DNA from: an uncultured Methanobrevibacter sp.
Lineage (GTDB): Archaea > Methanobacteriota > Methanobacteria > Methanobacteriales > Methanobacteriaceae
Assembly: GCA_902771225.1 (NCBI GenBank)
Contig: CACXWH010000015.1
Span: forward strand, 1 to 33,401
Reading direction: 5' to 3'
Length of the DNA stretch: 33,401 nt
Below the pieces are notes generated by a model, which saw only the letters and a list, made by a program, of their open reading frames with translations, had not been told where the DNA came from and made no database searches. How positions within the stretch are numbered: position 1 is the first letter of the stretch; each line of letters begins with the position of its first letter. The translations under genes and the position numbers were made by a program. Below are positions 1 through 33,401 of this stretch, in pieces.

Positions 1-205
1 CAGCAACCGGATCATCAGCTTCTGCCTGAACAGGCTGAACATTATCTCCACCAGCAGCATTTCCATCAGCAGCCGGTGCAACATCAACTGCAGCAACATT
101 ATCCGCTGCAGCAGCATCAGCAGCAGCATCTTCAGCGCTTACAGCACCTAAAGTTAATGACAAAGCCATTAACACAATAAATATATAAAATATAGATTTT
201 TTCAT
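1..205 (-). CDS. Secreted Ala/Asp-rich protein, N-terminal part only
   Basis: The first 68 codons of a minus-strand gene whose remainder lies outside the window. The ATG at 203-205 opens a clear signal peptide: MKKS, a hydrophobic core around residues 5-20, and a likely cut after AVSA near residue 24. After it comes a low-complexity stretch of Ala, Asp, Val and Asn with a few Gly, Pro and Glu, like the linkers of secreted or wall-associated methanogen proteins. The complement of 207-213 reads GGTGTG, a plausible ribosome site a few bases before the ATG. No domain can be named from this fragment. It could be an adhesin-like or other surface protein. I am confident of the gene and its export, not of its function. 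Confidence 0.75.
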   Translation of the reverse strand, partial: MKKSIFYIFIVLMALSLTLGAVSAEDAAADAAAADNVAAVDVAPAADGNAAGGDNVQPVQAEADDPVA

Positions 206-762
206 TAAAAACACACCATTATTTTGTTATATAATCAATTTTCAAATTGACTTAAAATATTATGCATAACATACAACCAATATTAAAACTGATTCTATAT
301 ATTAATAAAATAGTATCTTTTAGTATATAAATTAATATGATTTTTTTCCAAATAAACTGCAAATAATTCATATAAAAATCTATTCGATATAATTTTATTC
401 AGAACAAGTAGAATATATTGTACAAAATTCATTTTTTCAAAATTACATGTAAACATTAATAAATTTGTATAATTGCCTGTGAAAATTATTATATAAACAT
501 GCGAATATACGGTGAAAAAATTACTTATAAAAATATATTGTAATTTATAATAATCTATTCGAGCAAAAAAATTTAACTTTTTTGGGCTTTGTAGAAATCC
601 TATCTGATTTTTGCAAAAATTTTTAAAATCTATTTTTATTTCTATTTTTACTTAGAATCTTTTGAAATAATCTAATTATTATGTATTCATATTTACACTT
701 GAAATTCAGATTGATTAGAAAAAATAAGCAGTATATATGAGTAAAAAAACCTTTTACTCATT
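206..762. other. AT-rich gene-free stretch
   Basis: I see no convincing gene in this 557-base interval. It separates the start of the minus-strand secreted gene from the end of the minus-strand membrane gene. Near 222-232 the complement reads GATTATATAAC, a possible TATA box for the secreted gene, though it lies close to the ATG. A short A/T hairpin (AAAAAAA, a few bases, TTTTTT) at about 565-583 could help end transcription from the downstream-facing gene. The 11-mer AATCTATTCGA occurs at 377-387 and again at 552-562; I attach no function to it. Confidence 0.5.
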
Positions 763-1869
763 TTAAGAATTAAAATAAGATATTTTCATCACATATTGTT
801 TTAATTTCCTAAATGCAACTATTAAAAATGATGAAAGAATTAAAATAATAACTGCCGCCAATATTATAGAAAGTTCCGTGAATACAAAATTATCATAGAA
901 TAAAAATATCAATAAAAAACTGAAAGGTATTAAAAACCATTGAAGAAGATATATGGTAGTGATATTTTTACTTAAGAAAGTAAACATTCCTCTAATCTTT
1001 TCAGGTAAAAACTTAGAAATCCAATGACAAAAACCTAAATTCCCATGAATATAAATTAAACAAAATACCGCATCAAGAGTTGTCATGAAATAATAGGAAC
1101 ATTCATTAGATAAAAAAGCATTTGGAATCATAGTTGTGGAAACAAAAAATAAAATTGATACTAATAAAAAAATTGGCCAAAATTTAAAGAATTTGTTTTT
1201 ATCAAGACATCGGCTAAAGTAATCTCCATATAAAATACCAAAAGCCGGGAAAATAAACCAATTAAACAAAGGAAAATATGAAAAATCAATTTTAGTTCCT
1301 ATAAAATAACCGATAAATATGTTCATCATTGGATTATTAAAATCCATGTTCCTTAAAAAGCTTCCAAAAACAGACATCAAAATTGCAATAAACAATATTT
1401 TTTTATAAGAAAAATTAAATTTCTTAAAAATAGCTAATAAAATCAAAGATAAAGCAGCAAAAGCTAAAATATCATTTACAAATATTATTAAACCACCATA
1501 AATATCCAATATATCCCATTCATTTATAAAAAAGCCAGCGATAAAAAAGGGAATTAAAAATTTTATAATATTAATAAAATAATCAGCAAACAACAAACGT
1601 ATTGCTCTTTTAATCATGAGCACAGGTTGTGATTTTCTAGAAAAAACTATTCCAACACCCATACAAAACATGAAAACCGGAGCTGCACAGGGTTCCCCTA
1701 AAATAAAATTAACAAATGTCTGAAATACACTAGAAGTAGAATCTGAAATAAAATACGAAATTAAAAGACAATGAGATAAAACCATAAATATTATAGAAAA
1801 TGCTTTTGCAATATCCAATTCTACTTGTCTACTTGTATTAACTTTATTCTTGTCAAACAATACTACCAT
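763..1869 (-). CDS. Multi-pass membrane acyltransferase-like protein
   Basis: 368 residues with about ten hydrophobic segments. Near residues 15-33 it carries the signature R-x-x-E-L-D-I-A-K-A-F ... M-V-L-S-H. That pattern (R, then D, then K/R, then a membrane helix ending in H) is typical of membrane acyltransferases of the acyltransferase-3 and DUF1624/HGSNAT-like group, which move acyl groups onto sugars or wall components across the membrane. A second family-like stretch, F-M-F-C-M-G-V-G, follows near residues 66-73, and an Arg/Lys-rich loop near 85-92. The start codon has no clear Shine-Dalgarno site. Substrate cannot be read from sequence. It stands alone, with about 200 bases before its upstream neighbour. 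The superfamily is likely; the precise family is uncertain. Confidence 0.6.
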   Translation of the reverse strand: MVVLFDKNKVNTSRQVELDIAKAFSIIFMVLSHCLLISYFISDSTSSVFQTFVNFILGEPCAAPVFMFCMGVGIVFSRKSQPVLMIKRAIRLLFADYFINIIKFLIPFFIAGFFINEWDILDIYGGLIIFVNDILAFAALSLILLAIFKKFNFSYKKILFIAILMSVFGSFLRNMDFNNPMMNIFIGYFIGTKIDFSYFPLFNWFIFPAFGILYGDYFSRCLDKNKFFKFWPIFLLVSILFFVSTTMIPNAFLSNECSYYFMTTLDAVFCLIYIHGNLGFCHWISKFLPEKIRGMFTFLSKNITTIYLLQWFLIPFSFLLIFLFYDNFVFTELSIILAAVIILILSSFLIVAFRKLKQYVMKISYFNS

Positions 1870-1942
1870 ATTTATTAATTAATGGAAATTATATTTAAAT
1901 ATTCCTATTTTATTGAACAAAAGTGCATAATAGTTTCAATAC

Positions 1943-2026
1943 CTACACCAGATATATCCTTACAGCTTGTCCACTATTTAAAGTATCATCCAAACCGTCA
2001 GATTTTGCTAATCTACATTTAGCCAT
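1943..2026 (-). pseudogene. Possible short gene remnant
   Basis: An ATG at 2024-2026 opens 27 codons beginning MAKCRLAKSDGLDDTLNSG and ending in TAG. Just before that stop, a neighbouring frame continues as KDISGVGIETIMHFCSIK before its own stop. Both pieces read more like protein than the surrounding AT-rich DNA. One frameshift near 1960-1968 would join them into a polypeptide of about 40 residues. I do not recognise it. It could be a decayed gene end or chance. Confidence 0.2.
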
Positions 2027-2086
2027 GAAATTAACTAAAAAAATAAAATAAATAATAAAAATAGATTTTAAAAAAAATTGCAATAA

Positions 2087-2776
2087 TCAAAAAGGATTTC
2101 TACAAAGCTCTTTTTTGTAATAATTCTGCGTTAATTTACAATTACTCAGACACTTACTGCAACCTAATCCTGATTTAAATTGTTCAATTACATATTGGCT
2201 GCATGAATCAATATCAATTATATCACTTCGATTAAGCCGTGAATTCCATTTTGCAGGATTGATAGCTTCGACAGGACATGCTTTTTGACATTCCTCACAA
2301 TCATCGCAGAATGAATCGGTTATAGCTTTTCCAGATTCCAAAGGCATATCCGTTAAAATTCCCAGAAGAACCACAGCAGAACCATATTCTTCACATACAA
2401 AAAGAGCTGATCTGCCTATCCAGCCTAGACCTGATTTGGTTGCAAGAGTTTTATAGGGCATTTTTGAAAGCAGTTTTTCCATGTTACATTCATTTCTCTT
2501 CATTGTTAATGCAAAAGCATCATACCCATTATCCTTTATCATCTGTTCTGCTTTAATTGATATTTCTGTCAGCTTATCCAATTCCTCATGAAAAATGTCC
2601 CAATATTTTCTAAATTCATCATCCAGTAAATTTTCAATAGCTTCTTTTGGCAGTTTTAAAACAAGAGAAATTGCATTATTTAGATTTGGAAAATCATCAA
2701 TATTTACACTGCAATATCCAACTTTTGAGACTCCTTCATCAATTAAATATTTTCTTAAAAATTCCCCATCAATCAT
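2087..2776 (-). CDS. QueG-like protein with two [4Fe-4S] binding motifs
   Basis: 229 residues. The middle has GLGWIGRSALFV followed by EYGS and a stretch ending LGILTDMPL, matching the conserved core around GWIGK and GEI-TDL of epoxyqueuosine reductase (QueG) relatives. It is followed by CDDCEECQKACPVEAI, a classic C-x2-C-x2-C-x3-C-P ferredoxin motif near residues 157-172. A second set, CSKCLSNC, lies near 204-211. QueG proper is longer (over 300 residues) and has a corrinoid-binding N-terminal part. This shorter form belongs to the wider family of 4Fe-4S double-cluster proteins common in anaerobes, often annotated as epoxyqueuosine reductase without proof. The real role is probably a cytoplasmic redox reaction on an unknown substrate. 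The ATG lacks a clear ribosome site. The palindrome at 2869-2892 lies about 93 bases upstream and could also influence this gene. Confidence 0.75.
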   Translation of the reverse strand: MIDGEFLRKYLIDEGVSKVGYCSVNIDDFPNLNNAISLVLKLPKEAIENLLDDEFRKYWDIFHEELDKLTEISIKAEQMIKDNGYDAFALTMKRNECNMEKLLSKMPYKTLATKSGLGWIGRSALFVCEEYGSAVVLLGILTDMPLESGKAITDSFCDDCEECQKACPVEAINPAKWNSRLNRSDIIDIDSCSQYVIEQFKSGLGCSKCLSNCKLTQNYYKKELCRNPF

Positions 2777-2868
2777 TATCTAATAATTTTTATGGCGTCA
2801 TATTTAAATATAATTAAATCTAAAATAAATATAACAATAGTTATTTGTTTGAAAATAATTATCTGAAG

Positions 2869-2892
2869 TTTTTTTAGGTATACCTAAAAAAA
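2869..2892. promoter_or_regulatory. Perfect 24-bp palindrome, DtxR/IdeR-like metal operator
   Basis: Two 12-base arms meet at 2880/2881: TTTTTTTAGGTA and its exact complement TACCTAAAAAAA. The core TTAGG-TATA-CCTAA has the form of operators bound by DtxR/IdeR-type iron or manganese repressors (TTAGG...CCTAA). It ends eight bases before the TATA box at 2901-2908 on the plus strand, where a bound repressor would block promoter recognition. The palindrome is seen directly; the regulator is inferred. Confidence 0.6.
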
Positions 2893-2900
2893 ACAAAACA

Positions 2901-2908
2901 TTTATATA
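2901..2908 (+). promoter_or_regulatory. TATA box for the plus-strand small RNA
   Basis: TTTATATA preceded by AAACA is a strong archaeal TATA/BRE arrangement. The usual spacing of about 25-27 bases puts the transcript start near 2930-2934, at the first base pairs of the first hairpin. No plus-strand gene follows until 6314, so this promoter has no protein gene to serve. Confidence 0.6.
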
Positions 2909-2930
2909 CTAGTTCTTACAACATTATTAA

Positions 2931-3120
2931 ATAGTGATGTGGAAAAACACATTGCTTAAACATAATTAGTCAAAAAAACTAATACAATCTCCAAAATTAA
3001 ATTATTTGAATTAGTTTCCACAATTTTCTAATTCAAAAACAAACACGGAAAAATCTGCCAAAATTTTCCAAAAAAAAACAAGTCAATAGGTGTTTAAACA
3101 ACCTTAAACACCTATTTATT
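2931..3120 (+). ncRNA. Candidate structured small RNA with five hairpins
   Basis: About 190 bases with no usable reading frame (the only early ATG gives ten codons). Five hairpins follow one another: 2933-2956 (9 pairs with two G-U, loop GAAAAA); 2965-2983 (6 pairs, loop CAAAAAA); 3005-3037 (10 perfect pairs, 13-base loop containing CCAC); 3047-3069 (6 pairs, loop containing TGCCA); 3085-3116 (13 perfect pairs, loop ACAACC, then T-rich DNA). The predicted start coincides with the foot of hairpin 1, and hairpin 5 makes a natural 3' end. The linker at 2984-3004 contains ATCTCCAA, an anti-Shine-Dalgarno-like sequence complementary to the rubrerythrin ribosome site. A metal-type operator overlaps the upstream promoter region. 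The hairpins would also exist as DNA inverted repeats, so RNA function is inferred. Confidence 0.5.
3085..3116. terminator. Bidirectional hairpin terminator
   Basis: Arms AATAGGTGTTTAA (3085-3097) and its exact complement (3104-3116) enclose a six-base loop. On the plus strand the hairpin is followed by TTTATT and further T-rich sequence. On the minus strand, downstream of rubrerythrin, it is followed by GACTTG and nine T. It can therefore end both the plus-strand RNA and the rubrerythrin message. Confidence 0.7.
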
Positions 3121-3154
3121 ATCTCTCATTTTAAAAAAAATAAAAAAATCAAAA

Positions 3155-3700
3155 TTATTTATAATTTTGAGCTCTTTGTTCGAAATGTGCTTTAGGATAT
3201 CCGCAAACAGGACATTGTTCAGGTGCATTAGGACCTTTTAAGATAAAACCACAGTTTTCACATTTCCATTCAACTGCTTCTTCTTTTGCAAATACAGTTT
3301 CGTCTTCAACAGTAGCAAGTAAAGTTCTATACCTTTCTTCATGCTCTTTTTCAATTTCACCAACTTTTTCAAACAAGAAAGCAATTTTAGCAAAACCTTC
3401 TTCACGAGCTGTTTCAGCAAATTCCTTATACATTGATGTCCATTCTTCGTTTTCACCGTCAGCTGCAGCATTCAAGTTAGTGATAGTGTCTGGTATTTCT
3501 TCATCGTGTAACATTTTATACCAAATTTTAGCATGTTCTCTTTCATTTTTGGAAGTTTCCATGAAAATATCATGAATTTGAACATATCCTTCTTCTTTTG
3601 CTTTTAAAGCAAAGTATTGGTATTTAGTGTGAGCTTGGGACTCACCAGCAAATGCCGCTTGTAAATTTTCTTCAGTTTTAGAACCTTTTAAATCAGTCAT
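3155..3700 (-). CDS. rbr: Rubrerythrin
   Basis: 181 residues. Rubrerythrin reduces hydrogen peroxide in the cytoplasm of anaerobes, using a diiron site and a rubredoxin-type iron centre. The N-terminal four-helix part carries the expected ligands in [10 protein letters not shown] and, later, [11 protein letters not shown], followed by [14 protein letters not shown]. The C-terminal rubredoxin-like domain shows CENCG and [12 protein letters not shown] five codons upstream also opens the frame, but the ATG at 3698-3700 is preferred because GGAG lies nine bases before it. A TATA box at about 3735-3742 predicts a very short leader beginning close to that ribosome site. The upstream same-strand gene ends 65 bases away, so this is probably a separate unit. 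Its ribosome site is complementary to the neighbouring candidate small RNA. Confidence 0.95.
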
Positions 3701-3703
3701 AAT

Positions 3704-3720
3704 ATACATCTCCAATATTA
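3704..3720 (-). promoter_or_regulatory. Rubrerythrin ribosome site, candidate small-RNA target
   Basis: On the message strand this region contains TTGGAGAT, including the GGAG Shine-Dalgarno motif nine bases before the ATG. It is exactly complementary to ATCTCCAA at 2987-2994 in the candidate small RNA. Pairing extends by four more bases on each side after one bulged base and one mismatch. Because the TATA box predicts a start near 3712-3716, the outermost pairs may fall outside the message. Confidence 0.4.
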
Positions 3721-3765
3721 TATATTAAAGTTCTTTTATAAAAAAATAATGATTTTTCATGAATT

Positions 3766-4449
3766 TTAGAAAAAATTCAAATATGCTAAAAAAGTAATTG
3801 AAAAATCTGTAAGAAAATGTGAAATATAAGAAACAAATACATTTTTAGTTTTTATATAAAGCAGCAAGTGAAATACAGAACCAAAACCCTGAATAACAAC
3901 AGCTACAATAACAGATGATGAAAATACATGTAATAATCCAAAAATAACTAATGTAAAAAACATTGAAAAGATTATGGAGAATTTACGATTTTTTAAAAAC
4001 TTAAATAGTAATGTTAAAAATATCAAAAGTAGAATAATCTTAATCAATTCCTCACCCATCATTGAAAATAGCAAAGTAACGAAGTCATTAAATAAATTAA
4101 TAGTAGGATATGATTCTGAAAATCCATCAAGCCCCATAAATTGAAATATATAACCCATAAGGGTAGAATAAAAGACATATACAAAAACCATAAGAATAGC
4201 CAAACCAATATCTTTTAAACTTGGTTTTCTGAATAATGCATTAAAATCCCAATTAAGAAAATATAATAATGGAACAAGCATTATTAATGCAAATAAGAAA
4301 GGACCAATATATGGGATATTTAAATAATATGGAATAAAGGCTAAAAAAATTGAAAAAATTAAAATAAATCCTCCCAACAGGGATAGTTTTGGATTATCAT
4401 TATAAAATGGAAAATCAGCACCTTCATCTTCAAACTTAAAAAAATCCAT
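3766..4449 (-). CDS. CPBP-family intramembrane metalloprotease-like protein
   Basis: 227 residues, about seven membrane segments after a short acidic N-terminus. Three motif-like stretches fit the CPBP/Abi group (relatives of Rce1): MGEELIK near residue 132 (E-E, with K where R is usual), FGLLHV near 170, and SHFLTD near 210. In the family these Glu and His residues bind the catalytic zinc inside the membrane; substrates in archaea are unknown. The ATG at 4447-4449 is preceded by AGGTGA, five bases away. It starts eight bases after the stop of the AAA+ gene, so the two are very likely co-transcribed and may act together. The EExxxR motif is imperfect, so peptidase activity is not assured. Confidence 0.7.
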   Translation of the reverse strand: MDFFKFEDEGADFPFYNDNPKLSLLGGFILIFSIFLAFIPYYLNIPYIGPFLFALIMLVPLLYFLNWDFNALFRKPSLKDIGLAILMVFVYVFYSTLMGYIFQFMGLDGFSESYPTINLFNDFVTLLFSMMGEELIKIILLLIFLTLLFKFLKNRKFSIIFSMFFTLVIFGLLHVFSSSVIVAVVIQGFGSVFHLLLYIKTKNVFVSYISHFLTDFSITFLAYLNFF

Positions 4450-4457
4450 TTTTTCAC

Positions 4458-6176
4458 CTAATTAAAATCTTCTAAAAGAATAGTCATCAACTCTTCATCA
4501 CTAATATCCAAATCGTCAGCCAATCTATTGGCCTGAGCAGTTAAAACGTTTTCAAAAATATTTCTGATCTGGCGAGCATTTGAAAAATTGTCTCCACGAG
4601 TATTGTAAATATCCTCACATAATCCTTTAAGATACTCATCTGCCTTAGAATCCAATTTAAGACTTGAATTTTCACACATGCTTAGGAATATGCCATACAA
4701 CTCTTCAGGATTATAATCTTCAAAGAAAATATATTTATTAAATCTTGACTCCAATCCAGGATTTGAATGGATGAAATTATCCATCAACTTAGGATATCCT
4801 GCAACAATAACAATCAAATCGTCACGATGATCTTCCATTGCTTTTAAAATAGTATCAATAGCTTCCTGGCCATAAGCATCATCTTGGCTTTTTGGAGCTA
4901 AAGTATAAGCTTCATCAATAAATAATATTCCTCCCATTGCACTTTGAATAACTTCCTGGGTTTTAATTGCAGTTTGTCCAAGATAACCTCCAACCAAACC
5001 ACTTCTATCGGTTTCAATTAAATGGCCTTTAGATAAAATTCCCAGTTTGGAATATATTTTTGAAAGCAATCTTGCAACAGTTGTCTTGCCTGTACCTGGA
5101 TTTCCTGAAAATACCAGATGAAGAGACATTGGAGGCTGCTTCATTCCACGCTCCTGTCTGATTTTTCTAATTTGAATCAAATTGACAAGTGAATTAACTT
5201 CTTTTTTAACAACTTCCAGACCAACTAACTTATTTAATTCTTCAAGCAAATCATCCAAACTTTCTTCATCTTCAGGAGAATTCATTTTTTGAAAAGTTCC
5301 TTCATCTACTTTATCATCACACAGCAATATGTCTGCAACAACATCAGGCCTTTTTCTAGATAATTCCTTATAGAAATCATCGTATTCTTCATCCCCATCT
5401 ATTGCCAGATTAATCCACTCTTTAGCATTTGCAATGAAATTTTCATGAAAATCTCCAGAGCTTTCACAATCGGTCAATAATTCCAATACTCTGTTAACAT
5501 GATCTTCATTAAAAGGTTCCTTATAGTTGCCCGTCGGATAATCTCGCTTAAATTCTATGATATGGTGGGCTAAACTGTTCATGAATTCATCTAAAATCCT
5601 ATAACATTTAGGTTCTGTGGAATCATCACATTTAAGATAAGATTTAGCAAGATTTCTGTATATTTCAAATAATTTATCAGTATATCCTTTTAAATTCCTG
5701 GCTTCCAGAAAATCCCTGTGGAACAGATCATTTTCATAGAATAATTTAAATGAAAAAGGCAGATGATTCATCAAGTCTTCATCAAGATTCTTAACCAGCA
5801 TCAAATACAGTTGTGATAAATCATAATCCAGTTTCAAAACATTTTTTATGAATGCCAATTTATCTTCGGAAAAGGAATCTCCTTTAACAGCAATGAATGT
5901 TAAAAAATCAGCCAGATCTGTTTGTACCATGTCTTTAACCAAACTGTTATCTGATTTGAAATCTGCAAGAATTGGGGTTATGTTTTTATCATATTCCCCG
6001 CGGTTATCAATCAAATCACAATATTCAAACAATTCTTCAATTTCTGTTTTGATATCCCCATATTCATCGGCTTGTGGAATCATTTCAAATGAATCATGAT
6101 TACAATACGGGCAAGTTTTAGCTGTGATATTAACTTTATGGTGACAATTTTCACAGATTTTCCAATTCACTGACAA
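4458..6176 (-). CDS. Zinc-ribbon AAA+ ATPase of the CbxX/CfxQ/SpoVK type
   Basis: 572 residues. Residues 8-26 form a zinc ribbon (C-x2-C ... C-x2-C: CENC and CPYC). Residues 40-300 are acidic and helical with no family I recognise. The AAA+ module follows: Walker A GNPGTGKTT at about 358-366, the VGGYLGQT pore-loop region near 395-402, Walker B ILFIDEAY near 417-424, and SRFNKYIFFEDY later. CbxX/SpoVK ATPases are hexameric remodelling machines; CbbX reactivates Rubisco, others have unknown clients. Translation probably starts at TTG 6174-6176 (AGGT nine bases upstream) or at GTG 6168-6170. It forms an operon with the membrane protease-like gene that follows. A role in membrane-protein quality control is a guess. 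Confidence 0.85.
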   Translation of the reverse strand: MSVNWKICENCHHKVNITAKTCPYCNHDSFEMIPQADEYGDIKTEIEELFEYCDLIDNRGEYDKNITPILADFKSDNSLVKDMVQTDLADFLTFIAVKGDSFSEDKLAFIKNVLKLDYDLSQLYLMLVKNLDEDLMNHLPFSFKLFYENDLFHRDFLEARNLKGYTDKLFEIYRNLAKSYLKCDDSTEPKCYRILDEFMNSLAHHIIEFKRDYPTGNYKEPFNEDHVNRVLELLTDCESSGDFHENFIANAKEWINLAIDGDEEYDDFYKELSRKRPDVVADILLCDDKVDEGTFQKMNSPEDEESLDDLLEELNKLVGLEVVKKEVNSLVNLIQIRKIRQERGMKQPPMSLHLVFSGNPGTGKTTVARLLSKIYSKLGILSKGHLIETDRSGLVGGYLGQTAIKTQEVIQSAMGGILFIDEAYTLAPKSQDDAYGQEAIDTILKAMEDHRDDLIVIVAGYPKLMDNFIHSNPGLESRFNKYIFFEDYNPEELYGIFLSMCENSSLKLDSKADEYLKGLCEDIYNTRGDNFSNARQIRNIFENVLTAQANRLADDLDISDEELMTILLEDFN

Positions 6177-6279
6177 ATTAACACGACCTATGTACTAATT
6201 ATTAAATTCAATATTAAAATAATTATGGTTGAAAAAATCATTGCTAAACAATACTAAAAATTCATTCCCAATTATTAAT

Positions 6280-6298
6280 AATTTTTATATTATTTAAA
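6280..6298 (+). promoter_or_regulatory. TATA box of the CDF transporter; message probably leaderless
   Basis: AATTTTTATATTATTTA is centred about 25 bases before the ATG at 6314. This spacing places transcription initiation at or next to the start codon. No Shine-Dalgarno motif is present, which fits a leaderless message. Confidence 0.5.
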
Positions 6299-6313
6299 AA
6301 ATAAAGTAATGGC

Positions 6314-7405
6314 ATGGATAGGCAAAGCAAAATTATTAAAACAAGCATTATTGGAATTGTTGTAAACTTAATACTGGTTGCATTTAAGGCCACCATAGGA
6401 ATTCTAGTAAATTCAATAGCAATTACATTAGATGCAGTCAACAATATGACTGATGCATTATCATCCATAATAACAATTATCGGTGCTAAATTAGCTGGTA
6501 AAGCTCCGGATAAAAATCATCCTTACGGTTATGGTAGAATTGAATATTTTTCATCAATAATAATAGCAGTAATCGTATTATGGGCAGGTGTTACTGCACT
6601 TCAGGAATCATGGCCGAAAATATTTGCACCGGATGTAACGTCTTACACTACCACATCATTAATCATTATTGCAGTGGCGGTGGTTGTAAAGATTTTACTT
6701 GGCAGATATGTCAAAAGTACTGGTGAAAAAATCAATTCGCAGGCTCTTATTGCATCAGGAAGCGATGCATTGTTTGATGCCATATTATCATTATCCACAT
6801 TGATTGCGGCCATCATCTCTATTTTTTACCATATCAGTTTAGAGGGGATTTTGGGAGTTATCATATCAATTGTAATTATTAAGGCTAGTATTGATATGAT
6901 TAAAGAAACTGTAGACAGTATGCTCGGTGAAAGAATTGATAAAGAGCTATCCTTAAAAATTAAGAAATCAATTGAAGAAATTGATGGAGTCTATGGTGCA
7001 TATGACCTAAATTTACATAGCTATGGACCTGAAAATATGCAGGGATCCGTTCACGTTGAAATTGACGATGACCTAACAGCCAGTGAAATCCATACATTAA
7101 CAAGAGAAATCACCTTAAAAATCTATAAGGAATATTCAATCCCTTTAACAGTGGGAATCTATGCAAGAAACGATGAGTATGACTATATCCGACACGATTT
7201 GGAAGAAATTGTATCTCAATATGATGAAGTCCTGCAGATTCATGGTTTTTATGTTTATGAAGCTCAAAAGATTGTAAGTTTTGATATAATTGTTGATTTT
7301 GATGCGGACAGGGAAAAGATTAAAGGGAAAATCACTTCAAAGATTAAGGAAAAATACCCTGAATTTGACTATCTCATAATCGATGACTATGATATCAGTG
7401 ACTGA
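6314..7405 (+). CDS. Cation diffusion facilitator (CDF) metal exporter
   Basis: 363 residues. The N-terminal 200 residues carry six membrane helices in the CDF pattern, with the family signature HPYGYGRIEYF after helix 2. The C-terminal 150 residues form the cytoplasmic domain, beginning at the GERID segment and containing the alternating H and D residues of the ferredoxin-like metal-sensing fold. It should export a divalent metal in exchange for protons. The helix-2 site reads N-N-M-T-D and the helix-5 site D-A-L-F-D, so the histidine common in zinc transporters is absent. That N/D pattern is closer to manganese- or iron-type CDFs, which is an inference. The C-terminal domain is longer than in FieF and seems to contain two related halves. 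It is divergently transcribed from the AAA+ gene. Confidence 0.9.
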   Translation: MDRQSKIIKTSIIGIVVNLILVAFKATIGILVNSIAITLDAVNNMTDALSSIITIIGAKLAGKAPDKNHPYGYGRIEYFSSIIIAVIVLWAGVTALQESWPKIFAPDVTSYTTTSLIIIAVAVVVKILLGRYVKSTGEKINSQALIASGSDALFDAILSLSTLIAAIISIFYHISLEGILGVIISIVIIKASIDMIKETVDSMLGERIDKELSLKIKKSIEEIDGVYGAYDLNLHSYGPENMQGSVHVEIDDDLTASEIHTLTREITLKIYKEYSIPLTVGIYARNDEYDYIRHDLEEIVSQYDEVLQIHGFYVYEAQKIVSFDIIVDFDADREKIKGKITSKIKEKYPEFDYLIIDDYDISD

Positions 7406-7531
7406 TATTATATTCATTATTTTTTTAATTTTACAATAGAAATATATGTTTAAAATCATATCAAATATAATCTTAAATAACAGTTTTACTACATTATTTT
7501 TAAAAATTACGGATTTTAATTAAAAATTAAG

Positions 7532-7548
7532 TTACATTTCAAGTGTAA
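7532..7548. promoter_or_regulatory. Candidate operator palindrome before the panE-like gene
   Basis: TTACATTT-C-AAGTGTAA has 8-base arms that match except for one T/G position. It is about 50 bases before the ATG at 7599, a sensible operator position. A partly matching sequence (ATTTCAAGTGTAA, inverted) occurs at 690-702. No regulator can be named. Confidence 0.25.
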
Positions 7549-7598
7549 TGATTTTAATAGAAAAAAGTTAATATTAATAAAAATTCAATAAAATATAT

Positions 7599-8549
7599 AT
7601 GAATATACTAATAATCGGTTCGGGATCTGTAGGCATAGGAATTGGATGCTCGCTACTATCACAAAATGCAGACATTTCATTTTTAGCAAGCGAAAAGACT
7701 GCAAGCAAAATGAAAAAGAATGGAATTAAAAGAACAGGTTTATTTACAAACTATTCATTTAGCCCATCAGAGTTTAGCGTATATGAAACCTATTCACAAA
7801 TACCTAAAGAATCCTTTGACTATGTAATTGTAGCAAGCAAAACTACCGCAAATAAAGACATCAGCAAAAGACTAGATGAAAACAGAGATATCCTAAAAGA
7901 CAATTTTACAATAATAATCTGTCAGAATGGATTTGGAAATGATAAAGCATACCTTAAATACTTTAAAGCATCACAAGTATATTGTGCGCGCATTAGCACT
8001 GGCTTTACAAGGCCTGAGAGAAACATAAGTGAAGTGACAGTATATACAGAACCAATCCTTTTAGGATCACTTCAGGGAGAAGACATCAGACATTTGCAAC
8101 CAATAGCCGACAAAATTACCGCATCAGGAATTAACTGTGAACTGACAGATGAACTGGACAAATACCTTTGGGCTAAAATGCTATATAATTGTACATTAAA
8201 TCCATTGGGCGCTATTTTGGATGTTAATTATGGAAAATTAACTGAAAACGAATATTCAAAAGATATAATGGACAATATAATTGAAGAAATATTTAATGTA
8301 ATCGATGCAACCCCATATACAACCCTATGGGACACAGCAGATGACTATAAGAATATATTTTACTCAAAACTAGTTCCGGACACATACAATCATTACTCAT
8401 CAACTCATCAGGATATAAAAAGAAAAATAAAAACAGAAATAGATACATTGAATGGAAAAGTAATAGAACTTGGAGAAAAATATGATGTTGATGTAAGCAC
8501 AAACAGGCTTATCTACAAATTAATCAAGGCCATTGAAAGCGATTTCTAA
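7599..8549 (+). CDS. 2-dehydropantoate 2-reductase family protein (ketopantoate reductase-like)
   Basis: 316 residues. The N-terminus has the Rossmann nucleotide site ILIIGSGSVGIGIG (residues 3-16). QNG follows near residue 108, as in ApbA/PanE. The C-terminal helical domain carries LDKYLWAKMLYNCTLNPLGAIL, with the conserved K-x3-N-x3-N-P-L/I pattern of this family and its catalytic Lys. The expected reaction is NADPH reduction of 2-dehydropantoate to pantoate for coenzyme A synthesis, but the family includes relatives with other substrates. No ribosome site precedes the ATG, so the message may be leaderless. The stop overlaps the convergent zinc-ribbon gene by four bases. The family call is firm; the substrate is inferred. 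Confidence 0.85.
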   Translation: MNILIIGSGSVGIGIGCSLLSQNADISFLASEKTASKMKKNGIKRTGLFTNYSFSPSEFSVYETYSQIPKESFDYVIVASKTTANKDISKRLDENRDILKDNFTIIICQNGFGNDKAYLKYFKASQVYCARISTGFTRPERNISEVTVYTEPILLGSLQGEDIRHLQPIADKITASGINCELTDELDKYLWAKMLYNCTLNPLGAILDVNYGKLTENEYSKDIMDNIIEEIFNVIDATPYTTLWDTADDYKNIFYSKLVPDTYNHYSSTHQDIKRKIKTEIDTLNGKVIELGEKYDVDVSTNRLIYKLIKAIESDF

Positions 8550-8857
8550 TTAGCAAGTTTTTCCAAAAGCTCTATTATTCTATTGTTTTGCCTTATCAAT
8601 TCCCTATTCTGAATTATCAAAATATCCAATTTATCATCATCATTAACTTCTTTAAATTTTGGAATGTCATTAGGCTGAGGTTCACTTTTATGTTGAGGAT
8701 CAGTTTTAGGTTTTGATGATGTTTTGACACGTGTTGAAAACCTTTCAATAGGAGTTCCCTGTTTTATTTCTGTTTCATCATCAATCAAGCGTGTTCCACA
8801 ATCTACACAGAAAACATTATCTTCACTATACACTTTATTACAATTCGGACATTTCAT
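8546..8857 (-). CDS. Small zinc-ribbon protein with a C-terminal coiled coil
   Basis: 103 residues: an N-terminal zinc ribbon (CPNC at residues 3-6, CVDC at 17-20), then a Ser/Thr/Lys/Pro-rich linker, then a C-terminal helix (about 75-102, NRELIRQNNRIIELLEKL) with heptad-like hydrophobic spacing. No membrane segment. Function unknown; probably a cytoplasmic adaptor or oligomerising protein. Its ribosome site AGGTGA contains the TGA stop of the upstream gene, so the two are translationally coupled. The convergent panE-like gene overlaps its stop by four bases. Confidence 0.75.
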   Translation of the reverse strand: MKCPNCNKVYSEDNVFCVDCGTRLIDDETEIKQGTPIERFSTRVKTSSKPKTDPQHKSEPQPNDIPKFKEVNDDDKLDILIIQNRELIRQNNRIIELLEKLAN

Positions 8858-8862
8858 CTAAA

Positions 8863-9459
8863 TCACCTTCTATGGGAAAGTAAATACCATGTAAGCAATC
8901 TGTTATTTGAATTATCTTGATGTTGATTTTTTTGTGAGACATAATTATAGTTATCATTATCTGAAAGCGTGTCTAAATACTTTCTGTTTTCATGTTCCTT
9001 TAAAACCTCATTTAAAAGGCCGTAAAAAGTATCGGATGACATATTGGATTCTGGAGCAGACTCCACAATATGGGAAATATCACCATTTATAGCGTTTCCC
9101 TGAAAACAAATACAATAAACAGAATTCTTTACAGGGAAATATAAATAAGATACGTTCTTATCAATATAAGTGTTATACATAGTCAATAATTTAACAGGAC
9201 GGTCACCAACCATAGAATCCTGTTTAAGCTCAGCAATATTATAGTTTCCACCATAATTACTAACAATATAGTCATCTACACATAAAACAGCAAAAGTCCT
9301 GTAATCTTTATAGAAATATTTTGAATTTTGCAAATCTCCATTGGAGTATTGACTAGGAATATCAAATTCAACACCATTTACAGTGACTTTAGAAAAATCA
9401 CTAGCATAAACACTTCCAATTAAGACAAATACCATTAAAAATAAAATTATTTTTTTCAT
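8863..9459 (-). CDS. Secreted protein of unknown function
   Basis: 198 residues. Residues 1-19 form a signal peptide (MKKI, hydrophobic core, VYAS). The mature part begins with a strand-rich stretch, VTVNGVEFDIPSQYSNG, and alternating hydrophobic and polar segments up to about residue 130. It then has an acidic, Asn/Asp-rich tail. The opening G-V-E-F-D-I-P-S resembles the G-I-T-M-L-V-P-S that opens the extracellular half of the protein at 32545-33261. Both then run for about 110 residues with similar spacing, so they may share a domain. No TM anchor follows, so it may be released or held by the wall. The ATG has no ribosome site; a TATA at 9485-9494 suggests a very short leader. It heads an operon with the zinc-ribbon gene. 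Confidence 0.75.
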   Translation of the reverse strand: MKKIILFLMVFVLIGSVYASDFSKVTVNGVEFDIPSQYSNGDLQNSKYFYKDYRTFAVLCVDDYIVSNYGGNYNIAELKQDSMVGDRPVKLLTMYNTYIDKNVSYLYFPVKNSVYCICFQGNAINGDISHIVESAPESNMSSDTFYGLLNEVLKEHENRKYLDTLSDNDNYNYVSQKNQHQDNSNNRLLTWYLLSHRR

Positions 9460-9493
9460 TATGTAATATTATATTAATATCTTGTATATATAA

Positions 9494-9514
9494 TTAGGTG
9501 GAAAAATCCCCTAA
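9494..9514. promoter_or_regulatory. Inverted repeat between divergent promoters
   Basis: TTAGG and CCTAA are separated by eleven bases (GG and a run of five A lie inside). The left arm abuts the minus-strand TATA (9485-9494) of the secreted-protein gene, and the right arm ends 15 bases before the plus-strand TATA at 9529. A bound repressor could control both. The half-site resembles the palindrome at 2869-2892 but with wider spacing. Confidence 0.3.
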
Positions 9515-9528
9515 AATCCTAAAGACTT

Positions 9529-9536
9529 ATATACTT
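9529..9536 (+). promoter_or_regulatory. TATA box of the SseB-like operon
   Basis: AAAGACTTATATAC gives a TATA box with a likely transcript start near 9556-9560, about 145 bases before the first start codon. The same block, AAAGACTTATATG, recurs at 12328-12340 before the fourth SseB-like gene, so the two promoters look alike. Confidence 0.45.
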
Positions 9537-9553
9537 TAAAGTATTAAAATAGT

Positions 9554-9660
9554 ATTGTTCATATTTTACATACTTTTTTTTATAATATGAACAATGGTGA
9601 TGGTTAATGATAAGCATTCGTTTGTATTCCTTTAGTGGTGTTTAGGAAGAGAATGCTTAT
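9554..9660 (+). promoter_or_regulatory. Structured 5' leader of the SseB-like operon
   Basis: Two inverted repeats fill the leader. The first pairs ATTGTTCATATT (9554-9565) with its exact complement at 9584-9595 across 18 bases. The second pairs ATAAGCATTC (9610-9619) with its exact complement at 9651-9660, and encloses a smaller TTCCT/AGGAA stem. The first lies at the predicted transcript start and might be an operator instead. The second lies well inside the leader, 36 bases before the ribosome site at 9696. Confidence 0.4.
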
Positions 9661-9706
9661 TTGTTTAAAAAATACTTATTCTCATAATTTATTTCAGGTG
9701 AAAAAA

Positions 9707-10135
9707 ATGGAAAACTGCGAAAATTTAAAAAATTTAACTGAACAATACATTGAACTTGAAGATAACGGCGCTTCCGAAGAGGAATTGGAAAATTTTGCTC
9801 ATAAAATTGACCATGCGGTATTTCATGCAGAACTATACATGATAATTAACAAAATAGAAGAAGAAAAAGAAATTGTAGCATTACTCATCGGTGAAGATGA
9901 GACAGATGAAAGCTTTTTCATACCTGTATACACCAGTCAAGAAGAAGCAAATAAAGCCATTGAATTTTTCAAGACCCAGGAAGGAAGCGGGGAATTCGAA
10001 CTTGACAAAGGCAGCGGAGAAGAAATTATTGCAGCATACACAGAAGATGACGATTTTTTAGGTCTTGCAATAAACGCACCGGAAAACGGATTTGTAGTAT
10101 TCGCTGAAACCGTACATGACTGCTGTGACGAATAG
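9707..10135 (+). CDS. SseB-like domain protein 1
   Basis: 142 residues, acidic. The frame is open from further upstream, but the ATG at 9707 is chosen because AGGTG sits six bases before it and the upstream codons read through the hairpin leader. Residues 1-45 are helical (LTEQYIELEDNGASEEELENFAHKID). The rest has the pattern ALLIGED ... FFIPVYTSQEEANKAIEFF ... FLGLAINAPENGFVVF, typical of the SseB N-terminal domain: a strand ending in I-P-V-F-T-S/D, a following helix, then G-x-x-I-N-P. The family is found in many bacteria and archaea with no agreed biochemical role. First of three genes transcribed together; no signal peptide or membrane segment. Ends CCDE, with a vicinal cysteine pair. Confidence 0.75.
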   Translation: MENCENLKNLTEQYIELEDNGASEEELENFAHKIDHAVFHAELYMIINKIEEEKEIVALLIGEDETDESFFIPVYTSQEEANKAIEFFKTQEGSGEFELDKGSGEEIIAAYTEDDDFLGLAINAPENGFVVFAETVHDCCDE

Positions 10136-10137
10136 AT

Positions 10138-10581
10138 ATGCAACTTAAAGATTATAAATACTATCAAAAAACCTCTGAGGGTGGATGTACAAGCCAAATA
10201 AAAGATTTTATAAATTTATATATTGAAATCTTAAAAAAAGTTAAAAAAGAATCAGCTTCAGAGCTTGATGGAGTTAAAATTAATATTAAAAGAAGCTACC
10301 CTGAAGAAGTCTATTTAACATTAGTGGATGAAAAAAATCAGCCAATAAGACTTACATTAACTGAAAAAAGCACTGAATACATCATTCCAATTTTTACAGA
10401 TGTGTGTGAATATGATGAAGGCAGCGAAAAATTATCCAAATTATTCCTTGATGAATTCAAACAAACAGTAATTACTCCATACGATATAAAAAAATTAGGT
10501 GAAGATGATGAAAACTTCAAAGGAATTGTCATCAATCCCCATTCCCAAAACTTCAGAATGAACACGGAGGGCAAAATATGA
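10138..10581 (+). CDS. SseB-like domain protein 2
   Basis: 147 residues. The ATG starts two bases after the previous stop with no ribosome site of its own, so translation depends on the upstream gene. Residues 15-45 form a Lys-rich helix. Then come PIRLTLTEKSTEYIIPIFTDVCEYDEGSEKL and, near the end, FKGIVINPHSQNFRM. The I-P-I-F-T-D and G-I-V-I-N-P-H motifs match the other three SseB-like proteins here. Its end overlaps the next gene by ATGA. Function unknown; the arrangement suggests the products act together. Confidence 0.7.
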   Translation: MQLKDYKYYQKTSEGGCTSQIKDFINLYIEILKKVKKESASELDGVKINIKRSYPEEVYLTLVDEKNQPIRLTLTEKSTEYIIPIFTDVCEYDEGSEKLSKLFLDEFKQTVITPYDIKKLGEDDENFKGIVINPHSQNFRMNTEGKI

Positions 10582-10850
10582 ACTTCATATGCCCAACAAT
10601 AGGAGAAGATCACGAAAAGGACTTTCTTGTTATGGGAAAAATAGATGATTTTAAAATTATTGTCTTTTCTGATATTGAAAACTATGATGAAGGTTTTAAG
10701 TATTTGGAAATAGCTGATTATAAACCCTGTGAAGTATCAGTTGAACTATTCAAGGAACTTGCAAAAAATGATAATGAATTTTCAGGCATTATTTTGGATA
10801 TCCACTCAAAAAACAAAATTATTACCAAAGAAGAAATTTTGAAGTTATAA
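10578..10850 (+). CDS. SseB-like domain protein 3 (short)
   Basis: 90 residues, the shortest of the set: it is only the core, without the N-terminal helix. K-I-I-V-F-S-D-I-E-N-Y-D-E-G-F-K-Y-L corresponds to the I-P-I-F-T-D block and FSGIILDIHSKN to the G-x-x-I-N-P-H-S block of the neighbours. The start overlaps the previous stop (ATGA). A good ribosome site, GGAGG at 10566-10570, lies seven bases before it. The gene ends convergently, overlapping the next minus-strand gene by six bases. Confidence 0.7.
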   Translation: MNFICPTIGEDHEKDFLVMGKIDDFKIIVFSDIENYDEGFKYLEIADYKPCEVSVELFKELAKNDNEFSGIILDIHSKNKIITKEEILKL

Positions 10851-11117
10851 TTCTTCTTCATCCTCTTCTTCTTCCAGTTCTTCCTGATTATAATATTTAT
10901 ATCTGTAAGACATTTTAAAACCGGATATAACTTCCCTTTTTGGTCTGCGTTTTGTAAAAATTTTTTCTTGATTAATATATCCACTTTGAAAATCCTTATT
11001 TAATTTTTTATTTTCACGATGATACCTATTTTGTCTATTCCTTTCATGAGGAGATCTATATATTTTCTTTCTGATTAAACGTCTACGATTTGTTAATAGT
11101 CTTATCACGAAAATCAC
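10845..11117 (-). CDS. Small Arg/Lys-rich protein with an acidic tail
   Basis: 90 residues. The first two thirds are strongly basic (LLTNRRRLIRKK, HERNRQNRYHRENKK, TKRRPKRE). The last fifteen residues are nearly all Glu and Asp. This charge split is typical of nucleic-acid binders with an autoinhibitory tail, or of intrinsically disordered proteins; I do not recognise a family. It starts with GTG at 11115-11117, overlapping the TGA stop of the upstream 60-residue gene (GTGA), which implies coupled translation. That coupling and the open frame are the main reasons to believe it. Confidence 0.55.
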   Translation of the reverse strand: MIFVIRLLTNRRRLIRKKIYRSPHERNRQNRYHRENKKLNKDFQSGYINQEKIFTKRRPKREVISGFKMSYRYKYYNQEELEEEEDEEEL

Positions 11118-11296
11118 TTATTTCTTGAAGCAGATTTATCTAATGTAGTTTGAATTTCATCAATTCTATCGACTACAACTTTAATAGCTTGTTCTCCTTG
11201 ACGAGTAGGATTAATACCTTGTTCTACAAGTAATGCATCCCTAATATCTCTTAATCTGTCAATTGAATCAATTTTCATAATTGTTGAATAAAACAT
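11114..11296 (-). CDS. Small helical protein of unknown function
   Basis: 60 residues, predicted mostly helical (IDSIDRLRDIRDALLVEQG, then QAIKVVVDRIDEIQTTLDK). The ATG at 11294-11296 is backed by a strong ribosome site, GGAGG, six bases upstream. An internal ATG seven codons in is less likely. A TATA-like GTTTATATTATT lies near 11335-11346. No cysteines, signal peptide or membrane segment. Forms a two-gene unit with the basic protein downstream. Probably a conserved hypothetical protein of this lineage. Confidence 0.7.
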   Translation of the reverse strand: MFYSTIMKIDSIDRLRDIRDALLVEQGINPTRQGEQAIKVVVDRIDEIQTTLDKSASRNK

Positions 11297-11362
11297 TAAA
11301 TTCCTCCAATCTTATATTAAATTTAGTTGATTAAATAATATAAACTTTTTTAATTAAAAAAT

Positions 11363-11373
11363 TATTTATATAA
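11363..11373 (+). promoter_or_regulatory. TATA box of msrAB; message probably leaderless
   Basis: TTATTTATATA is centred about 26-28 bases before the ATG at 11395, so transcription should begin at the start codon. No ribosome-binding motif is seen between them. Confidence 0.5.
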
Positions 11374-11394
11374 GAATTTAATACATTTTAAAAT

Positions 11395-12300
11395 ATGTAT
11401 AAAACCCAACAAGTTATCTATTTATCTGGAGGTTGCTTCTGGGGTGTTGAAGCATATATTTCAAGACTTAAAGGAGTTAATCAGACGGAAGTAGGATATG
11501 CGAATGGAAAAACGCATGATCCCACCTACGAAAGTGTCTGCACAGGTAAAACTGGTCACAGCGAATGCGTGAAAGTCACATATAATCCGGAAATCATATC
11601 TCTTGAAGAAATTTTAGAAGAATTTTTCAAGATTATCGACCCATTTTCCATAAATAGACAAGGTTCAGACATCGGATCCCAATACAGAACCGGAATATAC
11701 TGGCAAGAGCCGTCACAGAGAAGTACCGTCATCAAATTTCTAAACAAAAAACAAAAGCAATATAGTAAAAAGATTGTTGTTGAAGCCAGTCAAATACACG
11801 GATTTTATCATGCTGAGGATTATCATCAGAAATACCTGGAAAAAAATCCGCAGGGCTACTGCCATGTTGATTTAAATCAAATAGACGTTACAGAATTCGA
11901 ACACTTGACCCGTGAAGAGTATCAAATAACACAACTTGCATTAACGGAAACGCCATTTAGCGGCGAATATGATAACTTTTTTGAAGATGGTATATATGTA
12001 GATGTTGTAGATGGTGAAGTTCTCTTTACTTCAAAGGACAAATTCGACTCAGGATGCGGATGGCCGGCATTTTCAAAACCAATTAATGATGATGCAATAA
12101 TTAAACATAGAGACTTCTCCCATGCAATGGTAAGAACAGAAATCAGAAGCAAAAAAGCAAATTCACATCTAGGACATGAATTCAATGATGGACCGAATGG
12201 AACTAAAAGATATTGCATTAATTCCCATGCATTAAGATTTATTCCAAAAAAAGACCTGAAAAAAGAAGGATATGAAGAATACATTAGCCTTTTTGACTAA
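11395..12300 (+). CDS. msrAB: Fused peptide methionine sulfoxide reductase MsrA-MsrB
   Basis: 301 residues in two domains. MsrA (about 1-155) has the catalytic GGCFWG at residues 12-17, then [14 protein letters not shown] and the [22 protein letters not shown] block. MsrB (about 170-300) has [32 protein letters not shown] and the active-site [11 protein letters not shown]. The first domain reduces the S and the second the R form of methionine sulfoxide in proteins, using thiol reductants, in the cytoplasm. The MsrB part lacks the two C-x2-C pairs that bind structural zinc in many MsrBs, a known variant; the Cys in SGCGW probably resolves the active-site Cys. No signal peptide. Fits the oxidative-stress theme of the window. 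Confidence 0.95.
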
Positions 12301-12327
12301 AATAATATCTTAAAACAAAAATTTTAG

Positions 12328-12502
12328 AAAGACTTATATGCCAGCAAATCACGAAGGATTTGATTTAAAAACCGTGAAATATATAATTTTTTAGATATAT
12401 TATACAAAATGGTAACACATAATGGATATTTTCTATTGAAGATTTAACATTTTTAAATCATACATCATTTTAACTTTCAAAACATGATTTTTTAAACAAT
12501 AC
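12328..12502 (+). promoter_or_regulatory. Promoter and long leader of the fourth SseB-like gene
   Basis: GACTTATATG near 12331-12340 is a TATA-like box nearly identical to the one before the SseB-like operon. It predicts a start near 12360 and a leader of about 140 bases. Inside, GATTTAA at 12441-12447 pairs with TTAAATC at 12453-12459. There is no ribosome site before the ATG at 12503. Confidence 0.3.
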
Positions 12503-12937
12503 ATGAAAATCAATAAAGACAGCACAAATATATTAAATAATATAAAATCAAAATTATTAACAATGAAAATCGAAGATATCAAACATCCTGAACTAAAGCA
12601 ACTGATTAATATGAGTTACCTTCACGGAGAAAATAACAACCCAGAAATGGTTGAAAAAACAGACTGTGAAATAAAAAATTATTTAAGTGAAAATACGTTT
12701 ATAATATCAACAGAAAATAATGATTTGTTAACTATTCCATATGGTAACGATGGAAAATTTGTTATTCCCATTTTTACAGATTTATTAGAATATGAACGTG
12801 GAATGGAATATTTCAGATTAAACGAGATGGCTGAAAATAAGGATTATGCCATTGAAAAAATAGAAAAAATAGATGATCCTAATTTTTTAGGATATCTAAT
12901 AAATATAGCCAGTGTCAGCTACATTACTCTTCTTTAA
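12503..12937 (+). CDS. SseB-like domain protein 4
   Basis: 144 residues. The N-terminal 60 residues are helical. They are followed by DLLTIPYGNDGKFVIPIFTDLLEYERGMEYF and a closing NFLGYLINIASVSYITLL. The F-V-I-P-I-F-T-D block and the final G-x-x-I-N segment place it with the three SseB-like genes at 9707-10850, although msrAB and two minus-strand genes lie between. It is closest in layout to protein 2 (helix, then T-E/N-x-I-x-P-I-F-T-D-x-x-E-Y). No ribosome site is seen, so the start is less sure. Its last 14 bases overlap the convergent mrp gene. Confidence 0.65.
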   Translation: MKINKDSTNILNNIKSKLLTMKIEDIKHPELKQLINMSYLHGENNNPEMVEKTDCEIKNYLSENTFIISTENNDLLTIPYGNDGKFVIPIFTDLLEYERGMEYFRLNEMAENKDYAIEKIEKIDDPNFLGYLINIASVSYITLL

Positions 12938-13805
12938 AAAACTTTTCTTTTATTTTTGAAACAAAATCAGAGAATTTATTTGAAACCTCACCATCAGGAT
13001 CAAGTGTTGATACAACACCATCCTTATTTGGAGAATCACTTACGTTTTCTGTTAATGGTAAATCCCCAAGATATTCGATTTCCATTTCTTCAGAAAATGC
13101 TTCACCGTCTCCTTTACCGAAAATGTTTAATTTTTCACCACAATGTGGGCAAATGTAATAAGCCATATTTTCTATAAGACCGATATTCTCCACATTTAAC
13201 ATATTAACCATCTTCACACATTTTAAAACATCTTCCTGTGATACTACGTTAGGTGTGGTTACCATAATTACGGCATCAATATTTGGAATTGTCTGCAAAA
13301 CAGTTAAAGGTTCATCTCCTGTTCCGGGAGGGTTATCAATAATTAAGACATCAAGAGGACCCCATGCTACATCAGCAATCAATTGCTTAATGGAACCTGA
13401 TTTTTGTGGTCCTCTCCAGATAATTGGAGTATCAATACTTTCTATCATAAATGCCATTGACATTACTTTCAAACCGCTTGGAGCTTCAACAGGAATCATA
13501 AAATGGTCTTCGTTAACGAATAACTCTTTATCCTCCACACCCAACATTTTTGGAATGTTCGGTCCGTGAATATCAGCATCCAAAATACCTGTTGTGAAAC
13601 CTAACTTTTGAAATGTTTCTGCAAGGTTAGCTGCAACGGTAGATTTTCCGACTCCTCCTTTTCCACTCATAACAGCAATTTTATATTTAATTTGACCTAA
13701 ATTTCTTGATAATTTTATTTCTTGTTCAATCATTTGTTTTTGTTGTTCGGGAGTCATCTGTCCCCCGTGACCATGACCATGACCGTGATGTGGATTTTCT
13801 GCCAT
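12924..13805 (-). CDS. mrp: Mrp/NBP35-type ATP-binding Fe-S carrier protein
   Basis: 293 residues. A His-rich N-terminus (HHGHGHGHGG, residues 6-15) may bind metal. The deviant Walker A motif SGKGGVGKST near 47-56, DADIHGPNIPKMLG, and the family block DNPPGTGDEPL identify a Mrp/ApbC/NBP35 P-loop protein. CPHC near residue 220 is the pair that holds a bridging [4Fe-4S] cluster between two subunits. These proteins assemble or deliver iron-sulfur clusters to apo-enzymes; methanogens usually depend on them because they often lack the full ISC system. A purine-rich ribosome site (GAGGGAAGTGA) precedes the ATG. It follows the flavoprotein gene by 18 bases, so the two are probably one operon. Confidence 0.93.
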   Translation of the reverse strand: MAENPHHGHGHGHGGQMTPEQQKQMIEQEIKLSRNLGQIKYKIAVMSGKGGVGKSTVAANLAETFQKLGFTTGILDADIHGPNIPKMLGVEDKELFVNEDHFMIPVEAPSGLKVMSMAFMIESIDTPIIWRGPQKSGSIKQLIADVAWGPLDVLIIDNPPGTGDEPLTVLQTIPNIDAVIMVTTPNVVSQEDVLKCVKMVNMLNVENIGLIENMAYYICPHCGEKLNIFGKGDGEAFSEEMEIEYLGDLPLTENVSDSPNKDGVVSTLDPDGEVSNKFSDFVSKIKEKFFKEE

Positions 13806-13823
13806 AAAATCACTTCCCTCTCT

Positions 13824-15155
13824 TTAATTAAATTTTTTACTTACTTCTTCAACAGCAATTATTAACGGATCTGTAACCATTGATACTGGCGGTGCATAAG
13901 CAAATTCCATATTACTTAAATCAAAGCAAGTTAAACCTTCAGTAATAGCTAATGTCATTGTATCAATTCTTTCAGCTACTCTTTCTTCCGCTATGATTTG
14001 ACATCCAATAATGGTACCATTTCCATCACAAATAACTTTAATATCCATAGGTTTTGCATTTGGATAATAACGGGCTCTTGTTAGTGCTTCGACTTTTTGC
14101 ACAACAGGCCTTATTCTGTTTTGTTGAGCAAAAGTGGTGGTATAACCAACAGCACCAAATTCCAATTTTCCCACTTTAGAAACCATTGAATTTAAGACAG
14201 GATTGAATTTGGATTTTTTATTACAAATTGTACGGGCCAATGTTTTTGATTCACGAACTGCAGTAGTTCCTAACTGGGAAATAGTATTGAATCCTAAAAT
14301 TAAATCTTTTGATTCCACACAGTCCCCAACAGCATATATATCATCCACTGAAGTTTCCATTCTATCATTGACAAGAATAGCCCATCTGCCAATTTCACAG
14401 CCCGCCATACGAGCTAAATCAAGTTCTGCTCTTACGCCAGTAGCTAAAATAACCATGTCTGCATCAATAATCTCTTCATCATCAAAGCAAGCTTTTTCAA
14501 CTTTTTTATCTCCAATTAATTTAGTAATCGGTTTTCCTAAAACAACATTGATACCCTCACTTTCAAGATATGAAACCAATATATCTGACATGTCTTTATC
14601 AAGTGATCTTGGTACGATTTGCGGCATCATTTCACTTAATGTAACATTTATACCTTGTCTCATTAAAGCAAATGCAATTTCAATACCTATTAAACCAGCC
14701 CCAGTTACAATAGCTGTTTTTGCATCTTTCATTGCTTCCTGAACTCTGATACCATCATCAATATTTCTGATTTGATAAACTCCTTCCAAATCTGCTCCTT
14801 CCATAGGAGGGACAAATGGCTTTCCACCAGTTGCTAAAACCAATTTATCATATTTAATTTTAGTTTCTTTAGAATTACCTACATAAGTTACTGTTTTAGC
14901 TTTATTATCAACTGCAGTAACTTCAACTTCAGTAATAATATCAATGCCTTTAGCCTTATAATCTTCAGGAGTTCTCATTATAATGTCATCAAAAGACTTG
15001 ATTGTTCCAGATAAAACATAAGGAATCGCACACGGAGAGTATGCAATTTTATTATCTCTTGTAAGAACAATAATCTCACACTCTTCGTCAAGTTTACGAA
15101 TGTTTGAAGCTGTAGATATTCCTCCAGCTCCTCCGCCGACAATTACTATTTTCAT
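13824..15155 (-). CDS. CoA-disulfide reductase/NADH oxidase-like flavoprotein
   Basis: 443 residues of the pyridine nucleotide-disulfide reductase family. The FAD site VGGGAGGIST is at residues 6-15. The redox-active Cys is C42 in YSPCAIPYVL, the position and context of the single active-site Cys of CoA-disulfide reductase. The NAD(P)H site VTGAGLIGIEIA lies near 150-161, and the second FAD motif DDIYAVGDC near 270-278. The C-terminal dimerisation domain follows. Likely reactions are NAD(P)H-dependent reduction of CoA disulfide, polysulfide or oxygen; the sequence does not decide among them. AGGT precedes the ATG by about 12 bases, and TTATATATTG lies upstream. Pairing with mrp suggests thiol, sulfur or Fe-S homeostasis. 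Confidence 0.85.
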   Translation of the reverse strand: MKIVIVGGGAGGISTASNIRKLDEECEIIVLTRDNKIAYSPCAIPYVLSGTIKSFDDIIMRTPEDYKAKGIDIITEVEVTAVDNKAKTVTYVGNSKETKIKYDKLVLATGGKPFVPPMEGADLEGVYQIRNIDDGIRVQEAMKDAKTAIVTGAGLIGIEIAFALMRQGINVTLSEMMPQIVPRSLDKDMSDILVSYLESEGINVVLGKPITKLIGDKKVEKACFDDEEIIDADMVILATGVRAELDLARMAGCEIGRWAILVNDRMETSVDDIYAVGDCVESKDLILGFNTISQLGTTAVRESKTLARTICNKKSKFNPVLNSMVSKVGKLEFGAVGYTTTFAQQNRIRPVVQKVEALTRARYYPNAKPMDIKVICDGNGTIIGCQIIAEERVAERIDTMTLAITEGLTCFDLSNMEFAYAPPVSMVTDPLIIAVEEVSKKFN

Positions 15156-15470
15156 TTTAACAAAACCTACAATTATACTTATTTAACAATATATAATATA
15201 TTAATAAATAATATAAATAATTAAGGTATTTTTATTTAAAAAATGATTTTTACTTAAAAAATAATCCATTTATTAATTTCAAATCTTTCGCAATCACAAT
15301 CCTACGGGATTAATGCAGGGATATTTAAAAGAGCATTATACAAACAGAACTAATTTTTCATCTATTCCTTAAATTGATTTTAACTTAATCCCCATCCGTG
15401 AAGTGTCAAACGCCAGATTCAGCCATTAATCACGAAAAAAAGTAAATAAAAAAAGAAAGAAAGTTAAATA
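15156..15470. other. Gene-free spacer with terminator and promoter
   Basis: The spacer lies between two minus-strand genes. Near 15434-15456 the minus strand is rich in T runs just after the adhesin-like gene, suiting an archaeal oligo-T terminator. Close to the flavoprotein start there is a TATA-like TTATATATTG. A small hairpin at 15298-15311 (AATCC, loop TACG, GGATT) has the very stable C(UACG)G tetraloop if transcribed on the plus strand; I see no promoter for it. No gene is visible. Confidence 0.4.
15434..15456 (-). terminator. Oligo-T terminator after the Ig-repeat adhesin-like gene
   Basis: Starting 15 bases past the stop, the minus strand reads through CTTTCTTT, seven T, ATTTAC and seven T. 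Runs of T on the coding strand are the usual intrinsic termination signal in archaea. Confidence 0.5.
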
Positions 15471-17816
15471 TTATTCAAGTATTGTAATTGTGTTTGACTG
15501 TGCGTAATGATTCCAATAGCTTGTAATAATGTATTTGCCTGGAAGTAAATTAATACTTAACTTTGCCATACCGCTGTCTTCAACAGTGCGATTATAAAAT
15601 ACGCCGTTAATATTGAATGTTATATTTTCGCCTTTTAAAAGACCGCCCTGTTCATTCAATGTGGTAACTTTAAATTTAGTGCCGTCCTGATACTTCATAA
15701 CAATATCGTTTGCGATTAATCTATTCAATACAATCACATTATTTGAAACACTTGCCCCATTATATGATGCGGTAATAATATAATTGGCAGGAGGCAAATT
15801 AATGGATAATCTGGCTATTCCATCTTCATCGCTTAAGCGATTATAAAATACACCGTTAATATTGAAAGTTACATAAACTCCGCTTAACGGATTGCCCTGA
15901 CCGTCTAAAACTTTTACATCATATGCAGATCCATTTCTATAATATTTTACCAAATCATGATTGTCGACAAGAACCTGTTTTACAGAAATGTGATTACTGG
16001 TCACTTCACCGGTTTTTGCATTGATAGATGTAATGATGTATTTGCCAGGAGGCAAATTAATATTCAACTTAGCCATACCTTCATTGTCAGTCTTACGAGT
16101 ATAAATTATTCCATTAATATTGAATTTAACCTCAGAATTTTTCAATGGCCCGCCATCAGTATCTAAAAATGATGCGTAAAACTGAGTGTTGTTTTTATAG
16201 TATTTTACAATATCTGCACCAAATAAAGTTGTTCTTACTTTAACTTTTACGCTGGTTTGATTTTTACCTATGTTTCCATTGTATGATACTTTAACATTAT
16301 AATCTTCACTTGCTAAATTAATAGCTAGTGATGCATATCCGTCTTTAGTAATTTCACGATAATAGGTCTGACCATTTACTTGAATTGTCACTTTTTCTCC
16401 AACTAAAGGAACACCTGATTTATCATATAAAAAAGCGACTAATCTTTCATCTCCACCTTTGTATTTATCCACATCTTCACAATATAAATCCACCCCATAA
16501 TCTGTAACATAATATCTGAAATCATTTACTTCATTCATCCCTTCAATATATGCATGAACATTATAATGTCCTTTAATTTTCGGTTTTATAATTAAATCAA
16601 TGACTTTTACACTGTTTGAAGCAGGAATTTGCCAGTATAGCTTATGCTGATTGGCGTCATAATTATAACTGCCTGCAGATGGGGAAGCTCTAACAAAATC
16701 AACATTATTGTCCAAATCAAAAACAACAGTTCTTTGACTGGAAAGGTAATTGATTCTATATTTCAAGGACAATTCATTGCCTATCACCACATTAGGCTGA
16801 CTATTAACCAAATTAATTGAATTTCCATAGTATTGACTTTCGAATATATGTGTTCCAAGATAATTCTTTCCACTGGTTTCAGGAATAGCTGATGGCGGGA
16901 AATATTGTCCTTTAAAAATCACATGAGTTACAATACCTGCAGTATTAAGACCTGCATTAAGTCCATTGTCATTAGTTGCATAGACATCAACCCCATTGAA
17001 TACACCATTTGGGGTTTCTTTAACCTTATAATTATAAGTGATGAGATTTCTTCTATTCAAACCGGATGTATCATATGAACAGATGAGTATTATTGCATCA
17101 ACAGGATTTGAACTATAGTCTCTATAATTTCCTTTATCATAATATGAATAATAATTCGGAATGACCATATATTGTCCTTCTTGTAAAGTGCCTGTTAAAA
17201 TAGTCTCTACAAAAGAAATACCATATCTTCCATCAGGAGCTTTTATAATAAAATGACCATAGTGATATTTAGAAAGAGCACCTTGAATTTGTTGAAGAGA
17301 ATTGTATGAAATATCATTATTCAAAACCATTGTAGCGGCCATTTGCTCTATGAATCTGCTGTCGCCATCATATTGACTTCCTCCCTGACCGATAACCCAT
17401 CCATTTTCCGTTATGATAATATGGAAAAAGTACTCTTTTACATCATCCACATCATCTATTTCCTGTTTTAGAATATTTAAACCGTTCCAGCTTTGTGAAT
17501 TGATTTGTATTCCATTTCCGTTTAATTTACCGTCCTGTCTGAAAGCATATATCGTTTCACCATTTTTTTCCTGAATAACAAAAGAACAGCACTCAGATTC
17601 TGATAAATTAACTATTTCCGTATTGCCGGGATTGTAATATACCATTTCATCTGAATTAAACTGTTCATTTCCAATATTGTCTAATGCAACATTATTTTCA
17701 ACCAAAACCGGTGCATCATCATAAACTGTAATATTTTCCGATGCATCAACTGCATTAAAACAACAAAAGACCATTATTAATATTGTTAAAATAAATAAAG
17801 ATTTTTTAAAAAACAT
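15471..17816 (-). CDS. Secreted adhesin-like protein: possible Ntn-hydrolase-like domain plus Ig-like repeats
   Basis: 781 residues from the ATG at 17814-17816; a run of six G just upstream acts as ribosome site, so I prefer it to the GTG four codons earlier. Residues 1-26 are a signal peptide. Residues 76-330 form a globular domain that begins CCSFVIQ...YAFRQDG and later has YGHFIIKAPDGRYGI. This echoes the Cys-S/T-x-F-V ... R-x-D start and the H-x-x-I-x-D-x-x-G segment of choloylglycine hydrolase and C45 acyltransferase (Ntn) folds. That is a suggestion, not proof. Residues 340-440 look like a beta-sandwich. From about 445 four Ig-like (Big-1-like) repeats follow, three ending in FNING...YNR/YTR...LSINLPPG-Y-I-I-T. 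No C-terminal membrane anchor or sorting signal is seen. Confidence 0.8.
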   Translation of the reverse strand: MFFKKSLFILTILIMVFCCFNAVDASENITVYDDAPVLVENNVALDNIGNEQFNSDEMVYYNPGNTEIVNLSESECCSFVIQEKNGETIYAFRQDGKLNGNGIQINSQSWNGLNILKQEIDDVDDVKEYFFHIIITENGWVIGQGGSQYDGDSRFIEQMAATMVLNNDISYNSLQQIQGALSKYHYGHFIIKAPDGRYGISFVETILTGTLQEGQYMVIPNYYSYYDKGNYRDYSSNPVDAIILICSYDTSGLNRRNLITYNYKVKETPNGVFNGVDVYATNDNGLNAGLNTAGIVTHVIFKGQYFPPSAIPETSGKNYLGTHIFESQYYGNSINLVNSQPNVVIGNELSLKYRINYLSSQRTVVFDLDNNVDFVRASPSAGSYNYDANQHKLYWQIPASNSVKVIDLIIKPKIKGHYNVHAYIEGMNEVNDFRYYVTDYGVDLYCEDVDKYKGGDERLVAFLYDKSGVPLVGEKVTIQVNGQTYYREITKDGYASLAINLASEDYNVKVSYNGNIGKNQTSVKVKVRTTLFGADIVKYYKNNTQFYASFLDTDGGPLKNSEVKFNINGIIYTRKTDNEGMAKLNINLPPGKYIITSINAKTGEVTSNHISVKQVLVDNHDLVKYYRNGSAYDVKVLDGQGNPLSGVYVTFNINGVFYNRLSDEDGIARLSINLPPANYIITASYNGASVSNNVIVLNRLIANDIVMKYQDGTKFKVTTLNEQGGLLKGENITFNINGVFYNRTVEDSGMAKLSINLLPGKYIITSYWNHYAQSNTITILE
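15490..16320 (-). repeat. Tandem Ig-like repeat units within the adhesin-like gene
   Basis: Three adjacent units of about 250 bases are clearly related at DNA level. The block around CGATTATAAAATACGCCGTT (15590 region) returns near 15838 with few changes and, more diverged, near 16088. A fourth, weaker unit lies near 16340. The protein units share K-Y-x-x-G-x-x-F/Y, then G-x-x-L, F-N-I-N-G, and A-x-L-x-I-N-L. Confidence 0.7.
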
Positions 17817-17922
17817 GTTACCCCCCACATTTTTAAAATGTTAATTTAAAATTTTATTGAATATTATATTTAAATCTAATCAAATGACAAATTATAGAAT
17901 ATAACAAAAAAGAAAACCCAAA

Positions 17923-17942
17923 GAGTGTTGGCAGAAATTATT
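17923..17942 (+). repeat. Left terminal inverted repeat, IS copy 1
   Basis: Exactly complementary to 19756-19775. The same sequence with two differences is at the left end of copy 2. Confidence 0.85.
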
Positions 17943-17995
17943 TGATTTTGAACATTTTTCATTTTTCTCCTTTTAATTATTTTCCACAGTTTTTT

Positions 17996-19456
17996 TCATG
18001 TTAGTGATATGAATTTTATTGCACTAATGATAGAATAGAAATCCATTTTGTTCTCTTTTATCAGATTAAATAATCTTATTAGGTTATAGGATGCTATAAT
18101 AGTATACATTAGGTTTTGTACCTTTTTTAAGCCTGTTATTGGTATGTGGTCGTAGTTGTAGATTCTTTTAAATGTTCCGTTATGTGCTTCTACTGTCTTT
18201 GAACGTTGTTTATATTCTTTTATTCCATCTTTAGTGGACATTAATCTTTCTGTTTTGTATGTAACTTCGTGAACATATCTTGTAATTGTTCTGTGATTAG
18301 TTTTGTAGCAGGTTTTTTTGTCTTTGCATTTTTTGCAGGCTTGGTAATTTGAATAGATTAGTTTGATTTTATTTCCGCCTCCTTTTTCTTGAGGTGCTGG
18401 ATATGCTCCATCAAGAGTTAATTCTTTTTTATTTGGACAAATGAAAACATTTTTATATTCATCAAAAACAAAATAATCTATAGCAAAAGGATTTTCAGGT
18501 GCATTACCTGAATTTTGTCTATTTTGCTGTTTTGTTGGAATTAAAGCAGTTATACCTAATTCTTCGAGAAATGTCAGGTTTGCTAGTGTTGAATATATTG
18601 TATCAGCGCTAATTTTATTGGGTTTAGTGTTTAAATTAACGAGGATTTGTTTCATTAATGCTGGAATTTGATAATAATCTGTAGGATTTTGAACTGCATT
18701 AACTCCACAAATTAACTTTGATTTTGTATCAGTACCTAATTGAATGTTATATGAAAATTTAGGGTACTTTTGTCCTTTATCTTTAATTTTCATTAATCTT
18801 GCATCATAATCATTTAAAGCAAGCGATACTTGACCAGAATAATCCAACAAACGCCACCAATGAAACAAAATATCTACTTTTTCATCATCCGTAACTGGTT
18901 TATCCTTTAAAAATTTTCTTGCTGTTCTTCTAAGCTGTTTAATTTCATCTTTTGACAATTCTTCAACCATATAATGCTTTATTAACAAACTAATGTCTTT
19001 TTCTTTGATTATATTAAAAGGTGAATTATATGCTTTTTTTATTGTACCATCAATCGCAATATGCTCAAAATCAGTTAAACCCAATTTATTGGCCACAATA
19101 AGAATAAAACTAATAATTAACCGATAAATTGGTTGAAAATACTTACAATAATCCCTAATTGTCCTATCGCTAGGTTCAATACCTTGTGAAATTAAATTGT
19201 ATAAATGATTGTATTTTGCATTATAATCCAAAACCACAGTACTTGTTATTTTATTCATATAACCATAAAAAATTAATTTAATCATATTTTTAAGTTCAAA
19301 TGGCGGTTTTCCTACATTTGAAGTTTTTCGCTCAATTTTAAAGAAATTAAAAGCACCATCAACAATTACTGATGCAAAATACATAAGCTGAAATTCATTC
19401 TCCATTCGACTAATTTCCATACCATTATCTTTTAAAATTTGATTATCCAACATCAT
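17996..19456 (-). CDS. Intact IS1182-like DDE transposase
   Basis: 486 residues from the ATG at 19454-19456 (a TTG three codons earlier also keeps frame). An N-terminal helical DNA-binding region includes PPFELKNMIKLIFYGYMNKITS, as in IS1182/DUF772 transposases. The probable catalytic triad is D in IAIDGTIKKA (about 137), D in ISADTIYSTL (about 278) and E in KTVEAHNGTFKR (about 430). A C-x2-C/C cluster (CKKCKDKKTC) lies near residue 380. The ending GLKKVQNLMYTIIASYNLIRLFNL matches the family's usual C-terminus. Nothing interrupts the frame, and the inverted repeats are intact, so the element may be active. Confidence 0.9.
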   Translation of the reverse strand: MMLDNQILKDNGMEISRMENEFQLMYFASVIVDGAFNFFKIERKTSNVGKPPFELKNMIKLIFYGYMNKITSTVVLDYNAKYNHLYNLISQGIEPSDRTIRDYCKYFQPIYRLIISFILIVANKLGLTDFEHIAIDGTIKKAYNSPFNIIKEKDISLLIKHYMVEELSKDEIKQLRRTARKFLKDKPVTDDEKVDILFHWWRLLDYSGQVSLALNDYDARLMKIKDKGQKYPKFSYNIQLGTDTKSKLICGVNAVQNPTDYYQIPALMKQILVNLNTKPNKISADTIYSTLANLTFLEELGITALIPTKQQNRQNSGNAPENPFAIDYFVFDEYKNVFICPNKKELTLDGAYPAPQEKGGGNKIKLIYSNYQACKKCKDKKTCYKTNHRTITRYVHEVTYKTERLMSTKDGIKEYKQRSKTVEAHNGTFKRIYNYDHIPITGLKKVQNLMYTIIASYNLIRLFNLIKENKMDFYSIISAIKFISLT

Positions 19457-19755
19457 TCTAATCAAAAATCCATAAATTCAATCATATAACCATAGAATAA
19501 ACTATAATTACTTATATATTTGTAATTTATAATATAAATAGATTTTAATAACTTATAGTTAGAATAAAAAGTAAATAATTAATATTATTAAAAATAATGA
19601 ATTATTAGAATAGCATATATAAATTTAAGAGAACATTATGAATAAATTAAAAAAATAACAAAAAAATAGGGTAAAAAAAATTGAATAATCTTAATTGAAC
19701 AAAATTTAATAAAAATGTTAAAAATTAGTAAAAAATTGAACAGTAATTAAAAATT

Positions 19756-19775
19756 AATAATTTCTGCCAACACTC
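19756..19775 (-). repeat. Right terminal inverted repeat, IS copy 1
   Basis: Perfect complement of 17923-17942. It directly adjoins the TTA (stop codon on the minus strand) of the next transposase gene. Confidence 0.85.
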
Positions 19776-21272
19776 TTAAATGAGTGTTGCGTTTAGTTTT
19801 TCGTGTATTTTTTGTATGTTATGTGCTATTGTTCGTATTGTTAGTTCTTTTTCTGCATTTTTCATGTCGGTTCTGTTTAGTTTTTGGAAATTACGTGCGT
19901 TTCGTAGTAGTCCGAAGTGTGCTTCGTTCAAATTGGCTCTTTTTTTATAGTATATTTTTCCTTCTGGAGATTTGATATCTGCTTTCATTTTCCATCTTAA
20001 ATCGTCAACAGGTTCGAAAATTTCTCGTACTCTGCTTTTTGTGCATTGATTTTTGACTGGGCAAGTTTTACATTTGTTTGTTGAGTATACTCTCATCCAT
20101 ACGCCGTTTAATTTTCTATCGTTTTTGTAATGTAAAGGTTCGTCCATTGGGCAGGTGAATGAGTCTGTTTTCTAATTATATGTGAAATTTACTTTGTGAT
20201 ATGGTTTTTCTCTATTTTTAGATTTTGTTTTGCTGCTTTCATTTCGATCTGGAATTAATAATCTTATGTTGTTTTCATAAGCATATTTTATTACATTATC
20301 GTCCATATATCCGTTATCTGCGACTAATACTTTAGGATTGATTCCCATTTGTATTTTTATTTCGTGTAACATTTCAAATAGTTCGTTAGAGTCAGTAACA
20401 TTCTGTGTTAGGTATTGACCTACAACCATTCCATTTTTACTGTCAACAGCAACTTGATAATTGTAATTCAAACCCATATTTCCTTTTTTATCCACCACCC
20501 ACCTTGATTCGGTGTCTGTTAAACTAATTGTATGTTTTCCATCATAATTTGCTTTTAAAACATCCAATAAATCAATAACATAACACATATTATCAACACT
20601 AATTAAAGCAGTTTTAAGAAGAATCAAAGCATTTTTATTCAAATTATCATTTATTTCATTAATTAAATCATCTATGTCTTCTTGTTTTTTATTTTCATTA
20701 AATTGTTTGTGTATTTTGTACCAAATACTGTTTTTACACCAGTTTCCACCATAATCCAAAATTAAATTTTGCAAAAATTCAATTTCTTCAATTTTGATTA
20801 CACGAAAATTATTAGAATTCGCTTTTACAATGGTTCCATCAACTGCAACACACTCACCATCAATTAAACCTAAATTAATACCTAAAATAATTGTATAATG
20901 GAAAAATGCATTAATTAATAAACTATTTTCTTGCAAAAACCTATGAATTGTTGATTTTTTAGGTTTCTTATCATTTAGGATATAATTAACAGATTCATCA
21001 TTGTTATTAATCCAATTAGCCAATTTTCTACTACTAAAACGATTATTATAAACACCATAAACATAAAATCCCAATAATTCATCAGAATAATATTCTTTTG
21101 GCCTCCCTTCACCATTATAATCATTTTTAAATAATAATGGAAAATCACGTTTAAAATTACTGACTAACTTTTTAACTGTAAATACAATATTATCATTATT
21201 CAAATTCTGTCCAGAGAAAGCATAAGTAAAAATTGCCTGTTCACAAGTTGCATTATCATAAACTAAACTCAT
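19776..21272 (-). pseudogene. Second transposase gene, broken by one in-frame TAG
   Basis: From the ATG at 21270-21272 the frame runs to ...HKVNFTYN, meets TAG at 20172-20174, and continues unchanged with KTDSFTCPMDEPLHY to a TAA at 19776-19778. Joined, it makes about 498 residues of a DDE transposase in the IS1182/IS5-like group. D lies in VAVDGTIVKA and D in VLVADNGYMDD before the stop. C-x2-C, E in ANLNEAHFGLLRNAR, and a typical C-terminal helix lie after it. The stop falls just before the CP-x-x-x-P-L motif, so the product would lack the catalytic Glu. TAG is an ordinary stop elsewhere here (8546-8548, 10133-10135), so a nonsense mutation is the simplest reading. It differs from copies 1 and 2; its own inverted repeats were not found. 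Confidence 0.85.
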
Positions 21273-21535
21273 AAATATCAAAACACCCAATCATTAAAAA
21301 CAAAACCAAAACATTTAAGTGTCACAAAATACATAAAAATAGAATGTGGGAAGTGTTTTAGTTTTGTTGTGTTAATTAACTATTTATCTTCCCATATATT
21401 TATAATTAACTACTTTTTAAATAATTACAACTAAAATGAGTACTTAATCAAGCAAATATTTAATAAAAAAATAAAAAATTAGAAAAAATATTTATTGGAC
21501 AGTCTCTTTATTGGACAGACTCTTAAATATTTTAT
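21273..21535. other. Spacer between second transposase and giant adhesin-like gene
   Basis: Contains an imperfect inverted repeat: AACAAAACCAAAACATTT near 21299-21317 and its near-complement AAGTGTTTTAGTTTTGTT near 21351-21370. It may be part of the second insertion sequence's right end. The part next to 21535 repeats TATTGGACAG twice (about 21492-21522). No gene is seen. Confidence 0.3.
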
Positions 21536-24500
21536 TTATTTCCTCCTTTTTAACCCCACTGGTATCAAACCGCATAAAGCAATCAAAACAACAATTATTG
21601 TACTAAACATAGACGGTATAAACCCTATATTTTTATCTGCATTTGCCACAGAAACAATACTTTTAGAAGCTGACGGATTTACCAGAACATCACTTTCAGA
21701 AGATACTACCGTTTTTTGAACAGCACTACCAAAAACATTAACACCACCCACATCCTTCAAATCCGCATACACTGCATCAACAAAAACATCCACCACATCA
21801 AATTCCTCCTCACATTCATCATCAAGCATACCACCATCACCAATCTCATAGAAATAATTATCCGGCCCATATTCAGCCACATTACCATCATATGCACCAA
21901 ACACTGTAAGATTTACACGTGGCTCTCCAAAGAAATTTGCACCACCATATTCAGCTTCATTTTTATCATAGATTCCATCCACAGTCACATTTGAAATAGC
22001 ATCTCCAAAGAAGTTTGCACCACCCTCAAGCGCCCGATTATAAGCATATCTTCCACTTATATTAGAATTATAAACATCATGATCGAAGTAATTTCCACCA
22101 CCATTACTCTTAGCACTATTATTAATGAATACTCCAGTTACACTGGAATTGTAAACCCCATTATTGAAATAGTTTACACCACCACAATCTGCAGTGTTAT
22201 TAACATATGTTCCAGCCACAATAGAACTAGAAACACCCTTGGAATAATAAATTGCACCACCATAATCTAGTGCTTCATTAAAATTATACTCACCACCAAT
22301 AAATGAATCAGAAACACCATCATCAAAGTAAATCGCACCACCACAATCAGCATGATTACAAATAAAAGTAGCATTAACCACACTATTAAAAACAGGCTTA
22401 ATAAAGTGTAATGCACCACCATATCTGCTCATACCATTCATAAATGTTAAACCAGTCAAAATTATACGATTGGAATCAATAGTAAATACTCTGGAATGAC
22501 CTTCAGCATCAAATATCACATCACCACCATAACCTTTAACAGTTATCTTTTTATCAATAGTTAAATTTACATTCTTTAAACCAACATATCTACCAGATGC
22601 AATATAAATAACATCACCATCCCTACAAACATTCAAAGCTTCTTTCAATGCAGTAAAAGCAGAATCAGGGCTCTGACCATCACCACCACCTTGTGCCACA
22701 TCAACATACCAAGACTTACCCACACCATTTAAACCACTTACATTTGAGTCAACTGGGAAATTATTTTTAGATACAGTAAAAGAAGTCATATTAGATACTG
22801 GATTATAATACTTATCACTATCAAATTCCAATGTAGCATTATATATACCAATATTCATATATCCAAGATTTACACTACCTACACCATTAGTAATCTTCAT
22901 TGTCTTTTCCACACCACCAATCTTAAGTGTGTATAATCCATCAACACTACCATGTGCATATGCATAGACTTCACTAGCAACATCACAATCTGGAATACTT
23001 AACACAACCTGAGGAGTACCCTTAATTACATAGACATAATTAACAGCAGTAGTCTTCATATAATTTTCATCAATTTGTTTCGGCACCACAGTAAGCCTAT
23101 AAGACATAACAGAATAACTACCTAAATCAAATTCATAAGGCTCTTTAGTAAGATTTATCAACTTAGAAACACGAGTATGACTCAAACCTAACTCATATAT
23201 TCCAGGAGCATTTGTTTTAATAACACCAATAATATTATTCGGATAAACAATTTCTCTATCCATGGTTATACTTATATTAACCATACATTTATCAACAACC
23301 AGCAAAGATTCCTTAACATCAAACTTCACATCCTTATTGTCAATAGTGGTATGTGTTACATAACTTCCCGGAGATAACATAACATATCCCACACCAGAAC
23401 CATTAACAACATTGATTTCAACTATCACATCACCAATACTCAGATTATATAAACTATCATAGTCACTTGTCAATGTGATTGGTATAGGTTCACCATAAGT
23501 TACTCTGCCCGGTGTAGAAACTTTAGCAGTGACTAATCTGGAAACTGAAAAATTCGCAGATGCACTACTTGAAAGATAATACCCTGATTCAGGATTGGTA
23601 ATTGTAATAGTATATTCGCCTGGATCAAATCCTTTAATTTCCAATCCTTCCCACCACATAGTAGTGGTTCCATTTTTAACAATACGACCTTTACTATCTT
23701 TTATCTCATAAAAAGCATTATTATATCTTGGAATTTTAAATTCAACTTCCAATGCCTCATAAGGATAATACTCATACCTACAATAAGTAATGTTAACAGA
23801 AGAAGACTCCATGAAGTAGTTATCACCATAATGTTTTGCCACATTATCCCTGTATAATCCACCAACATTAGAATTAGAAACAACTCTAAAGAAGTTTGCA
23901 CCACCACCCTCAAGTGCCCGATTATAAGCATATCTTCCACTTATATTAGAATTATAAACCTCATGACTAAAGTAATTTACACCACCAAATTTTGCTTGAT
24001 TAAAAAAATACATTCCATTTATACTGGAATTATAAAACTCATGACTAAAGTAAATTGCACCACCATTATCAGTTGCACGATTGTCAATATAAGTTCCCAT
24101 TATATTTGAATTGTAAACCTGACCATCGAAGTAAATTGCACCACCACACACTGCCTGATTATCCATGAAAGTAGCATATATATTACTATTGGAAACAGAA
24201 TCAACAAAAAAGATTGCACCACCACAATCAGATTTACCATTTACAAATACAAGATTAGTTATATTAACAGAACTTGCATTAATTGTAAATATCCTACCTA
24301 ATCCCTGTGCATCAATTATATGACCATTACCATTAATAGTAATATTTTTATTAATTAAAACACCATTCACACCAATATTACCTAATGTATAGTCACGTTC
24401 CAGATTAATAATGCCATCAACATTATTATCAATTAATTCTTGTAATGACATGCTCAAAGTTGAATTACTGGCCAAGAGCTTTTCCATAACTGACTTGCCG

Positions 24501-27500
24501 ACAACATGAATATTTTGAGAACAATTTATTTTATTAACATCTACATTATCACCATATTGAATCATATGTTGATTCAATGTATGGTCTGGTGCATCTGTAT
24601 TAATATCTATTATTCCATTAAAATGATTGCTACCAATATGAACTATACTGCCTTTAAGACCAGTATTTTCCATATATGAACCATATATTTTCAAATCATT
24701 AGCAGAATTATGAATATTAAAGACATTGACACCACCATAAGTATTCTTACACTCCCTATAGCAATCTATTCCAACCGTATCCATAACAGAAGGCAAATTT
24801 AATACAGATTCAATATTTTTAACATCATTACTAAGCCACTTATAAAACATATTATGTTGTAAGAAGAAAGGAGAGAACTTTGCCATATATAACAGCATAG
24901 GAGTACCCTGTCCACTTAATATGGGACCAAACATATTGATTAAAACCGGATCAGTTTCATATATTATATCACCAAAGAATAAATCAAACACCTCCCTATC
25001 TATCTTATTCATATATTGTTTATAAAGGCTATAAGACTCGCGAATATTGGCTTTAAAACCCTTTTTAAAGCCTTGAGCTTTTGACTCTATATGTCCCTTT
25101 AAAGCGTTATACAGGTTGTTAGAAATCTTCTTCTTAGCTATCTCATATGATATAGCTCCCTCCTCCGTGTTTGGAGACCTAATCCATTTAATACCGTCCT
25201 TTTCTTTAGAATCAAATTCCGGTAAATGCATTTTGTCCCTTATTGGTTTCATTATTTTCCAACTTGCATATTCCTGCCCTAGTGTGATAGCAGTCTCAGC
25301 TATCTGAAAACACAATGTTGAAAGTATTTGTTTCCAATTATTTTGCCAATCTTCAGCATACTGCACCCAATGCTTCTCAAAACCACTCATACCCTCATAT
25401 GGATTAGAATAAGCCTGAGCATGATTATTAACATAAACACCATCAATCAACAAACCCTCAACATTAGAACCATCAAAATAATTCACACCACCAACAGGTG
25501 CTAAATTACCCATATAAGTACCATTAATAGTCAAATTCCTAACATCACCAGCAAAATAATTCACACCACCAAAACCAAAGTCAAGATCAACATTAGCTAT
25601 AATAATATTCATAACATAAGTCCCAGTAAGCACACAATCATAAACATCACTAGCAAAATACCTTACACCACCCATAAACTCTTTAGGAACCTTACTCTCG
25701 TCACGAACTATGCCATTAGCAGTATAAACTCCACCCATCCAACAATTATAAACAGCCTTAGCAAAATACATTACACCACCATAACGAAGCATTCCACCAT
25801 AATAAATCTTACCTGAAGAGGTAATAAGATGATTTTCATTGAACCTACCATTAATCGTCACATTATAAAGACACCCACAAAAATAAACAGCACCACCATT
25901 TTCAGCCTTATTCCCATCAAAAATAGCATACAATGTACTATTCACAAGATCATGACTAAAAAGAAGCGCACCACCATCATCAGATTGACCGCCTTTAAAT
26001 GTCAAACCAATAATATTAATCTGACTAGAATCCACAGTAAAAATCCTGGATTTTCCCTGACCATCAAACACCACACCATCACCAGAAGCACTAAGAGTTA
26101 AATTTTTATTAATAACTAAATTCGTATTAATCCCAATACCAGTATATGTTCCAGGAGCAATCATTATAGTATCACCATTCACAGCAACACATAAAGCTTC
26201 ATGTAATGACTTAAAAGCAGTGTCTGGTGTTAAACCCACACCACTATCCTTATTAGCATCAACATACCAGACAATACTTGAAGAATTTAAAACTGTAGCA
26301 TTTTTATTTCCTTTCTTAAAATAATCATGATTAAACCTATATGAACCACCTATACTAGAATTATACACTTGTTCATTGAAATAATTTGCAGTACCATTAT
26401 ACTTAACATTTACACCAGGATTTTCAACTCCATAATACACACCACTTATATCAGAATTAAAAACCTCTTTATTAAAGAAATTAGCACCACCATAAAATGC
26501 ATCATTGCCAAAATATGTTCCTACAATAATAGAATTAACAACATTCTCAGCAAAAAACACAGCACCACCAAAAGATTTAGCACGCTCAGAAACTAATTTC
26601 CCAAACTTATTATTAACGAAAGTCGCTGTAATACTACTATTAGAAAGCATTTTACTAAAGTATAATGCACTACCATTAACTGAATTACCATTTTCAAAAG
26701 TTAAACGTGATATAATAAGCTGAGTTGCATTAACAGTAAAAATTCTAGATTTTTTCTGACCATCAAAGACAATACTATCATCACCCCATCCAATAAGATT
26801 TAATTTTTTATCAATAATTAAATCTACATTTTCACCAATTCCAGTATACCTTCCAGAAGCAATATATATGGTATCACCATCAACTGCAACATCCAATGCT
26901 TCTTTTAAAGTTTTAAAAGCAGAACCTGGTGTTTTACCATCACCACTAACATTCTGATTTGAATCAACACACCATGAGTTATTACCAACTTTAAATTGAT
27001 AAGAATATAATGCCTTATTTAAAATATGGCCGGATACGCTATAAATCCCAGATTGCAGGGGTATAATCTTCAAAGTCACATTATTTGAACCATAAGTAAC
27101 TGTCTTAATGAAATCATCACCATCAACATTAAAATCAATTAAAATATTATTAATTTTACCAGTGAATATATTACCATTAGATTTATAGAATAATAATTTG
27201 CCTTTAACACAATCACCCACCTCACATGAATACTTATCCAAAGTAAAACTTACACTTAAAGGATCAGCATCCAAATGAGGAATATTACTTTTTAGAGCTT
27301 TCCACTCCATAACTAATTTATTATCTGAAGATGGATTACATCCATCCCACCAATTATTCTTTACATAAGAATAATAACCACAATTAAAAACAGCACCACC
27401 TTGATCATCAGCACTATTACCAGAAAAAATATTAGAAGACAATGCTAAATGGGAGTTCTTAGAATCCATATAAATGGCACCACCTTTATTCCCACAATGA

Positions 27501-29104
27501 TTATTTATAAATACACATTGGGTAAAAGTCATATCATTTTTATTATTAATGTATATTGCACCACCATCCTCATTCTCAGCTTTATTATCAATGAATAACC
27601 CATAACTAATATCAGTAGTGAATTTACTTGTATAAATTGCACCACCATAATCCCTAGCAGTATTTCCATAAAAAGAAGAAGCATTACCATTATTAAATGT
27701 TACAGTATCAGCATAAACAGCACCACCTTTATTTTCAGCATAATTATAATTAAATACACAATAATTAATATTTACATCCTTTCCTGCATGTATGGCCCCA
27801 CCAAAACAACGCATGGTTTTGGCTCCTTTAGCATTATTAGATTCAAAAGTACAAGCATACACCGCTGTATTTTTTTCAGTGTATATTGCACCACCATCTA
27901 CCTTGGCCGAATTGTGAGAAAATGTAGAATTTGATGCATATACATTTGATGCATAAATAGCACCACCATCATTTTCAGCTGCTCCATTAGCACTAACACT
28001 ATTAGTATTAAATGTACAATTATTAACACTCACATCCTTATCCCCATATATGGCACCACCACGATTATCTGCAAAATTAACAGTAAATACAGATGAATCA
28101 ACAGTACAATAATCTTTGGATCGGATTGCACCACCAAAACAACGTAGTCCTTCTTCTCTAGTAGCTTTATTATTAGTAAAATTTGAAAATTTAATATTAC
28201 TTATTCCTTTACAATATATTGCACCACCATCATATGCATCGGCACCATTAGAATCAAAGACGGAATCAACAACAATCAAATCTTTTTCACAATATACAGC
28301 ACCACCATCACCATGAGGCACCCTATTTGATTTAAAAATAGAATTTTTAATAGTTAATCCAAATTCAGAATATATTGCACCACCACAACCATATTCCCCT
28401 TGATTTTGAACAAATGAACATGAATCAACACTCAGCAACCCAGTAGAATAAATTGCTCCACCATGACCTTCAGCAGTATTAGCATAGAAAGTGGAACCAA
28501 CAACAGTTAATTTAGCAGTAGAATAAATTGCTCCACCATAATCCTCATATTCGTAATGATCTTTTTTCCCATTTTTAAAAGTTAAACCTTCAATAGTGCA
28601 GTCTTTGTATATTTTAAAGATTATGTTCTTACTCTCAGCATCAAATACAACAAGTCCATCACCATAACCAATAAGCTTTAAATTATCCTTATTAATAGTC
28701 AAATGAATATTTTCGCTTCCTTTATATGTTCCAGAAGCAATATTTATAGTATCACCATCACCACATGCATCCAATGCCTGTTTTAATGTAGTAAAAGCAG
28801 TTTGAGGTGTTTTACCATCACCATCCTTTTGAGTTACATTAACATACCACTCATGATCATTAGTAGTTAAAATACTCTCATTATCATTTGAAAGCAACAT
28901 CATATTATTATCCTCTATTGAATTATTCATGTTTGCATTTAATACTCCTGTTCCAGCATCATCAACAATCTCTTCATTAACTGACAAAAATACGCTATCC
29001 TGATTTATACTTAATGTTTGATTTATATCCTCACCTGCAGACACCGCAGATACAGATAAAAACACCAACATCATACATACAAATATCCAGGTTTTAATCT
29101 TCAT
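21536..29104 (-). CDS. Giant adhesin-like surface protein (beta-helix repeats, C-terminal membrane anchor)
   Basis: 2,522 residues. Residues 1-23 are a signal peptide. Five beta-helix blocks follow. Four (starting near residues 85, 711, 945 and 2133) open with W-x-V-(D/N), G-D-G-x-(T/S)-P, A-F-x-(T/S)-L-x-x-A-L and G-D-x-I-x-I-A-x-G-x-Y-x-G. The fifth, near 1551, lacks that header. The first block has about fifteen GGAIY/GGAVY repeats with N-N/F-x-N turns, like polymorphic outer-membrane and other right-handed beta-helix proteins. About 225 residues near 1228-1453 are helical instead. Residues 1770-2120 are Ig-like strands. The end is a membrane helix followed by GLKRRK, holding the protein in the membrane. 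Such proteins in rumen and gut methanogens are thought to mediate attachment to other cells or surfaces. AGGTGAG precedes the ATG. Confidence 0.92.
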   Translation of the reverse strand: MKIKTWIFVCMMLVFLSVSAVSAGEDINQTLSINQDSVFLSVNEEIVDDAGTGVLNANMNNSIEDNNMMLLSNDNESILTTNDHEWYVNVTQKDGDGKTPQTAFTTLKQALDACGDGDTINIASGTYKGSENIHLTINKDNLKLIGYGDGLVVFDAESKNIIFKIYKDCTIEGLTFKNGKKDHYEYEDYGGAIYSTAKLTVVGSTFYANTAEGHGGAIYSTGLLSVDSCSFVQNQGEYGCGGAIYSEFGLTIKNSIFKSNRVPHGDGGAVYCEKDLIVVDSVFDSNGADAYDGGAIYCKGISNIKFSNFTNNKATREEGLRCFGGAIRSKDYCTVDSSVFTVNFADNRGGAIYGDKDVSVNNCTFNTNSVSANGAAENDGGAIYASNVYASNSTFSHNSAKVDGGAIYTEKNTAVYACTFESNNAKGAKTMRCFGGAIHAGKDVNINYCVFNYNYAENKGGAVYADTVTFNNGNASSFYGNTARDYGGAIYTSKFTTDISYGLFIDNKAENEDGGAIYINNKNDMTFTQCVFINNHCGNKGGAIYMDSKNSHLALSSNIFSGNSADDQGGAVFNCGYYSYVKNNWWDGCNPSSDNKLVMEWKALKSNIPHLDADPLSVSFTLDKYSCEVGDCVKGKLLFYKSNGNIFTGKINNILIDFNVDGDDFIKTVTYGSNNVTLKIIPLQSGIYSVSGHILNKALYSYQFKVGNNSWCVDSNQNVSGDGKTPGSAFKTLKEALDVAVDGDTIYIASGRYTGIGENVDLIIDKKLNLIGWGDDSIVFDGQKKSRIFTVNATQLIISRLTFENGNSVNGSALYFSKMLSNSSITATFVNNKFGKLVSERAKSFGGAVFFAENVVNSIIVGTYFGNDAFYGGANFFNKEVFNSDISGVYYGVENPGVNVKYNGTANYFNEQVYNSSIGGSYRFNHDYFKKGNKNATVLNSSSIVWYVDANKDSGVGLTPDTAFKSLHEALCVAVNGDTIMIAPGTYTGIGINTNLVINKNLTLSASGDGVVFDGQGKSRIFTVDSSQINIIGLTFKGGQSDDGGALLFSHDLVNSTLYAIFDGNKAENGGAVYFCGCLYNVTINGRFNENHLITSSGKIYYGGMLRYGGVMYFAKAVYNCWMGGVYTANGIVRDESKVPKEFMGGVRYFASDVYDCVLTGTYVMNIIIANVDLDFGFGGVNYFAGDVRNLTINGTYMGNLAPVGGVNYFDGSNVEGLLIDGVYVNNHAQAYSNPYEGMSGFEKHWVQYAEDWQNNWKQILSTLCFQIAETAITLGQEYASWKIMKPIRDKMHLPEFDSKEKDGIKWIRSPNTEEGAISYEIAKKKISNNLYNALKGHIESKAQGFKKGFKANIRESYSLYKQYMNKIDREVFDLFFGDIIYETDPVLINMFGPILSGQGTPMLLYMAKFSPFFLQHNMFYKWLSNDVKNIESVLNLPSVMDTVGIDCYRECKNTYGGVNVFNIHNSANDLKIYGSYMENTGLKGSIVHIGSNHFNGIIDINTDAPDHTLNQHMIQYGDNVDVNKINCSQNIHVVGKSVMEKLLASNSTLSMSLQELIDNNVDGIINLERDYTLGNIGVNGVLINKNITINGNGHIIDAQGLGRIFTINASSVNITNLVFVNGKSDCGGAIFFVDSVSNSNIYATFMDNQAVCGGAIYFDGQVYNSNIMGTYIDNRATDNGGAIYFSHEFYNSSINGMYFFNQAKFGGVNYFSHEVYNSNISGRYAYNRALEGGGANFFRVVSNSNVGGLYRDNVAKHYGDNYFMESSSVNITYCRYEYYPYEALEVEFKIPRYNNAFYEIKDSKGRIVKNGTTTMWWEGLEIKGFDPGEYTITITNPESGYYLSSSASANFSVSRLVTAKVSTPGRVTYGEPIPITLTSDYDSLYNLSIGDVIVEINVVNGSGVGYVMLSPGSYVTHTTIDNKDVKFDVKESLLVVDKCMVNISITMDREIVYPNNIIGVIKTNAPGIYELGLSHTRVSKLINLTKEPYEFDLGSYSVMSYRLTVVPKQIDENYMKTTAVNYVYVIKGTPQVVLSIPDCDVASEVYAYAHGSVDGLYTLKIGGVEKTMKITNGVGSVNLGYMNIGIYNATLEFDSDKYYNPVSNMTSFTVSKNNFPVDSNVSGLNGVGKSWYVDVAQGGGDGQSPDSAFTALKEALNVCRDGDVIYIASGRYVGLKNVNLTIDKKITVKGYGGDVIFDAEGHSRVFTIDSNRIILTGLTFMNGMSRYGGALHFIKPVFNSVVNATFICNHADCGGAIYFDDGVSDSFIGGEYNFNEALDYGGAIYYSKGVSSSIVAGTYVNNTADCGGVNYFNNGVYNSSVTGVFINNSAKSNGGGNYFDHDVYNSNISGRYAYNRALEGGANFFGDAISNVTVDGIYDKNEAEYGGANFFGEPRVNLTVFGAYDGNVAEYGPDNYFYEIGDGGMLDDECEEEFDVVDVFVDAVYADLKDVGGVNVFGSAVQKTVVSSESDVLVNPSASKSIVSVANADKNIGFIPSMFSTIIVVLIALCGLIPVGLKRRK
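22007..22075 (-). repeat. Direct repeat A within the adhesin-like gene
   Basis: Nearly identical to 23888-23959, encoding VYNSNISGRYAYNRALEGG and GANFF; copy B has one extra Gly codon. Confidence 0.75.
23888..23959 (-). repeat. Direct repeat B within the adhesin-like gene
   Basis: Matches 22007-22075 except for a few bases and one additional codon. This similarity exceeds that of neighbouring repeat units, pointing to recent duplication or gene conversion. Confidence 0.75.
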
Positions 29105-29483
29105 AAAAAACTCACCTTCCCTCTTAATAATTTATTTTCTATAACATTTGTCAAATTAGTTAACTGTTCACCTAGTTTTTTTATATAAATTGAAAATACT
29201 ATTATTTTATAATTTTCTTTTTTTTTAGGACATAGGAAAAAAAATTGTCCTCAAATGAAATATAATTTATATCATATATTACTTAAAGGTTTTCGCATGC
29301 AAGCACCTACACGCATCCCATTTTGATAAAAGAAAAGTCCTTATCCCAGATTTTTATTTTAAATTCCAAAAGACTACAAGATTTTAGCGATGATTTAAAC
29401 TTATTCAAAAAAATTACAACATCTTACTCTTAAAATCATCTTTCTTATTGTTTAGAATAAGTCTGTCTGAAATAGAATATGTT
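29105..29483. other. Spacer: adhesin promoter, methyltransferase terminator, GC-richer islet
   Basis: No protein gene found. The TATA box TTTATATAAA at 29180-29189 serves the adhesin-like gene on the minus strand, predicting a leader of about 50 bases. At 29288-29328 there is a patch much richer in G and C than its surroundings (CGCATGCAAGCACCTACACG). On the plus strand it lies about 25 bases after TTTATATCATAT; only a nine-codon frame opens there. The end of the spacer holds the methyltransferase terminator hairpin. Confidence 0.4.
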
Positions 29484-29488
29484 CTATT
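29471..29488 (-). terminator. Hairpin at the methyltransferase stop codon
   Basis: AATAGAA and TTCTATT (seven pairs) enclose a four-base loop and include the TAG stop at 29484-29486. It may mark the 3' end of the message, though no long T run follows directly. Confidence 0.35.
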
Positions 29489-30215
29489 TTACTTTTTTAA
29501 AAATAATTTTCCATTTTATACATTTTACTTCATCAAATAAATGTTGCGAACAAGATTCCAATACAAAACCTTCATCATTAAACATTTTGGTTAATTCATC
29601 AATAAGGTAATTCCTTTCAAGACCACTATTTTTCCATATTAATTCATTATTTTCATAATACTCCGCATTCAATCTGAAAAGATTTTCTTCCTTGGAAAGA
29701 TAATATTTAAGTCCGGAATCATTTATAGATTTACTTATAGATTTATCATGAATATATTTAGGTAATAAACTAAAATTAGTTAAATCTAAGATAAATAAAC
29801 CATTTACCCTAAGAAGCATATTAAGATTTTTAATAACTTTTTTTGCATCATCAATATCAAGAATATGATTAAAAGCATCATCAATACAAGTGATGAAATC
29901 ATATGTTTCATCGTCTAGATATCGTGCAATGTCCTGTTCTCCAAATTCAATGTCAGGATATTTATTACGGGCTATATTTAGCATTTCACCAGAGATATCA
30001 ACACCTTTTGTTTCAATCCCATTATCTTTAAAAAATCCACATAATGTCCCTGTTCCACAGCAAAAATCCAAATTCTTTTTGAAATTTTCATCAGGATGCA
30101 TTGTATCAAAATATTTTAACATCGCATTTCCAAAAGAAATAGAAAACTTATCAATACCGACTTTATCATAGATTTTTGACATATCCCTATAATAATCCCT
30201 ATGATAATCTCCCAT
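29484..30215 (-). CDS. Class I SAM-dependent methyltransferase
   Basis: 243 residues. Motif I LDFCCGTGTLCGFF near residues 46-59 and the acidic VDIS loop near 69-72 bind S-adenosylmethionine. FGEQDIARYLDDETYDFITCIDDAFNHI covers motifs II and III, and RVNGLFILDL is the usual post-motif strand. The fold is clear; the substrate is not (the group methylates small molecules, lipids or proteins). GGTGA sits five bases before the ATG, and a TATA-like GATATATACG lies near 30270. It stands alone between the giant adhesin-like gene and the remnant next to IS copy 2, so a role in surface modification is only a possibility. Confidence 0.85.
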   Translation of the reverse strand: MGDYHRDYYRDMSKIYDKVGIDKFSISFGNAMLKYFDTMHPDENFKKNLDFCCGTGTLCGFFKDNGIETKGVDISGEMLNIARNKYPDIEFGEQDIARYLDDETYDFITCIDDAFNHILDIDDAKKVIKNLNMLLRVNGLFILDLTNFSLLPKYIHDKSISKSINDSGLKYYLSKEENLFRLNAEYYENNELIWKNSGLERNYLIDELTKMFNDEGFVLESCSQHLFDEVKCIKWKIIFKKVK

Positions 30216-30335
30216 TAAATCACCAAAATATTTTTTTAATTCTTAAATACGAATTAGATTGAACACTTAAATCGTATATATCATTTGAAGAAATATTTAA
30301 ATATATTTATTGCCGTCAACCACTTTTTTATTCCA

Positions 30336-30480
30336 TCAAATATTCCTCAGTTGATTGTATCGGAACTTTCCTCTAAATATTTTGTAATGCCATTTAATAT
30401 TTGGGCGATTAAAGTCATGTAAGTAAGTATCCTTTATTCCTCGCAGTATAATCTTATCACAATTTTTTTTAATTTCTTCA
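30336..30480 (-). pseudogene. 3' remnant of an unidentified gene, cut at the IS copy 2 terminus
   Basis: Directly outside the left end of IS copy 2 the minus strand is open for 47 codons, beginning EEIKKNCDKIILRGIKD and ending KFRYNQLRNI before TGA at 30336-30338. Residue composition looks protein-like (Trp, Tyr, Arg, His). It has no start codon and its frame stops just inside the IS. I do not recognise the family. No matching 5' part is visible beyond the other end of the IS. Confidence 0.35.
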
Positions 30481-32327
30481 AGTGTGGGCAGAAATTATTT
30501 AATTTTGAACATTATTCATTTCTTCTTTTTTAAAAAATTTTCTCATGTCAATGATATGAACCTTATAGAACTAATAACAGAAAATAAATCTATTTTATTT
30601 ATTTTAATGAGATCGAATAATCTTATTAAGTTGTATGATGCAACAATAGTGAACATTAAGTTCTGAACTCTTTCTAATCCCGTTATCGGGATATCATCAT
30701 AATGATAAATTCTTTTAAAAGTCCCATTATGCGCCTCTACTGTTTTAGAACGCAACTTATATTCTTTTATTCCTTCTTCAGATGTCATTAATCGCTCAAC
30801 TTTATATGTAACTTCATGAATGTATCGTGTTATTGTTCTATGATTCTTACTAAAACATTTTTCCTTAAATTCACATTTATTACAAGCTTTATAATTAGAA
30901 TAGACCGCTTTGATTTTATTTCCACCTCTTTTTTCTGGAGGAGCATCATAAGTTCCATCAAGTGTTAATTCCGGATTTTGGGGGCAAATAACAACATTTT
31001 TATATTCATCAAAATCAAAATAATCTATAGCAAACTCGTCATCTGGTAAATTACCAGAATTTTCTCGATTTTGCTGTGATGTTGGAATTAACGCAGATAT
31101 ACCTAAATTATCTAAATAATTCAAATTTGCTAGTGTTAAATAAATTGTATCAGCACTAATTTTCTTTGGTTTAGTATTTAGATTAGTGAAAATCTGATTC
31201 ATTAGGGCAGGAATTTGATAATAATCTGTTGGATTTTGAATCACATTTACGCCCCAAATCAGTTTAGATTTTGTATCTGTTCCCAATTGAATGTTAAATG
31301 AAAATTTAGGATACTTTTGCCCCTTATCTTTAACTTTCATCAGTCGAACATCATAATCATTCAAAGCCAAAGACACCTGACCTGAGTAATCAAGCAAATG
31401 CCACCAATAAAAAAGAATTTCAACCTTTTCTTCATCAGTTTTTGATTTATCGTCTAAAAATTTTCGTGCTGTTCGTCTAAGGTGTTTAATTTCATCTTTA
31501 GTTAATTCTTCGACCATATAATGCTTTATTAATAAACTAATGTCCTTTTCTTTGATTATATTGAATGAAGAATTGTAAGCATTTTTTTTATTGTTCCATC
31601 AATTGCAATATGTTCAAAATCTGTTAATCCAATCCTACTTGCCACAATTAGGATAAAACTCATAATTAATTGGTAAATTGATTGAAAATACTTACAATAA
31701 TCACGTATTGTTCTGTCACTTGGTTCTATGGCATGTGAAATTAAATTATACAAGTGATTGTACTTTGCGTTATAAGCCAGTTCCACTGTGCTTGTGATTT
31801 TATTAATATATCCATAAAAAAATTAATTTTATCATATCTTTGAGGATCAAAAGGAAGTTTTCCAACATTGGAAATTTTTTCGTTTTATTTTAAAGAAATT
31901 AAAAGTACCATCAACGATTGTTGATGCAAGATACATTAGTTGAAATTCATTTTCCATTTCTTCTATTTCCCTACTTTTATCGCTCAAAATATAGTTATAC
32001 AAAATCATATCAATTAAAAACTCATATATGGAATTAAATAATTATAAATTTAACTATAATTAATTATATACTTGTTATTCCTAATATAAATAGATTCAAA
32101 TAACTTATAGTTAGAATAATTAGTAATAAAATCTTATAATTAAATATTAATAATTTTAATAAATAATTAGATTAAATTACCTGCAATTGAAGGATTAATT
32201 TAAAAAATAGATGCTATTCATGGAAAAAAATTTGCACAAATTAAAATTGAACAAAATTTAATAAAAATAGAAAAAATAGGTTAAAAATTGAATAAAATTT
32301 AAATCTCAATAATTTCTGCCAACACTC
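30481..32327 (-). mobile_element. IS1182-like insertion sequence, copy 2 (decayed)
   Basis: About 1,847 bases, the same organisation and orientation as copy 1. Its left terminus (30481-30499, AGTGTGGGCAGAAATTATT) differs by one base from copy 1's over this stretch. The right terminus (32308-32327) is identical to copy 1's. The transposase gene inside is frameshifted. Many base differences from copy 1 show that the two are not a recent duplication. Confidence 0.85.
30543..32008 (-). pseudogene. Frameshifted IS1182-like transposase
   Basis: Homologous over its full length to the transposase of copy 1. From an ATG at 32006-32008 the frame gives MENEFQLMYLASTIVDG and is then lost in a T run near 31877. 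A second slip lies in an A run near 31816-31822, a third in a T run near 31580-31590. The large remaining open part (30543-31517) keeps D in ISADTIY and E in TVEAHNGTFKR, but the first catalytic Asp is in a separate piece. All three breaks are in homopolymer runs, so genuine decay and sequencing error both need considering. Confidence 0.85.
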
Positions 32328-32533
32328 CCAAATTAAAAAAAAAAACATTATTCCTTATTTTAGACTGAAAAAATATAAAATTGAATAAAATTTATTATTA
32401 TTAAAATTTAATTTATAGTTATTCATTATTTATTTTTTGAATAAATATTTTTTTAGTTAAACAAAAAGTTTATACGAAATTATTCAAAGAAAAATAAAAA
32501 AATTTAAATTATACAAATTTTAAAAATATAATA

Positions 32534-32539
32534 CAGGTG
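32534..32539 (+). promoter_or_regulatory. Ribosome site of the zinc-ribbon membrane protein
   Basis: AGGTGA lies five bases before the ATG at 32545 and fixes that start against a second frame beginning eight bases earlier. Confidence 0.7.
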
Positions 32540-32544
32540 AGAAA

Positions 32545-33261
32545 ATGGTTAAATTTTGTACAAATTGTGGGACTGAAAATAATGATTCGGCCAAATTTTG
32601 TGAAAAATGTGGTGAAGAATTTAAATCAGTACAAATATCGGAACCGGAACCTGAAACTATACAAGAAACAGTCAAAGAACCCGTTAAAGAACCTGTTAAA
32701 GAAACAACTAAAAAAACTCTTGCAAAAACTGCAAAAAAAGATAAGGATAAAAAAAGCAAAAACAATAAAATCATTTTGCTTATCATAATTGGAATTGTTG
32801 GAATAACAGTAGTGGCAGGACTTGTTGTTGTTGGAATGTCTTTCATGTCATCTGATACATCAACACAATCAAATGCAATACCATTTATGAAAGATAGTAC
32901 TGTAACTAAGGATTTTGGTGGAATAACAATGTTAGTGCCGAGTAAATCTAATTTTACTCAGTCATATATCTCTCCAAGGTCAGGTAGTGTTGGAGGATTT
33001 GTAACCTTTAACAATAGTGGTCAAAGCATGAATGATGTATATTCAATTACATTTTCAACAGTAAAAGGAGTGCAACATCCATCAAACTTCGTTTACCAAA
33101 AAAATGAAGGTGATGTTGAAATCTATAGAACTGGTGAAAAGACATACTACCTTGAAAAGAAAGTTGGAGACTATACTGTAAGTCTTATTGGAGGAGACAT
33201 ACCATTAATGCTTGATATGATTAATTCCGTCCAAATAAATAATCCAACGTTAAATATTTAA
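32545..33261 (+). CDS. Zinc-ribbon, single-TM protein with extracellular domain
   Basis: 238 residues. Residues 5-23 are a zinc ribbon (CTNC ... CEKC). Residues 28-75 are a charged linker with a repeated V-K-E-P and Lys-rich end. Residues 76-98 form one membrane helix. The remaining 140 residues should lie outside the cell. The extracellular part opens KDFGGITMLVPSKSNF and continues with alternating strands, like the secreted protein at 8863-9459. The layout (cytoplasmic zinc ribbon, helix, exposed domain) is common in methanogens but without a known role; it might sense or bind something at the surface. A TATA-like GTTTATACG near 32468-32476 predicts a leader of about 50 bases. Confidence 0.75.
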   Translation: MVKFCTNCGTENNDSAKFCEKCGEEFKSVQISEPEPETIQETVKEPVKEPVKETTKKTLAKTAKKDKDKKSKNNKIILLIIIGIVGITVVAGLVVVGMSFMSSDTSTQSNAIPFMKDSTVTKDFGGITMLVPSKSNFTQSYISPRSGSVGGFVTFNNSGQSMNDVYSITFSTVKGVQHPSNFVYQKNEGDVEIYRTGEKTYYLEKKVGDYTVSLIGGDIPLMLDMINSVQINNPTLNI

Positions 33262-33302
33262 ATTTTTATAAAATCCCCCCACACCATCCATCACCATTAT
33301 TT

Positions 33303-33401
33303 TTGAACCTCTCCGGCTTGTAGAAGCCGGAGATTCTTAGGCCATGCCTATTTTTTCGTCAAAGCATTTCCATTCATAATAATATGTGGATTTTCCTTGA
33401 C
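33303..33401 (-). mobile_element. Probable 3' end of an IS200/IS605-type (tnpB) element
   Basis: On the minus strand, a frame ending YYYEWKCFDEKIGMA stops with TAA at 33337-33339. Four bases later comes a strong hairpin, CTCCGGCTT, loop, AAGCCGGAG (33311-33332), the most GC-rich stem in the window, then AGGTTCAA. A stop codon just before a hairpin followed by TTCAA is the usual right end of IS605-family elements, where the same DNA encodes the guide-RNA scaffold of TnpB. The tnpB body would lie beyond the window. The C-terminal peptide is too short to identify by itself. It could instead be a plain terminator shared by convergent genes. Confidence 0.4.

Follow-up and report, generated by a model that had tools for sequence, protein, structure and literature searches.

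The closest described relatives in proposed function of the locus reported here are bacterial small RNAs. IsrR of Staphylococcus aureus is controlled by Fur, and models of its action have it pair with the Shine-Dalgarno and start regions of mRNAs for Fe-S enzymes, fdhA among them. FsrA of Bacillus subtilis binds the Shine-Dalgarno sequence through a C-rich motif and needs the Fbp chaperones; RyhB and PrrF1-PrrF2 follow an iron-sparing logic and are Hfq-dependent (all as given in the accessible part of PMC9410917).

Archaea also possess small RNAs that act at translation starts. In Methanosarcina mazei, sRNA162, sRNA154 and sRNA41 mask ribosome binding sites by means of a single-stranded region or loop (accessible parts of PMC3510493 and PMC5867862). 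The small RNA s479 of Haloferax volcanii is linked to zinc transport (PMC8155600, in part), and a review mentions an RNA antisense to a ferric-uptake-regulator gene of Pyrobaculum (PMC5867862, in part). In the open-licence papers searched we found no iron-responsive regulatory small RNA controlling iron proteins in an archaeon, and the accessible part of a 2026 review (PMC13414033) gives none.

Here we describe one copy of what is apparently an undescribed small-RNA family of gut methane-making archaea. It lies in a stretch of 33,401 nucleotides from an uncultured Methanobrevibacter sp., hereafter the window. A preliminary description of this DNA claimed a 24-base palindrome and a TATA box, followed by five tandem hairpins with no protein frame. 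Palindrome and TATA box are both present, at 2869-2892 and 2901-2908. The palindrome, TTTTTTTAGGTATACCTAAAAAAA, is perfect over 24 nt and is the longest in the window; the runner-up has 16 nt, and the chance expectation at 24 nt is 0.01. The absence of a protein frame also holds, as the interval 2869-3120 contains no ORF of at least 50 aa. Among the 73 near-full-length members of the family, the longest ATG frame between promoter and tail has a median of 17 codons and a maximum of 46, reaching at least 25 codons in 17. An RNA starting at 2931 folds at -38.7 kcal/mol, against -17.6 +/- 3.6 for shuffled sequences (z -5.9; 0 of 200 shuffles equally good), and the predicted fold has five hairpins, the last with a 13-pair terminator stem. 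Across the whole window, no family of Rfam release 15 reaches its gathering score. The features are as follows.

2869-2892, no strand assigned: predicted DtxR-type operator palindrome, core TTTAGGTATACCTAAA at 2873-2888; exact palindrome, with a similar box at feoB.
2901-2908, plus strand: TATA box TTTATATA; a TATA regular expression matches 72 of 73 members.
2931-3130, plus strand: predicted small RNA of about 190-200 nt, with DNA and covariance-model matches across the genus.
2933-2956, plus strand: hairpin 1 (H1), from the fold; the second DtxR-type box is missing from the window copy.
2965-2983, plus strand: hairpin 2 (H2), from the fold; register not conserved.
2983-3004, plus strand: candidate seed S1, UACAAUCUCCAAAAUUAAAUUA, core AUCUCCAAAAUU at 2987-2998; predicted unpaired and, by duplex ranking, complementary to Shine-Dalgarno sites of iron-protein genes.
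3005-3037, plus strand: hairpin 3 (H3), conserved loop CACAAUUU, with compensatory changes.
3047-3069, plus strand: hairpin 4 (H4), its loop AUCUGCC conserved and complementary to start codons of the form AUGGCAGAU.
3081-3120, plus strand: terminator hairpin, 13-pair stem at 3085-3116, with a conserved UAUUAUCUCUUUUU-type tail 3' of the stem.
3155-3700, minus strand: rubrerythrin gene (Pfam Rubrerythrin and RUBY_RBDX), convergent neighbour and candidate target, with site UUGGAGAU at 3708-3715.

How widely is this element distributed? A covariance model built from the 73 near-full-length members was searched, with stricter filters, against 150 genomes of the order. It finds the element in 62 of the 67 genomes of the window's genus, with one to five matches in each positive genome, and in none of 83 genomes from 18 other genera. 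A BLAST-type DNA search of the genus gives matches in 63 of 67 genomes, some covering the promoter and boxes only. An exact-pattern scan of named genomes, a set that may omit the window's own genome, returned 28 stretches, all from Methanobrevibacter and including M. thaueri. The window's own genome holds three copies: that of the window, one at C38:15308-15461 (minus strand) and a weaker one at C9:12759-12901 (minus strand). Tandem arrays occur, for example of three copies each at G017:C22 and G005:C7. From the fetched loci we collected 98 non-identical places, 73 near full length and 25 partial, of which 13 partial places coincide by coordinates with a sibling family described below. The covariance model has no match in G009, G025, G027, G030 and G061. 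In G030, an unfiltered search of feoB loci picks up a degenerate relative next to feoB (28.8 bits, E 0.012); the sibling copy of the window's own genome scores 27.9 bits in the same search. The RNA family is real and is absent from Rfam, and comparison between genomes shows the element to be structured, multi-copy and genus-wide.

The preliminary description looked to alignment across Methanobrevibacter and to compensatory base changes for support, and both came out strongly in its favour, with 62 of 67 genomes carrying the element and the stems kept by compensatory change. In an alignment of the 73 sequences, 96.5% of the cells in H3 and the terminator stem are paired. Changes on both sides are seen in 75 cells against 17.6 in shuffles, and 0 of 500 shuffles reach 75, a contrast that is inflated by the relatedness of the sequences. 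Sliding the partners, a control that preserves relatedness, gives 7-22 both-side changes and 34-47% pairing, with the structure itself derived from the same 73 sequences. When members are folded one by one (stems of at least four pairs), all 73 are predicted to form H1 and a terminator stem, 70 to form H3, which the regular expression did not locate in the remaining three, and 65 to form H4. RNAalifold predicts no H2 from the family alignment, and to the eye this hairpin seems to be formed from different bases in relatives. The claim of five hairpins is correct for the fold of the window copy, including the 13-pair terminator, but a little generous for the family, which does not conserve hairpin 2 as a structure. 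At the CUCC motif, five bases have a mean unpaired probability of 0.95 over the 73 members. Judged by this comparison, the structure of the family is under selection.

A box of the TTAGG-N4-CCTAA type, a motif that we take to be a DtxR/IdeR-type operator, lies 5' of the TATA box in 69 of the 73 members (permissive regular expression), and 59 have a second one within the hairpin-1 region. Exact matches to the pattern TTTAGGNNNNCCTAAA number 11 in the window's own genome; four of them fall at the three family copies and one at feoB. If up to two mismatches are allowed, the genome has 228 sites and the reversed pattern, used as a control, has 323, so there is no enrichment; loose matches therefore carry no weight, and only near-exact ones do. 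DtxR-type boxes precede feoB in this genome and are likewise present at feoB in five more genomes of the genus. Outside the genus, in the 430 bp read at each feo region, a box is found at 2 of 9 loci (L356 and L367, from two other genera). A single gene in the window's own genome (G000:C34, L249 1303-2007) has an Fe_dep_repr_C domain; it is of DtxR type and has a one-mismatch box upstream. Operator and repressor gene are thus both present in the genome, as for a DtxR/IdeR regulon, and binding between them is predicted. feoB is also the nearest upstream gene, in divergent orientation, at 21 of the 98 places (14 loci, siblings included; feoB assigned by eye). The link to a metal repressor made in the preliminary description is supported by the boxes on family members, by boxes and copies at feoB and by the single Fe_dep_repr_C gene, and DtxR control of the RNA family is likely. 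The box pattern also has an exact match at G000:C1:1522-1537, immediately in front of what by eye are the ATPase and permease of an ABC transporter; this may be another member of the regulon.

The feoB locus of the window's own genome has a sibling RNA family, type II, on its divergent side (L003 1345-1570, minus strand; G000:C3:17152-17377), with further loci at L395-L424. Type II has the same box-TATA-box layout as the family described here (type I), with which it often stands in tandem. It carries conserved anti-Shine-Dalgarno-like segments of its own, ACACUCC, ACUCUC and ACUACUCUCAC, and a GAAAUUAAAUAUG hairpin. Some match to it occurs in 66 of the 67 genus genomes, many of them promoter-only, with E <1e-20 in 34. 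Two short frames near feoB were noticed by eye. One is a conserved micro-ORF of about MRSKSGIRGAKVPK, 5' of feoB in G025, G030 and G009 (L355, L354 and L353). The other, in G030 (L370), is a cysteine-containing 34-residue frame, MAKNCTSCKNEN..., no more than about 300 bp upstream of feoB, between the degenerate small-RNA relative and feoB.

Which mRNAs might such an RNA bind? A search of the window's own genome for the long exact complement TTTTGGAGATTG, with one mismatch, returned 49 sites, and the reversed pattern 17. None of 30 inspected sites, one of which was the small RNA itself, was a convincing ribosome binding site, so targets were then sought among gene starts. These number 715, from the window and 40 stretches of its own genome (833 kb, about 35% of the genome); gene names outside the Pfam scans were assigned by eye. 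Ranked by duplex energy with S1, the first seven starts belong to the ferredoxin gene korD, a UPF0147 gene, fdhA, a polyferredoxin gene that is followed by fwdB/fwdA-like genes, ribosomal L18, an unnamed gene and the rubrerythrin gene of the window, which ranks 2 among a set of 348 starts. The conserved unpaired AUCUCCAAAAUU is complementary to the Shine-Dalgarno sites of korD, fdhA, the Fwd-type polyferredoxin gene and two rubrerythrin genes, the second of which lies outside the 715-start sample and has AAUUUUGGAGAU and then AUGGCAGAU. Only fdhA and the polyferredoxin gene, among the 715, are preceded by UUUUGGAGAU, the complement of AUCUCCAAAA. The shorter UGGAGAU precedes nine genes, five of which encode iron proteins by Pfam (two rubrerythrin-type proteins, desulfoferrodoxin, FdhA and polyferredoxin), with L244:8612 and L247:8700 called non-iron by eye. 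By comparison, of 20 other GGAG genes picked at random, 3 encode iron proteins (one-sided hypergeometric 0.037, worked by hand, the rubrerythrin/fdhA/polyferredoxin set having been noticed before the test). The family carries an unpaired segment complementary to the translation starts of iron-protein mRNAs, with moderate statistical support for these as targets.

The other loops were examined in the same way. The H4 loop AUCUGCC fits the AUGGCAGAU starts of hcp (rank 2) and mvhG (rank 3), both named by Pfam; AUGGCAGAU starts are found at non-iron genes as well, namely ATP synthase subunits and a histone (by eye). In a preset cysteine-motif set of 22 of the 715 genes, the H4 loop gives a rank-sum p of 0.05 with 1 of its 30 top genes in the set, against p 0.08 and 3 of 30 for a scrambled control. 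Pairing of the H4 loop with start codons of iron genes is suggestive. As a third seed, the H3 loop shows no clear iron enrichment over the 715 starts (rank-sum p 0.16).

Might the small RNA, under DtxR-type control, sense or serve another metal, such as manganese, or act mainly on other targets? The DtxR/MntR family does include manganese sensors, and non-iron genes are among the top duplexes. The boxes and copies at feoB, which encodes a ferrous iron transporter, and the several iron proteins among the best S1 matches point the other way, and we regard this alternative as unlikely.

Equally unlikely, in our judgement, is a general anti-Shine-Dalgarno RNA, whose C-rich unpaired segments would imitate the 16S tail and either depress translation in general or sequester a protein, with no specific mRNA targets. 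Several segments do resemble the anti-Shine-Dalgarno sequence, among them AUCUCC and, in many relatives, the terminator-loop sequence CUCUCCUC. That some shuffles of S1 do as well as S1 also speaks for this reading. Within the cysteine-motif set, S1 favours Fe-S genes at a rank-sum p of 0.0003, and a scrambled S1 gives 0.007. Of 160 shuffles with CUCC retained, 4 equal S1 when scored by rank sum, 21 when scored by the difference in medians and 18 when scored by top-10 count. The enrichment of targets is in part post hoc, and UUGGAGAU sites show no excess (3 against 2.7 expected from the halves). Because some of these shuffles match S1 and UUGGAGAU is no commoner than expected, the specific sequence of S1 adds moderate support for the iron-gene targets. 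Against a merely general action, conservation in the family reaches past CUCC to AUCUCCAAA and AUCUGCC, and the matches of fdhA and polyferredoxin to the RNA extend over at least 10 bases.

Of the 47 genus genomes read at fdhA, 41 retain the site UUGGAGAUU and 36 retain UUUUGGAGAU; the site is also conserved at two genus loci beyond the 47. The polyferredoxin site is present at 51 of 51 loci read. We rejected the latter as proof, since the site shares bases with the 3' end of the frame upstream of it and is present in 4 of 4 genomes with no detected copy of the RNA; among such genomes the fdhA site is kept in 2 of 3. Conversely, five family-bearing genomes lack the fdhA site. We also rejected the idea that conservation at the fdhA Shine-Dalgarno site is unique: the longest conserved runs at such sites in the fdh operon are 16 for fdhA, 13 for fdhB, which is nearly as conserved, and 7 for fdhC. 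Outside the genus, UGGAGAUU and AUGGAGAUU each stand upstream of fdhA in 3 of 11 genomes, and UUUUGGAGAU is absent from that position in all 11 (a further outgroup locus, L393, was excluded for want of a usable fdhA start). The presence of UGGAGAUU in other genera argues that this motif is probably older than the RNA.

The surroundings of the copies bear on two further readings. A convergent rubrerythrin gene lies downstream at 16 of the 98 places (10 loci), as in the window (names by eye; that of the window by Pfam). One gene family (MNRTKKIILTILIV...) is often found on the same strand downstream of the small RNA, at 28 of 98 places (L053, L089, L020, L026 and others). The element could act in cis, as a leader or attenuator of the gene that follows it, and at 36 of the 98 places the next gene is indeed on the same strand, 28 of the 36 being of one gene family. 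Such a role is very improbable given that the next gene is convergent in the window and at 62 of 98 places, and that a conserved terminator-like hairpin closes the element. We give hardly any credence to a mobile, MITE-like repeat that is not a gene: the element is multi-copy, with tandem arrays and differing loci, but promoter, operator and terminator are conserved, the stems are kept by compensatory change, and the element recurs next to rubrerythrin (at 10 loci) and next to feoB (at 14).

The reading that we favour, and consider fairly probable, is that 2931-3130 is one copy of a structured, trans-acting, iron-sparing small RNA, repressed by a DtxR-type regulator, that blocks the translation of iron proteins. 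When iron is plentiful, the metal-loaded repressor would sit on the palindrome or palindromes around the TATA box and block transcription. When iron is scarce, the RNA would be made, ending at the terminator hairpin and U-rich tail. Chiefly through AUCUCCAAAAUU and the H4 loop AUCUGCC, which have the complementarity described above, it would then pair with the Shine-Dalgarno and start-codon regions of mRNAs for iron-rich proteins, and this pairing would block their translation. The proposed targets are formate dehydrogenase, the Fwd-type polyferredoxin, the ferredoxin of 2-oxoglutarate oxidoreductase and the rubrerythrins, perhaps with Hcp and the MvhG hydrogenase subunit. Iron sparing by a translation block is the best explanation of the complementarity and the genomic context.

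A wider hypothesis, to which we give even chances, is that of an archaeal iron-sparing system. It would comprise the genus-specific multi-copy family and the sibling family at feoB, with double DtxR operators, one often in hairpin 1. Separate seeds, AUCUCCAAAAUU, AUCUGCC, CACAAUUU and CUCUCCUC of the terminator loop, would silence formate dehydrogenase, the polyferredoxin of formylmethanofuran dehydrogenase and further proteins rich in iron. The supply of iron would thereby directly throttle the making of methane out of formate and CO2 by methanogens of rumen and gut. If true, this would link iron with formate and CO2 reduction in methanogens of the rumen, a matter of importance for methane mitigation.

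How does the family compare with the RNAs already described? FsrA is under Fur control, and its structure is unlike that of the archaeal family. The sequences of RyhB and PrrF also differ from it, as compared through Rfam only. To our knowledge, no DtxR control is known for the M. mazei RNAs sRNA162, sRNA154 and sRNA41. These RNAs serve carbon or nitrogen metabolism, not iron (accessible parts of PMC3510493 and PMC5867862). Like the present family, s479 is an archaeal small RNA tied to metal homeostasis, but it concerns zinc transport and its gene flanks CRISPR (PMC8155600, in part). RyhB and PrrF1-PrrF2 share the iron-sparing logic, and PrrF, with its two copies PrrF1 and PrrF2, is likewise not single. 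Nearest in action are IsrR and FsrA, which likewise direct C-rich unpaired segments at Shine-Dalgarno sites (PMC9410917, in part). A search through Rfam gave no match that would indicate kinship with IsrR. IsrR is bacterial and controlled by Fur, whereas the archaeal family has DtxR-type boxes, often two to a promoter, a TATA promoter and many copies. On the favoured reading, the family works like RyhB, FsrA or IsrR, with no evident kinship to them. If so, iron sparing by small RNA arose independently in Archaea, with DtxR in place of Fur.
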